NCBI GenBank assembly: GCA_001655195.1
Contig: LPNY01000021.1
Span: 93,035-157,034 of the forward strand
Direction: 5' to 3'
Origin: Arcobacter sp. EP1
GTDB taxonomy: Bacteria > Campylobacterota > Campylobacteria > Campylobacterales > Arcobacteraceae
Length of the DNA stretch: 64,000 nt
Below, in pieces: positions 1 to 64,000 of this stretch. The position numbers and the translations under genes were made by a program. The notes below the pieces were generated by a model that saw only the letters and a program-made list of their open reading frames with translations, did not search any database and had not been told where the DNA came from. Within the stretch, counting starts at the first letter, position 1. The number at the start of each line of letters is the position of its first letter.

Positions 1-1
1 A

Positions 2-124
2 GAGTGTGTTGGTGACAACGATGAACCAGCATGTGCTGAAGCATGTCCAACTGAAGGTTGTATTGTATGGGATAACCCTACAACTGAAGGTGCAGTGCAC
101 GGTGAGCCTTGTATCGAAGAATAA
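2..124 (+). CDS. 4Fe-4S ferredoxin, C-terminal part (cut by window start)
   Basis: Only the last 40 codons are in the window. They contain the second cysteine cluster of a small bacterial 2[4Fe-4S] ferredoxin (CAEACPTEGCIVW) and end in GEPCIEE. The sequence is almost identical to the same part of the complete ferredoxin at 340-615, so the two are a tandem duplication. Such proteins are soluble cytoplasmic electron carriers. The upstream part and true start lie outside the window. A hairpin terminator follows at 150-179, so this copy has its own transcript end. Confidence 0.85.
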   Translation, partial: ECVGDNDEPACAEACPTEGCIVWDNPTTEGAVHGEPCIEE

Positions 125-149
125 TCTTTACATTGGGAAGATAAAATCA

Positions 150-179
150 GGTGAGCAGTTTGACTGTTTGCCTTTTTTT
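150..179 (+). terminator. Rho-independent terminator of first ferredoxin
   Basis: A 9-bp stem (150-158 with 164-172, including G-T pairs) encloses a 5-nt loop and is followed by seven T residues. It lies 25 nt after the ferredoxin stop. The terminator after the second ferredoxin (667-698) has a similar right arm and T-run, consistent with duplication of gene and terminator together. Confidence 0.8.
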
Positions 180-339
180 ATGCCTGCTTTTGTATTTTAA
201 CTCTACCTTAACTCCTACAATTATTAATAACAAATTTTTATTATTTTTAAGCTAAAACACCCTAAAGTTGATATAAAAACTTAAAGATAAATTTATATTT
301 AGTGTGTTAAAGTTTGTAAACTTTAAATAAGGAGTAAAT

Positions 340-615
340 ATGGCAGTATTAATTACAGATACATGTATTAGCTGTGATGCTTGTTTAGACGAGTGTCCTA
401 CAGAATCAATCGTTGATAACGATGAGAACCCAACAGGTGAAGATATTTATTACGTAAACCCTGAAACTTGTACTGAATGTATTGGTGACCATGATGAACC
501 AGCTTGTGCAGAAGCTTGTCCAACTGAGGGTTGTATTGTATGGGATGCACGAGAAGGTGCAGCAAATCCTGTAAGAGATGGAATGACACAAGGTGAACCT
601 TGTATTGAAGAGTAA
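340..615 (+). CDS. 2[4Fe-4S] ferredoxin (YfhL/FdxA-like)
   Basis: The 91-residue protein has the two cysteine clusters of a bacterial-type dicluster ferredoxin: CISCDACLDECP near residues 9-20 and CTECIGDHDEPACAEACP around residues 46-64. The second cluster carries the short insertion between its first cysteines seen in the YfhL/Allochromatium-type ferredoxins. It is a soluble low-potential electron carrier; its redox partners cannot be read from the sequence. A good ribosome site (AAGGAG) precedes the ATG. It is the second of two tandem copies and differs from the first mainly by a short insertion after the IVWD motif. In C. jejuni, as I recall, fdxA lies next to ndk; here a kinase gene separates them. 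Confidence 0.92.
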   Translation: MAVLITDTCISCDACLDECPTESIVDNDENPTGEDIYYVNPETCTECIGDHDEPACAEACPTEGCIVWDAREGAANPVRDGMTQGEPCIEE

Positions 616-666
616 TCTTTTAATCAAATTTCAAACCAAAACACACACAATTTTACATATAAAAAA

Positions 667-698
667 GGTAGGTAGTTTTTAACTGCTTGCCTTTTTTT
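667..698 (+). terminator. Rho-independent terminator of second ferredoxin
   Basis: A 9-bp stem (667-675 with 683-691, three G-T pairs) is followed by seven T residues. An A-run before the stem could extend the pairing. It separates the ferredoxin from the kinase gene at 874. Confidence 0.85.
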
Positions 699-873
699 AT
701 TGTCACTACTTCTATAAGCAACTATCCATAACTGGTAAAATCGAAACATACTTACTTTTTAGAAACCAATAAATTTCTTTTTTATTATACTAAACTTGCA
801 AAATTACACTTTACTATGTCATAATATTATTAAAGAGCATTCCTTATAATAGATTTCTTTATTAAGGATAAAG

Positions 874-3537
874 ATGAAAACTTCACAAAATGAGAAAAAT
901 TTACTTATCTTAATTAAATATGGTGCAGTCCTTTTAATAATTCTATTCTCTTTTATCATTACTAGTATTTTTATTAATCAAAAAAAAGCATATCTAAAAA
1001 AAGAACTTCAAACCCTCGAAAAAACATACGTAGAACAAAAAAAAACTGAACTTAAAAATCTAGTAAATAGAATGTATACCATTGTCGAAGTGGGTGAAAA
1101 AAACTCATTTAATAAGCTCAAAGAGCATATTAAAGAAGAAGTCTATAGCGCCCATGCAATTGCTACATCAATATATCATCAAAATAAAAAAAGTGAAAAC
1201 TACTCTAAAGAGAAAACAATCACTCAAATAAAAGAGACCCTACGTGCTGTAAATTTTAATAACGGCAATGGATATATTTATCTACTGGATACCCATGGGA
1301 ATACTATTCTTCATAAAATCAAAGAACTTGAAGGAAAAAATCTCTTAGAGGTAAAAGACAGTAACGGTTATCAATTTATAAAAACAATCATATCGACACT
1401 TCACAATAAATCAGAACGCTTTGATGTATATAATTGGTATAAGGGGGAGGACAAATCAAAAAGTTATACAAAAATTGGTTTTTATAAATATTTTGAACCT
1501 TATAATTTTGCAATTGGAACAGGTGCTTACCTTGTTGATTTTGAAGAACAAATGAAAGATAGAGTTATCAAACAACTCAATGCCATAAAATTCGATGAAC
1601 CAAAATATCTTCTTATTTATGATTTAGAAGGTAAACATTTAGTCAATTCAAAAAAAAGGTTAAAAGATAAAACAAAAGATCACTTAAAAAATGGGGAAAT
1701 AGAATATACAGTAAAAGAAAATATTCACTTTGCTCTTAAAAATAAAGAAGGCTTTCGACATAATAAAGAGTCTAAAGAAAAGATCTCTTTTTTTAAACTA
1801 TTTGATAGGTGGAAATGGATTGTAGAGAGTCGATTTTACCTAGAGGAACTTCATAGTAAACTTGATAAAAAACGAAAATCATTAGAGCAATCTAATAAAG
1901 ATGCAATTCAGTCAATCATGGCTATTAGTCTTATTCTTACACTACTTATTATTCTTATCTCTTTTTATCTTTCACATAAAACAAGATTGATTTTAAGAAA
2001 TTATAAAAATAATCTATTTATAGAATCACAAAATAGAGAAAAAGAAATATTAAAAAATGCTCAACTCTATCAAGATTTATTTGAATCAAATCAATCCATT
2101 ATTCTTTTAATTAATCCTCAATCTAATGCTATTCTTAATGCCAACAAGTCAGCTTGCAAATTTTATGGTTATAAACGAGAAAAACTACTATCAATGAATA
2201 TCTCTGAAATTAACAACTTATCAAAAGAGGAGATAGAAAAAGAGATAAACCGTGCCAAAAAATCAAGAAGGGAATATTATAATTTTGTTCATAAAAAAGA
2301 GAATGGTGAGCTTAAAAATGTTAGAGTGACTAATTCAAATGCACAGTACCTTGGAATTCCTGTTATTTTCTCGGTTATTGTTGATACCTCTCAAGAGTAC
2401 CAAATAAAAGAACAGTTAGAAGATAGCGAACAAGAGTTCAAAACCCTCTTTGAATCCAGTAATATAGGATTGGCACTTCGAAATAAAGAAGGCAAATTTA
2501 TCAAAGTTAATAAAAAACTCCTTACGATGTTAGATTATGATGAGTCATTTATTCTTAATAAAACATGTCAACATATTTCACATAAAGAACAAGAAGAAAA
2601 AGAGAATCATCTTTTCCAAAAACTTTTAAATAAAGAGATTACTAACTATAACATTGAGAAAAAATTTATTAGAAAAGATGGTTCTTCTTTTGAAGCTATT
2701 TTAACTATGGCATCAGTTCTGAATAAAGAGGGGGAAATCATTGATATTTTATCCTCAATTATTGATATTTCAGAACTAAAAAAGAAAGAACAACTTCTTA
2801 TACAACAATCAAAAATGGCAACAATGGGGGAAATGATTGGAAGTATTGCTCATCAGTGGAAGCAGCCACTCAGCCTTATTTCTATGTCAAATGGAATGAT
2901 TCAGCTGAGTTTAGGAGAAGATAAAGACTTTGTCACACAAGAAGATTTAATCAGCTCAGTTAATGATATAAACACTGCTGTCGTTAATTTAACACAAACT
3001 ATTGATGATTTTAGAAACTTCTTTAATCCCAACAAAGAAAGAAAACTGTTTCCTGTTGAAAATGCCTTAGATGACACCTTCAAACTAATTGGTTCACAGC
3101 TCAAAAACAATACCATTGAAGTTATAAAAGATATTCAAAGTGTTCAAATATTTGCCTCACAAAACGAGTTACAACAAGTTTTAATTAATCTATTAAAAAA
3201 TGCTAAAGAAGAGCTTGTTAAAAAAGAAGCCTCTTTTAGCCGATTACTCTTTATTGGTATTACACAAGAAAATAACAATGCCATCATTAAAGTGAAAGAT
3301 AATGCAGGAGGAATTCCCCTTGAGATTATTACTCGTATTTTTGAACCTTATTTTACAACTAAACGTTCTCAAAAAGGAACGGGAATTGGATTATATATGA
3401 GTAAACAAATTATTGAAGAGAGTATGAAAGGTAAAATCACTGTATCAAATGTAGAATTTACTTACGAGAATTCACATTATCATGGTGCAGAATTTACTTT
3501 AGTTATACCTATTGATTCGCGAAAAAACGCGAGATAA
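874..3537 (+). CDS. Membrane histidine kinase with Cache and two PAS domains
   Basis: This 887-residue sensor kinase starts at an ATG preceded by AAGGATAAAG. It has an N-terminal membrane segment (about residues 12-32), a periplasmic region with two Cache-like modules (about 75-330, with the typical FAIGTGAYL segment), and a second membrane helix (about 345-370). Two PAS domains follow (about 400-510 and 520-640). The kinase core has the phospho-accepting His660 in HQWKQP, an N-box (NLLKNAKEEL) and glycine boxes DNAGGI and GTGIGLYMS. Cache domains usually bind small metabolites such as carboxylates or amino acids; the ligand here is unknown. No response regulator is adjacent. It lies between the ferredoxin and ndk, genes that are neighbours in related genomes as I recall them. 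Confidence 0.9.
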   Translation: MKTSQNEKNLLILIKYGAVLLIILFSFIITSIFINQKKAYLKKELQTLEKTYVEQKKTELKNLVNRMYTIVEVGEKNSFNKLKEHIKEEVYSAHAIATSIYHQNKKSENYSKEKTITQIKETLRAVNFNNGNGYIYLLDTHGNTILHKIKELEGKNLLEVKDSNGYQFIKTIISTLHNKSERFDVYNWYKGEDKSKSYTKIGFYKYFEPYNFAIGTGAYLVDFEEQMKDRVIKQLNAIKFDEPKYLLIYDLEGKHLVNSKKRLKDKTKDHLKNGEIEYTVKENIHFALKNKEGFRHNKESKEKISFFKLFDRWKWIVESRFYLEELHSKLDKKRKSLEQSNKDAIQSIMAISLILTLLIILISFYLSHKTRLILRNYKNNLFIESQNREKEILKNAQLYQDLFESNQSIILLINPQSNAILNANKSACKFYGYKREKLLSMNISEINNLSKEEIEKEINRAKKSRREYYNFVHKKENGELKNVRVTNSNAQYLGIPVIFSVIVDTSQEYQIKEQLEDSEQEFKTLFESSNIGLALRNKEGKFIKVNKKLLTMLDYDESFILNKTCQHISHKEQEEKENHLFQKLLNKEITNYNIEKKFIRKDGSSFEAILTMASVLNKEGEIIDILSSIIDISELKKKEQLLIQQSKMATMGEMIGSIAHQWKQPLSLISMSNGMIQLSLGEDKDFVTQEDLISSVNDINTAVVNLTQTIDDFRNFFNPNKERKLFPVENALDDTFKLIGSQLKNNTIEVIKDIQSVQIFASQNELQQVLINLLKNAKEELVKKEASFSRLLFIGITQENNNAIIKVKDNAGGIPLEIITRIFEPYFTTKRSQKGTGIGLYMSKQIIEESMKGKITVSNVEFTYENSHYHGAEFTLVIPIDSRKNAR

Positions 3538-3625
3538 TATAAATAAAAAATATCTTCAAGTCATATTTTTTGCTATTTTAAATTGTTAAAAACTCATCTA
3601 ATATTTCAGTTATATTTTATACTAC

Positions 3626-3654
3626 TTGCCTTTTATTTATTTTTTAGGTATAAT
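3626..3654 (+). promoter_or_regulatory. Sigma70-type promoter of ndk operon
   Basis: A perfect TATAAT (3649-3654) lies 17 nt after a TTGCCT -35-like hexamer (3626-3631). It is 33 nt upstream of the ndk start at 3688 and probably drives ndk and the lipid-synthesis genes after it. Confidence 0.7.
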
Positions 3655-3687
3655 CCGCGGCTAAAATTTACATTAGGAAAAAATAAC

Positions 3688-4101
3688 ATGGAACAAACGT
3701 TATCAATCATCAAACCTGACGCAGTTGCTAAAAATGTAGTTGGAAAAATCTTAGACAGATTTGAGTCTGCTGGATTAAAAATCGCTGCAACTAAAAAAAT
3801 GCAATTAAGCAAAGCTGACGCTGAAGCTTTCTATGCAGTTCATGCTGAAAGACCTTTCTTTGGTGAATTAGTAGAATTCATGATTTCTGGACCAGTTGTA
3901 GTTTCTGTACTTGAAGGTACTGACGCAATGACTAAAAACAGAGATTTAATGGGTGCAACTAACCCAAAAGAAGCTGCAGCTGGAACAATTAGAGCTGATT
4001 TTGCAGAATCAATTGATGCAAATGCAGTACACGGTTCAGATTCATTAGAAAATGCAGCTAATGAAATTAAATTTTTCTTTTCAGACAGAGAAATTTGCTA
4101 A
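3688..4101 (+). CDS. ndk: Nucleoside diphosphate kinase
   Basis: The 137-residue protein transfers the gamma phosphate of ATP to NDPs through a phospho-histidine, balancing nucleotide pools in the cytoplasm. It begins with [12 protein letters not shown] and has the family motif with catalytic His in ANAVHGSDS, followed by the conserved end region EIKFFF. The start at 3688 was chosen because it has an AGGAAAA ribosome site and matches the family N-terminus; the reading frame is open further upstream to 3583, but that part overlaps the promoter. It heads the block ndk-yceD-rpmF-plsX-fabH. Confidence 0.97.
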
Positions 4102-4113
4102 GACCATAAACCT

Positions 4114-4491
4114 GTGAAAATAGAGTTTAGAAAAGTACCCTTTACTGCAAAAGATTTTACATCATCTCTTGCTTCAGTGAAATTAGAGGGGACTTTCTGT
4201 AAAATATCACCACTTTTAATCAAGGTTGATGCCCTACTTGTAGGAGAAACGACCGCAGATTGCTGTAGATGTGGTGTAGAAGAGCACATCACCATCGAGG
4301 AAAAATTAGATTTTTTACTCAGTGATGGAATATTTAACGATACTGAATCGGAAGATTTAGTAATAGAAGTTGAAAACCATACTATAAATTTTGATGAAAT
4401 TATTGAGAGTGAATTATCCTCATTAAAGAGTGATTACCATATCTGTCAAGAATGTTTACAAAACAATAATAGTATTGAAAAAGAATTTTAA
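4114..4491 (+). CDS. YceD/DUF177 family protein
   Basis: This 125-residue protein starts with GTG 12 nt after the ndk stop. It belongs to the DUF177 (YceD) family by its position directly before rpmF and by the cysteine-containing central segment DCCRCGVEEHITIE, with a second CxxC near the C-terminus (CQEC). YceD proteins are linked to ribosomal RNA or large-subunit maturation in other organisms; the biochemical role is not settled. The two cysteine pairs could hold a metal ion, which is inference. Confidence 0.85.
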   Translation: MKIEFRKVPFTAKDFTSSLASVKLEGTFCKISPLLIKVDALLVGETTADCCRCGVEEHITIEEKLDFLLSDGIFNDTESEDLVIEVENHTINFDEIIESELSSLKSDYHICQECLQNNNSIEKEF

Positions 4492-4502
4492 GGAGATAAA
4501 TT

Positions 4503-4655
4503 ATGGCAGTACCTAAGAGACGAGTATCTCATACTAGAGCAGCTAAAAGAAGAACTCACTATAAAATCACACTAAAAAGACCTGTGAAAGATAGTGACGG
4601 AACTTGGAAGATGCCTCATACGGTTAACCCAAATACTGGTGAATACAAAAGCTAA
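4503..4655 (+). CDS. rpmF: Ribosomal protein L32
   Basis: This 50-residue basic protein starts [17 protein letters not shown], which is diagnostic for L32 of the large ribosomal subunit. An AAGGAG site lies just before the ATG. It lacks the zinc-binding cysteine pairs found in some L32 proteins. Its stop codon overlaps the plsX start (TAATG), so the two are translationally coupled, and the rpmF-plsX-fabH arrangement is widespread in bacteria. Confidence 0.97.
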
Positions 4656-5644
4656 TGTTAAAAATAGCTATAGATGCAATGGGTGGGGACTTCGGTCCTG
4701 AACCTATTGTTGATGGACTCATAGCAGCATTACGAAACAATAATAGTTTCACAGCGATTGCTGTTGGAAATGAAAACGAACTACGAAAACTTATACCTGA
4801 TCACTTTTTAAATCGAATCGAAATTTTACATACTGATGATGTTATCTCAATGCACGATAGTGCAACTGATGCTTTAAAAAGAAAAGAGAGTACAATTTAC
4901 AAAGCCATTGAACTAGTACGTGATGGAAATGCAGATGCAGTAGTATCAGCTGGACATTCTGGTGCTTCTATGTCACTTGCAACTTTACGAATTGGAAGAA
5001 TTAAGGGTATTACTCGACCTGCCATTGCAACACTTATGCCAACCAGTGAGAACCAAAATACTTTGGTACTTGATGTTGGAGCAAATGTTGATTGTGATGC
5101 AAAAAATCTTTTTGAATTTGCAGTTATGGGACAAGTTTACGCAGAAGATGTACTCAAACTTGATGAACCAATTATTGGATTATTAAGTAATGGTGAAGAA
5201 GAAAGTAAAGGTAATGAAGTTACAAAAGAGGCCCATGGACTAATTGCAAAACTTGATGGTTATGCAGGAAACATTGAAGGTAGTGATATTTTTAATGGTT
5301 CAGTAGATGTGGTTGTTTGTGATGGATTTATTGGTAATATTTTATTAAAAACTGCTGAAGGTGTCGCAGATACCATTGGTAAAATTTTAAAGAAAAATTT
5401 AAAAAGATCTCTAATCTCAATTGCAGGTGCAGTACTTATGAGAAAAGTATTTAAAAGCTTAAAAGTACGTGTTGATTATGCAGAGTATGGAGGAGCACCA
5501 CTACTTGGTGTAAAAGCTCCTGTTATTATTGCTCATGGTAAATCAAACGCTAAAGCCGTTAAAAACGCAATTTTTCAAGCAATTACAGCTGCAAGTTCAA
5601 ACTTAAATGATGATATAGAGCAACGAATAAATAAATATAAATAA
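4655..5644 (+). CDS. plsX: Phosphate acyltransferase PlsX
   Basis: PlsX (329 residues, normal length) converts acyl-ACP and phosphate to acyl-phosphate, the donor for PlsY in phospholipid synthesis. The N-terminal [12 protein letters not shown] motif and the SAGHSGA and DVGANVDC segments are typical. It is a peripheral cytoplasmic enzyme. The start overlaps the rpmF stop by one base, and fabH follows after 17 nt with its own AAGGAAG ribosome site. Confidence 0.97.
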
Positions 5645-5661
5645 TTATTAAGGAAGCTTAC

Positions 5662-6660
5662 ATGACTTACGCAGCTTTTAGATCAATTGGGGCATATATC
5701 CCACCAAAAATTATGACAAATGCCGATTTCGAAAAAATTATAGATACTTCTGATGAGTGGATTACTAAACGAACAGGAATCAAAGAACGAAGAATCTCTG
5801 AAGAGAATGAAGCATCATCTGATTTAGGAGCAAAAGCTGCGCAGCAAGCCATTGAAAGAGCAGGACTAAATAAAGAGGATATTGATATGGTTGTTTGTGC
5901 AACTGTAACGCCTGACTATTTATGTATGCCTTCAACAGCATGTTTAATCGCTTCAAAACTAGACCTACCTCCTGTTCAAGCTTTTGATATTAGTGCCGCA
6001 TGTACTGGTTTTGTATATGCAGTATCAGTAGCAAAAGCCTTTATTGAATCAGGAATGAAAAAAAATGTACTAATTGTTGGTGCAGAAAAATATACTTCAA
6101 TTTTAGATTATACTGATAGAGGAACATGTTTTATCTTTGGTGATGGAGCAGGAGCAGCAATTATTTCTGCAACTGATAACAAAGAAGAAGCAATTGTTGA
6201 TGTTAGTTGTTCAAGTGATGGAAACTACGACGAGTTAATCAAAACTCCAGGTGGTGGAAGTAAACATCCATGTTCACAAGAAGTACTTGACCAAAAAATG
6301 GCATGTATTAGAATGAAAGGAAATGAAGTTTTCAAACTAGCAGTTAAAACATTAACAGCAGATGTTCAAGTAATGATGGAAAAACATAACATTACAAATG
6401 AAGATATCAACCACTTTATCCCACATCAAGCAAACTACCGAATTATTTCAGCAGTTGGAAAAGCATTAGGACTTAATGACGAGCAAACTGTTGTAACCGT
6501 GGATAAATATGGAAATACTTCAGCTGCTTCGATTCCTATGGCAATGAATTATGCTTATGAGCAAGGGAAAATTAAAGCAGGTGACAACGTTCTTTTTGAT
6601 GCTTTTGGAGCAGGACTTACGTGGGGAAGTGCACTTTTCCCATTTGCACCAAAACAATAA
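5662..6660 (+). CDS. fabH: 3-oxoacyl-ACP synthase III
   Basis: FabH (332 residues) condenses acetyl-CoA with malonyl-ACP to start fatty acid synthesis. The catalytic triad is visible: Cys in ISAACTGF, His in FIPHQAN and Asn in YGNTSAAS. It ends the plsX-fabH unit. A short hairpin (6666-6686) follows before the convergent kinase gene. Confidence 0.97.
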   Translation: MTYAAFRSIGAYIPPKIMTNADFEKIIDTSDEWITKRTGIKERRISEENEASSDLGAKAAQQAIERAGLNKEDIDMVVCATVTPDYLCMPSTACLIASKLDLPPVQAFDISAACTGFVYAVSVAKAFIESGMKKNVLIVGAEKYTSILDYTDRGTCFIFGDGAGAAIISATDNKEEAIVDVSCSSDGNYDELIKTPGGGSKHPCSQEVLDQKMACIRMKGNEVFKLAVKTLTADVQVMMEKHNITNEDINHFIPHQANYRIISAVGKALGLNDEQTVVTVDKYGNTSAASIPMAMNYAYEQGKIKAGDNVLFDAFGAGLTWGSALFPFAPKQ

Positions 6661-6665
6661 TTACT

Positions 6666-6686
6666 TTTAGAGCATTCAGCTCTAAA
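6666..6686. terminator. Possible bidirectional terminator hairpin
   Basis: An 8-bp perfect inverted repeat (TTTAGAGC / GCTCTAAA, loop ATTCA) lies between the convergent fabH and kinase genes. There is no clear T-run on either side, so the termination role is inferred from its position. Confidence 0.45.
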
Positions 6687-6708
6687 GTAGTTCACTATCT
6701 CTTTACTT

Positions 6709-8340
6709 TTAAACACTTAACTCAATTATAAATTTAGCTCCTATTGAGCTATTTTGAACCTCTATTTTTCCATTCATATTATTTTCAATAATCATTTTAG
6801 TCATATATAATCCTATTCCTGTACCTTGAGATTTGTGTTTTGTAGTAAAATACGGGTCAAAAACTTTATCTAAAATATCCTCTTTAATTCCACCAGCATT
6901 GTCTTCAATAGAGATAACAATTTTCCCCTCTTCTTCTTTTGTATCAATAAGAATCCGAGCATCTGAAACTTCTCTTTGTATTAGTATATCTTTAGCATTG
7001 GTAATTATGTTTAACAGTGCTTGTGAGAATTCATTTTTAAAACTTTCAATTTCAATATTTTCATGACTATATGATGTTGCAACTTCAATGTTAGAGGTTT
7101 TAAGACTAGAATTAACAATAAACAAGGCGCTGTTAATACAACTTTTAAGTAAAAAAATCTCTTTTTGTTTTTCGGGTTTATAATAATTTCTAAAATCTTC
7201 AATGGTTTTCGACATAAAATCAATAATAGAATTACCGTCTTTAATTTTGCTATCAAATTTTTGGGGAGTTAATTTTCCTTTTTCATTATAAGCATCTAAA
7301 TACATCAATATTGCACTTAATTGCATTAAAGGTTGACGCCACTGATGAGCAATATTTCCTATCATTTCACCCAGCATTGCAAGCTTTGATTGTTGCATGA
7401 GAAGCTGTTCACTTTTTTGTTTTTGTGTTAATGCCTCTTCTTGTATTTGTAATCTATGCTTAATTTCATTTTCAACTGTTTGTTCCAAGTTTTTATTAAT
7501 CTTTTTTAATTCCTCTTCATTTCTATTAATTCTTCTAATTAAAACTGTGAAAAAATAATTAACAATAACTGCTGCTATTAAAAAGAGTACAATTGAAGTT
7601 ATAATTGAGTTTCTAACCGTTGAGATATAATCTTTTTTCTCTTTAGTAACATCTAAAAAGAAGATTGCATTGGCGACAAGTTCTCCTTCAATATTCTTAA
7701 TGGTTAAATCTTTTTTCACATAAAACTCATCTTGAATTTCAATTACAGGTCCTTTATGAGAAGGACACTCTTCAACCATAAATTTAAATATTTCAGACTC
7801 ATAGTACTTTTTTAAATAAATATCATTGGTTCTATCATTATCGATTATATATATGATTCCATTACTACCATCAAAGTCTTTTACTGCTTTTAAAAACAGC
7901 CTAATATCAATAATATATTGAGCATAAGACTCTATCTTCTTTTTAGTCCTTATAGGAACAAGAATTTTATAAAAAACCTCTTTTTTCTTATTGGAAAAAA
8001 CATCTAATACAGTTTCATTTTTTAATAGGAGTTGCGTATATTTATTACTCTCAACTATCTTTTTTATTTCCACACTTTTTAAGAATTTATAATTATTAAG
8101 TAGCTCATTTTTAAACTCTTCATTTGTTATATTCTGGGTAGACATTTCATAATGTTGGATAAGCTTTTTTCTAAAAAGTTTACTTATGTTGTCAAAGGAT
8201 TTTTTATAGGCATTTTCTATTTGAATTAGATAGTTTTTATTGGATGTTTTATTTTGAAAATAGAGAGTTAGCAGTAAAATTGATATTAAAAGCAATATAA
8301 AAAGGGTTGCTTTTTGTTTGATACAAAGTTTTTTTCTCAT
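6709..8340 (-). CDS. Membrane histidine kinase, partner of adjacent regulator
   Basis: The 543-residue kinase has an N-terminal membrane helix (about residues 8-26), a periplasmic region of about 210 residues with a Cache-like fold by appearance, and a second membrane helix (about 245-265). A coiled coil leads to the kinase core with His332 in HQWRQP, an N-box around IITNAKDIL and glycine boxes DNAGGI and GTGIGLYM. Its ATG directly follows the stop codon of the response regulator at 8341-9009, so the two form a coupled two-component system. The ligand is unknown. The core is very similar to the four other HQW(R/K)QP kinases in the window. Confidence 0.9.
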   Translation of the reverse strand: MRKKLCIKQKATLFILLLISILLLTLYFQNKTSNKNYLIQIENAYKKSFDNISKLFRKKLIQHYEMSTQNITNEEFKNELLNNYKFLKSVEIKKIVESNKYTQLLLKNETVLDVFSNKKKEVFYKILVPIRTKKKIESYAQYIIDIRLFLKAVKDFDGSNGIIYIIDNDRTNDIYLKKYYESEIFKFMVEECPSHKGPVIEIQDEFYVKKDLTIKNIEGELVANAIFFLDVTKEKKDYISTVRNSIITSIVLFLIAAVIVNYFFTVLIRRINRNEEELKKINKNLEQTVENEIKHRLQIQEEALTQKQKSEQLLMQQSKLAMLGEMIGNIAHQWRQPLMQLSAILMYLDAYNEKGKLTPQKFDSKIKDGNSIIDFMSKTIEDFRNYYKPEKQKEIFLLKSCINSALFIVNSSLKTSNIEVATSYSHENIEIESFKNEFSQALLNIITNAKDILIQREVSDARILIDTKEEEGKIVISIEDNAGGIKEDILDKVFDPYFTTKHKSQGTGIGLYMTKMIIENNMNGKIEVQNSSIGAKFIIELSV

Positions 8341-9009
8341 TTAAACCTCTAACTTATATCCCATTCCTGAGATATTTTTTATTATCTCTTTGGAAGTTTT
8401 TTTTCGTAAATCTTTGATGAGAGATTTTAAAGCATTTCGACTGACCGTATCATCCCAAATATGATATTCTAACTCGTCATAGGTTAAAACTTTATTGGGG
8501 TTTTTTATCAATAGATTTAAAAGTTGCCGTTCTTTTTTATTTAAAGCGATGGTTTCATCACCCTTTTTAATCATTTGAGATTCTATTATAAAAGATATAT
8601 TATCAGCTAAATCAATCTTGTTATCATTTTTTTTATGAATAATCTCTAGGGATGCATTTAATGCATCAACTAATGTATCTTTATCAAATGGTTTAACTAA
8701 GTACTTGGTAATATAAAGTTCAACGGCATTCATTAAATACTCTTTTTCTGTATGCGCTGTCATTATAATAACCGGTGTTGCAAGGTCTGTTTCTCGAATG
8801 ACTTTTAAAACTTCTAGACCATCTTTTTTAGGCATACAAATATCAAGAAGAAGAACTGATGGCTTATATTGTTCATAAAGGGCTAAAGCCTCTTCTCCAT
8901 CACAAGCAGTTATTACATTATTTACATAAAGTTCTAACACTTCACATACAGTATCTCTAATACCATTTTCATCTTCTGCATAAAGTACTGTTAAATCTTC
9001 TAAATTCAT
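8341..9009 (-). CDS. OmpR/PhoB-family response regulator
   Basis: The protein (222 residues) has a receiver domain (residues 1-120) with acidic pocket residues near 12-13, phospho-accepting Asp56 in LLLDICMP and conserved Lys106 in LVKPF. A winged-helix DNA-binding domain follows (about 145-222) and ends GMGYKLEV. Phosphorylation by the kinase encoded next to it should control DNA binding. The targets are unknown. A terminator separates it from the upstream doxX gene, but read-through coupling is possible. Confidence 0.93.
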   Translation of the reverse strand: MNLEDLTVLYAEDENGIRDTVCEVLELYVNNVITACDGEEALALYEQYKPSVLLLDICMPKKDGLEVLKVIRETDLATPVIIMTAHTEKEYLMNAVELYITKYLVKPFDKDTLVDALNASLEIIHKKNDNKIDLADNISFIIESQMIKKGDETIALNKKERQLLNLLIKNPNKVLTYDELEYHIWDDTVSRNALKSLIKDLRKKTSKEIIKNISGMGYKLEV

Positions 9010-9028
9010 TATTCTTTCTCTATTTAAT

Positions 9029-9058
9029 AATAAAAGAGTACCTATGTACTCTTTTATT
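9029..9058 (-). terminator. Terminator between doxX and the response regulator
   Basis: A perfect 13-bp inverted repeat (AATAAAAGAGTAC / GTACTCTTTTATT) encloses a 4-nt loop and overlaps the doxX stop codon. On the minus strand the descending arm is T-rich (CTTTTATTATT), as in an intrinsic terminator. Confidence 0.75.
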
Positions 9059-9482
9059 AATTTTTATCAATACTATATTTTCCTGCACCTTGGAAAAATA
9101 TAGCAACTGATGCCAAAATATAAAATACTAATAATTCAATTGCCCAAGCGCCATGTTTAGTCAGAGTAAAAATATCTCCACTGTGTGCCATTGCAATTGC
9201 CACAATCATTGTACCAGCAACTAAAATAGATGCTAATCGTACTTTATAACCAATTATAAGCATAATAGGAGCTACGACTTCACCTAAGTATACACCATAA
9301 GCAAAAAAGGCAGGTAGTCCCATAGAGGAAAACATTCCTTCAAGAAAACCAACACCACCGGTGATTTTTGCTACTCCATGAAATAACATTAAAAATCCAA
9401 CAGCAACTCTTAGAACTAATTTTGACATATCTTCATTTTGAAAAGTTTTACTTAAAACTGCTTCCACTTTTTTTTCCTGCAC
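9057..9482 (-). CDS. DoxX family membrane protein
   Basis: This 141-residue protein has four hydrophobic segments and the DoxX-family pattern RVAVGFLMLFHGVAK near the N-terminus and GEVVAPIMLIIGY in the middle. DoxX proteins are small inner-membrane proteins. Some are linked to thiosulfate:quinone oxidation or to oxidative-stress complexes, but most have no known function. It follows the yceI-like gene after only 2 nt, so both are in one transcript. Confidence 0.87.
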   Translation of the reverse strand: MQEKKVEAVLSKTFQNEDMSKLVLRVAVGFLMLFHGVAKITGGVGFLEGMFSSMGLPAFFAYGVYLGEVVAPIMLIIGYKVRLASILVAGTMIVAIAMAHSGDIFTLTKHGAWAIELLVFYILASVAIFFQGAGKYSIDKN

Positions 9483-9484
9483 TT

Positions 9485-10045
9485 TTAGTTAACTTTTTTT
9501 GCTTCAATATCAACACTAATTTTTACTTTTTCACCTAAAAGTAATCCGCCTGAATCTAATAGTTTATTGGCTTTTAATCCATAATCAACTCTATTAATTT
9601 TTGCTTCTAAAGAAAATCCTAACTTCGTATTTCCCCATGGATCTTTTACAATACCATTATTTTCATAATCAAACTCAACTTTTTTTGTAATCCCTTTAAT
9701 TGTAAGGTTAGCTACTAAAACGTCATCGTTAATTTCAATTAATTCAAAACTCATATTTGGATGTTTTTTTGCATCAAAATAATCTGACTCTAAAAGATGA
9801 GCATCTCTTTTCTCATTTTGAGTATTTACAGAATTTACATCAACTTTACTTTTTAAAACTTTTAACTGTTTACTCTTTTCATCATAAACAATATTTGCAT
9901 CAAACTTGTCAAACGTTCCATAGACATTTGTGATTGATAAGTGTTTGATTTTAAAACCTACTTTTGAGTGTCCACTATCTAATTGATATGTACCAGCAAA
10001 AGCAAGTGCTCCCGAAACTAATAATCCCGCTAAAATTTTTTTCAT
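9485..10045 (-). CDS. YceI-like periplasmic lipid-binding protein
   Basis: The 186-residue protein has a signal peptide (residues 1 to about 18, ending near ALAFA) and the YceI beta-barrel pattern YQLDSGHSKVGFKIKHL. Family members bind polyprenyl-type lipids in the periplasm. The ATG at 10045 was chosen rather than 10051 because the AAAGGA ribosome site directly abuts the first ATG and is correctly spaced for the second. It is the first gene of a yceI-doxX pair. Confidence 0.88.
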   Translation of the reverse strand: MKKILAGLLVSGALAFAGTYQLDSGHSKVGFKIKHLSITNVYGTFDKFDANIVYDEKSKQLKVLKSKVDVNSVNTQNEKRDAHLLESDYFDAKKHPNMSFELIEINDDVLVANLTIKGITKKVEFDYENNGIVKDPWGNTKLGFSLEAKINRVDYGLKANKLLDSGGLLLGEKVKISVDIEAKKVN

Positions 10046-10109
10046 TTTCATTCCTTTTTTTAATTATGAGTGAAAGTATAAAAAGAAATCGAGGGAAAAA
10101 AGTGGGACG

Positions 10110-10430
10110 TTAAAAGTACTGCACTAAAACCATATAAAAAATTGTACCACTAAAAATAGAGACCAAATAGTTTTTCAACCAAAGGTGTAAGCCAGCTGTA
10201 AAAACAATACCCCCTATCTCTTTAATCCCATAAGGTGCAACTGCAAAACTGATATCTTTAATAGAGTAAAAAATAAGTATGGTCATAATTACTGCTGGAA
10301 AATATTTCTCAACAAAACTAATATACCACGGTAGCTCATTTTTTCTAAAAAATAAAAAAGGAACCAATCGAGTCAAAAAATTCACCACAGCCATAACAGC
10401 AATAGCTAAATAGAGTTCCATACTACTCAT
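10110..10430 (-). CDS. azlD: Branched-chain amino acid exporter small subunit AzlD-like
   Basis: This small hydrophobic protein of 106 residues has three or four membrane helices and the AzlD pattern TRLVPFLFFRK. With AzlC it forms an inner-membrane exporter of branched-chain amino acids or analogues. The ATG at 10430 has an AAGGG site at good spacing; an upstream TTG at 10436 is less well placed. The gene overlaps the end of azlC, as expected for coupled subunits. Confidence 0.85.
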   Translation of the reverse strand: MSSMELYLAIAVMAVVNFLTRLVPFLFFRKNELPWYISFVEKYFPAVIMTILIFYSIKDISFAVAPYGIKEIGGIVFTAGLHLWLKNYLVSIFSGTIFYMVLVQYF

Positions 10431-11115
10431 TTTCAACCCTTTTTTTAAAACTAAACATTAAAACTAATGCAATAACGATAGAGGTTACTAACATCTTATC
10501 ACTAGGTACTAAAACTAAAGCTATCAAGGATGCTGTTGCCCCAATAAGAAAAGGCACACTATTTTGTAGGTTTTTATACTGTTCAATACATAACACAACA
10601 AAAAGAGCAGTCAAAGAGAACTCTAACCCTGCAGTATTAAAATCAATATTGGAACCAACAATTGCCCCCAAAGTTGAGCCAATAAACCAATAGCTTTGAT
10701 TAAAAGCAGTTAAAAAAAAGTAGTACCACCGTTTTTTTAACTGTTCATCATCTTTTATGGTTGTTAGTAGTGCATATGTCTCATCGGTTAAACCAAAAAT
10801 CAAATAGGGTTTGAGTTTTCCTGCTCTTTTAAACCGCTTTAATAAAGAGAGTCCATAAAAAGATTGCCGTAAATTAATAAACCATGTAGCAAGAGCAATA
10901 TCAACTAAACCTGCTTTAACATTAAAAAAGTTTATGGCAACAAACTGTAAAGCACCTGCATAAACAAACAGGCTCATCAAGGGTGCTAAATACCAAGCAT
11001 ATTCAAAAGAGACTAATAAAAGACCAAAAGCAAATCCCAAAACTCCATATCCCATCATAACAGGAATAGAGACTTGAAATGCTTTTTTTATTTCATTGTT
11101 GTAGCGTTTAATCAA
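10423..11115 (-). CDS. azlC: Branched-chain amino acid exporter large subunit AzlC-like
   Basis: The 230-residue protein has several membrane helices and typical AzlC segments (GYGVLGFAFG, and GLTDETYALL in the middle). It is the large subunit of the AzlCD exporter. The only plausible start is TTG at 11115, inside the end of the upstream SspB-like gene and without a clear ribosome site, so translation probably depends on coupling. Confidence 0.88.
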   Translation of the reverse strand: MIKRYNNEIKKAFQVSIPVMMGYGVLGFAFGLLLVSFEYAWYLAPLMSLFVYAGALQFVAINFFNVKAGLVDIALATWFINLRQSFYGLSLLKRFKRAGKLKPYLIFGLTDETYALLTTIKDDEQLKKRWYYFFLTAFNQSYWFIGSTLGAIVGSNIDFNTAGLEFSLTALFVVLCIEQYKNLQNSVPFLIGATASLIALVLVPSDKMLVTSIVIALVLMFSFKKRVENE

Positions 11116-11551
11116 GAAGTTTTTTGTTATTCGGGTTATTCATAAATGCGTTCAATGAACGATTTTCTAATACAGTATTTTCGTTAAACTTTTCAACTGT
11201 TGCCACTGGATTAACAAATAAAATAGACTCATCAACAACAATTTGGAAAATTGAGTGCAAAGGAATCGTTACAACTGAGCCAAAGTTCTCTGCTCCAAAC
11301 CCTGCTTCAAATGAGATAAAGTTTTCATCAACTTGTAATGTAGAGTAGGTGTAGTTGGATAACACAAAGAGTGAAAACTTTGCCAATTTATCATAAACTG
11401 CTTCTGGTAAAGTAGGTTTAAAATTAGCCGCTTTGACATTCACAGTGATTGCAAACTCCTCATTTTTTTCTAATAAAAACTGCAAAGTTTGATGAATTTG
11501 TACAGAAACCAGTTCCTTATATTTTTCATCTTCAATTATATTATTTATCAT
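11108..11551 (-). CDS. SspB-like protein, possible ClpXP adaptor
   Basis: This 147-residue soluble protein resembles the substrate-binding fold of the ClpXP adaptor SspB in layout. An N-terminal helix (about residues 14-30) is followed by a strand segment, then FISFEAGFGAENFGSVVTIP, which parallels the SspB stretch for recognising ssrA tails, and a strand ending LFVNPV. SspB delivers ssrA-tagged proteins to ClpXP. The C-terminal tail that would bind ClpX is not recognisable. The assignment is from pattern similarity only. The gene overlaps azlC by 8 nt, an unusual partner for a protease adaptor. Confidence 0.5.
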   Translation of the reverse strand: MINNIIEDEKYKELVSVQIHQTLQFLLEKNEEFAITVNVKAANFKPTLPEAVYDKLAKFSLFVLSNYTYSTLQVDENFISFEAGFGAENFGSVVTIPLHSIFQIVVDESILFVNPVATVEKFNENTVLENRSLNAFMNNPNNKKLLD

Positions 11552-11586
11552 AGTTTGTCCTAAAGGTTATTTTGTTACTATAAAGT

Positions 11587-12240
11587 ATGAAACATCTAGT
11601 CATAGTAATGCTTATTTTTTCTTTCTCATTGGCTTATAGTCAAAACACATATAAACTCTCTTTAACCAAGAAAGAAATAAAAGAGATTAAAGAATCTCCT
11701 AAACGCCATTTTATAATAAAAAGATTTAAACTCTATAAACAACTCACTAAAAAAGTACAAGATTATCCAACCCTAAAAAAACTCTCCCATGTAAATGCCT
11801 TTTTTAATAAAATACTGCCCCAACACGATACAGCTAAATATGGTATTGATGACTACTGGACAACCCAAAAAGAGTTTTTGATAAAAGGAAAAGGAGACTG
11901 TGAAGATTACGTTATTGCCAAATACTTTACCCTCTTAGAACTGGGTATTCCAAAAGATAAACTCTTTTTATCAGTAGTTCGTGTAAAGGGACGTCAAACT
12001 GATCATATGGTGCTTCTTTACTTTGAAGATAAAAAATCTATTCCTTTAGTTATGGACAATCTTAGTTTTAAAGTCATTCCCATAACAAAACGAAAAAAAT
12101 TGATTCAAAAATTTGCTTTTAATGAACTGGGAGCTTATATTCTAAAACGTAATCATCTACAAAAAAAAGTACGTATTAACTGGGGTGAAGTTGACAAATG
12201 GGATTTAATCTTAAATCGCGTTTATAAATATAAACAGTAA
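11587..12240 (+). CDS. LapG-like periplasmic cysteine protease (BTLCP family)
   Basis: The 217-residue protein has a short signal peptide (residues 1 to about 18) and the bacterial transglutaminase-like cysteine protease signature: Cys105 in GDCEDY, His140 in TDHMVL and Asp157 in VMDNL. LapG of Pseudomonas cuts a biofilm adhesin at the cell surface under control of the c-di-GMP receptor LapD; no lapD or adhesin gene is in this window. The ATG has no visible ribosome site and lies just after a TATAAA/TACTAT segment, so a leaderless mRNA is possible. Its 3' end overlaps the convergent gene by 19 nt. Confidence 0.8.
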   Translation: MKHLVIVMLIFSFSLAYSQNTYKLSLTKKEIKEIKESPKRHFIIKRFKLYKQLTKKVQDYPTLKKLSHVNAFFNKILPQHDTAKYGIDDYWTTQKEFLIKGKGDCEDYVIAKYFTLLELGIPKDKLFLSVVRVKGRQTDHMVLLYFEDKKSIPLVMDNLSFKVIPITKRKKLIQKFAFNELGAYILKRNHLQKKVRINWGEVDKWDLILNRVYKYKQ

Positions 12241-12794
12241 TCCTCTAAAATATCTTGTCCTATCATCGCATTTAACAGTGCAATTTTTTTAGCTTCTTGT
12301 AACATTTTAATAGTAATATCTTTTTCAAAAATAGCTTGCTCTTGCAAAAGTCTAGCTCTTGTAGTTCCTTCTAAAAGGGGTATTTTAGGTGTAATCCAGT
12401 TTGTACCATCAAAAAGTGCTATATTTGCAATAGAGGTATCAGTAACTAACCCATTTTTAATAATAATGATTTCATCAGCTTCCTCTTTTTGGGCAAAGAG
12501 TTTATCTATATTCATTCGATCAAGAGCTTTTTTATCATAGGTAATCACATCATCATCTATGAGTTTAAAACTGCTGATAACTCTTTTTTTATAGGAGCTA
12601 AATTCTACATCAACAATCCCCTCATGGTTGTAAATTACTTTACATTTAAAAAGTTTAGCAGAAGGAGCATAAAGATAATCGGATAAATTAAAATTCAAGC
12701 CAACCGTTTTTGCCATACGTTTTTGATGGTAATCTAAATGAAAGAATTCATAATCCTCACATTTGATGGTTTCAAAAAAAAGTTCACTATTCAT
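12222..12794 (-). CDS. Aminotransferase class IV, likely aminodeoxychorismate lyase
   Basis: This 190-residue protein has the end of the fold type IV PLP enzymes: the segment TDTSIANIALFDGTNWITP and then PLLEGTTRARLL. It is shorter than most PabC or BCAT proteins, so the N-terminal part is reduced. Because it follows pabB after 23 nt in the same direction, the likely reaction is release of pyruvate from 4-amino-4-deoxychorismate to give 4-aminobenzoate for folate synthesis. A role as a different PLP lyase is possible. Confidence 0.82.
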   Translation of the reverse strand: MNSELFFETIKCEDYEFFHLDYHQKRMAKTVGLNFNLSDYLYAPSAKLFKCKVIYNHEGIVDVEFSSYKKRVISSFKLIDDDVITYDKKALDRMNIDKLFAQKEEADEIIIIKNGLVTDTSIANIALFDGTNWITPKIPLLEGTTRARLLQEQAIFEKDITIKMLQEAKKIALLNAMIGQDILEDYCLYL

Positions 12795-12817
12795 TTAAGC
12801 TCCAATTATTATATTTG

Positions 12818-13768
12818 TTAAGAAGGGATATAGATTTTATCAAGTAGTTCACCATACTCTAATTCTACATTAGAATCACAGGTAATTCCACCACCACTTT
12901 TATAAAAAAGCTCATTGCCTATTTGTTCAATAAATCGAATTAAAACAAACGACTCTAAAGACTCCCCATCAAATATTCCAGCAACACCAGTGTAAAAACC
13001 TCGCTCATAAGACTCTACCTCTTTTAATATCTCAACCGTTTTTTTCTTTGGAGTCCCTGTTATGGAACCAGCAGGTAGAAGTGCTGCAATAATATCTCCA
13101 AGGTTTTCTTTCCAGTTCTCTTGCAAATGGGCTGATATTTTTGAACTTACTTGCAAAAGTTTTTTATCTCCCGCATTGATTTTATCAATATAACGGAACT
13201 TATCCACTTTCACTTTATGTCCAACAATTCCCAAATCATTTCGTAATAAATCTACCACCATGGTATGTTCTGCCATCTCTTTTGTATCCCCTAAAACTCT
13301 TGCTTGTGCATTGGGTATACTTGCATCAATGGTTCCTTTCATGGGATAAGTAAAGATTTTATTCTTCTTAATTTCAATAAATTTTTCAGGAGAGAAACAG
13401 ACAAAATCATCTTTAAATTTGAGCTTAAAACGAGCATGTGATTTTTGATAAATCTCACCTAGACTCAATTGCGTTTGTATGGGTGTTGACGCTGTGAGAT
13501 TCAGCAAATAACTGTTTCCTGATTTAATATGCTCTTGAAGTTTATTAAATTTCTTTTCATAATCTTCAAACTGTAAAGGAGACTTTTCTAGAGTAATCTT
13601 TTCATCAATTTTACTCATGGCTTTATGATGAATTTCATACTGAATATTTGCAGGTAATTCTTTTAAAGGTTTAACATAAACCTCTTTTGTGTCATAAGAT
13701 ATTGTAAAAAAAAATGGCTCGCCTTGCGAGCCATAGGTGTTAAGTTTTGAGATATATTCTTGTGTCAA
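12818..13768 (-). CDS. pabB: Aminodeoxychorismate synthase component I
   Basis: The 316-residue protein is a chorismate-binding enzyme of the PabB/TrpE family, with the motifs PMKGTID, DLLRNDLG and PAGSITGTPK and the C-terminal GGGIT. It aminates chorismate on the path to 4-aminobenzoate and folate. It is shorter than E. coli PabB and lacks most of the N-terminal domain, as is usual in related bacteria. The neighbouring class IV aminotransferase supports the assignment over anthranilate synthase. Confidence 0.92.
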   Translation of the reverse strand: MTQEYISKLNTYGSQGEPFFFTISYDTKEVYVKPLKELPANIQYEIHHKAMSKIDEKITLEKSPLQFEDYEKKFNKLQEHIKSGNSYLLNLTASTPIQTQLSLGEIYQKSHARFKLKFKDDFVCFSPEKFIEIKKNKIFTYPMKGTIDASIPNAQARVLGDTKEMAEHTMVVDLLRNDLGIVGHKVKVDKFRYIDKINAGDKKLLQVSSKISAHLQENWKENLGDIIAALLPAGSITGTPKKKTVEILKEVESYERGFYTGVAGIFDGESLESFVLIRFIEQIGNELFYKSGGGITCDSNVELEYGELLDKIYIPS

Positions 13769-13772
13769 GGAA

Positions 13773-14657
13773 TTAGTTATTATCTAAGATTAGTTTCTTT
13801 AAAATGGCCATTCGTACAACTACACCATTTGTTACTTGCTCTAAAATTTTATTACGAGGGTCAACTAACATCTCATCTGAAATATCAACATTACGGTTTA
13901 CTGGTCCTGGGTGAAGTAATAAAATATCTCGATCACCAAAAGTGTCTTTTGTAATACAATAATCTTTTGCATACTCATGCAGTGAAGAGAAATACATTTC
14001 ATTGTGTCGCTCTAACTGAGTTCGTAAACTCATCACAACATCAACCTCATCAATAATTTCTGAAATATGATTATACTGTTTATGTTCGTCACTATCATCT
14101 TTAAAACAATCTGGGGCAACAAAAGAAACATCCATTCCAAATCGTGGAAGAAGTTTTCTATTTGAACCTGCAACTCGAGAAGATTTCACATCTCCAACAA
14201 TTGCAACTTTTTTATTTTCTGTATTTCCATCATAGTGTTCAACTATGGTAAATAGGTCAAGTAGTGCCTGTGTAGGGTGAGCGTTTTTTCCTGCACCTGC
14301 GTTAATAATTGGACAATCAACATAATCAATCAGCGTTTTGTGAAAATTACAGTCAGAGTGTCTAATAACAATCGCATCAGGCGCCATTGCATTAATATTC
14401 GTAACTGTATCAAAGATTGTTTCACCTTTTTTTGTAGAAGATGTACCAACATCTAAAGAGATAACTTGTGCTCCAAGTCGTTTTGCTGCCATTTCAAAGG
14501 CACCTCTTGTTCGTGTTGAATTCTCAAAAAATAGATTTACAATAATTTTACCATCTAACAGTTTATTTGATGCCATATCTTTAAAGATACGTGCATCTTC
14601 ATAGAGTTTAAGAATCTCATCTTTAGTAAAATCTGCTGTTGTAATCAAATGTTGCAT
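13773..14657 (-). CDS. pyrB: Aspartate carbamoyltransferase, catalytic subunit
   Basis: PyrB (294 residues) joins carbamoyl phosphate and aspartate in pyrimidine synthesis. The carbamoyl-phosphate loop FENSTRTRGAFE is present, as are HPTQALLDL and LLHPGPVNR near the C-terminus. The start at 14657 (MQHLITTADF) matches the family and has a GGGGGCGAA site upstream; the open frame extends to 14774 but that part is not family-like. No regulatory subunit gene (pyrI) is visible. pabB follows after 4 nt. Confidence 0.96.
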   Translation of the reverse strand: MQHLITTADFTKDEILKLYEDARIFKDMASNKLLDGKIIVNLFFENSTRTRGAFEMAAKRLGAQVISLDVGTSSTKKGETIFDTVTNINAMAPDAIVIRHSDCNFHKTLIDYVDCPIINAGAGKNAHPTQALLDLFTIVEHYDGNTENKKVAIVGDVKSSRVAGSNRKLLPRFGMDVSFVAPDCFKDDSDEHKQYNHISEIIDEVDVVMSLRTQLERHNEMYFSSLHEYAKDYCITKDTFGDRDILLLHPGPVNRNVDISDEMLVDPRNKILEQVTNGVVVRMAILKKLILDNN

Positions 14658-14793
14658 AGTAATTTCGCCCCCAATTTTAGTTTTTATTTTATCCAAAAGC
14701 ACTTTAAAAATAATGCTATTTTTTAGAAAAATGTGACATTTTTTAGAGAGTGGGAAAAAAGGTATTGTTAACATACTGTTTAGTATTTTTAGC

Positions 14794-14799
14794 TATAAT
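14794..14799 (+). promoter_or_regulatory. -10 element (TATAAT) before argD
   Basis: A perfect TATAAT lies 36 nt upstream of the argD start, with an AT-rich region ahead of it and no clear -35 box, as is common for Campylobacterota promoters. Confidence 0.6.
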
Positions 14800-14835
14800 C
14801 TTTCTTTATAATAAATTTTTCCTAAAGGTTATTTA

Positions 14836-16020
14836 ATGAATTTAGAAGCAGTAGATAAAGCATTTGTATTACAAACATATGCACGAAATTATGTAAATTT
14901 CAAAAAAGGTGTTAACGCAACACTCTTTGATGAAAATGAAAAAGACTATATCGACTTTACCTCAGGTATTGGGGTTGTTGCAGTGGGTCACGGGAACAAA
15001 CAAGTTGCCGATGCCATTTGTGAACAAGTCAATAATATTACTCATATATCAAATCTTTATGCCATTGAGCCACAAGCATTTTTAGGAAAAAAGCTAAACG
15101 AATTAAGTGGAATGGACGTTGGAACATTTTTTGCAAACTCTGGAGCTGAAGCTAATGAAGGGGCTATTAAACTAGCACGTAAATATGGTGAAACAAAGTT
15201 TGATAATAAACGTTATAAAGTGATTACTTTAGCGCACTCTTTTCATGGTCGAACCATTACAACTGTAAAAGCAACGGGACAAAAGAAAATGCACAGTCCA
15301 AACTTTTCACCTTATCCTGACGGATTCTCCTATGATCACTATTTAAAAGATATTTATACTTCAATTGATGATGAAACAGTTGCAGTAATGATTGAGCTCG
15401 TTCAAGGTGAAGGTGGTGTTCAACCGCTAGATAAAGAAGAGGTTCAAAAACTTGCAGCATTTCTTAAAGAAAAAGATATTCTACTCATCATTGATGAAGT
15501 TCAAACAGGAGTTTATCGTACAGGAGAGTTCTTAGCAACGAATCTGTATGAAATACAGCCAGATATAATCACCCTAGCAAAAGGTCTAGGTGGCGGTGTA
15601 CCAATTGGTGCAGTAATGACTAAACATAAAGATATTTTAACAGTAGGCGATCACGGTTCTACTTTTGGAGGAAACTATTTAAGTTGTGCTGCAGCCAATG
15701 AAGTTATCACTATTTTGGAAGATTACAAAGTTAGTGGTGCATTAGATGAAGCGATTATCTATTTTGAAAGTAAACTCAGAGCCCTTTATGAGAAATATCC
15801 TCAACACTTCTTTAGAGAAGTAGGTCTTGGGCTCATGCGTGGGCTTCGAGTCACTGATGAAGAGACTCTAAGTGCTATTATTAATAACGCTTTCCAAGAG
15901 GGAGTTTTAGCACTCAAAGCTGGGAAAAACACCCTAAGACTTTTACCACCATTAACCATAACAAAAGAAGAGATGGATGAAGGGTTTAGAAGGTTAGATA
16001 ATGCCATTTCAAAAATCTAA
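14836..16020 (+). CDS. argD: Acetylornithine aminotransferase
   Basis: ArgD (394 residues) is a class III PLP transaminase that makes N-acetylornithine in arginine synthesis and can also act in lysine synthesis. Typical segments are ANSGAEANEGAIKLAR, HSFHGRT, IIDEVQTGVYRTG and the PLP-lysine region TLAKGLGGGVPIG. The ribosome site AAAGG lies before the ATG. The end overlaps the start of the TolC-like gene by 20 nt. Confidence 0.95.
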   Translation: MNLEAVDKAFVLQTYARNYVNFKKGVNATLFDENEKDYIDFTSGIGVVAVGHGNKQVADAICEQVNNITHISNLYAIEPQAFLGKKLNELSGMDVGTFFANSGAEANEGAIKLARKYGETKFDNKRYKVITLAHSFHGRTITTVKATGQKKMHSPNFSPYPDGFSYDHYLKDIYTSIDDETVAVMIELVQGEGGVQPLDKEEVQKLAAFLKEKDILLIIDEVQTGVYRTGEFLATNLYEIQPDIITLAKGLGGGVPIGAVMTKHKDILTVGDHGSTFGGNYLSCAAANEVITILEDYKVSGALDEAIIYFESKLRALYEKYPQHFFREVGLGLMRGLRVTDEETLSAIINNAFQEGVLALKAGKNTLRLLPPLTITKEEMDEGFRRLDNAISKI

Positions 16021-17203
16021 AACAATCTTATTAGCAAGTTTTTTGCTCTCTTATAGTGGTTTTGCAAATGATTCAAAACCACTAAGTGATGATACAATTC
16101 TTTCAAAAGATCGTCTTGAAATCTTTGAACTGAATCGTGAACAAAACAAACAAAACAGTGATAAGTTACAAAAAGATTGGATCAATGCAATTACCTACAA
16201 ATATATCCATACTTATGGTGATAAAAACGTAGATTCAAAAAAATCCTACATCTCAATCAATCAACCAATTTTTAAAAGTGGTGGAATTTATTCTGCCATT
16301 AAATATGCCAATAGTCTTCGTAAATATAACTATTTAGATATTGATTTACAAAAGAAGGCGATGATTAAAGATGCTACGACACTGCTTTTTAACATCCATA
16401 AAGCAAATTTAAGTATCCAAAAACAAGCGTTGCAACTTAAAAATGCACAAATTGATATCATCCGAAAAAAAGAACAAGTCATGAACGGTTTTTTAGATAC
16501 TTCTTTTTTAGATAATGCAATTTTAACAGCCAACAGTGCAAAAAATAGTTTAGCAGAGCTACGATTTGCAAAAGAAGAACTCATCAACAGTTTTAATAAT
16601 CTATCAAGTCAATCCTATAGAACACTCAAGTTACCAGAATTAACATTAGTTGATAAAGAGGGGTTCTTAAATAATAACATGGAAATCAAAAAAAGTGAAC
16701 ATGATATCCGAACACAAGACCGTTTCCACGAAATGACCGTCGCTAAATATCTTCCGACATTAAATTTTACTTATGACTATACTAAATATCATGAAATAGA
16801 AAACTCATCAAGCTACAGTGATGGAGATACGGTTGCAAATCTTGGATTTAATATCACTATTCCTTTAGATGTACGAACCTTTAACGATATTGAAAGTCAA
16901 AAAATCAACTATTTAAAAGCACAAACCTTAAAAAATAGTATTATATTAGAACAAAGCAATCTTTTTAAAACAAAGCTAGCTAAAATTAAAATGTTAAATG
17001 AAAAGATAACTATTGCCCAAGAGGATTATAAACTGTATGATTCACTTTTAGATATCATTAATCAAGAAAAAGAAGCAGAGATTAAAACACAAAGTGATGT
17101 GGATACACTCAGAAACTCACAAAAGAGCAAAGCCCTTGATATAAAGATACATAAAATTGAACAACAAATCGAACTTCTTGAACTCTATTCAAAACTTGAG
17201 TAA
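16001..17203 (+). CDS. TolC-family outer membrane protein
   Basis: This 400-residue protein begins with a basic, hydrophobic signal peptide ending near SGFAN (about residue 23). The rest is rich in long amphipathic coiled-coil helices, with a strand-like middle (FLPTLNFTYDYTKY type pattern around residues 245-260), as in TolC-family export channels. It would span the outer membrane and periplasm. No inner-membrane pump or periplasmic adaptor gene is near, and the next gene is a histidine kinase 15 nt downstream, which is an unusual partner. Confidence 0.75.
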   Translation: MPFQKSKTILLASFLLSYSGFANDSKPLSDDTILSKDRLEIFELNREQNKQNSDKLQKDWINAITYKYIHTYGDKNVDSKKSYISINQPIFKSGGIYSAIKYANSLRKYNYLDIDLQKKAMIKDATTLLFNIHKANLSIQKQALQLKNAQIDIIRKKEQVMNGFLDTSFLDNAILTANSAKNSLAELRFAKEELINSFNNLSSQSYRTLKLPELTLVDKEGFLNNNMEIKKSEHDIRTQDRFHEMTVAKYLPTLNFTYDYTKYHEIENSSSYSDGDTVANLGFNITIPLDVRTFNDIESQKINYLKAQTLKNSIILEQSNLFKTKLAKIKMLNEKITIAQEDYKLYDSLLDIINQEKEAEIKTQSDVDTLRNSQKSKALDIKIHKIEQQIELLELYSKLE

Positions 17204-17218
17204 CCATAGGATAACTAT

Positions 17219-19186
17219 TTGAAAAACTTTTTTTCTGAAACAAGTATATTAAGACTTATTGTCGTACTACCAATAATTTTTATCATACTTGCTTCAGTCA
17301 TACTCACAAATATCTTTGTATCCAATGAAGAAAACAACTACCAAAAAGAGATACAAGCTATCAAAGATGAACATATTAACAATATCAAAGATGTTATCAA
17401 AGACCGAATTGAAAGAACTGTTCATATTATCGAAACAAAAAATAAATTTAATGAACTCAATAATAAAGAAGAGATGAGGAACATCGTTCTTATGGGACAC
17501 AATATTATTCAAAGTACCCATAAAGAGTATGAACATCTAGGAACAAAACACGTTATTAAAGAGATAAAACAAAACCTTCGAGATATCCGTTTTTATTACA
17601 ATAAAAGTGGTTACTTTTTTATCTATGACTTAGAAGGAAACAATATTCTGCTTCCTCCGAAACCTAAACTTGAAGGTAAGAATCTACGACATATTACAGA
17701 CCCACGAGGGAAACCTATTGTGAGTAATGCCATTAAACTTGTCAAAGAAAATCCAGAGAGTTTTGATACTTGGTATTGGTGGAAAAAAGATGGGAAAGAA
17801 CTCATTCAAAAGCTCGGGTTTTTTAAACGGTATGACCCTCTAAACATATTTATTGGTACGGGAAAATATTACGACGATATCAATAAAGAAAACCAACACA
17901 ATACTTATAAACTTTTAAACTCCATAAAATACAAAGATAACAGCTATATCTTTGCTCTTGATGATACAGGAAAAACTGTTGTGCATCTCAATAAAAAAAT
18001 TTTAAATACTCCTTTTAATTCCCTACCAGACATTGAGAAAAAAATTGTTACCAATATTTTGACAAAGGCTAAACAAGAACATGGTGCTTTTATTGAATAT
18101 ACACCTACTACACAAAAAAATGAAACCTTTCCTTCCAAGAAAATATCCTTTGTTAAATATATCCCAGAATTACAACTTACCATTGGTACAGGTCTATATA
18201 CAAATGATTTACAAAAAAAATTAAAAAGCAAAGAACTTTTCTTAAAAAATAATCTCAATGAGACCATCAATAAAATTGTGATTAGTTCCATTATTGTAAC
18301 CCTTATTCTAATAGTGATTATGCTCTTTATTGCAACAGCATTAAAAAACATTCTCAATAATTATGCCTATAAACTCAAAGAGAAAAACAGAGTCTTGGAA
18401 GAACTAAATTCCAGTCTTGAAGAGAAAGTCTCCATTGCTGTTAATAAAAATAGAGAACAAAATGAAATCCTTTACCAGCAATCAAAAATGGCAGCAATGG
18501 GGGAGATGTTAGGTAATATTGCCCACCAATGGCGACAACCATTATCAGCTATTAGTACAGCAGCAAGTGGTATTAAACTCCAGGATAGCGTTAATCAGTT
18601 AGACAAAAAGCTTATGTACCAAGGTCTTGATGCAATTGTACAAAATACCCAAACATTATCAGAAACTATTGATGACTTTAGAAACTTCTTTAAAACAGAC
18701 AAATTCACAAAAGAGTTTCAAATTCAAACATGTTATGCAAAAGTTATTACCCTTATTAGTGCAAATCTCAAAAATAAAAATATTCAAATCATTGAAAATA
18801 TTGAGGATATTACACTTAACAGCTATGAAAATGAATTAGTTCAAGCACTACTTAATTTAATCAACAATGCAAGAGATGCCTTGCTTGAAATTGAGAGTAA
18901 TAAAAAGTATATTTTTATTGATATTTATGAACAAAAAGATGAAGTTCTTATTACTATCAAAGATAATGCAGGAGGAATCAAAGAGGATATTATAGATAAA
19001 ATTTTTGAACCTTACTTTACCACTAAACATCAAAGTCAAGGAACAGGTATCGGCTTATATATGACACAAAAAATTATCCAATCAAGTCTTAAAGGAAGTA
19101 TCACTATTTCCAATAGTACCTTTATCTACAAAGATAAAAACTACATAGGAGCCCTATGTGAAATAAGGCTTCCAAAATCTCTTTAA
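17219..19186 (+). CDS. Membrane histidine kinase with double Cache sensor
   Basis: The 655-residue kinase starts with TTG (17219) after a CATAGG site. It has a membrane helix (about residues 12-33), a large periplasmic double Cache region (about 100-340, with FIGTGKYY and TIGTGLYT marking the two halves), and a second helix (about 355-378). The kinase core has His436 in HQWRQP, N-box LINNARDAL and glycine boxes DNAGGI and GTGIGLYM. The two FIGTG/TIGTG segments are typical of Cache_2 modules that bind small organic ligands. No response regulator is adjacent. It is in line with argD and the TolC-like gene. Its stop shares 4 nt with the convergent pyk stop. Confidence 0.9.
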   Translation: MKNFFSETSILRLIVVLPIIFIILASVILTNIFVSNEENNYQKEIQAIKDEHINNIKDVIKDRIERTVHIIETKNKFNELNNKEEMRNIVLMGHNIIQSTHKEYEHLGTKHVIKEIKQNLRDIRFYYNKSGYFFIYDLEGNNILLPPKPKLEGKNLRHITDPRGKPIVSNAIKLVKENPESFDTWYWWKKDGKELIQKLGFFKRYDPLNIFIGTGKYYDDINKENQHNTYKLLNSIKYKDNSYIFALDDTGKTVVHLNKKILNTPFNSLPDIEKKIVTNILTKAKQEHGAFIEYTPTTQKNETFPSKKISFVKYIPELQLTIGTGLYTNDLQKKLKSKELFLKNNLNETINKIVISSIIVTLILIVIMLFIATALKNILNNYAYKLKEKNRVLEELNSSLEEKVSIAVNKNREQNEILYQQSKMAAMGEMLGNIAHQWRQPLSAISTAASGIKLQDSVNQLDKKLMYQGLDAIVQNTQTLSETIDDFRNFFKTDKFTKEFQIQTCYAKVITLISANLKNKNIQIIENIEDITLNSYENELVQALLNLINNARDALLEIESNKKYIFIDIYEQKDEVLITIKDNAGGIKEDIIDKIFEPYFTTKHQSQGTGIGLYMTQKIIQSSLKGSITISNSTFIYKDKNYIGALCEIRLPKSL

Positions 19187-20637
19187 TCGTGTCTTTTTTT
19201 AACCGTTAAGTTTAAATAGTATTCGATTTCACCCTCTGTTAAGATTTTGATGGTATTAGTAGAACCTGGCATTCCAACAGGGTACCCAACTGTTGCAATA
19301 TAAGGTCCTGATCTATCAAGTTGTCCAGATTTTTCTAAGTTACGAAGCATCTTTTGAAACATCTTTGAGGCTAATGATTCTTTTATCACCTCAATAGGTT
19401 GTACACCCCAAACAGCCGTTAAAGAATTAAGTACTTTTCGCTTATGTGTAAAAGCATAAATTGGTGTCCGTGGTCGATAACGAGACATTTTTATAGCACT
19501 TTGTCCTGAACTGGTCAATGCTAAAATTCCTTTTGCATCAATATCATCTGCAAGCCGCGTGGCTGTTGCTTGAATAACATCAAATTCATCTAAGTATGCC
19601 ATATCATACTGTTTCACATAATCATACATCTCTTCAGTTTTAATAATAATATTACTCATTGTATGCACCACATTAATAGGGTCTTCTCCTACGGCACTCT
19701 CTTCACTTAACATTACCACATCTGTACCATCTAAAACAGCATTGGCAACGTCTGAAATTTCAGCACGTGTTGCTCTTTCATTGTGTGTCATAGAAAGCAA
19801 CATTTGTGTTGCAGTGATAACTGGAATGGCATTTTCATTAGCTTTTTTAATAAGCATTTTTTGAATAGTAGGTACATCATAATAAGGAACTTCGATTCCT
19901 AAATCACCCCGTGCAACCATCAAACCATCACTCACTTCAATAATTTCATCGATATTTTCAACGGCATCAAATTTTTCAATTTTAGCAATCAATTTACCCT
20001 TATATCCACCAAGTAGTCTTCTAGCATTTGTCATATCTGTGGCATTTTGAACAAAAGAGATGGCAAAATAATCAACTCTGTTCTCAATTCCCCACGCAAT
20101 ATCTTTTTCATCTTTTTTAGTAATAACATTAATATCAATCACAGTATTAGGAAAATTTACCCCTTTTCGAGAGTTTAGTATTCCATGATTTTTAACAAGT
20201 GCAACAATCTTTTCACCTGTCTCAATAACTTGTGCTCGAATGGTTCCATCGTATAAATAAATATATTCATCCACTTTGATTTTGTCTAATAGTTCTGGAT
20301 AATTTAAAGAAACAACATAGTTTTTATCCGCTACTTTTTTTCCAATAATATCCTCTTTTACAAAGGTGATTTTATCACCACGATGCAATTCAAAAGGTTC
20401 TTTTAAATCGCCAATTCGTACCTTTGGTCCTGAAATATCTTGCAGTACTCCAACTGTAGTATTGAGGTTTTTCATAGCCGTTCGTATATTTTTAAGTGTT
20501 TGTAAATGATACTCATGACTTCCATGAGAAAAATTTAGTCTAAACATATTAGCGCCAGCTTTAATTAGCCCTTCAATTGTTTCAATAGTATCACTGGCTG
20601 GTCCTAAGGTTGCTAATATTTTGGTTCTTTTATTCAT
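19183..20637 (-). CDS. pyk: Pyruvate kinase
   Basis: Pyk (484 residues) transfers phosphate from PEP to ADP in glycolysis. Motifs include KILATLGPAS at the N-terminus, FRLNFSHG, IAKIEKFDAVENIDEI (with catalytic lysine), MVARGDLGIEVP and TATQMLLSM. The start has a GGAGAGCC site just upstream. It stands alone on the minus strand. Confidence 0.97.
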   Translation of the reverse strand: MNKRTKILATLGPASDTIETIEGLIKAGANMFRLNFSHGSHEYHLQTLKNIRTAMKNLNTTVGVLQDISGPKVRIGDLKEPFELHRGDKITFVKEDIIGKKVADKNYVVSLNYPELLDKIKVDEYIYLYDGTIRAQVIETGEKIVALVKNHGILNSRKGVNFPNTVIDINVITKKDEKDIAWGIENRVDYFAISFVQNATDMTNARRLLGGYKGKLIAKIEKFDAVENIDEIIEVSDGLMVARGDLGIEVPYYDVPTIQKMLIKKANENAIPVITATQMLLSMTHNERATRAEISDVANAVLDGTDVVMLSEESAVGEDPINVVHTMSNIIIKTEEMYDYVKQYDMAYLDEFDVIQATATRLADDIDAKGILALTSSGQSAIKMSRYRPRTPIYAFTHKRKVLNSLTAVWGVQPIEVIKESLASKMFQKMLRNLEKSGQLDRSGPYIATVGYPVGMPGSTNTIKILTEGEIEYYLNLTVKKRHD

Positions 20638-20716
20638 TTGGGCTCTCCTTATTTTTGTTTATTTAACACAATTATATCTAAAAAGCCGTTACAGAGTAGT
20701 TACATTAAGATTTTGA

Positions 20717-20722
20717 TACACT
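20717..20722 (+). promoter_or_regulatory. -10-like element, possible leaderless start
   Basis: The hexamer TACACT ends 6 nt before the ATG at 20729 and no ribosome site is visible. A transcript starting at the normal distance would begin at or next to the ATG. Confidence 0.35.
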
Positions 20723-20728
20723 TGCATT

Positions 20729-21751
20729 ATGAATTTAGAAAAACAAAAATTTAGTACCTATTTTAACAACTGGTTATACGATAACGACGGCTACTACACC
20801 AACTATAAAACAATTGGAAAAGAGGGAGACTTTTATACATCAGTCTCTACGAGTAGTTTTTTTGGTGGAAGTATTGGAAAAAAGATTGTTGATACCATCA
20901 AAAATGGTTCTCTCAAAAAAGATACAACTATTCTTGAAGTAGGCTCTCACCACGGTTATTTACTCGCAGACATTATTCAATTTATTTATACACTCAAACC
21001 TGAGCTTTTATCAACATTGACTTTTGCTATTGTTGAGCGATTTCCTCAATTACAAGCCCAACAAAAAAAATATCTTGAAGACTCTTTTGGTGATGCAATT
21101 AAACTTGAATTCTACGATGATATTAGTGAAGTTAAACTTCCTAGTGCTTTTATTGTTGCTAATGAAATCTTTGATGCTTTTCCTTGTGAACTACTCTTTA
21201 CTAATAAAGAAGGTATTTTACAACAAGGTTTTGTGGAAAACCACAAAATTGCATTTGAAACCTGCGAAGATGAAAACCTCAAAGAAATAGCCTCTAAATA
21301 TAAAGTAACCAAAGGGGAAATTGGTGTAGGTTATGAAACCTTTGCAAAACATATCTGTAACAATATCAAAAAGTTTGAATTTATCACCTTTGATTATGGA
21401 GAGAAATACCCACGTAATGATTTTTCAGCCCGTATTTATGAAGAGCATAAAGTTTATCCTCTCTTTGAAGAGAACCTTGAATTAGACAAACTCTTCGCGA
21501 AAACGGATATTACCTATGATGTAAACTTTACTCATATTATTGATAGTTTTGAAGCTTGCACAAAAGTAGAGTTTGTTTATCAAACCCAACTGCAAGCATT
21601 GGTTGATTTTGGAATTATTGATTTACTTGAAATGCTAAAAGATAATGCAGGAGAAAATGTCTACTTAAGAGAGACGCAAAAAGTCAAAACCCTGCTTGAA
21701 CCAACAGGCATGGGTGAACGCTTTAAAATGCTCAATATTAAAAATATTTAA
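20729..21751 (+). CDS. MidA/NDUFAF7-family SAM-dependent methyltransferase
   Basis: This 340-residue protein has the COG1565 (MidA-like) arrangement: an N-terminal YTNYKTIGKEGDFYTS segment, FFGGSIGK, the SAM-binding ILEVGSHHGYLLADI, and the ANEIFDAFPCELL motif typical of the family. The human relative methylates an arginine in a complex I subunit; the bacterial substrate is not known. It may have a leaderless transcript. It is convergent with the DUF779 gene. Confidence 0.85.
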   Translation: MNLEKQKFSTYFNNWLYDNDGYYTNYKTIGKEGDFYTSVSTSSFFGGSIGKKIVDTIKNGSLKKDTTILEVGSHHGYLLADIIQFIYTLKPELLSTLTFAIVERFPQLQAQQKKYLEDSFGDAIKLEFYDDISEVKLPSAFIVANEIFDAFPCELLFTNKEGILQQGFVENHKIAFETCEDENLKEIASKYKVTKGEIGVGYETFAKHICNNIKKFEFITFDYGEKYPRNDFSARIYEEHKVYPLFEENLELDKLFAKTDITYDVNFTHIIDSFEACTKVEFVYQTQLQALVDFGIIDLLEMLKDNAGENVYLRETQKVKTLLEPTGMGERFKMLNIKNI

Positions 21752-21753
21752 CA

Positions 21754-21796
21754 AAGAGTTTAGGCTAACTTATCGATTCTAAGTTAGCGTACTCTT
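21754..21796. terminator. Nested inverted repeat between convergent genes
   Basis: An 8-bp perfect stem (GCTAACTT 764-771 with AAGTTAGC 781-788 in the 21 kb block) is enclosed by a second 6-bp stem (AAGAGT / ACTCTT). It lies across the end of the DUF779 gene and just after the methyltransferase stop, so it may terminate both. The T-run is weak. Confidence 0.5.
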
Positions 21797-22139
21797 CATC
21801 GGTAAAAATACGGGATTTTGTTAAAAACTGATACCCTAAATCAATCTCTAAAGAAAACGAGTTACCAAAGGCACCCTTCTCTTCTTTTACATCTATAGTG
21901 ATGTGCGAATGTTTAAAATACTCAAACTGGTCTTTATCCATAAAAAATTCACAATCACAAATTTCACCTAACTTCACGTTCCTGCTGGGCACATAAAAGT
22001 CACCCTTTTCATAACACATGGGTGCTGTTCCATCACAACATCCGCCACTTTGATTAAAAACTAATTCACCATGTTCTTCTTTTAATCTTTCTACTATTTC
22101 TACTGCCCAAGGTGTAATAGCTAATCTTTTTGTTGACAT
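21765..22139 (-). CDS. DUF779 protein linked to aldehyde dehydrogenase
   Basis: This 124-residue protein is of the DUF779 family, recognised by the NQSGGCCDGTAPMC segment with adjacent cysteines and the C-terminal FSLEIDLGYQFLT region. DUF779 genes are commonly found next to acetaldehyde or other aldehyde dehydrogenases; their biochemical role is not established. Here it lies 79 nt downstream of the dehydrogenase in the same direction. The conserved cysteines suggest metal or redox chemistry, which is inference. Confidence 0.88.
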   Translation of the reverse strand: MSTKRLAITPWAVEIVERLKEEHGELVFNQSGGCCDGTAPMCYEKGDFYVPSRNVKLGEICDCEFFMDKDQFEYFKHSHITIDVKEEKGAFGNSFSLEIDLGYQFLTKSRIFTDEEYANLESIS

Positions 22140-22218
22140 AACAATCCTTTATATTAAATGCAAAAATACATAGAAGAAAATCTCCTATGCATTTTAAATC
22201 TTAATTTTAACCAGAGAC

Positions 22219-23736
22219 CTAGAAAAATCCTAATGCATTTTTAGAGTAAGAAGTTAAAATATTTTTTGTGTGTCTATAAGAGTTTAACATCATCATATGT
22301 GTCTCTCTTCCGATACCTGATTTTTTGTATCCACCAAATGATGCATGTGATGGGTACATATGGTAACAATTCACCCAAACTCGTCCTGCTTCAATTCCTC
22401 GACTAAATTTATGTAATTGGTGGGCATCTCGTGACCATACACCAGCACCAAGACCATAAATTGTATCGTTTGCAATTGCTAACGCCTCATCTTCATCTTT
22501 GAATGTTGTTACTGCTAATACTGGTCCAAAAATCTCTTCTTGGAAGATTCGCATTTTATTGTGTCCTTTAAACAGTGTTGGCTGAATGTAGTTCCCATTT
22601 GGATGGGCTTCACTATCATGTGCTTCACCACCAATGAGCACTTCAGCACCCTCTTCTTTACCAATTCGAATATAGTCTAAAATCTTCTCTTGTTGACTCG
22701 TTGAGCACTGTGCTCCCATCATACACGTAGGATCTAGTGGGTTTCCTAATTTGATTGCTTTAACACGCTCTAAAACACGCTCCATAAATGGCTCGTAAAT
22801 TGATTCTTGAATTAATGCTCGTGATGGACACGTACACACTTCACCAGAGTTAAAGGCAAATAGAACTAACCCTTCAATTGCTTTATCAAAAAACTCATCA
22901 TCTGCATCCATGATTGACTCTAAGAAAATATTTGGCGATTTTCCACCCAATTCTAAAGTTGATGGGATAATATTTTCAGTTGCGTACTGCATAATAAGTT
23001 GACCAGTCGTTGTTTCACCTGTAAACCCAACTTTTTTAATATCAGGATGCGTTGATAAATGTTTACCAATTTTTCCACCTGCACCATTGATAATATTAAC
23101 CGTTCCAGCAGGTAATACATCTTGAATTACTTCCATCATTAATAAAATAGACATTGGTGTTGCACTCGCTGGTTTCATTACAATACAATTTCCAGCTGCT
23201 AATGCAGGGGCAAGTTTCCATGCTGCCATTAAGAGTGGAAAGTTCCACGGAATAATTTGAGCCACAACACCATACGGTTCATGCACCTCTTGAGAGATAG
23301 TATTCTCATCTAAATCAGAAACTGTTCCAGATTCAGCTCGAATAACTGAAGCAAAATATCTAAAGTGATCAACTACCAATGGTACATCTGCGGCTAATGT
23401 TTCACGAACTGCTTTTCCATTATCTAATGTTTCAGCAATTGCTAGTTTCTCTAAATTTGCTTCAATAGCATCAGCAACTTTGTTTAACATGGTACTTCGC
23501 TCAACTACTGACGTGTGTTTAAAAGAAGCAAACGCTTCATTGGCAGCTTTGATTGCTAACTCAACATCCGCTTCATTTGAACGAGGAATTCGTGTTAATA
23601 CTTCTCCATCAACAGGTGAAACGTTATCAAAATACTCACCGCTTTGAGGGGCAATCCACTCGCCTCCAATAAAGTTCTCATATTGTGCTTTGTACTCTGG
23701 TTTTGCTAATGGTAATACTTTCTCTTGTGTAGACAT
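22219..23736 (-). CDS. NAD-dependent aldehyde dehydrogenase (ExaC/AldB-like)
   Basis: The 505-residue enzyme oxidises aldehydes to acids with NAD(P). It has IIPWNFPLLMAAWKLAPALA in the coenzyme-binding half, the glutamate motif LELGGKSPN, the catalytic cysteine in NSGEVCTCPSR, and EEIFGPVLAVTTF near the end. The CTCPSR variant and the DUF779 partner are typical of acetaldehyde-type enzymes (ExaC, AcoD). The start at 23736 has an AAAAGGA site; the longer frame to 23805 lacks one and does not match the family. It is divergent from the FIST kinase gene and shares its regulatory region. Confidence 0.95.
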   Translation of the reverse strand: MSTQEKVLPLAKPEYKAQYENFIGGEWIAPQSGEYFDNVSPVDGEVLTRIPRSNEADVELAIKAANEAFASFKHTSVVERSTMLNKVADAIEANLEKLAIAETLDNGKAVRETLAADVPLVVDHFRYFASVIRAESGTVSDLDENTISQEVHEPYGVVAQIIPWNFPLLMAAWKLAPALAAGNCIVMKPASATPMSILLMMEVIQDVLPAGTVNIINGAGGKIGKHLSTHPDIKKVGFTGETTTGQLIMQYATENIIPSTLELGGKSPNIFLESIMDADDEFFDKAIEGLVLFAFNSGEVCTCPSRALIQESIYEPFMERVLERVKAIKLGNPLDPTCMMGAQCSTSQQEKILDYIRIGKEEGAEVLIGGEAHDSEAHPNGNYIQPTLFKGHNKMRIFQEEIFGPVLAVTTFKDEDEALAIANDTIYGLGAGVWSRDAHQLHKFSRGIEAGRVWVNCYHMYPSHASFGGYKKSGIGRETHMMMLNSYRHTKNILTSYSKNALGFF

Positions 23737-23767
23737 TCTTTTTCCTTTTAGGTTATTTATTAATTGA

Positions 23768-23785
23768 TTCACTTTAAACAGTGAA
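23768..23785. promoter_or_regulatory. Palindrome in aldehyde dehydrogenase leader
   Basis: A perfect inverted repeat (TTCACT, 6-nt spacer, AGTGAA) lies 32 nt upstream of the dehydrogenase start. It could be a protein-binding site or a small leader hairpin. Confidence 0.4.
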
Positions 23786-23797
23786 AAGCAATTTTTA

Positions 23798-23818
23798 TCA
23801 ATCAATTTGCTTGACTGA
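23798..23818. promoter_or_regulatory. Second inverted repeat upstream of aldehyde dehydrogenase
   Basis: TCAATCAA and TTGACTGA (one mismatch) flank a 5-nt spacer. The size suits a dimeric repressor or activator site near the dehydrogenase promoter. Confidence 0.4.
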
Positions 23819-23848
23819 TTTTTGTTACAATGAAATCTTACACGATAA

Positions 23849-23892
23849 ATATAGCCTCAATTTAGCCTGAATATAGCGTGAGTATAGCGATA
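23849..23892. repeat. Four tandem 11-bp repeats, probable response-regulator operator
   Basis: Four consecutive 11-bp units (starting at 23849, 23860, 23871 and 23882) fit the pattern ATATAGC(C/G)TGA with few changes. A fifth partial match (ATTTAGCCACA) starts at 23898. Tandem direct repeats spaced 11 bp are the classic binding pattern of OmpR/PhoB-type regulators (for example the Pho box). Such a regulator is encoded at 25889-26548. The array lies between the dehydrogenase and kinase genes and could control either or both. Confidence 0.65.
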
Positions 23893-23968
23893 GTAAAATT
23901 TAGCCACAAATCCCATAAAATAGGGACTTTTTTACTCTATTTTTTTATAAAAATTCCTGTTTTTATGC

Positions 23969-23974
23969 TACAAT
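23969..23974 (+). promoter_or_regulatory. -10 element of FIST kinase operon
   Basis: TACAAT ends 7 nt before the ATG at 23982 and there is no ribosome site between them, so the predicted transcript starts at or next to the start codon (leaderless). Confidence 0.5.
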
Positions 23975-23981
23975 CTTTCTC

Positions 23982-25892
23982 ATGAAAACCTATAATTACT
24001 CTTTAAATAGCGAAAAACTAGAAAGCATAATCGATTTTGAATCCTTTTATGACGAAGAAAATATTCTTATCCAAATTTTTTGTGGGGAACCTCATACTAT
24101 TTTAGAAAAGAGCATCAATCAACTGCTTGATTTTTTACCTCAAGCTATCTGTATTGGTACAACAACCGATGGCGAAATAAATGACTCCCATGTAAGTACA
24201 TCTAAAACTGTTATTTCTCTTTCAACCTTTGAAAATACAATCGTTAAAACTGATTTTGTTAACTCTAATAACTCCTTTGATAATGGAAAAGCATTAGCAC
24301 AAAAACTTGTCACATCCAATACCCAACTACTCATTTTATTTACAGATGGTACCACTACTAACGGAGAAGAGTTTTTAAAAGGGATTGAAAGCTTTGATTC
24401 CAATGTACTTATTTGTGGAGGAATGGCAGGAGATAATGGAGCCTTTACCCAAACCTATATTTCCAGTCAGAATACTCTACTAAAAAAGGGTGCTGTGGGA
24501 GTATCCTTAAACTCAAACAGTTTAAAAGTACACAATGACTACCGCTTTAACTGGTCTCCTATTGGTATTGAGCACACCATTGATACCATTCAAGATAACC
24601 GTGTTTACAGTATCAATGGCATGACACCTGTTGATTTTTATGCAAAATATCTAGGCGTTGAAGTTGCCAGTGCACTACCTGCAACAGGGATTGAATTTCC
24701 TCTTATTGTCGAGAGAAATGGTATTTTAACAGCCCGTGCCGTTATTGCTAAACATGATGATGGCAGTGTTAGTTTTGCAGGAAACCTCAAAGAAGGCGAC
24801 AACGTAAAATTAGGGTTTGGAAATGCTGAGATGATTATGCAAAATCCCATGGAGACGTTCCATGATCTTTCAAATATCAATGCACAAACCTTTTATCTTT
24901 ATTCCTGTATGGCACGACGTCGTTACATGCCTGATTTTATTCAAGTGGAAGTTGAACCTTTTGCTAAAATAGCCCCAACGGCTGGTTTTTTTACCTATGC
25001 AGAGTTTTATCATAATAAAGGGCACAATCAACTGCTCAATCAAACGTTAACAGTGGTAGCCTTAAGTGAAAGCAACCAAGCCATTACATCAAAACAGCAC
25101 ATTGATGAGATACCAAAAAAGACTCAACACTCTGAGTATTCACGAACCATTAAAGCACTAACCCATTTAATCCAACAAGCATCCAGTGATTATGATACGC
25201 AGACTAAAAAACTTAATCTCGAAAAAAGTTATTCTCAAAGTCTCTTAGCTTCACAAAAAAAGTTTTTGCGTCATGCGGTGCATGAAACCAATACTCCACT
25301 CTCTGTTATCATGGGAAATATTGAGTTATATGAGTTAGAGTTTGGAAAGAATAAATATCTTAGTAACATCGAAGTTGCTATGAAAAATACTTTCTCTATT
25401 TATGATGATTTGAGTTATTTAGTGAAAAAAGACCAAATCCAATACACCATTCAATCCATCGATTTAGCAGATTTTGTACGAAGCAGAATTGATTTCTTCT
25501 CACAAGTTGCCCTACAAGTAAAATCAAAGTTTATTTTCACAACAGATAAAGAGTCTATGAGAATAGAGTTTAACGATACTAAACTGCAACGTATCATTGA
25601 TAATAACCTCACCAATGCTATTAAATATACCTTTGAAAATGAGAATATTTATGTACACTTACAAGAACAAAAATATCACTATATTTTAAAAATCTCTAGC
25701 CACTCAAGTGTAATTCAAGAACCTCAAAAGATTTTTGATGAATACTATAGGGAAGAGAAAGTCCAAGAAGGTTTTGGATTAGGACTCAATCTTGTTAAAC
25801 GTATTTGTGATGAAGAAGATGTGAAAATCAAACTTGAATCAACTATTGAAAAAACCTGTTTTACCTACACTTTTAAAAAGGAACACTCATGA
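23982..25892 (+). CDS. Cytoplasmic FIST-domain histidine kinase
   Basis: This 636-residue protein has no membrane segment. The N-terminal half is a FIST sensor (FIST_N about residues 20-210, with ICIGTTTDGEI and LICGGMAGDNG; FIST_C about 220-365, with SCMARRRYM). A coiled coil leads to a HisKA-type domain with His434 in HETNTPLS and an ATPase domain with N-box NNLTNAIKYT and final glycine box GFGLGLNLVKRI. The usual DxGxG box is not recognisable; ISSHSSVIQ stands in its place. FIST domains are thought to sense small molecules such as amino acids. It overlaps the regulator gene by 4 nt (ATGA) and is divergent from the aldehyde dehydrogenase. Its core differs from that of the HQWRQP kinases in the window. 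Confidence 0.9.
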   Translation: MKTYNYSLNSEKLESIIDFESFYDEENILIQIFCGEPHTILEKSINQLLDFLPQAICIGTTTDGEINDSHVSTSKTVISLSTFENTIVKTDFVNSNNSFDNGKALAQKLVTSNTQLLILFTDGTTTNGEEFLKGIESFDSNVLICGGMAGDNGAFTQTYISSQNTLLKKGAVGVSLNSNSLKVHNDYRFNWSPIGIEHTIDTIQDNRVYSINGMTPVDFYAKYLGVEVASALPATGIEFPLIVERNGILTARAVIAKHDDGSVSFAGNLKEGDNVKLGFGNAEMIMQNPMETFHDLSNINAQTFYLYSCMARRRYMPDFIQVEVEPFAKIAPTAGFFTYAEFYHNKGHNQLLNQTLTVVALSESNQAITSKQHIDEIPKKTQHSEYSRTIKALTHLIQQASSDYDTQTKKLNLEKSYSQSLLASQKKFLRHAVHETNTPLSVIMGNIELYELEFGKNKYLSNIEVAMKNTFSIYDDLSYLVKKDQIQYTIQSIDLADFVRSRIDFFSQVALQVKSKFIFTTDKESMRIEFNDTKLQRIIDNNLTNAIKYTFENENIYVHLQEQKYHYILKISSHSSVIQEPQKIFDEYYREEKVQEGFGLGLNLVKRICDEEDVKIKLESTIEKTCFTYTFKKEHS

Positions 25893-26548
25893 AAATCCTA
25901 CTGCTTGAAGATGATAGTATGCTCAATGATGCCATTACTCAATATTTACAATCGGTGGGTCATGCCATCATCTCTTCACGAGATGGGGAGAGTTGTCTAA
26001 AAATCTTAGAAGAAGAGAAGTTTGATTTACTGATTTTAGATATCAACCTACCTGATATTGATGGATTTACTATCTTAGAAAAACTGCACGAACAAAAACG
26101 TATGGTTCCTACTATTTTTATCTCAGCTCTCATTGATATTGAAGAGATTAGTCGTGCTTTTGATATTGGGTGTCATGACTATTTAAAAAAACCCTTTCAT
26201 TTAAAAGAGCTCAATTTACGTATCAATAAAATTCTCAAAACGGGTGTTGTTCCAACGCAACATAAACGTCTGTCAAAATCCTATAGTTTTGATGCGCAAA
26301 CCATGACCCTTTACTTTAATAATGAACCCCATATTTTACCAAAACGACAGCTTTTGATTATTGCACTATTAGCAAAAAACCGAAGCTTAGTAGTTAATTA
26401 TGATATGTTTAGAGAATATGCCTATGAAGATGAAGATATTGATAATGCAACCATTCGAGCAGAAGTCAATCGTGTAAAAAAAGTTCTCAAAGAGGATTTC
26501 ATCGTTAACATTCGAGGTATTGGTTATATGGTGGAAAGACCTGAGTGA
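25889..26548 (+). CDS. OmpR/PhoB-family response regulator of the FIST system
   Basis: The protein (219 residues) has a receiver domain with acidic Asp8-Asp9, phospho-accepting Asp51 in LILDINLP, and Lys101 in LKKPF. A winged-helix DNA-binding domain follows (about 130-217), ending NIRGIGYMVERPE. The start overlaps the kinase stop, so both are coupled. Its family binds 11-bp tandem repeats, as found upstream at 23849-23892, making autoregulation and control of the divergent aldehyde dehydrogenase a reasonable inference. Confidence 0.94.
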   Translation: MKILLLEDDSMLNDAITQYLQSVGHAIISSRDGESCLKILEEEKFDLLILDINLPDIDGFTILEKLHEQKRMVPTIFISALIDIEEISRAFDIGCHDYLKKPFHLKELNLRINKILKTGVVPTQHKRLSKSYSFDAQTMTLYFNNEPHILPKRQLLIIALLAKNRSLVVNYDMFREYAYEDEDIDNATIRAEVNRVKKVLKEDFIVNIRGIGYMVERPE

Positions 26549-26618
26549 TTTTGTCAACTTTATGCCTGTAAAGTTTAGTGTAACTCTTAAGAAAATTTAG
26601 ATAAAATTCAAGGAATTT

Positions 26619-26633
26619 TATACATAATGTATA
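26619..26633. promoter_or_regulatory. Palindrome upstream of the thiS-like/formate dehydrogenase operon
   Basis: TATACAT-A-ATGTATA is a perfect 7-bp inverted repeat centred 25 nt before the start of the thiS-like gene. It overlaps the likely promoter/leader region and may be a repressor operator. Confidence 0.45.
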
Positions 26634-26650
26634 CACAATAGGGGCAGTAG

Positions 26651-26851
26651 ATGAAACTAATCATAAATGGTGTTGAAAAAGAGTTTGAAGAGAACAGTAC
26701 ACTTCAAACTATTATCACCTCGTTAGAGATTGAAGACAAAGTTATGGCAGCAGCAGTTAACATGGAAATCGTAAAGAAAGACCAGTGGGCACAATATTGT
26801 CCAGTAAACGATGATAAACTAGAATTACTACAATTTGTTGGTGGTGGTTGA
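26651..26851 (+). CDS. ThiS/MoaD-like sulfur carrier protein
   Basis: This 66-residue protein has a ubiquitin-like pattern (MKLIINGVEKEF, then NSTLQTIITSL) and ends in VGGG, the double-glycine tail that carries thiocarboxylate sulfur in ThiS. ThiS donates sulfur to thiamine synthesis. The adjacent gene codes for a molybdenum enzyme rather than thiazole synthase, so a role in sulfur supply to that enzyme or its cofactor is possible but unproven. A weak GGGGCAG site precedes the ATG. The next gene starts 3 nt after its stop. Confidence 0.8.
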   Translation: MKLIINGVEKEFEENSTLQTIITSLEIEDKVMAAAVNMEIVKKDQWAQYCPVNDDKLELLQFVGGG

Positions 26852-26853
26852 TT

Positions 26854-28932
26854 ATGATTGCAGATATTAACTCCGTATGTACCTACTGTGGTGTTGGATG
26901 TGACATCACTGGACAAGTCAAAGATAATAAGATTCTAAAAATCTACGCACAAAATGATGGATATGTTTCGCAAGGGAAGCTTTGTATCAAAGGTGCAAAA
27001 GGATTTGGTTTTGTGGATGCACCTGAGAGAATCAGAAATGCCAGAGTCAAAAAATCATTCTTAGAAAAAAACTTTGAATTATTACCTCAAGAGCTCAAAG
27101 CACGAACACGAACACTCAAATCATTTGATGAAGAGTATTATGAAACACCGTATGAGTTTACCACTTCACTAGCCGCATGGAAGCTTACTCAAATCAAAGA
27201 GAAATATGGAAGACACGCCTTTTGTGGTATGGGAGGAGCACGAACATCATGTGAGAGTTCATACATGTTCCAAAAGTTTGTGCGCGAAGGAATGGATTCA
27301 CCACACGTAGATTGTTGTGCCAGAGTATGTCATAGTCCAAGTTTAAAAGGGATGAAACCCCTCATTGGTGAAGGAGCAGCAACCAATCCATTTGATGATA
27401 TTTATGAGACAGAAAATATTATTATCATGGGTTCAAATACCACTGAAGCACACCCTATTGTTGCCAATAGAATTTTAAAAGCGGCAAAAGCAAAAAGTGC
27501 AACTCTGTCAGTTATTGATGTACGAAATATCCAAATTGGGAAATATGGAGAAGAGCTCGTTATCCCTTATGAAGCAAACCTATTAGTATTAAATATGATG
27601 GCATACGTGATACTAACAGAAAAACTTTACAATAATGAATTTATCGATGCAAGATGTGAAGGTTTTGAAGAGTATAAAGAGTCAATTTTAAATGACCCAT
27701 TTGCCAACCCTGAATACATGCGAAATATCACTGGCTATGAACACTTAGCCGATCAAATTCCACAAATAGCACGGCAATATGCAACTAAAAAATCCATGTT
27801 CTTCTGGGGACTTGGAATTTCTGAACATTTAGATGGTTCGTATGCTGTTATGGCAATTGTTCATTTAGCACTTTTAACAGGGAATATTGGTAAAACTGGA
27901 ACTGGTCTTATGCCACTACGAGGTCAAAACAATGTACAAGGGGCTTGTGATACGGGATGTCTCCCCTACTTTGACCCTGATTATCAAGATGCTAAAGAAG
28001 TGGGTCTAATGACACCACAACTTATTGATGAGATGTTAAAAGACAAGGTAAAAGCCATGTATGTTATGGGAGAAGATATTGCACACATTCACCCAAATCA
28101 AAACAAAATCCATAAAGCTTTAGAGCATTTAGAGCTGATTATTTCCAATGAACTATTTATGAACGAAATCACAAAAAAAGCTGACATTATTTTTGGTGTA
28201 AAATCAGCTTACGAAAAAACAGGTGTTTATGTAAATGCTATGCGACGACTGCACCTTTCTCAGCCACTTGTGGAAGCCGATATGCCAGACGACTGGGAAG
28301 TACTACGAGATATTGAAAACAAAATCAAAGGTGAGTTTGTTTATGAAACCAGTGAAGATGTTTGGAATGAAACAAAAGAAGCTGTTGGATCAAGGTATTC
28401 TGGCGCAACCTATCATAAGTTATCAAAAAACAGAAACCGCGGAATGCAGTGGCCAATTAAAAAAGAAGATACCCCAGTACTTCATCTAGAAGAGTTTAGA
28501 ACACCAAGTGGAAAAGGGTATTTCCAATACCACCAATACAAACTACGAGAGCAAATTGAAAAATTAGTGAAAAATATCAAAACTCCTGATAATGAGTTCT
28601 ATTTAACAACAGGTAGAACAATCGTGCACTATAATAATGCGGCACAAACACGCCACAGTGAAGCTCTAAACTCGCGCTATGACAAAGATATTGTCTTAGC
28701 TTCTAAAGAGGATAAAGAGAAAATTGGTAGTGACCAAATCATCATTCGATCAGAGTATGGTGAGACAGCTGTTCTACCAGTTAGATATACAAAAAATATC
28801 AAACCGGGAACACTGTTTACAACCTTCCATCATCCTGAATCAAAAGTAAACTTTGTCTTTGGAGATGAAGCCGATGAACTGATTATGACTGCACGTTTTA
28901 AATCAGTGCGAGTGGATATTGAGCCGGTCTAA
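26854..28932 (+). CDS. Molybdopterin formate dehydrogenase catalytic subunit, Cys type
   Basis: The 692-residue protein has an N-terminal 4Fe-4S site (Cys9, Cys12, Cys16 and a fourth in KLCIKG) and the formate dehydrogenase active-site segment VDCCARVCHSPSLKG. Cys159 takes the place of the selenocysteine of E. coli FdhF, followed by His160. Later motifs include PLRGQNNVQGACD and the C-terminal cofactor domain with TGRTIVHYNNAAQTR. It is the size of FdhF (FDH-H-like), not a membrane-exported FdnG type, and has no Tat signal, so it should act in the cytoplasm. The ATG at 26854 was preferred over a TTG at 26848. Related molybdoenzymes (assimilatory nitrate reductase) are less likely because of the ARVCH motif. 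No electron-transfer subunit is adjacent. Confidence 0.88.
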   Translation: MIADINSVCTYCGVGCDITGQVKDNKILKIYAQNDGYVSQGKLCIKGAKGFGFVDAPERIRNARVKKSFLEKNFELLPQELKARTRTLKSFDEEYYETPYEFTTSLAAWKLTQIKEKYGRHAFCGMGGARTSCESSYMFQKFVREGMDSPHVDCCARVCHSPSLKGMKPLIGEGAATNPFDDIYETENIIIMGSNTTEAHPIVANRILKAAKAKSATLSVIDVRNIQIGKYGEELVIPYEANLLVLNMMAYVILTEKLYNNEFIDARCEGFEEYKESILNDPFANPEYMRNITGYEHLADQIPQIARQYATKKSMFFWGLGISEHLDGSYAVMAIVHLALLTGNIGKTGTGLMPLRGQNNVQGACDTGCLPYFDPDYQDAKEVGLMTPQLIDEMLKDKVKAMYVMGEDIAHIHPNQNKIHKALEHLELIISNELFMNEITKKADIIFGVKSAYEKTGVYVNAMRRLHLSQPLVEADMPDDWEVLRDIENKIKGEFVYETSEDVWNETKEAVGSRYSGATYHKLSKNRNRGMQWPIKKEDTPVLHLEEFRTPSGKGYFQYHQYKLREQIEKLVKNIKTPDNEFYLTTGRTIVHYNNAAQTRHSEALNSRYDKDIVLASKEDKEKIGSDQIIIRSEYGETAVLPVRYTKNIKPGTLFTTFHHPESKVNFVFGDEADELIMTARFKSVRVDIEPV

Positions 28933-29251
28933 GGGAGACCTTGCAGAGCAAAAGTCTTGTGAGTATTTAATCTCACAAGGCTTTACTATCATCGAACAAA
29001 ACTTCTATGCAAAAAAATTGGGTGAAATTGATATTATCGCTACAAAAAACAGTACCTATCACTTTATTGAAGTCAAATCTGCCCAAGATTATGAAATCGC
29101 AATAAATAATATAACACCAGCTAAACTTTCTAAACTCATCCGAAGTATTGAGTACTATTTACAACAAAAGAGAATCGAAGCAGACTATTGCGTAGATGCG
29201 GTTGTCGTTGTTGATGATACTATTGAACACTTAGAAAATATCACTTTTTAA
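28919..29251 (+). CDS. YraN family (UPF0102) nuclease-fold protein
   Basis: The 110-residue protein starts with TTG inside the end of the formate dehydrogenase gene (14-nt overlap). It has the YraN pattern KGDLAEQKSCEYLISQG, then GEIDIIATKN and FIEVKSA, in which the Asp and Glu-x-Lys residues form the restriction-endonuclease-like core. The function is not established; a link to DNA recombination or repair is suspected. Its coupling with formate dehydrogenase is probably positional. Confidence 0.87.
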   Translation: MSRSKGDLAEQKSCEYLISQGFTIIEQNFYAKKLGEIDIIATKNSTYHFIEVKSAQDYEIAINNITPAKLSKLIRSIEYYLQQKRIEADYCVDAVVVVDDTIEHLENITF

Positions 29252-29321
29252 TCTTTTACAGTTATTTGATAAACGAGCCCATAATATGGTAAAATAATTA
29301 TTGTGAGAGAGGATAAATATC

Positions 29322-30809
29322 ATGAGAGATATCCGAAGATTTAAAATCGCCTCCTTTATTATCGTTACTATTTGGCTGACTGCTATTACTATCTCTATGC
29401 TTTTTAATATCTCAAATATAACCAAAAAACAGAATAAACTTGTACTTGAACATGCCAAAAATGCATTTGAAAAAGATTTAATGTTTCGAAGATGGGTCGC
29501 TTCCCATGGGGGAGTTTATGTGTTTCCAACACAGAGAACACCACCAAATCCCTATTTGTCACATCTGCCCGATAGAGATTTAACCACAACAGATGGACGA
29601 AAACTCACCTTGATGAATCCTGCATACACTTTACGTGAGCTCATGGAGAACTTCTCAGGTATGTATGGAGAAAAGGGACATATCACAAGCCTAAATTTAC
29701 TCAATCCAAAAAATAAAGCAGACGAATGGGAAACAAAAGTACTCAAAAATTTTGACAAAAAACGCTATACAGAGTTTCATGAAATATACAACTATAAAGG
29801 CAAAGAACACCTACGATATATGAAAGCACTTAAAACAAAAGAGAGTTGCCTAAAATGCCACGCAAATCAAGGATATAAAGTTGGTGACGTCAGAGGAGGA
29901 GTCTCTATAACTATTCCAATGAAAGAGTATTTAAAAGATGGATTCAGTGAAAAAAAATTTATTATAACTGTTCATCTTGCTATTTTACTCTTAAGTATTA
30001 TTCTTGCCTTTATCATCTATCAAAAACTACTTAAATCTCTTCAAAAAGATATTGCTCAAACAAGAGAAATACAACGAAAAGAAAAAATTTTAAATCAACA
30101 AGCACGCATGGCTTCTTTAGGTGAAATGCTTGCAAATATTGCTCATCAATGGAGACAGCCCTTAAGTATCATCTCTACCAGTGCCAGTGGACTTAAACTC
30201 AGTGATGAAATTGGTACATTAAACAAAGAGACACTTTATAGTTCTGTAGATGGTATTTTAAGTAGTACCAACTATCTATCTCAAACAATTGATGACTTTA
30301 GCAATTTTATCAAAGATAATAAAGAACGTGTAGAGTTTTCACTACAAGAAAATATCGAGTGTAGTCTTAAAATATTACAGGGAAATATCAAAGCTCATAA
30401 TATCAATATCATTTTAAAGCTTGAAAAAGATCTCATGCTCAAAAGTTTTCCCAATGAACTCACTCAAGTTTTTATCAACATCATCAACAATTCAAAAGAT
30501 GCTTTCAATGAAAATGATATCGAAGAACGTTATATTTTTATCAGTACAAAGAGAAAAGATAAACGTATTATTATCAAAATAAAAGATAATGCCAACGGGA
30601 TTCCTAAAGATACCATCACAAAAGTTTTTGAACCCTATTTTTCAACAAAACACTCCTCACAAGGAACAGGTCTAGGATTGTACATGTCTCATAAAATTAT
30701 TACTCAAAGTATGGGTGGAACAATTCAAGCAAAAAATGTCTCATTTATCTACAAGGAGACCCAATATAAGGGTGCTAAGTTTATTATCAATTTACCTGTT
30801 TTAAAATAA
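29322..30809 (+). CDS. Heme-binding (DUF3365) membrane histidine kinase
   Basis: The kinase (495 residues) has a membrane helix (about residues 12-34), a periplasmic DUF3365/Tll0287-type domain (about 45-205) and a second helix (about 215-237). The sensor holds a c-type heme motif: Cys176, Cys179 and His180 in CLKCH, with the family segment RRWVASHGGVYV upstream. The kinase core has His275 in HQWRQP, N-box IINNSKDAF and glycine boxes DNANGI and GTGLGLYM. DUF3365 domains bind heme and are thought to sense redox state or gases. No response regulator is adjacent. It lies just after the formate dehydrogenase and yraN genes. Confidence 0.9.
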   Translation: MRDIRRFKIASFIIVTIWLTAITISMLFNISNITKKQNKLVLEHAKNAFEKDLMFRRWVASHGGVYVFPTQRTPPNPYLSHLPDRDLTTTDGRKLTLMNPAYTLRELMENFSGMYGEKGHITSLNLLNPKNKADEWETKVLKNFDKKRYTEFHEIYNYKGKEHLRYMKALKTKESCLKCHANQGYKVGDVRGGVSITIPMKEYLKDGFSEKKFIITVHLAILLLSIILAFIIYQKLLKSLQKDIAQTREIQRKEKILNQQARMASLGEMLANIAHQWRQPLSIISTSASGLKLSDEIGTLNKETLYSSVDGILSSTNYLSQTIDDFSNFIKDNKERVEFSLQENIECSLKILQGNIKAHNINIILKLEKDLMLKSFPNELTQVFINIINNSKDAFNENDIEERYIFISTKRKDKRIIIKIKDNANGIPKDTITKVFEPYFSTKHSSQGTGLGLYMSHKIITQSMGGTIQAKNVSFIYKETQYKGAKFIINLPVLK

Positions 30810-30960
30810 CTTTTTACACTCCCTACACATAACTATTCTAAAATTCTTAATATTAGTTTTAATTTTTGGACATTTTTCAAAAAAAGCAAATTTAGCTAAA
30901 AAAGTGTTTCCATTCATTTACAAAAATTGATTATAATACGCTAACTACAAAGGAGATATT

Positions 30961-31161
30961 ATGAAATTTTTTCAATATGCTGTATATATTTTTTCAACGT
31001 TTTTAATACTTGCCAGTGCGTTAGCTATCTTTGGATTTGAAAAAGCATTTAGGGAAAAACCATGGCCTACAGATATAGAGAGTAATGTACTAATCGTATT
31101 TTTATCACTCTTTTTTATCTATTTAGTAAAAAAAATAGATACTAGTAAAGAGAAGGAGTAA
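30961..31161 (+). CDS. Small two-helix membrane protein, unknown
   Basis: This 66-residue protein has an AAGGAG ribosome site and two hydrophobic segments (about residues 5-25 and 43-58) joined by a charged loop with FREKPWPTDIE, and a Lys/Glu-rich tail. I do not recognise a family. The good ribosome site and base composition support a real gene. It follows the heme kinase after 151 nt. Confidence 0.6.
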   Translation: MKFFQYAVYIFSTFLILASALAIFGFEKAFREKPWPTDIESNVLIVFLSLFFIYLVKKIDTSKEKE

Positions 31162-31808
31162 CAACTTCTCTCTTAATTACCCTATATAAAATTAACTGTG
31201 ACTATTCTGTCTTTATATCGCAAAGAGGATTACCTCTTTACTCTACTTACTTTTGTGTTTACGAAAAGTAAGCAAAAAAAACTGCCGGTTGTCAAAGGCG
31301 AAGCTTCCCTACAGTTTTAGAAGTATTTTCTGCCCTGCAAAACTCGCTAAAATGTGCTCCCAGCACATTTGTTACGCTCAAACAGTTTCGGGCGTATCCG
31401 AAAATAAATCAAAAACTTTCGGCTTTGACAAAGGCAGGAATACAATCCCTATTCGCCAATTAAAAAATACTCAATAACAGCTTTTCAAAAAGGGAAGCAC
31501 TAACAACAAAAGAAATATCAACCTAATCGCGGAGCTACTGGGAAAGCTAAAGGTAGGTAATCACATGCCAAACGAATTAAGAGAATAAGTTAATATAACA
31601 AATACAACGTCAGTAACTGGAAAAACCTTTTTGGTTACTATTTGTGGTTTAACAAAAGTGACAAAAGCGCGACTCACGCAGTGAGCGAAAGAGAGATTCC
31701 AAAACTTATTTTGGCATGTGTTATAAATTCAAAAAGAAATACTTCTTGTGACGGTAACTGTGACGCTGTTTCGATAAAATAATCCTAACTATTTAACTAA
31801 GGTTTCAA
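31162..31808. other. Gene-poor, hairpin-dense 650-bp gap
   Basis: No convincing gene is present; a 74-codon frame at 31253-31477 lacks a ribosome site and coding character. The stretch has several strong inverted repeats: 31222-31239 (7 bp, loop ATTA), 31246-31272 (9 bp), 31350-31370 (9 bp, loop CCC), 31386-31403 (6 bp), 31612-31639 (6 bp plus A/T arm), 31673-31685 (5 bp) and 31699-31714 (6 bp). A 9-bp pair (31289-31297 with 31423-31431) encloses two of the hairpins. The base composition is less AT-rich than other gaps here. It may be a repetitive intergenic element or a structured RNA. Confidence 0.5.
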
Positions 31809-32852
31809 ATGTTTAAAAAACTAACACTCATTTTACTATTTATATCCACCCTACTTTTCGCAGAAAACAAAATATCCAACGACGTTTTAGAATACCGTAT
31901 CAAACAACTTGAAAAGAAATACTTTTTATTACAAGTCCAATATGAAAATAATATTAAAGATAAAATCAAATTAGAAAGTCAAATTGAAATACTAAAAAAT
32001 AAAAATTTAGAAGAAAAAGAAAACTATAAAAATTTACTTGCGAATAATGAAAATCTATATTCAAGTCAACTTAACACCTTTAATATTATACTTGTTTTAA
32101 TTGGAGCATTGTTCTTCTTTTTATCTTTTTTTGGTTATCTAAATATTAAGAAAAAAATCGAATCAACAATAGATAATAAAATTGATAACAAAGCTAACCA
32201 AAAAATTCAAGAAATTGAGGAATTAAAAGTAGCATTAAATTCAATAACAGAACTTTATGAAAATGTTTTACATGAATACGAACAAGAACTAGAAAAAATT
32301 AAAGAAAAATCGCCAGATAATTTCACAGAACAAGATAAAAAAACATTAGACTCAAAAGTTCAAAAACTAATAAATAAAAAAGATAAGACTGATGATGACT
32401 GGTATCTAATTGGTCTTGAATATACAAATAAAGGACATTATGAAAAAGCTATAAAAGCTTATCTTAATTCTAATAACATTAAACCCTTACAAGAAAATGT
32501 TTTAATAAATTTAGCCCATTCATATAATAGAATTGGTGAGTATGATAGTGCTATACACTGGTTAAATAAAGCTAAAGACCTATACCCTAACAATGAGTTA
32601 ATCTACGAAAATTTAAGCCATGCATATGGTTCATTAAAAGACTATAATCAAACTATTCAAAGTGCTTCTATGGCTATAGAATTAAATCCTAATAATGTTG
32701 TAGGATACAATAACTTAGGATATTGTTATTTAGAAATGAATAATCTTACAGAGGCAGAAAAGTATTTAAAAAAAGCCCTCGAGATAGATTCTAATTATGA
32801 GCTTGCTAAAGAAAATCTAGAGTTACTAAAAGAAAGACTTAACGAGGAATAA
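31809..32852 (+). CDS. Membrane-anchored TPR protein
   Basis: The 347-residue protein has a signal peptide or first membrane helix (about residues 1-19), a coiled coil (about 22-75), a membrane helix (about 80-102), a second coiled coil and at least four TPR repeats (about 175-340), seen as repeated patterns such as YNNLGYCYLEMNNLTEAEKY. TPR domains bind proteins; partners are unknown. An AAGG site precedes the ATG. It stands alone after the hairpin-dense gap. Confidence 0.8.
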   Translation: MFKKLTLILLFISTLLFAENKISNDVLEYRIKQLEKKYFLLQVQYENNIKDKIKLESQIEILKNKNLEEKENYKNLLANNENLYSSQLNTFNIILVLIGALFFFLSFFGYLNIKKKIESTIDNKIDNKANQKIQEIEELKVALNSITELYENVLHEYEQELEKIKEKSPDNFTEQDKKTLDSKVQKLINKKDKTDDDWYLIGLEYTNKGHYEKAIKAYLNSNNIKPLQENVLINLAHSYNRIGEYDSAIHWLNKAKDLYPNNELIYENLSHAYGSLKDYNQTIQSASMAIELNPNNVVGYNNLGYCYLEMNNLTEAEKYLKKALEIDSNYELAKENLELLKERLNEE

Positions 32853-32865
32853 AGGACTATTCCTC
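32844..32865. terminator. Hairpin across convergent stop codons
   Basis: A perfect 7-bp inverted repeat (GAGGAAT / ATTCCTC) with an 8-nt loop covers the stops of the convergent TPR and DUF502 genes. It may end both transcripts; the T-run is weak. Confidence 0.45.
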
Positions 32866-33546
32866 AATTATTACTTCCTTCTCATCCAAATACTGCGCCA
32901 AAGTCTTCATATGCTTTAACTTCCTAGACTCAACACCCAAAATCTCCGTCATAGGCTTAACGCCCATTGATAATAAATACTGTAAGTTAGAATCAAAAGT
33001 CGCTTCTTCGATAATATAAATTTCATCTTTATGAACTTCAAACATATATCCACCATTTGGTATAGGTGTCATGGACAGAGTTACAGTATAGTGGTCTTTT
33101 ATAATGGATTCTTTGGTTGAATACATAAGTCCTATGTTATAACTTTTTTTAGCAAAACCATTTATGGCTACAACAAGAACTTTTTGCTCTCCTGATTTTG
33201 AGGTATTAAAAATATTGATAAGCTCTTTGATAGTTTCATACCCTGGAATTTTTGCATAAAGTTTTTGAATAAAATTTCCCAATCCTGTTTCAACAAAAAT
33301 TCCAATAACATAAGCAATAAAACCAAATAAAAATAGACCCACAATGGTCCAAAGAAATGGGAATTTATCAGGTTCAAATCCAAAAATCTGGAACATGTTT
33401 CCTGTTAGGGCATCGATTTTATCGTATATCCATAAAATAATAATAGTAATTGCCGCAATTGGTGCTAACCAAAAAAGACCTTTTAAAATAACGGTTATAA
33501 AGTGATCTTTTCCATAACCTAAATAGGCTTTGATTTTGTCTAACAT
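32857..33546 (-). CDS. DUF502 family membrane protein
   Basis: The 229-residue protein has two N-terminal membrane helices (about residues 18-42 and 62-85), followed by the GLGNFIQKLYAKIPGYETIKELI segment region typical of DUF502 proteins and a soluble domain ending with a charged tail. Bacterial DUF502 proteins have no firm function; plant relatives (LCV/COV) affect trafficking. An AAAAGGG ribosome site is present. Two TACAAT boxes (complements at 33560-33565 and 33573-33578) lie just upstream as possible -10 elements. Confidence 0.85.
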   Translation of the reverse strand: MLDKIKAYLGYGKDHFITVILKGLFWLAPIAAITIIILWIYDKIDALTGNMFQIFGFEPDKFPFLWTIVGLFLFGFIAYVIGIFVETGLGNFIQKLYAKIPGYETIKELINIFNTSKSGEQKVLVVAINGFAKKSYNIGLMYSTKESIIKDHYTVTLSMTPIPNGGYMFEVHKDEIYIIEEATFDSNLQYLLSMGVKPMTEILGVESRKLKHMKTLAQYLDEKEVIIEE

Positions 33547-33649
33547 AGAAACCCTTTTGATTGTAATGATTTATTGTAACGAGTAGTTTATAAAAGATAC
33601 GCAATATCATAAAAAGAGTGATAAAATTTTGAAGAATTTTAAGGAAGGA

Positions 33650-33731
33650 TACCGGCAATGGCTCAATCGTTATAATCATCTCTAAGCATGGGAGGAAGAA
33701 GTGATGAGGACGGATTGAACCTTGCGTGGTA
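33650..33731 (+). ncRNA. Candidate small RNA hairpin, no family recognised
   Basis: Bases 650-668 pair with 713-731 (33 kb block) to give 17 base pairs with two bulges and one mismatch, and TCATC/GATGA (676-680 with 703-707) adds an upper stem. One pair is G-T on the plus strand and would be a mismatch on the minus strand, favouring plus-strand transcription. A TAAAAT box at 33622-33627 could be its -10 element. It does not match the conserved loops of SRP RNA, tmRNA or tRNA as I know them. Confidence 0.4.
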
Positions 33732-33860
33732 CTTGTATATTAAAAATCAGTACTGACGTAAGTTTATCAAACAACAATAGCAAAACCATAGCAATTAAAT
33801 AAAAAAAATAAACTTCTTTCACAACCAGCCTATATAAAGCCTTTTTAATCCACTTTTTAC

Positions 33861-33866
33861 TATAAT
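33861..33866 (+). promoter_or_regulatory. -10 element (TATAAT) for bioF
   Basis: A perfect TATAAT lies 81 nt before the bioF start. The transcript would begin about 33873 and carry the stem-loop at 33885-33922 in its leader. Confidence 0.55.
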
Positions 33867-33884
33867 CTTTAACTATTATTAATG

Positions 33885-33922
33885 CTAACTTTTGCATATC
33901 TTCGATGCAATTGAGAAGTTAG
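33885..33922 (+). promoter_or_regulatory. Nested stem-loop in bioF leader
   Basis: An outer stem CTAACTT/AAGTTAG (7 bp) and an inner stem TTGCAT/ATGCAA (6 bp) stack directly, with a 7-nt apical loop and a 5-nt bulge on the 3' side. It ends 25 nt before the TTG start of bioF, close to the ribosome site. It may modulate translation or mRNA stability. Confidence 0.5.
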
Positions 33923-33947
33923 TTTAGTAAGAAAAACAGGAGCTTCT

Positions 33948-35039
33948 TTGTACACAAAAGAACTAGATGCGATAAAAAAATCAAACCTTTTAAGAGTACG
34001 AAATGTCTATGATGAGACCCTCATTGATATGGCATCCAATGACTACTTAGGATTAGCAGGAAATAAAACGCTATTTACTAATAGTTATGAAAAAATCTTA
34101 AAAGAACAATACCATGCACCAAAAGCCTCATTGCTTGTCAATGGGTATTCCAAATTCCACGAGAAGTTTGAAAAAAATTTATGTATGTTTAACGGCTTTG
34201 AAGCAGGCGTTGTTGTAGGAAGTGGTTTTTTAGCAAATATTTCAATGATTGAAGCCTTGGTACGTAAAGGTGATATTCTTTTTATTGATGAAGAGTATCA
34301 TGCAAGTGGTATCTTAGCAACAAAACTTCTAGAGAAAAATCAAGTCGTAGTATTTGAGCACAATAATCCAGAAGATTTAAAGCAAAAGATGCAACAACAT
34401 AAGGCAAAAAAGAGAACCTTGATTGCTATTGAAGGAATTTACTCGATGGGTGGAGATTTAGCCCCTAAAGAGATTTTTACAATAGCTGATGAAAGTAATG
34501 CGATTTTAATGGTAGATGAGGCACATAGTTCAGGTGTCATTGGAGAGAATTTATCAGGTATTTTTAACCACTATGGAATCACACCAAAATCAAATCACAT
34601 TAAGATGGGAACTTTAGGAAAAGCCTATGGAAGTTACGGTGCATATATATTAGCAAGTGCACATATCATTGAGTTTTTACTCAACCGTGCAAAAGCGATT
34701 ATTTATACGACAGCACCTTCCCTATTTGATATTGTTTTAGGAAATGAATCCTTGAACTATATTCAAAACAATCGCACAAAGTTAAAGAAAAAAATAAAAG
34801 AGCGTCAAGAGCTTATTAGAAATGAGTTAAATATTGATGCCCAATCACTTATTATTGCCTATGAAATTGGTGATAATAAAAAAGTATTAGAAATTCAAGC
34901 ACTCCTAAAACAAAAAGGGTATCTCGTTGGTGCAATACGGCAACCAACAGTTAAAAGTGCAATTATACGTCTCATTGCAAAAACAGACGTATCCATGGAA
35001 CACTTACAAGAAGTGTGCCAAATCATAAAATCATATTGA
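33948..35039 (+). CDS. bioF: 8-amino-7-oxononanoate synthase (BioF-like)
   Basis: The 363-residue PLP enzyme belongs to the alpha-oxoamine synthase family. It has NDYLGLAGN, the VDEAHSSGVIGE segment with PLP-contacting Asp and His, and the PLP-lysine motif MGTLGKAYGSYGAY. BioF condenses pimeloyl-ACP/CoA with alanine in biotin synthesis. A 2-amino-3-ketobutyrate ligase is a related alternative, less likely at this length. The start is TTG with an ACAGGAG site. No other biotin gene is adjacent. It leads a run with carbonic anhydrase, a small membrane protein and mqnE. Confidence 0.88.
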   Translation: MYTKELDAIKKSNLLRVRNVYDETLIDMASNDYLGLAGNKTLFTNSYEKILKEQYHAPKASLLVNGYSKFHEKFEKNLCMFNGFEAGVVVGSGFLANISMIEALVRKGDILFIDEEYHASGILATKLLEKNQVVVFEHNNPEDLKQKMQQHKAKKRTLIAIEGIYSMGGDLAPKEIFTIADESNAILMVDEAHSSGVIGENLSGIFNHYGITPKSNHIKMGTLGKAYGSYGAYILASAHIIEFLLNRAKAIIYTTAPSLFDIVLGNESLNYIQNNRTKLKKKIKERQELIRNELNIDAQSLIIAYEIGDNKKVLEIQALLKQKGYLVGAIRQPTVKSAIIRLIAKTDVSMEHLQEVCQIIKSY

Positions 35040-35046
35040 GGAAAGA

Positions 35047-35703
35047 ATGGAAACAATTCAAGAACTAATCAAAGGTAATGAAACGTTCAAAAATAAAGAA
35101 TTCCCCTACTTTGAACAAGACTTAAAAAAGTCAGTTATTCATGGTCAACATCCCCAAGTGCTATTCATAGGATGTTCTGACTCACGAGTCACACCAGACT
35201 TGATGCTAAACACAAAACCTGGGGATATGTTTATCTTACGAAATGTTGGAAACTTTGTGGCTCCATTTAAACGAGACGAAGATTTTCACGGTAGTGCTGC
35301 TGCAATTGAGTATGCAGTTTCAGTATTAAATGTAAAAGAAATCATTGTATGTGGACACTCGCACTGTGGTGCGTGTAAGAGTCTATATGACTATGATGAT
35401 ATTCCAGATAGTGATTCACTTATTCATGTTAAAACATGGCTCAAACTTGGAATGCCAGCTAAAAAAAGAACCCTAGAAAATCAAAAGTTCACAACCGAAC
35501 AAGAGATGTACCGAGCAACAGAGAGAAATTCTATTCGACATCAACTGGATAATCTTATGACTTACCCTGAGATTATTAAACGAGTCAAAGAAGGTGAACT
35601 AACAATTCATGGATGGTATTATGATATTGAAACAGGAGATATTTACTTTTATAAAAAAGATCAAGATATCTTCAGACCACTAAAAGAGTATACCAATGAG
35701 TAG
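35047..35703 (+). CDS. Beta-class carbonic anhydrase
   Basis: This 218-residue protein has the zinc ligands of beta carbonic anhydrases: Cys43 and Asp45 in GCSDSRV, and His104 and Cys107 in CGHSHCGAC. It interconverts CO2 and bicarbonate in the cytoplasm, probably to supply bicarbonate to carboxylases. An AGGAAAG site precedes the ATG, 7 nt after the bioF stop. The next gene overlaps it by 8 nt. Confidence 0.95.
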   Translation: METIQELIKGNETFKNKEFPYFEQDLKKSVIHGQHPQVLFIGCSDSRVTPDLMLNTKPGDMFILRNVGNFVAPFKRDEDFHGSAAAIEYAVSVLNVKEIIVCGHSHCGACKSLYDYDDIPDSDSLIHVKTWLKLGMPAKKRTLENQKFTTEQEMYRATERNSIRHQLDNLMTYPEIIKRVKEGELTIHGWYYDIETGDIYFYKKDQDIFRPLKEYTNE

Positions 35704-36025
35704 TGAAAATATTGAGGTACGACGGCTTCCTAAAAAAACAATTTATATCATTGCGGTTTTAGTTGTTTTAGGTATTTTAGCTTCACTAACTATCTCGCTT
35801 TCACAACAAGCAAAAATGAGTGAAACTCTAAAAACAGTGGGGTTTCCTAATGTTAAAAGTATCACTATTTATAACACCTCACCCGTTGAAGATGAACAAA
35901 CAAAGATACGTGGTGAGTTAACAAAACTAAAATTCAAAGACCTAAATACAGGGAAAGAGTGTTTTGGATTTGTATTAAAAAATAAAAAAACTGGTGAATA
36001 TACCAAAGATTTAGATTGTAAATAA
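35696..36025 (+). CDS. Single-pass membrane protein, unknown
   Basis: The 109-residue protein has one membrane helix (about residues 15-35) after a short basic N-terminus, and a soluble, probably periplasmic part with two cysteines (in GKECFGF and the final DCK) that could form a disulfide. I do not recognise a family. It overlaps the carbonic anhydrase gene by 8 nt and precedes mqnE by 8 nt, so it is part of that operon. Confidence 0.7.
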   Translation: MSSENIEVRRLPKKTIYIIAVLVVLGILASLTISLSQQAKMSETLKTVGFPNVKSITIYNTSPVEDEQTKIRGELTKLKFKDLNTGKECFGFVLKNKKTGEYTKDLDCK

Positions 36026-36033
36026 GGGCAGAA

Positions 36034-37095
36034 ATGGACGTATTAGAGAAGTTAGAAAAAGGTGAACGATTAAATTTTGACGATGGTGTTAAACTTTATG
36101 ATTTGGATCTTTTTCAGTTAGGGTATTATGCCAACAAAATGCGAGAAGAGAAACATCAAAAAAAGACCTATTTTAATATCAATCGACACATTAATCCAAC
36201 CAATATCTGTAAAGATGTATGCCAATTTTGTGCCTACAGTGCCAGTCGAAAAAACCCCAACCAATATGCCATGACCCATGAAGAAATTTTAGATGTGGTA
36301 GCAAACTCATCTAAAAATGGAATCAAAGAGGTGCATATTGTATCTGCTCACAATCCAGACACTGGATTAGAGTGGTATTTAGATGTATTTAGAAAGATTA
36401 AATTTTCATACCCAAATATGCATGTCAAAGCACTAACTGCTGCTGAGATTCATTTTTTAAGTGAAGAGTATAACCTAAGCCACGAACAAATCATTGAAAA
36501 AATGCTTGAAAGTGGAGTTGATTCTATGCCAGGTGGTGGGGCTGAAATCTTTGATGAAACTGTGCGTAAAAAAATCTGTGGTGGAAAGGTGAGTAGTCAA
36601 CAATGGCTTGATATTCATAAACTGTGGCATAATGCTGGTCGACAAAGTAATGCAACCATGCTTTTTGGACACGTAGAGAGTAGAGAACATCGAATTGATC
36701 ATATGATGCGACTAAGAGACCTGCAGGATGAAACAGGCGGTTTTAACGCCTTTATTCCTCTGGTATTTCAAACACAAAACAACTACCTAAAAGTAAAAGA
36801 AGCATTAACAGGTCAAGAGATTTTAAAAACCTATGCTATTGCACGAATTATGTTAGATAATATTCCTAATATTAAAGCCTATTGGGCAACATCAACAGTA
36901 AAATTAGCACTCATTGCTCAAGAGTTTGGTGCCAATGATTTAGACGGAACTATTGAAAAAGAGTCTATACAAAGTGCCGCAGGAGCTGCAAGTGCAAAAG
37001 GGGTACAAGTACAATCGTTTGTTGATTTGATTAAAAACTCTGGGTTTAATCCAGTTGAGAGAGATTCAGTTTATAATGAATTAAAAGCATGGTGA
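36034..37095 (+). CDS. mqnE: Aminofutalosine synthase
   Basis: The 353-residue radical SAM enzyme has the cluster motif CKDVCQFC and the MqnE-type segments INRHINPTNIC, VKALTAAEIHF and SMPGGGAEIF. MqnE joins 3-[(1-carboxyvinyl)oxy]benzoate to SAM-derived adenosine to form aminofutalosine on the futalosine route to menaquinone, the route used in Campylobacterota. The related MqnC is the main alternative, but the GGGAEIF and TAAEI segments fit MqnE better. Confidence 0.9.
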   Translation: MDVLEKLEKGERLNFDDGVKLYDLDLFQLGYYANKMREEKHQKKTYFNINRHINPTNICKDVCQFCAYSASRKNPNQYAMTHEEILDVVANSSKNGIKEVHIVSAHNPDTGLEWYLDVFRKIKFSYPNMHVKALTAAEIHFLSEEYNLSHEQIIEKMLESGVDSMPGGGAEIFDETVRKKICGGKVSSQQWLDIHKLWHNAGRQSNATMLFGHVESREHRIDHMMRLRDLQDETGGFNAFIPLVFQTQNNYLKVKEALTGQEILKTYAIARIMLDNIPNIKAYWATSTVKLALIAQEFGANDLDGTIEKESIQSAAGAASAKGVQVQSFVDLIKNSGFNPVERDSVYNELKAW

Positions 37096-37112
37096 TTTTC
37101 TAAAAAATCACC
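37091..37112 (+). terminator. Hairpin at the end of mqnE
   Basis: GGTGATTTT and AAAATCACC (9 bp) enclose a 4-nt loop and include the mqnE stop codon. The trailing TTGTT is a weak T-run. Confidence 0.5.
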
Positions 37113-37129
37113 TTGTTAACATTATCTTG

Positions 37130-37154
37130 TCAAAATCACACTTAGTGATTTTGA
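37130..37154 (-). terminator. Hairpin at the end of the PilMN-like gene
   Basis: TCAAAATCAC and GTGATTTTGA (10 bp, loop ACTTA) cover the stop of the convergent gene at 37142. The arms share the GTGATTTT core with the hairpin at 37091, so the two could also pair with each other. Confidence 0.45.
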
Positions 37155-38722
37155 TGAAATTGAAGGTTAAACTTCGTTTCAATACCATCTGCTACTTTGA
37201 TAAAACTCACTGGGTAATTCACATGTATCGAATAAGCTAAATCATTAAATCGTTTAATGGTATCAAAGAAAACAATAGGTGAGTCAACCACCATCGTAAT
37301 CTCATAATTATAAGTTGTTACTTCTGATTTAAATGAAGATTTATAGCGTACAATACTCTGTTTTGGAAGACTCAGTTTTATCTGTTCAGTTACCCGTTTA
37401 ATAGGTTTAAAGTCCTCTTTTTTGTATTTTGGTAAGGCATTTTCAACTGGCTTAACAACAAGCTTCTCGTTGTTATAAACTGTTGCTTCAATAATTGTTG
37501 ATTTTGGCCCCTTAAACTGAATGTTTGAGTATTTATATAAACCAAGTACTTTTGGCTGGATTGCTTTGATATAGGTATCTTCTTTTAAAAGTTTTAAGGC
37601 AAAAATAGAGTTATTATTTTTTAACTCGATTCGCTCTAATACAGCATCAATAGGAATCACTTTAAAGAGATTTTCTATTTCAGTTTGAATGGTTTGATTT
37701 TTTTGAATATGGTTAGGTAAATCTGGGAATGTTTTGACAACTGCTTTTGGTGTCTCGACTTTTTTAACCTCTTTTTTCTGGGCTAAATATTCGTTAACCT
37801 CTTTTTCAAAAAGAGTAAATGCACCACCTGCTAATAATCCAATAAAAATAATAGCTAATAAAAGATTTCGTAAAAATTTACTGCGTTTTTTTCGTGGTTT
37901 TACAAAACTTTTTGTGGTTGAATTCTCTGCTTTTGAGAGTTCAAAAATCGCTTCTTTGATGGAAATATTATGATAGTTTATATCAATCATTAATTCAGAA
38001 TTTAATGTATCAATTTGTGAATCGTTCAACTGTTTTTGACTGTATAAGACGTTAACTCTTTCTATAAAATTATTATTTTGTAAGTGATAAAAGTCTTGAA
38101 CCGCACCATTGATGGCTTCTTGTAACTGTAAATAATAAATCTCATCAAAGAGCTTTTGACCAACCACATCACTTTCATAAAATTTTGTCTCTTGAATCTC
38201 TTTAAAGGTACTAAGTTCCACAACCTTGTGGTCAATAATTTCACTTTTGTTATCAGTAATTAAAATATATGCGAAGTTGTTAATAGTTAATAATAATAAA
38301 GAGTTTTTTGAAGGATTAAGTTCTAAATAGAGGTTTAAAATTTGAAAAGGAGAAAAGACATAATCGATTCCCGTTAGTGCAAAATAGTCTTGGGTATGCT
38401 GAACACTTAGTTTATCCCCTAACACATCAAAATGAGCATTTAAAGAAGCAACGTTATACTCTTTTGCTAACTTCTTTGATTCTCGTTTACTAACGAGTTT
38501 TTGACGGTTATCAATACACAAGGTTGACAAATACGTTTTACGTAATTCGTTTTGCCAAATATTTAGTTTTGTAGCAATATCTTTTGGTAAAATCTTATCA
38601 TAGATGATAAATGTTGACTCTTTACCAAAGGCGGTTTTCCCATCATCAAGTTTTTTATAATCAATTTTGAGTTGATTGTTATACTTGACAATACTTACAT
38701 ACTGAGACTCTTTATTAAACAT
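37142..38722 (-). CDS. PilM/PilN (GspL)-like single-pass membrane protein
   Basis: This 526-residue protein is not a known family to me. About 275 cytoplasmic residues, with a segment resembling the actin-like core of PilM (SLLLLTINNFAYILITDN), are followed by a basic stretch, one membrane helix (about 283-305), a coiled coil and a periplasmic domain. A PilN-like pattern occurs near residues 360-390 (FKVIPIDAVLERIELKNN). This order (cytoplasmic ASKHA-like, helix, coiled coil, ferredoxin-like) is that of GspL or a fused PilM-PilN. No other pilus or type II secretion gene is near. It precedes nothing on the minus strand and follows the DUF374 gene after 3 nt. Confidence 0.5.
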   Translation of the reverse strand: MFNKESQYVSIVKYNNQLKIDYKKLDDGKTAFGKESTFIIYDKILPKDIATKLNIWQNELRKTYLSTLCIDNRQKLVSKRESKKLAKEYNVASLNAHFDVLGDKLSVQHTQDYFALTGIDYVFSPFQILNLYLELNPSKNSLLLLTINNFAYILITDNKSEIIDHKVVELSTFKEIQETKFYESDVVGQKLFDEIYYLQLQEAINGAVQDFYHLQNNNFIERVNVLYSQKQLNDSQIDTLNSELMIDINYHNISIKEAIFELSKAENSTTKSFVKPRKKRSKFLRNLLLAIIFIGLLAGGAFTLFEKEVNEYLAQKKEVKKVETPKAVVKTFPDLPNHIQKNQTIQTEIENLFKVIPIDAVLERIELKNNNSIFALKLLKEDTYIKAIQPKVLGLYKYSNIQFKGPKSTIIEATVYNNEKLVVKPVENALPKYKKEDFKPIKRVTEQIKLSLPKQSIVRYKSSFKSEVTTYNYEITMVVDSPIVFFDTIKRFNDLAYSIHVNYPVSFIKVADGIETKFNLQFHQNH

Positions 38723-38725
38723 ATC

Positions 38726-39340
38726 CTATTCCATAGCATTTATTAACATTTTCTCTTTTATAAACTCTTTGGCAACATCATTGTCCATGTCAGAAACATC
38801 AAGTGGCTCAGAAATAAAGAACTCTAACGTCCCAAAAGGTTTTGGTACGATAAATTTATCCCAAGACTTAAACTGCCAATATTTTGTAGGTTTACAATTA
38901 AATGCCAATATTTTAGCATCTGTTTTCTTTGATATGGCTACGATACCATCTGCAACTGAATGTCTTGGCCCTTTTGGTCCATCGGGAGTGATTGCAATAT
39001 CATCACCACCTTTGAGTTCTTTGATAGCTGCGATGAGTGCTTTTGCTCCACCACGGGTGCTTGAGCCTCGTACAGAGTGGATACCTAAGTGTTCTACAGT
39101 TTTAGTAATAGCTTCCCCATCTCGATGGTCAGAAATCATGGCGCTTACTTTTCCATGGGGTTTGAGTTTTTGATAGTTAAAAGGTTGCATCAAAAGTTCA
39201 CCATGCCAAAAAGCAACAAGATAGATTTTATCTTTGAGCTCTTTTGGATGGTGAAATACTTTTTTACTTGTAAGATAGATAAACCGTACAAACAGTTGTA
39301 ATATAAAAGGAACTACTCGTGTTAGTAAAAAGTGTTTCAT
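38726..39340 (-). CDS. DUF374 lysophospholipid acyltransferase-like protein
   Basis: The 204-residue protein has an N-terminal membrane-associated segment and the DUF374 pattern VAFWHGELLMQPF, SDHRDGE and ITPDGPKGPRH, related to acyltransferases that modify lipid A or phospholipids. The exact substrate is unknown. It starts directly after the miaB stop codon and ends 3 nt before the PilMN-like gene. I recall the same miaB-DUF374 order in Helicobacter. Confidence 0.88.
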   Translation of the reverse strand: MKHFLLTRVVPFILQLFVRFIYLTSKKVFHHPKELKDKIYLVAFWHGELLMQPFNYQKLKPHGKVSAMISDHRDGEAITKTVEHLGIHSVRGSSTRGGAKALIAAIKELKGGDDIAITPDGPKGPRHSVADGIVAISKKTDAKILAFNCKPTKYWQFKSWDKFIVPKPFGTLEFFISEPLDVSDMDNDVAKEFIKEKMLINAME

Positions 39341-40657
39341 CTACTCTACCACTTCACCTTTTAAAGAAGTTCGCGAAGCAGCTGTTATTTTAACTTCTAC
39401 AAAACGTCCTAGGAGTTCATCACTTCCTTTTACGAATACTTGCATAAAGTTATCAGTCAAACCTGCTACTTCACCATTGGGTTTTAAACTCTCAAAAAGC
39501 ACGGTGAACGTTTTACCAATATTGGCATTCATTAATTCACTTTGATGCTCTTTGTGTAGGTCAATAACCTGAGTTAATCGTGCACTTCCAATATCATCAG
39601 CTATTTCATCATCTTTTAATTCTAAAGCTTGTGTATTTGGTCGTGGTGAATATTTAAAGTTAAAAATTTGGTCAAATTTCACTTGATTGATTACATCAAT
39701 CGTATCCAAGAAATCTTCACGTGTTTCACCTGGGAATGCCACAATAATATCCGTAGTAATTCGAACATCTGGAACCAAGTCTCTAATTTTTTTCGTCCGA
39801 TTTAAGAACCACTCTTTTGAATAGCCTCGTTTCATCGCTTTTAAAATTTTTGTTGAACCACTTTGAAGTGGCATATGAATACATTTTGATATTTTATCAT
39901 TAGATGCAAACTCTTCGATAAACTCATCATCCATATGTAATGGGTGTGGTGAAGTAAATCGGATACGCTCTAAACCTTCTATTTTAGAGACATCTTTTAA
40001 AAGTTGGGTAAAAGAGTATTTTGCTCTACCGTCTGAAAAACGTCGCCCATAGGAGTTAACATTTTGTCCTAATAACATCACTTCTACAGCACCAGTTTTA
40101 ACATCTTTTTGAATTTGTTCAATAATCATTTCTGGTGGAATAGAGATTTCATCACCTCGAGTTGCTGGTACGATACAGTAGGTACACTCTTTATCACATC
40201 CAATAGAGATATTCACATTTGTTTTATAAATAGAGGTTTCTGCTCGTGCAAATTCATAGGTTGAATCGTCATTATCAATATCGATTTCAATGGCACCTTT
40301 TTTATCAACCACATCTTTGATTTTTGAAATATTTCTTGCACCTAATACAAAATCAACATAAGGTGCTCGTTTCATAATATCATTACCTAAGTGACTTGCA
40401 GTACATCCACAGACACCAATTTTTGCGCCCTCTTTTTTCTTTACATTGAACTGACCAATTTCAGAAAAAAGTTTTTGTACTGGTTTTTCACGCACTGAAC
40501 AAGTATTAATAACAATTAAATCTGCATCTTCCATATTTTGGGTTTGTGTATACCCTTTGTGCTTGTTTAGTTCGGCAATAATATGTTGACTGTCAGTATC
40601 ATTCATCTGACAGCCAAGGGTTTGTATAAATAGTTTTTTGTTAGCTTCGTTACTCAT
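39341..40657 (-). CDS. miaB: tRNA-2-methylthio-N6-dimethylallyladenosine synthase
   Basis: MiaB (438 residues) adds a methylthio group to i6A37 of tRNAs. It has the N-terminal cluster cysteines ([22 protein letters not shown]), the radical SAM motif CDKECTYC, and a C-terminal TRAM domain (about 370-436). RimO is the close relative; the N-terminal pattern and length fit MiaB. It is followed by DUF374 with no spacing. Confidence 0.95.
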
Positions 40658-40665
40658 ATCTTTTC

Positions 40666-40908
40666 TTATAAAGCGTGAACCTCATACATATACTCTTCAT
40701 CAGCAAGACCGTATCTTACTTCTCTAAAGTATACGTTGTATCCTTCATCTTCTAACGCATCAACTAAAGCCATCATATCTTTATGGGAATTATCTTTATC
40801 AAAATAGAAGATTTTTTCACCCGCTTCTTTTAACTCATCTGTAATCTTTTCTAATTTAACTTTTTTTGGTTTTTCATCTAATTCGTTTCGTGCGAATAGT
40901 AATTCCAT
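40666..40908 (-). CDS. HP0268-family nuclease
   Basis: This 80-residue acidic protein matches the small HP0268 family of Campylobacterota, with [20 protein letters not shown] and a C-terminal [11 protein letters not shown]. pylori HP0268 was reported as a small nuclease with nicking and RNase activity. The start at 40908 was chosen because the preceding ten codons are not family-like and a AAAAGG site lies upstream. It lies 8 nt before miaB and is divergent from nusA, as in related genomes. Confidence 0.85.
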
Positions 40909-41026
40909 CGTATTCAGCCTTTTATGTTTTATTAGCATCTAATTGTATTATTAGAAGCTTCTCTTTTTTAAATAGCCAAATAGTTTATCTAAAATTGACT
41001 TTAATTTTGATAAAAGAACTTTTGGA

Positions 41027-41032
41027 TATAAT
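41027..41032 (+). promoter_or_regulatory. -10 element (TATAAT) for nusA
   Basis: A perfect TATAAT occurs 62 nt before the nusA start, preceded by TTGATA- and TTGACT-like segments at non-standard spacing. Confidence 0.55.
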
Positions 41033-41045
41033 ATTGTCCTACTTC

Positions 41046-41078
41046 ACATTGAAAATCAAAAAACATTCATTTCAATGT
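41046..41078 (+). promoter_or_regulatory. Stem-loop in nusA leader
   Basis: ACATTGAAA and TTTCAATGT form a perfect 9-bp stem with a 15-nt loop, 16 nt before the nusA start and just upstream of the AAAGG ribosome site. There is no T-run, so translational rather than termination control is more likely. Confidence 0.45.
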
Positions 41079-41094
41079 TAAAAAAAGGTCATAC

Positions 41095-42273
41095 ATGGAT
41101 AAAATTATAGATATATTAGACTCGATTGCATACGAAAAGGGTCTTAAAATTAATGATGTTGAAGAAGCATTAAAAGAAGCATTAATAAACACTGCAAAAA
41201 AGATGGTTGATCATACCTTAACCTTTGATGCAGGAATTGATAGAGAGAATAAAAAACTAGAACTATTTCAAAAAGTAGAAGTCGTTGAAAATGATGATAA
41301 ACGATTATCTGGGGAAGAATTAGATGAATATGAAAATGTTATTAATCCTGAAAACTTTATTACCCTAGAAGAAGCCAAAGAGATTGATACAGACTTAGAA
41401 ATCGGAGATTTCGTAGACTATGACTTAGAGTTTGAAAACATGGGTCGAAATGCAGCAACTATTTTACATAATAACTTTGAATACAAATTACAACGATTTA
41501 TTGAAGAGAACTTAGTTAGTAAATATAAAGATAAAATTGGGAAAATCATCAACGGTAGTGTAACCCGAGTTGATAGACAAGAAAACACTTTTGTAGAGAT
41601 TGGTGAAGTACGAGGAATGTTGCCACGAAAAAGCCGAATCAAAGGTGAGGTTTTTAAGGTTGGTGATGTTGTAAAAGCGGTTGTAAAATCTGTAAACATT
41701 GATAAAACAAATGGTCTTGTCGTTGAAATTTCACGAACTTCTCCTAGATTTTTAGAAGCCTTACTTGCTCTTGAAGTTCCAGAGTTAAAAGATGAAAGAG
41801 TTGAGATAGAAGCCAGTGCACGAATTCCAGGAAGTCGAGCTAAAATTGCGCTTTCAACAACGGAAGCACAAATTGACCCAATTGGTTCAGTTGTTGGTGT
41901 AAAAGGGGTTCGAATTGGAGCTGTAAGCCAAGAACTTCATGGAGAAAACATCGATTGTGTTGAGTACTCACCCGTTCCTGAAATGTTCATCGCACGAGCA
42001 TTAAGCCCAGCAATTATTTCAACTGTTAAAATTGATAAAGTTGGAGAAGAAGGTGAGCGAAGCAAAGCAACAGTAACGATTCCAAGTGATCAAAAATCAA
42101 AAGCAATTGGAAAAGCGGGATTAAATATCCGACTTGCATCAATGCTAACTAAAACAGATATTGAACTTGTAGAAATTGAGAGCAAAGCACCAAGTATTTC
42201 AGTAAAAGATAATGCTGAAGCTGCTGAAGAGAAAACTGCTGATACAGCAAGCTTAGAAGCACTCTTTAAATAA
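41095..42273 (+). CDS. nusA: Transcription termination/antitermination factor NusA
   Basis: NusA (392 residues) binds RNA polymerase and modulates pausing and termination. The N-terminal domain (about 1-130) is followed by an S1 domain (about 140-205) and two KH domains (about 210-355, with VGVKGVRIGAVSQEL and GKAGLNIRLASMLT). It lacks the C-terminal acidic repeats of E. coli NusA, as is common. cysS follows after one base. Confidence 0.96.
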   Translation: MDKIIDILDSIAYEKGLKINDVEEALKEALINTAKKMVDHTLTFDAGIDRENKKLELFQKVEVVENDDKRLSGEELDEYENVINPENFITLEEAKEIDTDLEIGDFVDYDLEFENMGRNAATILHNNFEYKLQRFIEENLVSKYKDKIGKIINGSVTRVDRQENTFVEIGEVRGMLPRKSRIKGEVFKVGDVVKAVVKSVNIDKTNGLVVEISRTSPRFLEALLALEVPELKDERVEIEASARIPGSRAKIALSTTEAQIDPIGSVVGVKGVRIGAVSQELHGENIDCVEYSPVPEMFIARALSPAIISTVKIDKVGEEGERSKATVTIPSDQKSKAIGKAGLNIRLASMLTKTDIELVEIESKAPSISVKDNAEAAEEKTADTASLEALFK

Positions 42274-42274
42274 G

Positions 42275-43687
42275 ATGTCTAATAGTATGAAACTCTTTGT
42301 CTATGATTCAGTAAAAAAAGAGAAAGTCCCCTTTGAACCAATTGTTCAAGGGGAAGCTAGAATTTATGTGTGTGGACCAACTGTTTATGATGATTCTCAC
42401 TTAGGACACGCCCGTTCAGCAATCGCCTTTGATTTGCTCCACCGTGTTTTTAAAGCCAATAACTTAAATGTAAATCTCACAAAAAACTTCACTGATATTG
42501 ATGATAAAATCATCAAAAAAATGCATGAAACAGGTCGATCTTTAGAAGATGTCACAAATCAATATATTGATGCTTATAAACATGATATGGATATTTTAAA
42601 TATCTTACCAAACTCAAACGAACCCAAAGCCACTGAAAACCTACAAATCATGATAGAGATGATTGAAGACTTAATGAGCAAAGATATTGCATATGCTATT
42701 AGTAATGGTGTCTATTTTGATGTAAGTAAAGATTCTCAATATGGTAGCTTATCAAAACGAGCCAGTGATGAAAACTCAATTGCTCGAGTTGAAGGTAATG
42801 ACGAAAAAAGAAATCCATCAGATTTTGCTTTATGGAAATTTGAAAAAACAAATGATGTGGCATATGATGCTCCATTTGGAAGAGGTCGTCCAGGATGGCA
42901 TATTGAGTGTAGTGCAATGATAAATAAACATTTAGCCTACAAAGATACTCCATACCAAATTGATATTCATGGAGGAGGAGCAGATTTACTGTTCCCTCAC
43001 CATGAAAACGAAGCAGCCCAAACCCGATGTTCTACAAAAAGTGATTTAGCAAAATATTGGATGCACAATGGTTTTGTAACCATTGATGGTGAAAAGATGA
43101 GTAAATCACTTGGGAATTCATTTTTCTTAAAAGATATCGTTAAATCTTACAGTGGTGAAGTAGTACGGTTCTATCTTCTAACTGCACACTACCGAACAGA
43201 TTTTAACTTCAACGAAGAAGACCTAATCGGTTCAAAAAAACGACTTGATAAATTGTATCGGGTTAAAAAAAGAGTTTATGGTGGTGGACAATCAACAGTG
43301 AACAAAGATTTCAAAAATGCAATGTTTGAAGCACTAAATGATGACCTAAACTCATCTAAAGCCATGGCACTTGTTGATGAACTCATTAACAATGCAAATG
43401 ACATGCTAGATAAAGAACCAAAAAACAAAGCCTTTAAAAAAGAGCTTGTTGCTAATTTAGGTTTCATTGAAGAGATTTTAGGAATTGGAAATTCAGATGC
43501 TTACGAATATTTCCAGTTTGGAATTGATGAAGCAACAATTAATCAAATTGAAGTACTAATTGAAAAAAGAAATGAAGCAAAAAAGAGTAAAGATTTCAAA
43601 ACTGCCGATGCAGTTCGAGATGAAGTAACTAAGATGGGAGTATCACTAATGGATACGCCAACAGGTACTAAGTGGGAGAAGTTGTAA
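42275..43687 (+). CDS. cysS: Cysteinyl-tRNA synthetase
   Basis: CysS (470 residues) charges tRNA-Cys. The zinc-binding YVCGPTVYDDSHLGHARS region holds the HIGH motif, and KMSKSLGN is the second class I signature. The sequence WHIECSAM is also typical. The start 1 nt after the nusA stop gives tight coupling. A hairpin (43687-43705) follows. Confidence 0.97.
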   Translation: MSNSMKLFVYDSVKKEKVPFEPIVQGEARIYVCGPTVYDDSHLGHARSAIAFDLLHRVFKANNLNVNLTKNFTDIDDKIIKKMHETGRSLEDVTNQYIDAYKHDMDILNILPNSNEPKATENLQIMIEMIEDLMSKDIAYAISNGVYFDVSKDSQYGSLSKRASDENSIARVEGNDEKRNPSDFALWKFEKTNDVAYDAPFGRGRPGWHIECSAMINKHLAYKDTPYQIDIHGGGADLLFPHHENEAAQTRCSTKSDLAKYWMHNGFVTIDGEKMSKSLGNSFFLKDIVKSYSGEVVRFYLLTAHYRTDFNFNEEDLIGSKKRLDKLYRVKKRVYGGGQSTVNKDFKNAMFEALNDDLNSSKAMALVDELINNANDMLDKEPKNKAFKKELVANLGFIEEILGIGNSDAYEYFQFGIDEATINQIEVLIEKRNEAKKSKDFKTADAVRDEVTKMGVSLMDTPTGTKWEKL

Positions 43688-43705
43688 GAAGAGCCAAGCT
43701 CTTCT
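43687..43705. terminator. Hairpin after cysS
   Basis: AGAAGAGC and GCTCTTCT (8 bp) enclose a 3-nt loop right at the cysS stop, between convergent genes. There is no long T-run. Confidence 0.5.
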
Positions 43706-43720
43706 CCCTTAGAACTAATA

Positions 43721-44044
43721 TTAATCTCCGCCACCGCCAGAATCTCCACCAAAAGAATCTCCCGAATACGAACTTGAACTACCATCAGAGCCTGATGTAG
43801 CTCCATGAAATTCCCAAAAAGCATACCATTTAACTGCATCACCACTGCCTCTATTTTCTCTATAAAACTTACCTATTTGGTATAAAACAACTAAACCTCC
43901 AATAATTGGAACAACTATAATAAACATTGTTTTTGTAAATAATTCTGCACCACTATAAAGTAAGTCATTTCTATGTAAAACTACAATAGACGCAATATCA
44001 ATTGTAAATGTTAAAATTAAAAACCATGTCAATAACGAATTCAT
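43721..44044 (-). CDS. Small membrane protein with Ser/Gly-rich tail
   Basis: This 107-residue protein has two hydrophobic segments (about residues 5-25 and 38-60), a short charged loop, and a low-complexity tail rich in Ser, Gly and Asp, ending SGGGGD. An AAGGGA site precedes the ATG. The tail resembles the glycine-rich ends of some membrane stress proteins, but I cannot name a family. Confidence 0.65.
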   Translation of the reverse strand: MNSLLTWFLILTFTIDIASIVVLHRNDLLYSGAELFTKTMFIIVVPIIGGLVVLYQIGKFYRENRGSGDAVKWYAFWEFHGATSGSDGSSSSYSGDSFGGDSGGGGD

Positions 44045-44229
44045 GAAGTCCCTTTATACGTAATTAAAATATTTTATCAAATTTTCGTCATATTTTCTGT
44101 CACAAAAACAGGAAATTCATATTTTTGTAAAGGTCAATGAAAAAAGGAAAATTTGCGAAGGAGTTACCAAATAGGTAATGACTGAGTTAATTTTTCTTTA
44201 TGAAGCAGAGATTTGCAAAAAGATGGATT

Positions 44230-44421
44230 TTATGTATATTCTTTAATTAATTCAGGCATTTTTTCAGCTATTTCTTTGAAGTCGTATTCAAAACTTTTCA
44301 CTACCGCTTGATACAACTCATGCTCTTTATATCGCGCATGCCATTTTGGCTCTTTGTTTTCATAAAAATTATAATACTCATACCGTAATCGATAGGCATC
44401 TTTTAGTTGTTTTTCATTCAT
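44230..44421 (-). CDS. Small soluble protein, unknown
   Basis: The 63-residue protein is rich in Tyr, Glu and Lys and appears helical. A good AGGAAA ribosome site precedes the ATG. It has no membrane segment or known motif. It lies downstream of the rpsR terminator in the same direction. Confidence 0.6.
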   Translation of the reverse strand: MNEKQLKDAYRLRYEYYNFYENKEPKWHARYKEHELYQAVVKSFEYDFKEIAEKMPELIKEYT

Positions 44422-44441
44422 CTACTGTTTCCTATGCATAA

Positions 44442-44473
44442 AAAAAGGGAAGATGAAAACATCTTCCCTTTTT
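44442..44473 (-). terminator. Terminator of the rpsF-ssb-rpsR operon
   Basis: A perfect 14-bp stem with A/T flanks (AAAAAGGGAAGATG / CATCTTCCCTTTTT) and an AAAA loop ends in a run of T on both strands, so it can work in both directions. It is 19 nt after the rpsR stop. Confidence 0.9.
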
Positions 44474-44491
44474 AACTATTTATAACAGTTA

Positions 44492-44752
44492 CTAGAATCT
44501 ACTATATGCAGCGTCTGTAACGTTTTTAGTATCAACAATGTATGGAACTAGTGCCATGTGTCTAGCTCTTTTAATTGCTTTTTCTACCATCTCTTGAGAG
44601 TTCTTAGAGTTACCAGTTAATCTTCTTGGCATAATCTTTCCTCTCTCACTCATTGACATTTTTAATAAGTCAGCGTTTTTGTAATCTACGAATTCAATTT
44701 TCATTTCCGTATATTTACAATATTTTTTTCCGTATTTTCTTCTTTCAGCCAT
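44492..44752 (-). CDS. rpsR: Ribosomal protein S18
   Basis: S18 (86 residues) is a small-subunit protein. The segments [19 protein letters not shown] and [11 protein letters not shown] are diagnostic. It ends the rpsF-ssb-rpsR operon and starts 17 nt after the ssb stop. Confidence 0.97.
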
Positions 44753-44769
44753 CTATTTTTCCTTATATC

Positions 44770-45285
44770 CTAGAAAGGTATTTCATCTTCATCAATATTT
44801 ATTTCAGGTATTTTGTGCTCTTGCGGTCGCGCTTGAGCTTGCATACCACCTTGATTTGGTTGAGAATAGTTATTTTGCTGTGCTGGTTGTTGGTTGTACT
44901 GTGGTTGTGGTTGAGAATAACCACCATCCATCGGTGCTCCACCAGCTGACGCTGAATCTGCTTTTGAATCTAACATTTTCATCGTATCAACTCGTAAAGA
45001 GTGTTTACTTCTGTTAGTTCCATCTTGTGCAGTCCATTGTTCTAATACAAGCCTACCCTCTAATAAAACTTTAGAACCTTTTCGTAAGTATTGGTTAGCA
45101 ACTTCAGCACTTCTTCCAAAAATATTAAAATCTAAAAAACATACTTCGTCTTTTTGTTCACCAGTTGAAGTTTTGTACTTATATGACGTTGCAATTGCAG
45201 ATTTTGCGATTGCTGCTCCACTTGGTAAATATCGTAATTCAATATCTCGGGTAAGATTTCCTACCATTACTACTTTGTTATACAT
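44770..45285 (-). CDS. ssb: Single-stranded DNA-binding protein
   Basis: SSB (171 residues) has an N-terminal OB fold (about residues 1-110: MYNKVVMVGNLTRDIELRY), a flexible Gln/Asn/Pro-rich linker (about 118-155) and the acidic tail DEDEIPF that binds replication and repair proteins. Its place between rpsF and rpsR is conserved in many bacteria. Confidence 0.97.
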   Translation of the reverse strand: MYNKVVMVGNLTRDIELRYLPSGAAIAKSAIATSYKYKTSTGEQKDEVCFLDFNIFGRSAEVANQYLRKGSKVLLEGRLVLEQWTAQDGTNRSKHSLRVDTMKMLDSKADSASAGGAPMDGGYSQPQPQYNQQPAQQNNYSQPNQGGMQAQARPQEHKIPEINIDEDEIPF

Positions 45286-45308
45286 ACTTGGTTCCTATAA
45301 ACTTTTAA

Positions 45309-45662
45309 TTAGTTTGCTTTTTTAGCAGCCTCATCGCTCATTTTAGTCCATGCAGCGATTTCTTTTTTATTCTCATATTTAATAAAAATGAATCTTAAAA
45401 TGTTTTCGTTGATTCTATAGTTTCTCTCAAGCTCTAAAATAGATGCTGTTGGAGCCTTGAAGTATGCTACGAAGTAGTAACCTCTTTTGTTTTTTTCAAT
45501 TTCATATGCTAGTTGTCTTGTTCCCATATCATCGCATGCAACAATTTCACCACCATTTTTAACGATGTTTGATTTAACTAACTCAATTTGTGCTTGAGTC
45601 TCTTCTTCTGTAAGCGTAGGCTTAACAATAAACATTGTTTCGTAATGTTTAGCTTTTGACAT
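45309..45662 (-). CDS. rpsF: Ribosomal protein S6
   Basis: S6 (117 residues) binds S18 in the small subunit. It has the pattern [11 protein letters not shown] and [19 protein letters not shown], with a C-terminal lysine-rich tail. It is the first gene of the rpsF-ssb-rpsR operon, with a GGAG-type site upstream. Confidence 0.95.
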
Positions 45663-45731
45663 TTAATCTCCTCTTAGTTTTCGCCGGTATTTTTACAAAT
45701 ATCAGCAAGGTTTTTTATAAAGTCTGTGATT

Positions 45732-46712
45732 TTAGCTAAAGGTAACTGAAAATTTTCTGAGACTTGCTTGCATATAGGCATTGGTATCATTAATTTTTGA
45801 GGATTTAAGTTCGAGCTCTAATGCATTTAGAAATTCAAACATCTCTAAAAACTGTTCAGGCTTAATACCAATTGCAAGACGTGTTTTCTTTTCCCATACA
45901 GGTTTTGGTGGAACAAACCCTAAAATTTCTTTTGCATTGGGAACACCCACTGTTCTTGCATAAGCGCTTATCATAAAAAGTTGTTGTACAAAAGCAGTGA
46001 TTTGGGTTGTGAGGTAGACTTCATTGATACCCTCTTCTAGTAGAAAGTATAAATCTTTTGAGATAGATGCTCCTGAGACTAGATTAAACAAAAACTCTTC
46101 TAAAGAGACACTTCCTATTCCAAAACAGTGTTTCTCAACAACTTTTGGAGAGATTGGTTCATCTAAAATAGCTAATTTATCCAAGTCATTCATACATAAA
46201 GATAAATCATTACGGTGCATAAAATAGAGGTGATTCAGTGCAGAAACTTCATAATCAATTTGTAATTGTTGTGCTTTTTGTTCTAACATTTTTATGGCTT
46301 CATTGGCATATGGAGTAAACATACGAACACTTACTGCATTGAGTTTTGTCGTAAAATAACCACCCATAGTTTTAAAATCACTATCTCCTAAACATGCAAA
46401 GATAAGCGTTGAATCAGGATTAGAATTTGCTGCTTGGATGAGTTCAGTTGTCTCTTTTTTGTTGAGTTTCTTTTCTAACTTAATGAGTAAAATATTATTA
46501 GAAGCAAACAATGAGGATTGCAAAAGTTTATCTTTTGCATATTTAAAATTGTAATCATCAAAATAGACCTTTTCAATTTCATCTGCAGCCCCACGCGATA
46601 AAGCAACCATAGATGCATATTGTTCAATTAAAAAGTTGGACTGCCCATAAAACATATAGGCTTTAAAGGTTTTATTATTTTTGTAAAGATTATCAAATTC
46701 ATTTTTATACAT
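45732..46712 (-). CDS. holA: DNA polymerase III delta subunit
   Basis: The 326-residue protein fits the clamp-loader delta subunit. It begins with FKAYMFYGQSNFLIEQ, lacks a functional Walker A motif as expected for delta, and has the C-terminal helical region with VSLEEFLFNLVSG. HolA opens the sliding clamp in the clamp loader. Sequence conservation is low, but the place upstream of rpsF matches other Campylobacterota as I recall. Confidence 0.82.
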   Translation of the reverse strand: MYKNEFDNLYKNNKTFKAYMFYGQSNFLIEQYASMVALSRGAADEIEKVYFDDYNFKYAKDKLLQSSLFASNNILLIKLEKKLNKKETTELIQAANSNPDSTLIFACLGDSDFKTMGGYFTTKLNAVSVRMFTPYANEAIKMLEQKAQQLQIDYEVSALNHLYFMHRNDLSLCMNDLDKLAILDEPISPKVVEKHCFGIGSVSLEEFLFNLVSGASISKDLYFLLEEGINEVYLTTQITAFVQQLFMISAYARTVGVPNAKEILGFVPPKPVWEKKTRLAIGIKPEQFLEMFEFLNALELELKSSKINDTNAYMQASLRKFSVTFS

Positions 46713-46736
46713 ACGAAATAGTATCTAAACATTGGT

Positions 46737-46742
46737 TATAAT
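46737..46742 (+). promoter_or_regulatory. -10 element (TATAAT) for DsrE-like gene
   Basis: A perfect TATAAT lies 37 nt upstream of the start at 46780. Confidence 0.5.
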
Positions 46743-46779
46743 TATATTTGACTCTGAGTAAATATGACAAAGGATTTTT

Positions 46780-47118
46780 ATGCAAAAAGAAGCAAAAATT
46801 TTATGGACAACCGATAATAAAGAGACAGCAATGAATATGGTACTTCTATATGCACACAATGCAAAACTAAAAGGCTGGATGCAAGAGGTTACTGTACTCG
46901 TTTGGGGAGCGTCTCAAAAACTCATTAATGAGGATAAAGAGATACAAGAAAAAGTAAAAGCAATGATAAGAGATGGTGTTAAGGTCGTAGCCTGTCTAAA
47001 ATGTGCAGATAATATGGAAATCACCCAAGGATTAAACGCCTGTAACATTGATGTTTTTTATACAGGTGAATTGTTAACCCAATGGATACAATCAGGAGAG
47101 ACCATTATTTCGGTTTAG
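46780..47118 (+). CDS. DsrE-like small protein
   Basis: This 112-residue protein has the alternating helix/strand pattern of the DsrE/DsrF family: ILWTTDNKETAMNMVLLY, then VTVLVWGASQKLI and VVACLKCADNM. Family members handle sulfur or have unknown functions; the CLKC cysteines could be relevant. An AAAGGAT site precedes the ATG. fliW begins 62 nt after it on the same strand. Confidence 0.75.
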   Translation: MQKEAKILWTTDNKETAMNMVLLYAHNAKLKGWMQEVTVLVWGASQKLINEDKEIQEKVKAMIRDGVKVVACLKCADNMEITQGLNACNIDVFYTGELLTQWIQSGETIISV

Positions 47119-47180
47119 TAAATAAATCAAAACTTAAGGTCTCTTCCAATACACTTAACAATCTATTTAAAAGGGTATGC

Positions 47181-47555
47181 ATGTACGAAATAAAATCATC
47201 AATTTTAGGTTTTGAAGACTATAAAAAAATAGAGATAGAAGCTTTTGATAACTTTTTTTCAATCATTCAATTTGACAAAGAAAAAACTATTAGTATGAAC
47301 ATTGCCAACGCAAAATACCTTCAAAATATCAATATAAATTTACAAGATAATATTTTAGAACAACTTAATTGTGAAGATATCAAGCAGCTTGATATTTACT
47401 TTACTATGGTTATTCAAGAGCCTATTGAAGACTCTGTTATCAATTTAGGTGCCCCTATTATTATCAATGAAAATAAAAAACTCTTGGGGCAATTTATTGT
47501 TGAAGATAGCAGACTTTTTAGAATGTGTACTATCAAAGATATTAGTACTTTATAG
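47181..47555 (+). CDS. fliW: Flagellar assembly factor FliW
   Basis: FliW (124 residues) binds flagellin and antagonises CsrA, linking flagellin level to its translation. The N-terminal YEIKSSILGFEDYKKIEI, the central VIQEPIEDSVINLGAPIIIN, and the length fit. The start at 47181 has an AAAGGG site; the frame is open further upstream to 47082, but that part overlaps the DsrE-like gene and is not family-like. No csrA is visible. It overlaps the convergent rnr by 14 nt. Confidence 0.9.
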   Translation: MYEIKSSILGFEDYKKIEIEAFDNFFSIIQFDKEKTISMNIANAKYLQNININLQDNILEQLNCEDIKQLDIYFTMVIQEPIEDSVINLGAPIIINENKKLLGQFIVEDSRLFRMCTIKDISTL

Positions 47556-49398
47556 AAGCAACTATCTTTTTACTGACAATATCAACATCTTTTAACACCA
47601 CTTTTAATTTTGTAAAGAGTTTTTGTCCTTTAAAGTTATCAATTTGTACACGAAGTCCTGGCATCTCTTGATAAAATTTTGCTAACCCTCGCTCTTCATC
47701 GACAACTTGTGCTTTAAACGCTTCTCCAATATGTTCTTTTGCCCATCGTGCATATTTACGTGCTTCTAAATCCCACACTAACATGTCTACTTTTCGTTCT
47801 TGTTTTGAAATATGGTCACACACCTCATCAATACCCGAAGGCACTTTTTTTGTTTTTAACATACGATGTAGTACCAAATCAGAGTATCGCCGTATTGGTG
47901 ACGTAAAATGAGAATAGGATTTAAATCCTAAACCAAAGTGCCCTAAATTTTTTGAGCTATATTTAGCTTGTGTTTGAGATTGAATGATTAACTCATCAAC
48001 CTCTTCCCGTAACACAGAATCTTTTGCTCTATCTTGAATATGAGTAATAGTTTCATGAACACTGCCTTTGATTTTTGCTTTAATCCCTAATAAATTCACA
48101 TCATCAATAAGTTTGGAAATAGCTTGCAATGAAGGCTCATCATGAATACGATAAATACCCACTGTGCTTACTTTTTTGCTCGCTTCTATATTTGCAAGTA
48201 ACATACACTCTTCAATAAGTTGGTGAGAAGCCGTAGAGGTTTCTGTTACAATAGCTTCCACTTTTTGGTTCTTATTCAGTTGTAATCGATACTCCACCGT
48301 CCTAAAATCATATCCATGAAACAGTCGTTTTCTTCTAATATCTTTTGTCACTTCATATAAAGGAATAATATAATCAAAGATTCTATCTTCAATCTGAGTG
48401 CGTTTTTTTAATGCTCCTTCTAATAAACTATCAATATGCTCATAAGAGAACTTTTTATGAGAATTTATAATTGCCTCAAAAAGTTCTGATTTTTTGACAC
48501 TGTTTTTTTCATCTAAATAGATTTTAAAAACATATGCATAACGGTTCACACCCTCTTTTAATGAACACATCTCTTCGCTTAGTTCATTGGGTAGCATTGG
48601 TAAAACTTTATTAGGTAAATAGATAGATGTGGACTTTAAATAAGCCGCTTTGTCTAATGGCGTTTCCTCTTGTACATAATAAGATACATCTGCAATTGCC
48701 ACATAAATTGCGTGTTCTTCATTATCGTAATAAATAGCATCATCATGATCTTTTGCGCTAGCTGGGTCAATAGTACAAAATGCCAAATGGGTTAAATCAA
48801 CTCTTTGGTTACTATCATCCATTTTGGCATCAATATCAAATGTTTCATCAAGCCTAAAGGCTTCATTATATAAATGTAAAGAGATCTTTTCATCAACACT
48901 AGGATCAAAAATATTTCCAATCATCTCTAAAATCTCATGGGTCTTAGAGTTCATTAAACAGACATCACCCTCTTTAAGTTGAGGAAACTTCTGTTTAATA
49001 TGCTCTAAACAGATTGATTCTTTTACAGTATGTAATTTGTTTTTGTGCATATAAAGCAATAAACTATGTTCACTGCTATCTAATACACGTACTACTTTCC
49101 CTTTTGACTTTACGCGGGGGTTAAAGGTACGTTTTACTAAAACAAGATCGTTATCATATGCCCCATTAAGAGATTCAAAATCCAACCTCATATTTTTGTG
49201 TACGTTATCTAAATCTTCTAAAACTGCATGTTTATTCTCTACTTTTAGTACCCCTACACGGTATTTTGTATTCAAACAATAATCGTTCTCTTCTTGTACA
49301 ACAATCTTTTCATCTAAAAATGTTTGTAAATATGTAAGTTCTTCTTCACTAAAATTTTGTTTCTTTTTTAATAATTTATTAAATAATTTTTTTATCAT
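47542..49398 (-). CDS. rnr: Ribonuclease R (RNB family exoribonuclease)
   Basis: The 618-residue protein degrades RNA 3' to 5'. The RNB catalytic segment is visible (IDPASAKDHDDAIYY, with the Asp residues, then VAIADVSYYV), as is HFTSPIRRYSDLVLHR near the C-terminus. A cold-shock-like domain precedes it. It is shorter than E. coli RNase R and lacks the extended tails, as in epsilon relatives. It is next to ilvC in C. jejuni as I recall, here separated by a binding protein and kinase. Confidence 0.95.
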   Translation of the reverse strand: MIKKLFNKLLKKKQNFSEEELTYLQTFLDEKIVVQEENDYCLNTKYRVGVLKVENKHAVLEDLDNVHKNMRLDFESLNGAYDNDLVLVKRTFNPRVKSKGKVVRVLDSSEHSLLLYMHKNKLHTVKESICLEHIKQKFPQLKEGDVCLMNSKTHEILEMIGNIFDPSVDEKISLHLYNEAFRLDETFDIDAKMDDSNQRVDLTHLAFCTIDPASAKDHDDAIYYDNEEHAIYVAIADVSYYVQEETPLDKAAYLKSTSIYLPNKVLPMLPNELSEEMCSLKEGVNRYAYVFKIYLDEKNSVKKSELFEAIINSHKKFSYEHIDSLLEGALKKRTQIEDRIFDYIIPLYEVTKDIRRKRLFHGYDFRTVEYRLQLNKNQKVEAIVTETSTASHQLIEECMLLANIEASKKVSTVGIYRIHDEPSLQAISKLIDDVNLLGIKAKIKGSVHETITHIQDRAKDSVLREEVDELIIQSQTQAKYSSKNLGHFGLGFKSYSHFTSPIRRYSDLVLHRMLKTKKVPSGIDEVCDHISKQERKVDMLVWDLEARKYARWAKEHIGEAFKAQVVDEERGLAKFYQEMPGLRVQIDNFKGQKLFTKLKVVLKDVDIVSKKIVASIKY

Positions 49399-49507
49399 TT
49401 TTTACCTTATCTTTAATCACTATATATTATAATAACTAATACCAAATTAAAAGCCATGGTGATTTAATATGGCAATTCTTCTGGTAACTTAAATTTCAAG
49501 GATGGGG

Positions 49508-50263
49508 ATGAAATTTAAAACACTACTACTATTAACACTATTTTACACTTTTTTAAATGCAAATCCAAAACCAACGCTTATTTTTTATTGCGGTATTACT
49601 ATGGTAAAACCTATCAAAGAGATGGCAAAAGTTATTGAAAAAAAACACAACTGTACTATTAAAATCTCTCAAGGAGGTTCTCAAGACCTCTATGATGCCA
49701 TTAAATATTCAAAAAGAGGTGATTTGTATCTTCCAGGTAGTAACTCTTATCGTATAAAAAATCTCAAAGATGGTTTTTTATTGGATACTCAATATATAGG
49801 GTATAACCAAGCAGCGATTTTTGTTCAAAAAAACAATCCTAAAAATATACAATCTCTTGATGCCCTAAGCAATAAAAACATTGCTTCTATTTTATGTAAC
49901 CCAAAATCTGGAAGCATTGGACAGATGACAAGTAAAATACTTACAAAGGCAAAAGGCGAAGAGTTTTTATTAAACGCTTATGATGATGCATCGCAAGTGG
50001 GTAGTGACTCCCGTAATCTAAACTATGCACTCATTAATAAACAAGCAGATGTAAGTATTAATTGGAAAGCAACAGCCTTGTGGGAGCAAAATAGCACCTA
50101 TATTGATACTATTGTATTAGATGAAACCATTGCACCTAAGAAAAAACTCTTTATCAATCTACTACGCTTTTCAAAACACCCTGAAATTGCTAAAAGTTTT
50201 ATGAAGTACGCTTCATCCAGTGAAGGTCAAGCAATCATGAAAAAATATGGGTTTTTAGACTAA
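49508..50263 (+). CDS. Periplasmic substrate-binding protein, kinase partner
   Basis: The 251-residue protein has a signal peptide (residues 1 to about 18) and a type 2 periplasmic binding fold of the ModA/AioX kind: LIFYCGITMVKPIKEMA, SQGGSQDLYDAI and the GDLYLPG segment. Such proteins bind oxyanions (molybdate, sulfate, phosphate, arsenite). No transporter genes follow. Instead the next gene, with 1-nt overlap, codes for a histidine kinase, so it probably acts as a ligand sensor rather than in uptake. The ATG at 49508 has a well-spaced AAGG site, unlike the one at 49502. Confidence 0.85.
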   Translation: MKFKTLLLLTLFYTFLNANPKPTLIFYCGITMVKPIKEMAKVIEKKHNCTIKISQGGSQDLYDAIKYSKRGDLYLPGSNSYRIKNLKDGFLLDTQYIGYNQAAIFVQKNNPKNIQSLDALSNKNIASILCNPKSGSIGQMTSKILTKAKGEEFLLNAYDDASQVGSDSRNLNYALINKQADVSINWKATALWEQNSTYIDTIVLDETIAPKKKLFINLLRFSKHPEIAKSFMKYASSSEGQAIMKKYGFLD

Positions 50264-52332
50264 TGGCAACATCAGGCAATACCTTGCGCCATTTAGGGCT
50301 ACTTTTGCTGGTCGGTATTTTTGGTATCCTTTTACTCATCGCAGTTAATCTGACGTTTACCAACCTACTTAATAAACTGGATACTCAAACCAATAATTTA
50401 GAAGCAAAAATTCAAATTGGAGAGTACATTGTTAATGACTTAAATAAAATACGCTCTAACTTTTATGAACTTGCTACTACAGCTTCTAATACATTTGCAA
50501 AAAACATTGTTCAAAAAAGAATAGATGCTCATTTAATGGAGATTGAAAAAGCCATCACCATTTTAAAAAATGGAGGAACACTTAAAAGAGTTATCCATCT
50601 AAATTTAGTAGAACAAGCGCAAACCATCAAATATATTACTTATAAAAAGAAAAACAAAAGTGAACTCTCTTTAGAAGCTATAGATTTAGAGCCTAAACTC
50701 TTAGAACTTAAAAAGATGAACCTATCAATATTGGAGCTTTTAGAAAAGCGCGACAATGCCATTCAAGAACAAGATAAAGAGAATTTCTTCAAACTGGCAA
50801 AACAGGTAAAACGTTTTTATAAAACAACTCCCTCATTTTTTATCCGCATTATTGAAAACACCAGTCGTCTGCTTTATGAAGGAGAACTTGAACTTCAAAT
50901 TTTACAAAAAAAAGTCACCAATCAAAAAGATAGTTATCTCTACTTAGAACTTATAATTATTTTTGTCATTATTTTGCTCATGATAATCTTTGGACTTATA
51001 ATTGCAAAACAGATTAATAAAAACAACAAAGATTTACTCTATTTTAACAAACAACTCAATCTTAAAATCAAAGAGTTAGAATCACAAGAAGCCTCCACCC
51101 GAGCCATCTTAGACGCGCAACCTAATATTGTAGTTGTTAGTAACGGTGAAGAGATGATAGATGCAAACTTAGCCCTAGTAGACTTTTTTGAAGGGTATGA
51201 TAGTTTTGAAGACTTTAAAGAGAAACACGCCTGTATTTGTGACTATTTTGAAGAGGTAAGTGAAGACTACATTGTTGATAAAGAGTATCCAGAGGGACTC
51301 TGGTTTGAGCATATTTTAGCCCATGAAGACAAAGTACATAAAGTTGTTATGCACAGTGGCGACGAGGTACACTACTTTACCATACAAGCATCAAAAAAAT
51401 TCATTAATGAAGATACCTTTATCATCATCATTGCACTCAATGACATTACAAAAGAGTTACTCATCCATGAAGAGCTTAAAGAGTTAAACAATAACTTAGA
51501 GAATATTGTTCAAGAAAAAACAAAAAAACTGCGTGACCTTAATGAAAATCTTGAACAAAAAATTATCATGGAGCTAGAAATTAGCCGTAAAAAAGACCAA
51601 AAGATGATACAACAGTCCCGTTTTGCCGCCATGGGAGAGATGATTGGAAACATTGCTCATCAGTGGAGACAACCCCTTTCTGCAATATCATCCACCTCTT
51701 CTAGTATGACCTTACAGATGGATTTAAAAATTGCTAAAGAGAATGAAGTAAAAGAAGCTTTCGCAAGTATCATCAAATATGTCGATTTTTTAGATCATAC
51801 TATTGAAGATTTTAGAGCCTTTTTCAAAAAAGATAAGAAGTCAGTTAACTTCAATATTATTAATATCATTGAAAATGCTTGTAACATCACCAAAGCTCTC
51901 TACAAAGATAACAATATCACGATTAGCAGTAAATATGAGAGCAAAAGTTTAATAACGAAAGGGTACCCAAATGAACTTGCACAAGTCCTTGTCAACATTT
52001 TAAACAATGCCAAAGACGCCCTAAATGAAAATAAAATCTATGATAAGCAAGTATACATTACTGCTTATGTCAAAGATGACATAACAGTTATAGAAATCCA
52101 CGATAACGCAGGGGGAATCCCTGATAATATTCTCACAAAAATATTTGACCCATATTTTACAACAAAACATCAAAGTCAAGGTACGGGTATAGGTCTATAT
52201 ATGAGTAAAGATATCATCGAAAAAAATATGCATGGTTCACTTAGCGTTAAAAATATGGCCTTTGAACTTGAGAAAAAAACCCACTATGGAGCTGCATTTA
52301 AAATTGAGCTTCCAAAATCAATCCATGAGTAG
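50263..52332 (+). CDS. Membrane histidine kinase coupled to the binding protein
   Basis: This 689-residue kinase has a membrane helix (about residues 10-30), a mostly helical periplasmic region (about 35-225), a second helix (about 228-248), a PAS-like region (about 275-400), a coiled coil, and the kinase core with His466 in HQWRQP. The N-box ILNNAKDAL and glycine boxes DNAGGI and GTGIGLYM are intact. The periplasmic helical region is suitable for contact with a ligand-loaded binding protein, as in AioX/AioS or TorT/TorS. Start and binding-protein stop share one base. No response regulator is adjacent. Confidence 0.9.
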   Translation: MATSGNTLRHLGLLLLVGIFGILLLIAVNLTFTNLLNKLDTQTNNLEAKIQIGEYIVNDLNKIRSNFYELATTASNTFAKNIVQKRIDAHLMEIEKAITILKNGGTLKRVIHLNLVEQAQTIKYITYKKKNKSELSLEAIDLEPKLLELKKMNLSILELLEKRDNAIQEQDKENFFKLAKQVKRFYKTTPSFFIRIIENTSRLLYEGELELQILQKKVTNQKDSYLYLELIIIFVIILLMIIFGLIIAKQINKNNKDLLYFNKQLNLKIKELESQEASTRAILDAQPNIVVVSNGEEMIDANLALVDFFEGYDSFEDFKEKHACICDYFEEVSEDYIVDKEYPEGLWFEHILAHEDKVHKVVMHSGDEVHYFTIQASKKFINEDTFIIIIALNDITKELLIHEELKELNNNLENIVQEKTKKLRDLNENLEQKIIMELEISRKKDQKMIQQSRFAAMGEMIGNIAHQWRQPLSAISSTSSSMTLQMDLKIAKENEVKEAFASIIKYVDFLDHTIEDFRAFFKKDKKSVNFNIINIIENACNITKALYKDNNITISSKYESKSLITKGYPNELAQVLVNILNNAKDALNENKIYDKQVYITAYVKDDITVIEIHDNAGGIPDNILTKIFDPYFTTKHQSQGTGIGLYMSKDIIEKNMHGSLSVKNMAFELEKKTHYGAAFKIELPKSIHE

Positions 52333-53427
<1,095 letters not shown>

Positions 53428-53438
53428 TTATAATAATT

Positions 53439-53460
53439 AAATGGGGCCTTGGCCTCATTT
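53439..53460 (+). terminator. Terminator of ilvC
   Basis: AAATG-G-GGCC and GGCC-T-CATTT pair over 10 bp (one G-T) with a TT turn, 12 nt after the ilvC stop. The T-run is short. Confidence 0.55.
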
Positions 53461-53472
53461 ATTATCACTTAC

Positions 53473-54603
53473 ATGGCAAAAAGAAAACCTCGACATAAGC
53501 GAAAACAACCACCAAAATCATCAGGAAAAATAAAACTCATTAACTTAGTACTCTTTATGATGGTACTAACTCTTACGATTACTATTGGTGCATATTTTGT
53601 CATCCTTGAAAACCATAATCAAAAGCAGTCTCCAAAAGTCAAGACAAATGTTGTTTACAACGAAGCCCAACTCGATGACTACAGAAATGAACGACTTAAT
53701 AAATATTTTGAAGAGACCTATAGTAAAAAACCAAAAGAGACACTACAAGAAAAGCCTGAACAAGACTCTTTAAAAGAAAAAATAAAAACCAAAGTTACTA
53801 GTCTCTTAAAAAAAGAGAATACCTTTGAAGAGTATACAAAAGAGTTTGAAAAAGAGTATATTGATTTAGAAAAACAAGAAAAAATCAAAAAAGAAACTGA
53901 ACAAATTATTGTTACAAAACCTATTAAAAAGCAACCAACAACATTTATTGATAAACGTCCTAAACTTGCTATTGTAATTGATGATGTTACTATTAAATCG
54001 CAAGTTAATAAAATACGAAATATTGGTTATAACATTACCATGGCATTTATGCCTCCAACTTCACGACATAGAAACTCAGCTAAAATAGCACAAGGCCTAC
54101 CATTTTATATGATTCATTTTCCAATGCAAGCAACTAATTTTAAGCATGAAGAAGAGAATACATTACATATTGGAGACTCTTACGAAAAGATTGAAAAACG
54201 TGTTAGAGAAATACGACGCCTCTATCCAAATGCTATATATACAAACAATCACACAGGAAGTAAATTCACTGCGGATGATATAAGTATGGATAGACTTATC
54301 CTTGCATTAAAAAAATATAACTTTATTTTTGTAGATAGCCGAACCACTTCAAAAACTGTTGCCAAAAAATATACCAAAAAATATGGTATGCCATATATTG
54401 CACGAAATATTTTCTTGGACAACAAGCAAGAGTACAACTACATACAAAATCAATTAAAAAAAGCGATACGAATCGCCAAAAAAACAGGTTCTGCCATCGC
54501 AATTGGACACCCACATAGCAGTACTATAAAAGTACTCAAAGAATCCAAACACCTTTTAAAAGGTCTCAATCTAGTCTATATTAATAAAATTCCTACCGAT
54601 TAA
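53473..54603 (+). CDS. Divergent polysaccharide deacetylase (YibQ-like)
   Basis: The 376-residue protein has a basic N-terminus, one membrane helix (about residues 24-46), a charged Lys/Glu-rich linker (about 60-165) and a catalytic-type domain (about 165-376): PKLAIVIDDVTIK, MAFMPPT, YMIHFPMQA, TNNHTGSKFTAD and AIAIGHPHSST. This is the DUF610/divergent polysaccharide deacetylase family, anchored facing the periplasm. The substrate is not known. The ATG at 53473 was chosen over an upstream TTG because the upstream part overlaps the ilvC terminator. Confidence 0.88.
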   Translation: MAKRKPRHKRKQPPKSSGKIKLINLVLFMMVLTLTITIGAYFVILENHNQKQSPKVKTNVVYNEAQLDDYRNERLNKYFEETYSKKPKETLQEKPEQDSLKEKIKTKVTSLLKKENTFEEYTKEFEKEYIDLEKQEKIKKETEQIIVTKPIKKQPTTFIDKRPKLAIVIDDVTIKSQVNKIRNIGYNITMAFMPPTSRHRNSAKIAQGLPFYMIHFPMQATNFKHEEENTLHIGDSYEKIEKRVREIRRLYPNAIYTNNHTGSKFTADDISMDRLILALKKYNFIFVDSRTTSKTVAKKYTKKYGMPYIARNIFLDNKQEYNYIQNQLKKAIRIAKKTGSAIAIGHPHSSTIKVLKESKHLLKGLNLVYINKIPTD

Positions 54604-54619
54604 TTTATCCAAGAGCTGT

Positions 54620-54625
54620 TATAAT
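54620..54625 (+). promoter_or_regulatory. -10 element (TATAAT) for dprA
   Basis: A perfect TATAAT lies 28 nt before the dprA start; an AAGG ribosome site follows. Confidence 0.5.
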
Positions 54626-54653
54626 AATCTAAAAAATTATTTAAGGCTTTTAA

Positions 54654-55421
54654 ATGCAATTAATTGATTTTGAGATTCCTGAATTTAACAATTTACAAAC
54701 TGATTTAACCACACTAAACTATCTGGGAAATACTACTTTGCTTTCAAAACGAAAAGTCTCTATTGTAGGGACTAGAAGACCCAGTCACTATACACAAAAC
54801 TTTACACACCTGCTTGCACAAGGACTTTCCCAAAGAAATATTATTGTGGTTAGTGGTGCAGCAATGGGTGTGGATGGGATAGCACACAAAGCTGTAAAAG
54901 AATCCCAAACAATCGCTGTAGTCGCCAATGGATTAGATATTCGCTACCCACGAGTTAATAGTGGCTTAATCAAAGAGATTGAACAAAAAGGTTTGATGTT
55001 ATCACAGTTTGAAAAGGGATATGAAGCACGCGCATACTCCTTTGTACAACGAAATGAATTGGTTGTTGCCTTGGGTGAAGTTTTAATTATCACTGAAGCC
55101 TCACTAAACTCAGGAAGTATGCGAAGTGCTGAATTTGCTATCAAACAAAACAAAAAGATTTATGTTTTGCCTCATCGTTTGGGGGAGAGTCAAGGAACGC
55201 AACAACTTATTAACCAAGGATTAGCCACACCTATTTATGATATTGATAGCTTTTTAAATAATTTTGGTCACATTAATACACAAGAAGATGAAATATTAAC
55301 ATTCTGTAAAGGGAACCAAAATTATGAAAGTGCTTATTTACAATTTGGAGAAAAACTTTTAGAGTATGAACTAGAAGGAAAACTTTTGGTCAACAATGGG
55401 ATAATTACTATTATTGAATAA
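54654..55421 (+). CDS. dprA: DNA processing protein DprA
   Basis: DprA (255 residues) loads RecA on incoming single-stranded DNA in natural transformation. The Rossmann-like core is present: VSIVGTRRPS, VVSGAAMGVDGIAH, VVANGLD and the ALNSGSMRSAEFA segment with GSM. Its presence suggests competence, consistent with relatives. It ends 6 nt from the convergent nhaA. Confidence 0.94.
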   Translation: MQLIDFEIPEFNNLQTDLTTLNYLGNTTLLSKRKVSIVGTRRPSHYTQNFTHLLAQGLSQRNIIVVSGAAMGVDGIAHKAVKESQTIAVVANGLDIRYPRVNSGLIKEIEQKGLMLSQFEKGYEARAYSFVQRNELVVALGEVLIITEASLNSGSMRSAEFAIKQNKKIYVLPHRLGESQGTQQLINQGLATPIYDIDSFLNNFGHINTQEDEILTFCKGNQNYESAYLQFGEKLLEYELEGKLLVNNGIITIIE

Positions 55422-55426
55422 TAAAT

Positions 55427-56614
55427 CTAAATTTTACAATAGCGTTTTGCCTTTGTAAAACGTAAAATCAAATACCCCAAAACACCAGAAAGTAACGAAC
55501 CAATTAAAATAGCCAATCTATCTGTATACATATAGGTTGTATCAATAGGATATGCTAATGAATCAATAAAAAGACTCATAGTAAATCCAATACCTGTTAA
55601 AACACTTATTCCATACACTTGCATCCACGTTGAACATTTAGGCAGTTTAGCCAGTTTTAGTTTCACTGCAATAACCACAAACCCAAAAACTCCCAACTGT
55701 TTTCCAAAAAAAAGTCCTAAAATAATTCCCATAGGAACAGGTTCAATCATATTACTAAAATCCATATTTCGTAGGTCAATACCCGCATTCACAAAAGCAA
55801 AAAGAGGTAAAACTAAAAAAGCAACCCAAAAATGAAGGTTATGTCGAAGTTTTTTGTCCGGAGCATTGTGTTTTCCTTTAGCAGTTTTTCCGCTAAGTGG
55901 AATAGTAAAAGCGAGAATAATCCCTGCTAAGGTTGCATGAACACCTGATTTGAGTACACTTACCCAAAGAATCGTTCCTACTATCATATATGCTGCTGTT
56001 TTAATCACACCAAAACGGTTCATTGCCACTAAGACAATGATACACAATAGCGCTATCATCAAAGACAAGGCTGACAAATCTGTAGTATAAAATAGTGCAA
56101 TAATAATAATGGCACCAATATCGTCAATTATTGCCAATGCCATCAAAAAGATTTTTAAACTAACAGGAACACGCTTGCCTAACAGCGCTAAAATACCCAA
56201 AGCAAATGCTATATCCGTAGCAGTTGGAATTGCCCATCCTCGTATTGCTTGAGGGTCCGAACCATTAAAATAAATAAAAATCACTGCAGGAACTAGCATC
56301 CCACCTACAGCAGCCAGTCCAGGCAGTGCAACTTTTGACCATGAAGAGAGATGTCCTGCTAACAATTCACGTTTGATTTCTAAACCTATGACTAAGAAAA
56401 AAAGTGCCATAAGTCCGTCATTAATCCACAAATAAAGAGGTTTATCAATAACTAAGGTTTCGACAGTTAATGTAATTTGAATATGAACAATATCACTATA
56501 TATTGAGGCAAGAGGAGAGTTACGTAAAATTAAGGCAAAGAGGGTAACAAATATTAAAATAATCCCCGCAGAGGACTCTTGTTTTATGAAATCTCGAACT
56601 AAAATCTTCATCAC
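55427..56614 (-). CDS. nhaA: Na+/H+ antiporter NhaA
   Basis: NhaA (395 residues, about 12 membrane helices) exports sodium in exchange for protons. The ion-binding ALAIIDDIGAIIIIALFY motif with paired Asp residues and the PTATDIAFALG segment are typical. It stands alone, with 120 nt to murC upstream. Sodium export suits a marine or brackish lifestyle, which is inference. Confidence 0.96.
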   Translation of the reverse strand: MMKILVRDFIKQESSAGIILIFVTLFALILRNSPLASIYSDIVHIQITLTVETLVIDKPLYLWINDGLMALFFLVIGLEIKRELLAGHLSSWSKVALPGLAAVGGMLVPAVIFIYFNGSDPQAIRGWAIPTATDIAFALGILALLGKRVPVSLKIFLMALAIIDDIGAIIIIALFYTTDLSALSLMIALLCIIVLVAMNRFGVIKTAAYMIVGTILWVSVLKSGVHATLAGIILAFTIPLSGKTAKGKHNAPDKKLRHNLHFWVAFLVLPLFAFVNAGIDLRNMDFSNMIEPVPMGIILGLFFGKQLGVFGFVVIAVKLKLAKLPKCSTWMQVYGISVLTGIGFTMSLFIDSLAYPIDTTYMYTDRLAILIGSLLSGVLGYLILRFTKAKRYCKI

Positions 56615-56734
56615 AATCCTAGTGGTACTATATTGGTGCCAAGGTATGGCAAAGTACTATAATTATTTTATAATAAATGGCTTTACAAATTCTTAATTAA
56701 TTATAGCACTTTTAAAAAGTTATAAACAAAATAC

Positions 56735-58039
56735 TTAATTTTGACGCAGTTGATAGGTGATATCACCTGCTCCTACACCTACTATTAACCCCTTATCATA
56801 AGAAGCAATAACCTTACCATCTTTTATAAGTTCGATGGTACAATCACCTGCTCGCACACTGTCTGCAAAAATAGGATTATAGGATTCAAACTCTTTTTCA
56901 AAATCTATGATAATCTCTTTTTCACCTGCAACTGTCCAAATTGGTAAAATAACCAACTCATCACATCGTTTGAAGCATTTTTTGAAACCTTCTAGGTTAT
57001 CATTGGTTCGTGAATATTTATGAGGTTGCCAAATCATCACTCGTTTATTAAGATTTTTGAGATTATCATACAGCTCAACAGATTTCATTGTTGCTTCAAT
57101 CTCTGTTGGATGGTGAGCATAATCATCAATCAGTACAAAATGTTCGCATTTTTGTAAAACATCAAACCGTTTTTTGATACCTCTATATGATTTTAAATTC
57201 TCTCGAATTGTTTCCACATCAATTTCATTTAGTGCTGCTAAAATTGCTAAAGCTGCATCTATTGCAATATGGTATCCAAATCCCCAAACCTCAAAAGAAC
57301 CATACTCTTTTAACTCAAATTTTGTAAAAGGTTCATCATCTTTTAAAATGTACGATAAATTTTTTATATCATGACTTGGATAAAGCCTTATTGCTTCTTG
57401 GATATCAAGTTTTTGAACATGCTCATCTTCAGCATTTATAACGCGAACTTTCCCTAAATTAATAAACTTTTCATAAGACTCAAAAAACTTATCATAGTCA
57501 TAATTATAATACTCCATATGCTCAGGCTCTGCATTGGTTACAATTGAACAGTAAGGATTAGAGAGTAAAAAAGAGGCATCTGATTCATCCGCTTCAAAAG
57601 CAACTAAATCATCCACATATCTAAAGTTTGAATTAAAATCTTTTGAAATAGCCCCAATAAGTGCTGATGAATTTAAAATCGAAGCTAAAATTGCAGTGGT
57701 AGTTGATTTTCCATGAGCTCCTGCCACACAATAGTTTTTCTTGTCACCTAAAATAATAGGCAAAGCTTCTTTTCGTGAAAGGGTTCGTATTTGTTTAATA
57801 CGAGATTCAATAAGCTCTGGATTTTCATCAGTAACTGCAGCTGAATAGATAACAATATCAGGGTCTTGAATGTTTTTTGCATCTTGAGGACAATTAACAA
57901 TAATCCCCTCTTCTTCAAGTTGCTTGGTAATAGGACTTGGTTTCATATCTGAACCACACACTTCATGTCCATCATTTTTTAAAAATCTTGCAAGTGCAGA
58001 GAGCCCAATACCACCAATACCTATAAAATGTATCTTCAT
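56735..58039 (-). CDS. murC: UDP-N-acetylmuramate--L-alanine ligase
   Basis: MurC (434 residues) adds L-alanine to UDP-MurNAc in peptidoglycan synthesis. The N-terminal HFIGIGGIGLSALA and the ATP loop AGAHGKSTTTAILA are present, as are FEADESDASF and DDYAHHPTEI. It follows the unknown gene at 58042 after 2 nt. Confidence 0.97.
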   Translation of the reverse strand: MKIHFIGIGGIGLSALARFLKNDGHEVCGSDMKPSPITKQLEEEGIIVNCPQDAKNIQDPDIVIYSAAVTDENPELIESRIKQIRTLSRKEALPIILGDKKNYCVAGAHGKSTTTAILASILNSSALIGAISKDFNSNFRYVDDLVAFEADESDASFLLSNPYCSIVTNAEPEHMEYYNYDYDKFFESYEKFINLGKVRVINAEDEHVQKLDIQEAIRLYPSHDIKNLSYILKDDEPFTKFELKEYGSFEVWGFGYHIAIDAALAILAALNEIDVETIRENLKSYRGIKKRFDVLQKCEHFVLIDDYAHHPTEIEATMKSVELYDNLKNLNKRVMIWQPHKYSRTNDNLEGFKKCFKRCDELVILPIWTVAGEKEIIIDFEKEFESYNPIFADSVRAGDCTIELIKDGKVIASYDKGLIVGVGAGDITYQLRQN

Positions 58040-58041
58040 TA

Positions 58042-58620
58042 TTAGTCCAGTAAGTGCTGTAAATTATGTTGTAATGTCTTTAACACTACCGTATTATCTT
58101 TTAAAATTTTCTCTGTCTCTTCTTGAAATGAGACAATAAAATAACCATACTTTTCTTCTAACTCACTTGGTTCTGGGTTAACCATATTTTCGTAAAACTG
58201 CTCTAAGTTATAGTTTTTTGAACAAGCAATTAAATGTACATTTAAAGCTCTTTGTAAAAGCCCATCATCAATAATATTACTTAATACAAAAAGAAGCTCT
58301 TTTGCTCCTTCAATATCATCACAACTCCACTTTTCAATGGCATGTTCATAAAAAGATCGCACATAATAGAGTTCATCACCCTCTAATCGTAATTTCTTTC
58401 CAGTATTAACAATATTGTCCACATTTTCAAAAGCAATTTTTAGAATATGTTCATAGACATCATTCACTTTTTCTTCTTCTAAATCTAAAATCAATAAAGA
58501 GTCTAATACCTCATAAAGTGCTGAAATATTTTTTGTTTTAATGGCATCAACTCTCGTCTTTTCTAAGTATGTTAAAAACTCTGGGTTTGTTCTTGCTTGA
58601 TTTAACTCATCTTGCGTCAT
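58042..58620 (-). CDS. Unknown soluble protein between aminotransferase and murC
   Basis: This 192-residue acidic, helical protein has no membrane segment and no family I can name. It overlaps the aminotransferase gene by 14 nt and precedes murC by 2 nt, so it is cotranscribed with cell-wall genes. The helical, Glu- and Leu-rich character might reflect a repeat scaffold such as TPR-like helices, but no clear repeat is visible. Confidence 0.7.
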   Translation of the reverse strand: MTQDELNQARTNPEFLTYLEKTRVDAIKTKNISALYEVLDSLLILDLEEEKVNDVYEHILKIAFENVDNIVNTGKKLRLEGDELYYVRSFYEHAIEKWSCDDIEGAKELLFVLSNIIDDGLLQRALNVHLIACSKNYNLEQFYENMVNPEPSELEEKYGYFIVSFQEETEKILKDNTVVLKTLQHNLQHLLD

Positions 58621-59743
58621 TCATAAAATCCTTTAATCTATTTAATGCTTCTTTTGTTTTTGTTTCATTTTCTACTAAGGCGATTCGAATATAACCTTTT
58701 CCTTCGCCATTACGTCCTAAATATCGTCCTGGTAATACTTTGATGTTTTTTTGCTCATAAAGTTCTTTTGCAAACTTTTCATCATCTTCAACTTCTAACC
58801 AAATATAAAAAGTTGAAACAGGAATATCAACCCCTAATATCTCTTGGGCTATTTCAAAATTTCGTTTATAAATCTTTTGAAAGTATTTGACATGCTCAGT
58901 GTCATTCCATGCCGCTGCTGCTGCTGTTTGTAGAGGTATTGGACTAGCACACCCAATATAAGTTCGGTACTGCATGTAACCTTTTAGAATCTCTTTATCT
59001 CCAGCAATAAACCCACTTCGCAAGCCTGGTGCACTGCTTCGTTTTGAGATTGAGTTTACCACTAAAATATTTTTAAATTCAGGATTTCCAGCTTTTACTG
59101 AAGCTTCTAACAGCGAAGCTGGGCGATTATTTTCATCAAAATAGATTTCACTGTAACACTCATCATTTAACAACACAAAATCATACTCTAAAGCATATTT
59201 AACCCACTGAGCCATAACATCAATACTCATATTTGCTGATGTTGGGTTACTTGGGTAGTTAATGATTACTAAATCACAGGCTTTCATCTGTTCTGGCGTT
59301 AAACTCACTTGAAAATCGTTCTGCTTTGTTAATGGCATATGAATTACATTAGCCCTGCTTGCTGTTGCAGCTCCTTCGTAAATTTGATAAAAAGGATTAG
59401 GGAATGCTATTGTTGGATTTTGTTTATCAAACAAATAGTATTGAGGGAAATTAAAAAGAGCCTCTCGTGTACCAAAGGTAGGAATAAGTTCACTTTTATC
59501 TAAAGTAATTCCAAAACGTTTTTGCATAAAATTTAACATAGACTCTTTTAAAAAATCTTCACCTGCAGTTTTAGGATATTTTTTAAGTAATGAAGAACTT
59601 TGAGAAAAACTCTCTTGTATAAAATCGGGTGTTTCAAATTGTGGTTCACCAATAGTTAAAGCAGAAAGTTCATACTCACTATTTGGCGTGACATCTTTAA
59701 AAAGTTTATTTAATTTTTCAAAGGGATAGGGTTCAAATTGCAT
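58607..59743 (-). CDS. PLP aminotransferase, likely succinyldiaminopimelate (DapC-like)
   Basis: The 378-residue class I/II aminotransferase has PTFGTREALFNFP, the INYPSNPTSANMS segment, the LLNDECYSEIYFDE region and the PLP-lysine motif NSISKRSSAPGLRSGF. The NSLSKRS-type motif is typical of N-succinyldiaminopimelate aminotransferase in lysine and peptidoglycan synthesis, and its location with murC supports this. The exact substrate is inferred. Confidence 0.85.
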   Translation of the reverse strand: MQFEPYPFEKLNKLFKDVTPNSEYELSALTIGEPQFETPDFIQESFSQSSSLLKKYPKTAGEDFLKESMLNFMQKRFGITLDKSELIPTFGTREALFNFPQYYLFDKQNPTIAFPNPFYQIYEGAATASRANVIHMPLTKQNDFQVSLTPEQMKACDLVIINYPSNPTSANMSIDVMAQWVKYALEYDFVLLNDECYSEIYFDENNRPASLLEASVKAGNPEFKNILVVNSISKRSSAPGLRSGFIAGDKEILKGYMQYRTYIGCASPIPLQTAAAAAWNDTEHVKYFQKIYKRNFEIAQEILGVDIPVSTFYIWLEVEDDEKFAKELYEQKNIKVLPGRYLGRNGEGKGYIRIALVENETKTKEALNRLKDFMNDAR

Positions 59744-59769
59744 TATTTACCTTTACTAATATTTTAATT

Positions 59770-61194
59770 TTAATCTTCAACAATTGGAATAAGTAGTTGA
59801 TTGTATTTTTTCATGTCAAAACTCAGTAAGTCCGAGTTAGTATAGAAGAACTCATAAAAATATCTTTTTTTAAGCATATCTTTTTTCAATGGCATGATTT
59901 GAAGAATATTCTCTTGCTTTTTAAGTTCACGAATAGGGTTTTTATCCTCAGTAATGATTTCAACTTTTTGGTTAAAAATTTTTGATAAGTTTTCAAAGTG
60001 ATCTAAAAGTTCACGTTTATTTTCATCCCCCATAGGGTCCATATCAAGAATTTTAGTTTTAGTTTTAAGCTGACTTGAGATATCAAAAATAATAGGAGAA
60101 ATCTGTTCATAGGATTGGGTGTCATTTACCAATACAAAGGTTTCTTTTGAAGTATTGATACTCTCATGTCCTAGCTTTAAAATAGGAATACGCATATCAA
60201 CAAGTGAAGCGATTGCATTTTTATCTTCAAAAACCTCATAAGAGAGCATAATCATTCCAATATCATACTTCTTTCGATCTTCTCGTAAGATTTTTTGAAA
60301 GCCTAAATTGTGATAATCAATAACAACTCTTAGATTCTCAATTCCCCGTAATTCTGCATGAATTTTATCCATCAATGCAACTGAAGTTGGTCGCGTAATA
60401 CGAACAATCAGTTTTTGATTTTTGAGTACTTGATTTAAATATTTTGCTTCTTGTACTGCTTTGACCACATACTCTTCTTTTTGTAAATAGAGATCCACAT
60501 AAAGATAGATATTGTGCCCAAAAGGCATCGGAAACTGACCTTGTGTTTTTCCAATGGCATTATAGACTTGCATCAACACTTCAGGTTTTCCAATAACAAG
60601 AATAATATCATTAGGTTTTAAAATCAACGAGGGTTTAATATTAATCATTTTTTGGTTTCTGTAAAGACCAAAAATACGCCACTCTCTTTGCTCAATTGAA
60701 CCAATATAACGGTAGGCATAGGAACTTCCAAAAGGAACTCGAATCTCCATAATCTCACCCTGTTTTAGACCAATATTTTGCGCCATAACAGGGTAGTTTG
60801 GTAGACGTTCGAGCATACCATTGGCCAACACTTCAATACCACGATAGATATTTACGTAAGGATCTTCAAGTTCAATTCCCCAGTAATCCAAAACATTCAT
60901 CTGTAGCGTTCTTTTTTCTTGCTTGATATTAGCAATAACACTTAACATTTCATCTTTTGAGTTTAGGGCAATAAGTGCCTCAGAATGAATATCTTTATCC
61001 AATACCATTGCTAACTTTGTAGGAGAGGTTGGGTCAAATTTATAAAAGGTAAAATTGGATGGTTTTTTGTCCGTTAGAATTTGGTCATTCATATAAATAA
61101 TATCATAATAGTTTTCACCACTATTAGTATCTAGAATTCTGTGTAATAACTTCTTGGCGACAATACCATCTAAAATAACGAGTATCTTTTTCAT
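59770..61194 (-). CDS. COG3400 family protein with TrkA-type domains
   Basis: This 474-residue cytoplasmic protein resembles TrkA-like potassium-channel regulators (RCK). An N-terminal Rossmann-like part (MKKILVILDGIVAKKLLHRIL) is followed by a TrkA_C-like domain (about residues 150-210, with KPNDIILVIGKPEVL) and further Rossmann-like segments. It lacks membrane helices. COG3400 proteins are conserved in Campylobacterota and their role is not established; control of ion flux is likely. It is the first gene of the run to murC. Confidence 0.78.
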   Translation of the reverse strand: MKKILVILDGIVAKKLLHRILDTNSGENYYDIIYMNDQILTDKKPSNFTFYKFDPTSPTKLAMVLDKDIHSEALIALNSKDEMLSVIANIKQEKRTLQMNVLDYWGIELEDPYVNIYRGIEVLANGMLERLPNYPVMAQNIGLKQGEIMEIRVPFGSSYAYRYIGSIEQREWRIFGLYRNQKMINIKPSLILKPNDIILVIGKPEVLMQVYNAIGKTQGQFPMPFGHNIYLYVDLYLQKEEYVVKAVQEAKYLNQVLKNQKLIVRITRPTSVALMDKIHAELRGIENLRVVIDYHNLGFQKILREDRKKYDIGMIMLSYEVFEDKNAIASLVDMRIPILKLGHESINTSKETFVLVNDTQSYEQISPIIFDISSQLKTKTKILDMDPMGDENKRELLDHFENLSKIFNQKVEIITEDKNPIRELKKQENILQIMPLKKDMLKKRYFYEFFYTNSDLLSFDMKKYNQLLIPIVED

Positions 61195-61251
61195 GCGCGT
61201 ATTATATCTTTTTCTTACTAATAGAGTGGTTTAAATAGACAAATTAATCAA

Positions 61252-62139
61252 TTAAAGGGGTTTTATCTTACGCTTTATTTTTATCTCCGTAACCAAGGTT
61301 GCAAAAATAATAAGACCAGCTCCTACAAGCTGAGAAGCAGTTAAAACTTCATTACCAACATAAACACCATAAAATGCAGCACTTACAGGCTCCATTGTAA
61401 AAATAATTGCCGTTTTTGTAGCCGTTGTGTATTGTTGAAAATAAGTCTGAATCAAAAAAGCGTACACCGTTGCAAAAATTGAAGTCACGATTACTGCTTT
61501 TAAAAATACAGGGTTAAAATCTAAATTAAAGGTCACTTCTTCTAATGATAACGAGAAAATTAATGAAAGGATAGTGACGGTTAAAAATTGAAAGCACACA
61601 ATTAAAAAAACATCTGCTTTTGTAGAGAATTTACCTGTGAAAACTATGTGAATAGCAAACATTAAAGCACAGATTAGTGTCAAAAACTCACCAAAACCAA
61701 CACTTAGCGTTCCACTCATTGTTAAAAAATATAATCCTGCTAGAGCCACGAAAGAACCAATGAAAACATTAAGACGTACTTTATCTTTAAAAAGTAAAAA
61801 TGCTAAAAATGGCACAAAAATCACATTAAATCCGGTAATAAATGCAACAATGGAACTTTTCACATAAGTTAGTCCAAAGGTTTGCGTTGCAAAGCCACCA
61901 AAGAGTGCAAAACCTAAAATAACACCATAAAACATAGACTCTTTAGTAATATTATTTATTCGATTGTATGAAATTAAAAACATTAAAATAGTTGCAATAC
62001 CAAAACGCCAAAATAAAAATGCGTAAACAGGAACACTTTTAATGGCATCTTGAACCATCAAAAATGTAACTCCCCAAGCAATGGCTACTGTTAATAATAA
62101 GATATCAGCTTTAAATTCTAATAATTTAATTGTTTTCAA
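61252..62139 (-). CDS. EamA/DMT family transporter
   Basis: The 295-residue membrane protein has about ten helices and two EamA repeats (for example AIAWGVTFLMVQDA near the N-terminus and IIFTMEPVSAAFYGVYVGNEVL in the second half). DMT transporters export amino acids or other small metabolites; the substrate is unknown. It is divergent from the amino-acid ABC genes. Confidence 0.9.
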   Translation of the reverse strand: MKTIKLLEFKADILLLTVAIAWGVTFLMVQDAIKSVPVYAFLFWRFGIATILMFLISYNRINNITKESMFYGVILGFALFGGFATQTFGLTYVKSSIVAFITGFNVIFVPFLAFLLFKDKVRLNVFIGSFVALAGLYFLTMSGTLSVGFGEFLTLICALMFAIHIVFTGKFSTKADVFLIVCFQFLTVTILSLIFSLSLEEVTFNLDFNPVFLKAVIVTSIFATVYAFLIQTYFQQYTTATKTAIIFTMEPVSAAFYGVYVGNEVLTASQLVGAGLIIFATLVTEIKIKRKIKPL

Positions 62140-62212
62140 ATATTTTCCTTCAAAAAAACGAATATTATCAAAATAATAATTAATTTTAAAAAAAAGTATA
62201 AAAACCTCATAA

Positions 62213-62234
62213 TTATGTCATACTTATGTCTTAT
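62213..62234. repeat. Two 11-bp direct repeats upstream of ABC operon
   Basis: TTATGTCATAC and TTATGTCTTAT are adjacent 11-bp direct repeats. They contain TGTCATA and TGTCTTA one helical turn apart, close to the Pho-box layout bound by PhoB-like regulators. They lie 84 nt before the ABC ATPase start and 74 nt before the divergent transporter. Confidence 0.5.
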
Positions 62235-62317
62235 ACTGTTTTAAAATTTTTTACATTAGAATGAAAGATTGTATAAAAAATTTGGGGTAACCAAAAAGTA
62301 ATAAATAAAGAGTACGA

Positions 62318-63061
62318 ATGAATGACAAACTTGTAATTGACATGCGAAGTATTGATAAATACTATGATGACTTCCATGTTCTAAAGAATATTAATTTTAG
62401 CGTTAAACAAGGGGAAATCGTCGTTGTTTGTGGGCCATCAGGTTCAGGAAAATCAACACTGATTCGATGTATTAACGGTCTAGAAGATATTGATGATGGT
62501 GAAATTATGGTTGATGATATCAATATTCATCAAAGTAAAAAAAACCTCAAAGAGATACGAAGCGAAGTTGGAATGGTATTTCAACACTTTAATCTTTTCC
62601 CTCACTTAACAATTTTAGAAAATATCACCCTCGCACAAACATTAGTTAAAAAAATATCTAAAAAAGATGCAGAACACATTGCAATGGGACTACTTGAAAA
62701 AGTAAAACTTCAAGACAAAGCATACTCTTATCCAGCAGATTTAAGTGGTGGACAAAAACAACGAGTTGCTATTGGACGAAGTTTAGCAATGAAACCAAAA
62801 GTATTATTGTTTGATGAACCAACATCAGCATTAGACCCAGAAACCATTGGGGATGTTTTATCAGTAATGCAAGATTTAGCACGAGAGAACTATACATTAG
62901 TATGTGTTACTCACGAAATGGGTTTTGCTAAAGAAGTGGGTGACCGTATTGTCTTTATGGACCACGGTGTTATTGTTGAAGAGAATACTCCTGAGGAGTT
63001 CTTTAACAATCCACAATCAGACCGTGCTAAAAAATTCTTAAATGAAATTTTAGTGCACTAA
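62318..63061 (+). CDS. Polar amino acid ABC transporter ATPase (GlnQ-like)
   Basis: This 247-residue ATPase has Walker A (GPSGSGKST), the ABC signature [16 protein letters not shown] and Walker [14 protein letters not shown]. The pattern [11 protein letters not shown] is typical of GlnQ/HisP-type amino acid importers. It is followed by a binding protein and the start of a permease gene. Confidence 0.95.
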
Positions 63062-63093
63062 AATCAAGATTTACATTAAACTAAGGAGAAACA

Positions 63094-63903
63094 ATGAAAA
63101 AAATCGTTTTAGCATTAGCAGTGCTTTTTACATCATCACTTTTTGCGGATGATATCAACCTATGGAAAAAATCGACGCTTAACAAAATTTTAGAGCGTGG
63201 AGAGATGCAAGTTTGTATGGAACCTGGTTACATGCCATTTGAAATGAAAGACAAAAAAGGTCGAATCATTGGATACGATGTGGACATGGCTAAAAAAATG
63301 GCAAAAGAGATGGGTGTAAAAGCTAAATTCCTTCCAACGGCTTGGGATGGGATTATTGCAGCACTTATCACTGGTAAATGTGATATTATTATGTCAGGTA
63401 TGACAATTACTCAACAAAGAAACTTAAAAGTAAACTTTGCAAACCCTTACATTGTTGTTGGACAAACACTAATGATGAAAAAAGGTCTTCCTGCAAAATC
63501 TGCTAAAGAGTTAGATAAACCAGAATATACAATTGCTACAAAACTTGGTGTTACAGGTGAAATTGCAACACGAAAATTCTTCAAAAAAGCAAAAATCGTA
63601 ACGTTTGAAACAGAAGCTGACGCGGCAAGTGAAGTGTTAAATGGACGAGCTGATGCTATGGTTTATGACCAACCTTACAACGTACTGTTTATGTCTGATA
63701 AAGGTAAAGGTAAATTAGTTCACTTAGATACACCATTAACATATGAGCCATTAGGGTGGGCTATTAGAAAAGGTGATCCAGATTTTCTTAACTGGTTAAA
63801 CAACTTCTTACAACAAATGAAAGAAGACAAAGTTGTTAATTTCCATGCTAACCTTTACAAAAAATGGTTACAAGATACTAAATGGCTTAAAAGAGTTCAA
63901 TAA
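63094..63903 (+). CDS. Amino acid ABC transporter binding protein
   Basis: The 269-residue periplasmic protein has a signal peptide (residues 1-18, ending SLFAD) and the type 2 amino acid binding fold: GEMQVCMEPGYMPFEM, RIIGYDVDMAKKMAK, GKCDIIMSGMTIT and ADAMVYDQPY. It captures a polar amino acid or related compound; the exact ligand is unknown. An AAGGAG site precedes the ATG. Its stop overlaps the permease start by one base. Confidence 0.95.
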   Translation: MKKIVLALAVLFTSSLFADDINLWKKSTLNKILERGEMQVCMEPGYMPFEMKDKKGRIIGYDVDMAKKMAKEMGVKAKFLPTAWDGIIAALITGKCDIIMSGMTITQQRNLKVNFANPYIVVGQTLMMKKGLPAKSAKELDKPEYTIATKLGVTGEIATRKFFKKAKIVTFETEADAASEVLNGRADAMVYDQPYNVLFMSDKGKGKLVHLDTPLTYEPLGWAIRKGDPDFLNWLNNFLQQMKEDKVVNFHANLYKKWLQDTKWLKRVQ

Positions 63904-64000
63904 TGAGAAGAAAGAAGTCAGTCTCTTTCGCACAAAATAAAACCATCGGGCATTTTATTGCCCTTGGTTTTTACGTTGCGTTAGGTTATTTTTTATTTTT
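63903..64000 (+). CDS. Amino acid ABC permease, N-terminus only (cut by window end)
   Basis: The ATG overlaps the binding-protein stop (TAATG). The first 32 codons give a basic start (MRRKKSVSF) and the beginning of a hydrophobic helix. From operon position this should be the membrane permease of the amino acid ABC importer; the visible part alone is not diagnostic. Confidence 0.7.
   Translation, partial: MRRKKSVSFAQNKTIGHFIALGFYVALGYFLF

Follow-up and report, generated by a model that had tools for sequence, protein, structure and literature searches.

In the 64,000-nucleotide stretch of Arcobacter sp. EP1 DNA analyzed here (the window), an aldehyde dehydrogenase operon on the minus strand and a histidine kinase/response regulator operon on the plus strand are divergently oriented, with an array of four tandem 11-bp repeats in between. 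This arrangement raises the question of which promoter the repeats serve, which regulator recognizes them, and what the FIST domain of the kinase senses.

The divergent locus and its repeat array

Domain matches supported the gene assignments made in an earlier sequence-only reading of this DNA, namely a FIST-HisKA-HATPase kinase, a REC-Trans_reg_C regulator, an aldehyde dehydrogenase, and a DUF779 protein. The locus comprises the following features.

21765 to 22139, minus strand: DUF779 protein, second gene of the target operon (PF05610, 131.5 bits)
22219 to 23736, minus strand: ExaC-like aldehyde dehydrogenase (ald), the target gene (PF00171, 519 bits)
23835 to 23842, minus strand: predicted extended -10 element of the ald promoter, TG-TAAGAT (alignment conservation and pattern match)
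23849 to 23892, minus strand: putative tandem operator of four 11-bp units (repeat, alignment, and shuffle evidence)
23969 to 23974, plus strand: predicted -10 element of the kinase/regulator operon, TACAAT, 7 nt upstream of the start codon (conserved in the alignment)
23982 to 25892, plus strand: soluble FIST histidine kinase (domain matches and orthologues)
25889 to 26548, plus strand: OmpR/PhoB-type response regulator, presumed to bind the operator (PF00072 and PF00486, both over cut-off)

The ald product gave its best score among all models with the ExaC equivalog NF050026 (845.4 bits), which is below the cut-off of 900, and we therefore label it only ExaC-like. DUF779 is linked to ald in nearly all relatives; judged by title and abstract, neither of the two papers found to mention DUF779 concerns its function. 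The kinase contains FIST_N (residues 29–214, 131.9 bits) and FIST_C (217–344, 73.6 bits), both over cut-off, followed by HisKA (425–485) and HATPase (533–633) domains. Its stop codon is overlapped by 4 bp by the start of the regulator, in which a receiver domain (PF00072, 89.7 bits) with the phospho-acceptor Asp51 in the motif LLILDINLPD, conserved in the alignment, precedes a winged-helix DNA-binding domain (Trans_reg_C, PF00486, 28.9 bits against a cut-off of 26.2). Because the -10 element of this operon lies only 7 nt from the ATG, we predict a kinase mRNA with no leader or almost none. In relatives, TACAAT is found comparably near the ATG (23969–23982 in the window). Downstream of the regulator, positions 26651–28932 hold a thiS-like gene and a formate-dehydrogenase-type molybdoenzyme, a neighborhood kept in some relatives only.

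The four units of the array are, in order, ATATAGCCTCA, ATTTAGCCTGA, ATATAGCGTGA, and GTATAGCGATA. The best 4 × 11 self-identity was 51/66, at about 23846, compared with maxima of 45 when the intergenic region was dinucleotide-shuffled 5000 times, never equaling the array, and 44 when the whole window was shuffled 100 times. These data confirm the tandem repeats as real and rule out a chance repeat. The consensus first proposed for them, ATATAGC(C/G)TGA, describes units 1, 2, and 4 only approximately, the core common to all four being T(A/T)TAGC. A fifth match claimed at 23898 could not be upheld, as it breaks the register, lying 16 bp on, and is not kept in relatives. Read on the ald strand, the half-sites are GCTATA (23855–23850), GCTAAA (23866–23861), GCTATA (23877–23872), and GCTATA (23888–23883).

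To place the array in a comparative context, full-length kinase orthologues with their neighborhoods were retrieved from 60 relatives. The divergent ald-DUF779/kinase-regulator layout was present at 16 loci, including that of the window; at one of them (L041), the contig ends before DUF779. TAGC-type cores at an 11-bp pitch were kept in all 16, with spacings of exactly 11, 11, 11 in 12 loci (one of which has six units), 11, 12, 11 in three, and two of the four units decayed in the remaining one. The rest of the intergenic region has mostly diverged. Judged by this phylogenetic footprint, the array is functional. We also examined 80 named loci from public genomes of Arcobacter, Malaciobacter, Poseidonibacter, Halarcobacter, Sulfurospirillum, Sulfurimonas, Sulfurovum, Sulfuricurvum, and others. 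Two units followed by N9 and TAnnnT occurred in 41/41 named Campylobacterota loci in which ald or a molybdenum oxidoreductase gene diverges from a FIST kinase, although this set overlaps in part with the genomes of the 60 relatives. The expectation that the repeats persist wherever the gene pair is kept was thus met in both sets, with one locus partly decayed in the first and the full operator plus -10 element in all of the second.

The alignments revealed a common promoter grammar on the ald strand, GCTA(T/A)A-N5-GCTATA-N9-TAnnAT, usually with an extended TG ahead of the -10 hexamer; the example in the window is GCTAAATTGAGGCTATATTTATCGTGTAAGAT (23866 to 23835, minus strand). The last half-site ends exactly 9 bp before the -10 hexamer and thus occupies the place of the -35 hexamer. 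In PhoB-activated promoters, a half-site likewise takes the -35 place, the pho box having an 11-bp pitch and lying about 9–10 bp from the -10 element.

Alcohol and aldehyde oxidation genes under the same promoter grammar

The pattern GCTAWW-N5-GCTAWW-N9-TANNNT gave 93 sites in 31 genomes, compared with 5 for the reversed control, and in the inspected loci these sites mostly precede alcohol/aldehyde genes. The targets there include ExaC-like ald, PQQ-dependent alcohol dehydrogenase (PQQ-ADH) of the methanol/ethanol family (TIGR03075, 798 bits), cytochrome c550 PedF, PQQ transporters, molybdopterin aldehyde oxidoreductase (Mo-AOR; NF045668, 1609 bits), and W-AOR-like genes. The latter carry the AFOR_N/AFOR_C domains of the tungsten aldehyde:ferredoxin oxidoreductase family and are probably tungsten aldehyde oxidoreductases. 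An XdhC-related target matched the model of the AOR maturation factor only weakly (32.5 bits against 350). Further targets are a PQQ-associated beta-propeller, substrate-binding proteins, and, in some genomes, pqqB or pqqC. The genomes with PQQ-ADH, 10 of the 60, are precisely those with site clusters at these genes. The enzymes of the regulon are chemically unrelated, and all oxidize alcohols or aldehydes.

Seen from the kinase, an alcohol/aldehyde oxidation gene lies within about 7 kb in 39 of 48 complete named kinase loci with adequate flanks. No obvious target was found at the other nine, two of which (L199 and L218) adjoin a gene for a DVU_1551-family NTP transferase, presumably involved in aldehyde-oxidoreductase maturation. 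Three chemoreceptors with FIST domains, two of them Pfam-confirmed, are under the same promoter as ald in Sulfurospirillum- and Sulfuricurvum-type genomes:

L200, 9611 to 11611: FIST-domain chemoreceptor, same promoter
L223, 9523 to 11517: FIST-domain chemoreceptor, same promoter
L243: FIST-domain chemoreceptor, same promoter

In the window's own genome, the full site was found only at ald, with no other strong target.

Since the same grammar recurs at the promoters of PQQ-ADH, Mo and probable W oxidoreductases, and FIST chemoreceptors, we regard activation of alcohol/aldehyde oxidation by the linked OmpR-type regulator as most likely, a prediction for which there are no binding data. The conserved sites support the earlier suggestion that the two-component system controls aldehyde oxidation, and they widen its scope beyond the dehydrogenase and DUF779 to PQQ alcohol dehydrogenases and two further aldehyde oxidoreductase classes. 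No publication on this regulon was found in the open-access papers searched. As far as titles and abstracts reveal, searches on FIST with aldehyde dehydrogenase and on Sulfurospirillum/Arcobacter regulators of these genes returned nothing relevant.

Taken together, we consider it likely that the linked regulator uses the array as a tandem operator at the ald promoter and that the FIST kinase senses the regulon's aldehyde or a close relative. The phosphorylated regulator would bind the GCTATA half-sites as one or two head-to-tail dimers at 11-bp spacing, fill the -35 region 9 bp upstream of the extended -10 element, and recruit RNA polymerase for transcription of ald-DUF779, as PhoB does at the pho box. 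The comparison of genomes establishes the array, the promoter grammar, their conservation, the membership of the regulon, and the mobility of the array with its target gene (see below). Binding of the regulator, and activation rather than repression, are inferred without binding or transcription data. The likeness to the PhoB system extends to a REC plus winged-helix regulator and to direct half-sites at an 11-bp pitch replacing the -35 element, whereas the half-site here is GCTATA, the regulon is one of alcohol/aldehyde oxidation, and the sensor is a soluble FIST protein, not PhoR.

The FIST sensor and its candidate signal

To our knowledge, few ligands have been assigned to FIST sensors beyond NO and heme. 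We modeled the FIST part of the kinase from 44 sequences (pLDDT 87.6, pTM 0.89). A fold search with this model identified human FBXO22 as the nearest among solved structures (Z 20.9 over 260 residues, 3.2 Å), far above the chorismatase and cyanuric acid hydrolase folds (Z about 12). A sequence-only PDB search with the FIST part gave no real match, and FBXO22 was found by the fold search only. Aldehydes form a reversible adduct with Cys326 of FBXO22, which is abolished in C326A (PMC11208438); the hemithioacetal is supported by cryo-EM density, and E362A ablates function (PMC13316043). Both residues have counterparts in the kinase:

24906 to 24908, plus strand: codon of Cys309, counterpart of FBXO22 Cys326 (Pfam profile mapping)
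25002 to 25004, plus strand: codon of Glu341, counterpart of FBXO22 Glu362 (Pfam profile mapping)

In the Pfam FIST_C profile, Cys309 and Cys326 both fall on position 92, and Glu341 and Glu362 both on position 128. This mapping placed the kinase from residue 306 onward and FBXO22 residues 324–364 on the profile, the FBXO22 numbering being fixed by an exact match in the PDB, and positions were counted from the aligned ranges; the equivalence rests on the profile, without residue-level superposition. The clean Cys/Glu mapping came from the Pfam profile. An attempt with a 48-residue FBXO22 segment against the profile of our alignment A3 was insignificant and was discarded, having fallen on the pseudo-symmetric FIST_N repeat. 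A second pair at similar spacing occurs in FIST_N, Cys34 (40/44) and Glu65 (44/44).

Cys309 and Glu341 are invariant in 44/44 kinases and also occur in the co-regulated FIST chemoreceptors. They are conserved across FIST_C proteins generally, so the pair supports a general chemistry, not one specific to the aldehyde-linked kinases. These comparisons suggest that the soluble kinase may be a cytoplasmic sensor of the aldehyde that the regulon eliminates, or of a closely related compound, and that the trigger could be a reversible hemithioacetal at Cys309, helped by Glu341. The regulatory link is strong; sensing via Cys309 is an inference. In the absence of ligand data, we lean only slightly toward an aldehyde as the signal, and a Cys309 adduct as the trigger remains tentative. 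More speculative still is the idea that FIST is an ancient aldehyde-sensing fold in which a reversible hemithioacetal of metabolic aldehydes at the invariant FIST_C Cys-Glu pair drives bacterial kinases and chemoreceptors, with the same chemistry behind the aldehyde reactivity of human FBXO22. FBXO22 shares the fold and has its Cys/Glu pair at identical positions of the FIST_C profile, but it is a substrate adaptor of an E3 ligase, and the aldehydes shown to react with it are drug-like ligands, with no physiological aldehyde sensing shown. The defined operator, the phylum-wide regulon, and the candidate reactive cysteine allow simple, direct tests of what FIST domains sense, and the matching cysteine in a human family member makes the long-unknown signal of FIST sensors testable. 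Aldehyde sensing, if true, would offer a clue to the natural role of FBXO22 Cys326.

The same circuit could instead respond to an alcohol, to the acid product, or to a redox consequence of oxidation. This is rather unlikely in our judgment, but PQQ alcohol dehydrogenases do belong to the regulon, and the corresponding Pseudomonas cluster is alcohol-induced (PMC12997753). Its weakness lies in Sulfurospirillum-type genomes, in which the linked targets are aldehyde oxidoreductases, and in G055, which lacks PQQ-ADH; the FBXO22 comparison also favors an aldehyde. The Pseudomonas ped/exa system (PedS1/ErcS', ErcS, AgmR/ErbR) is alike in controlling PQQ-ADH, cytochrome c550, and aldehyde dehydrogenase. 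It differs in that the FIST protein is separate, the kinases are hybrids, and the regulator is of the LuxR type. That FIST protein (NosP/PP_2663) adjoins a soluble kinase (PMC12997753) and has been proposed to sense NO; an aldehyde-sensing FIST kinase would, if true, bear on its unresolved role.

NO is the basis of a further alternative, in which the kinase is a NosP-like heme/NO sensor that tunes respiratory oxidation to NO or redox state. Heme/NO binding has been reported for the FIST proteins NosP and CdpA (PMC12570481, PMC8846402), which qualifies the earlier description of the FIST kinase as having no assigned ligand, and the standalone FIST protein of the ped cluster is itself NosP. This option appears improbable for the kinase, which scored 65.1 bits against the NosP equivalog model, far under the cut-off of 450, and no NO or heme gene was seen among the regulon genes inspected. 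In NosP-NahK/NosK, a FIST domain also modulates a histidine kinase, but in the window it is fused to the kinase, and the output is a DNA-binding regulator, not c-di-GMP turnover.

An association of FIST proteins with oxidation genes that would accord with aldehyde sensing is also seen outside the Campylobacterota. Plasmid clusters of lanthanide methanol dehydrogenase (xoxF5), PQQ, and formaldehyde-oxidation genes in Ruegeria and Sagittula (L275, L276) contain a FIST protein next to a PAS-domain protein and a regulator. Other plasmid FIST proteins, in Azospirillum and Sulfurovum, lie beside signaling genes, with no alcohol/aldehyde oxidation enzymes, and the link is therefore recurrent, not universal.

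Mobility of the array and the identity of its regulator

The array was present at ald in 19/20 genomes with both ald and the kinase pair and in 0/3 genomes with ald but without such a kinase (chance about 0.002 by the hypergeometric formula, relatedness ignored). G055 carries ald without an array, and the kinase-less genomes G009 and G026 show just one half-site-like match, at the right spacing. In two genomes (G003 and G021), ald lies on a different contig from the kinase pair; the array stays at ald (GGCTATATTCAGGCTATAAAATAATAGTAGAAT in G003), with none at the kinase loci. G043 has a co-directional gene arrangement, with the sites upstream of ald. No array was found at kinase copies not beside ald (L043, L047, L051–L055). 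On this distribution, the array belongs to the target promoter and follows the target gene.

Related systems without a FIST kinase bear on the identity of the regulator:

L244 to L247, near 6630 to 6750: Sulfurovum-type regulators divergent from a TAXI-type transporter, same operator grammar
L258, 7612 to 12184 (G000 C38): paralogous two-component system beside a VC_2705-type sodium/solute symporter, one-mismatch site

The Sulfurovum regulators are of the same subfamily and are paired with short membrane kinases without FIST; the same operator precedes the transporter. The C38-type system is in the window's own genome, with a regulator 54% identical to the linked one and the one-mismatch site before the symporter. 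Operator recognition is common to the wider regulator subfamily, and the regulator cannot be identified from the operator alone, because non-FIST systems share it and this paralogue exists. Both facts leave a little room for a paralogous regulator, such as that of the C38-type system, being the main binder of the operator in place of the linked one. We consider this very unlikely given the divergent linkage of ald and the kinase pair in many genera and the restriction of ald arrays to genomes with the linked pair, even though the kinase-less G009 and G026 have the paralogue as well. The idea that the repeats, which sit between two divergent promoters, do no more than autoregulate the kinase operon, or that they are a structural repeat or arose by chance, can be practically discarded, because the array travels with ald, not the kinase, as the unlinked and co-directional loci demonstrate, and the shuffles exclude chance.

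Second FIST kinase/regulator copies, without ald, occur between a methyltransferase gene and thiS/yraN (L052–L055, L236; the array is absent in L052–L055).

Finally, one genome contains a diverged version of the circuit, and no further decarboxylase-linked FIST kinases were found in the family beyond it:

L234, 4462 to 8724: FIST kinase pair and divergent operon

The operon encodes an indole/phenylpyruvate decarboxylase, a transporter, an aminotransferase, and an aldehyde dehydrogenase; the pathway passes through an aldehyde. The operon's promoter sequence is GCCATT-TTCAT-GCGATA-N9-TATACT, and the recognition-helix region of the L234 regulator reads TITSEIYR in place of the usual TIRAE(V/I)NR. 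Operator and regulator appear to have changed together, as far as a single genome can indicate.
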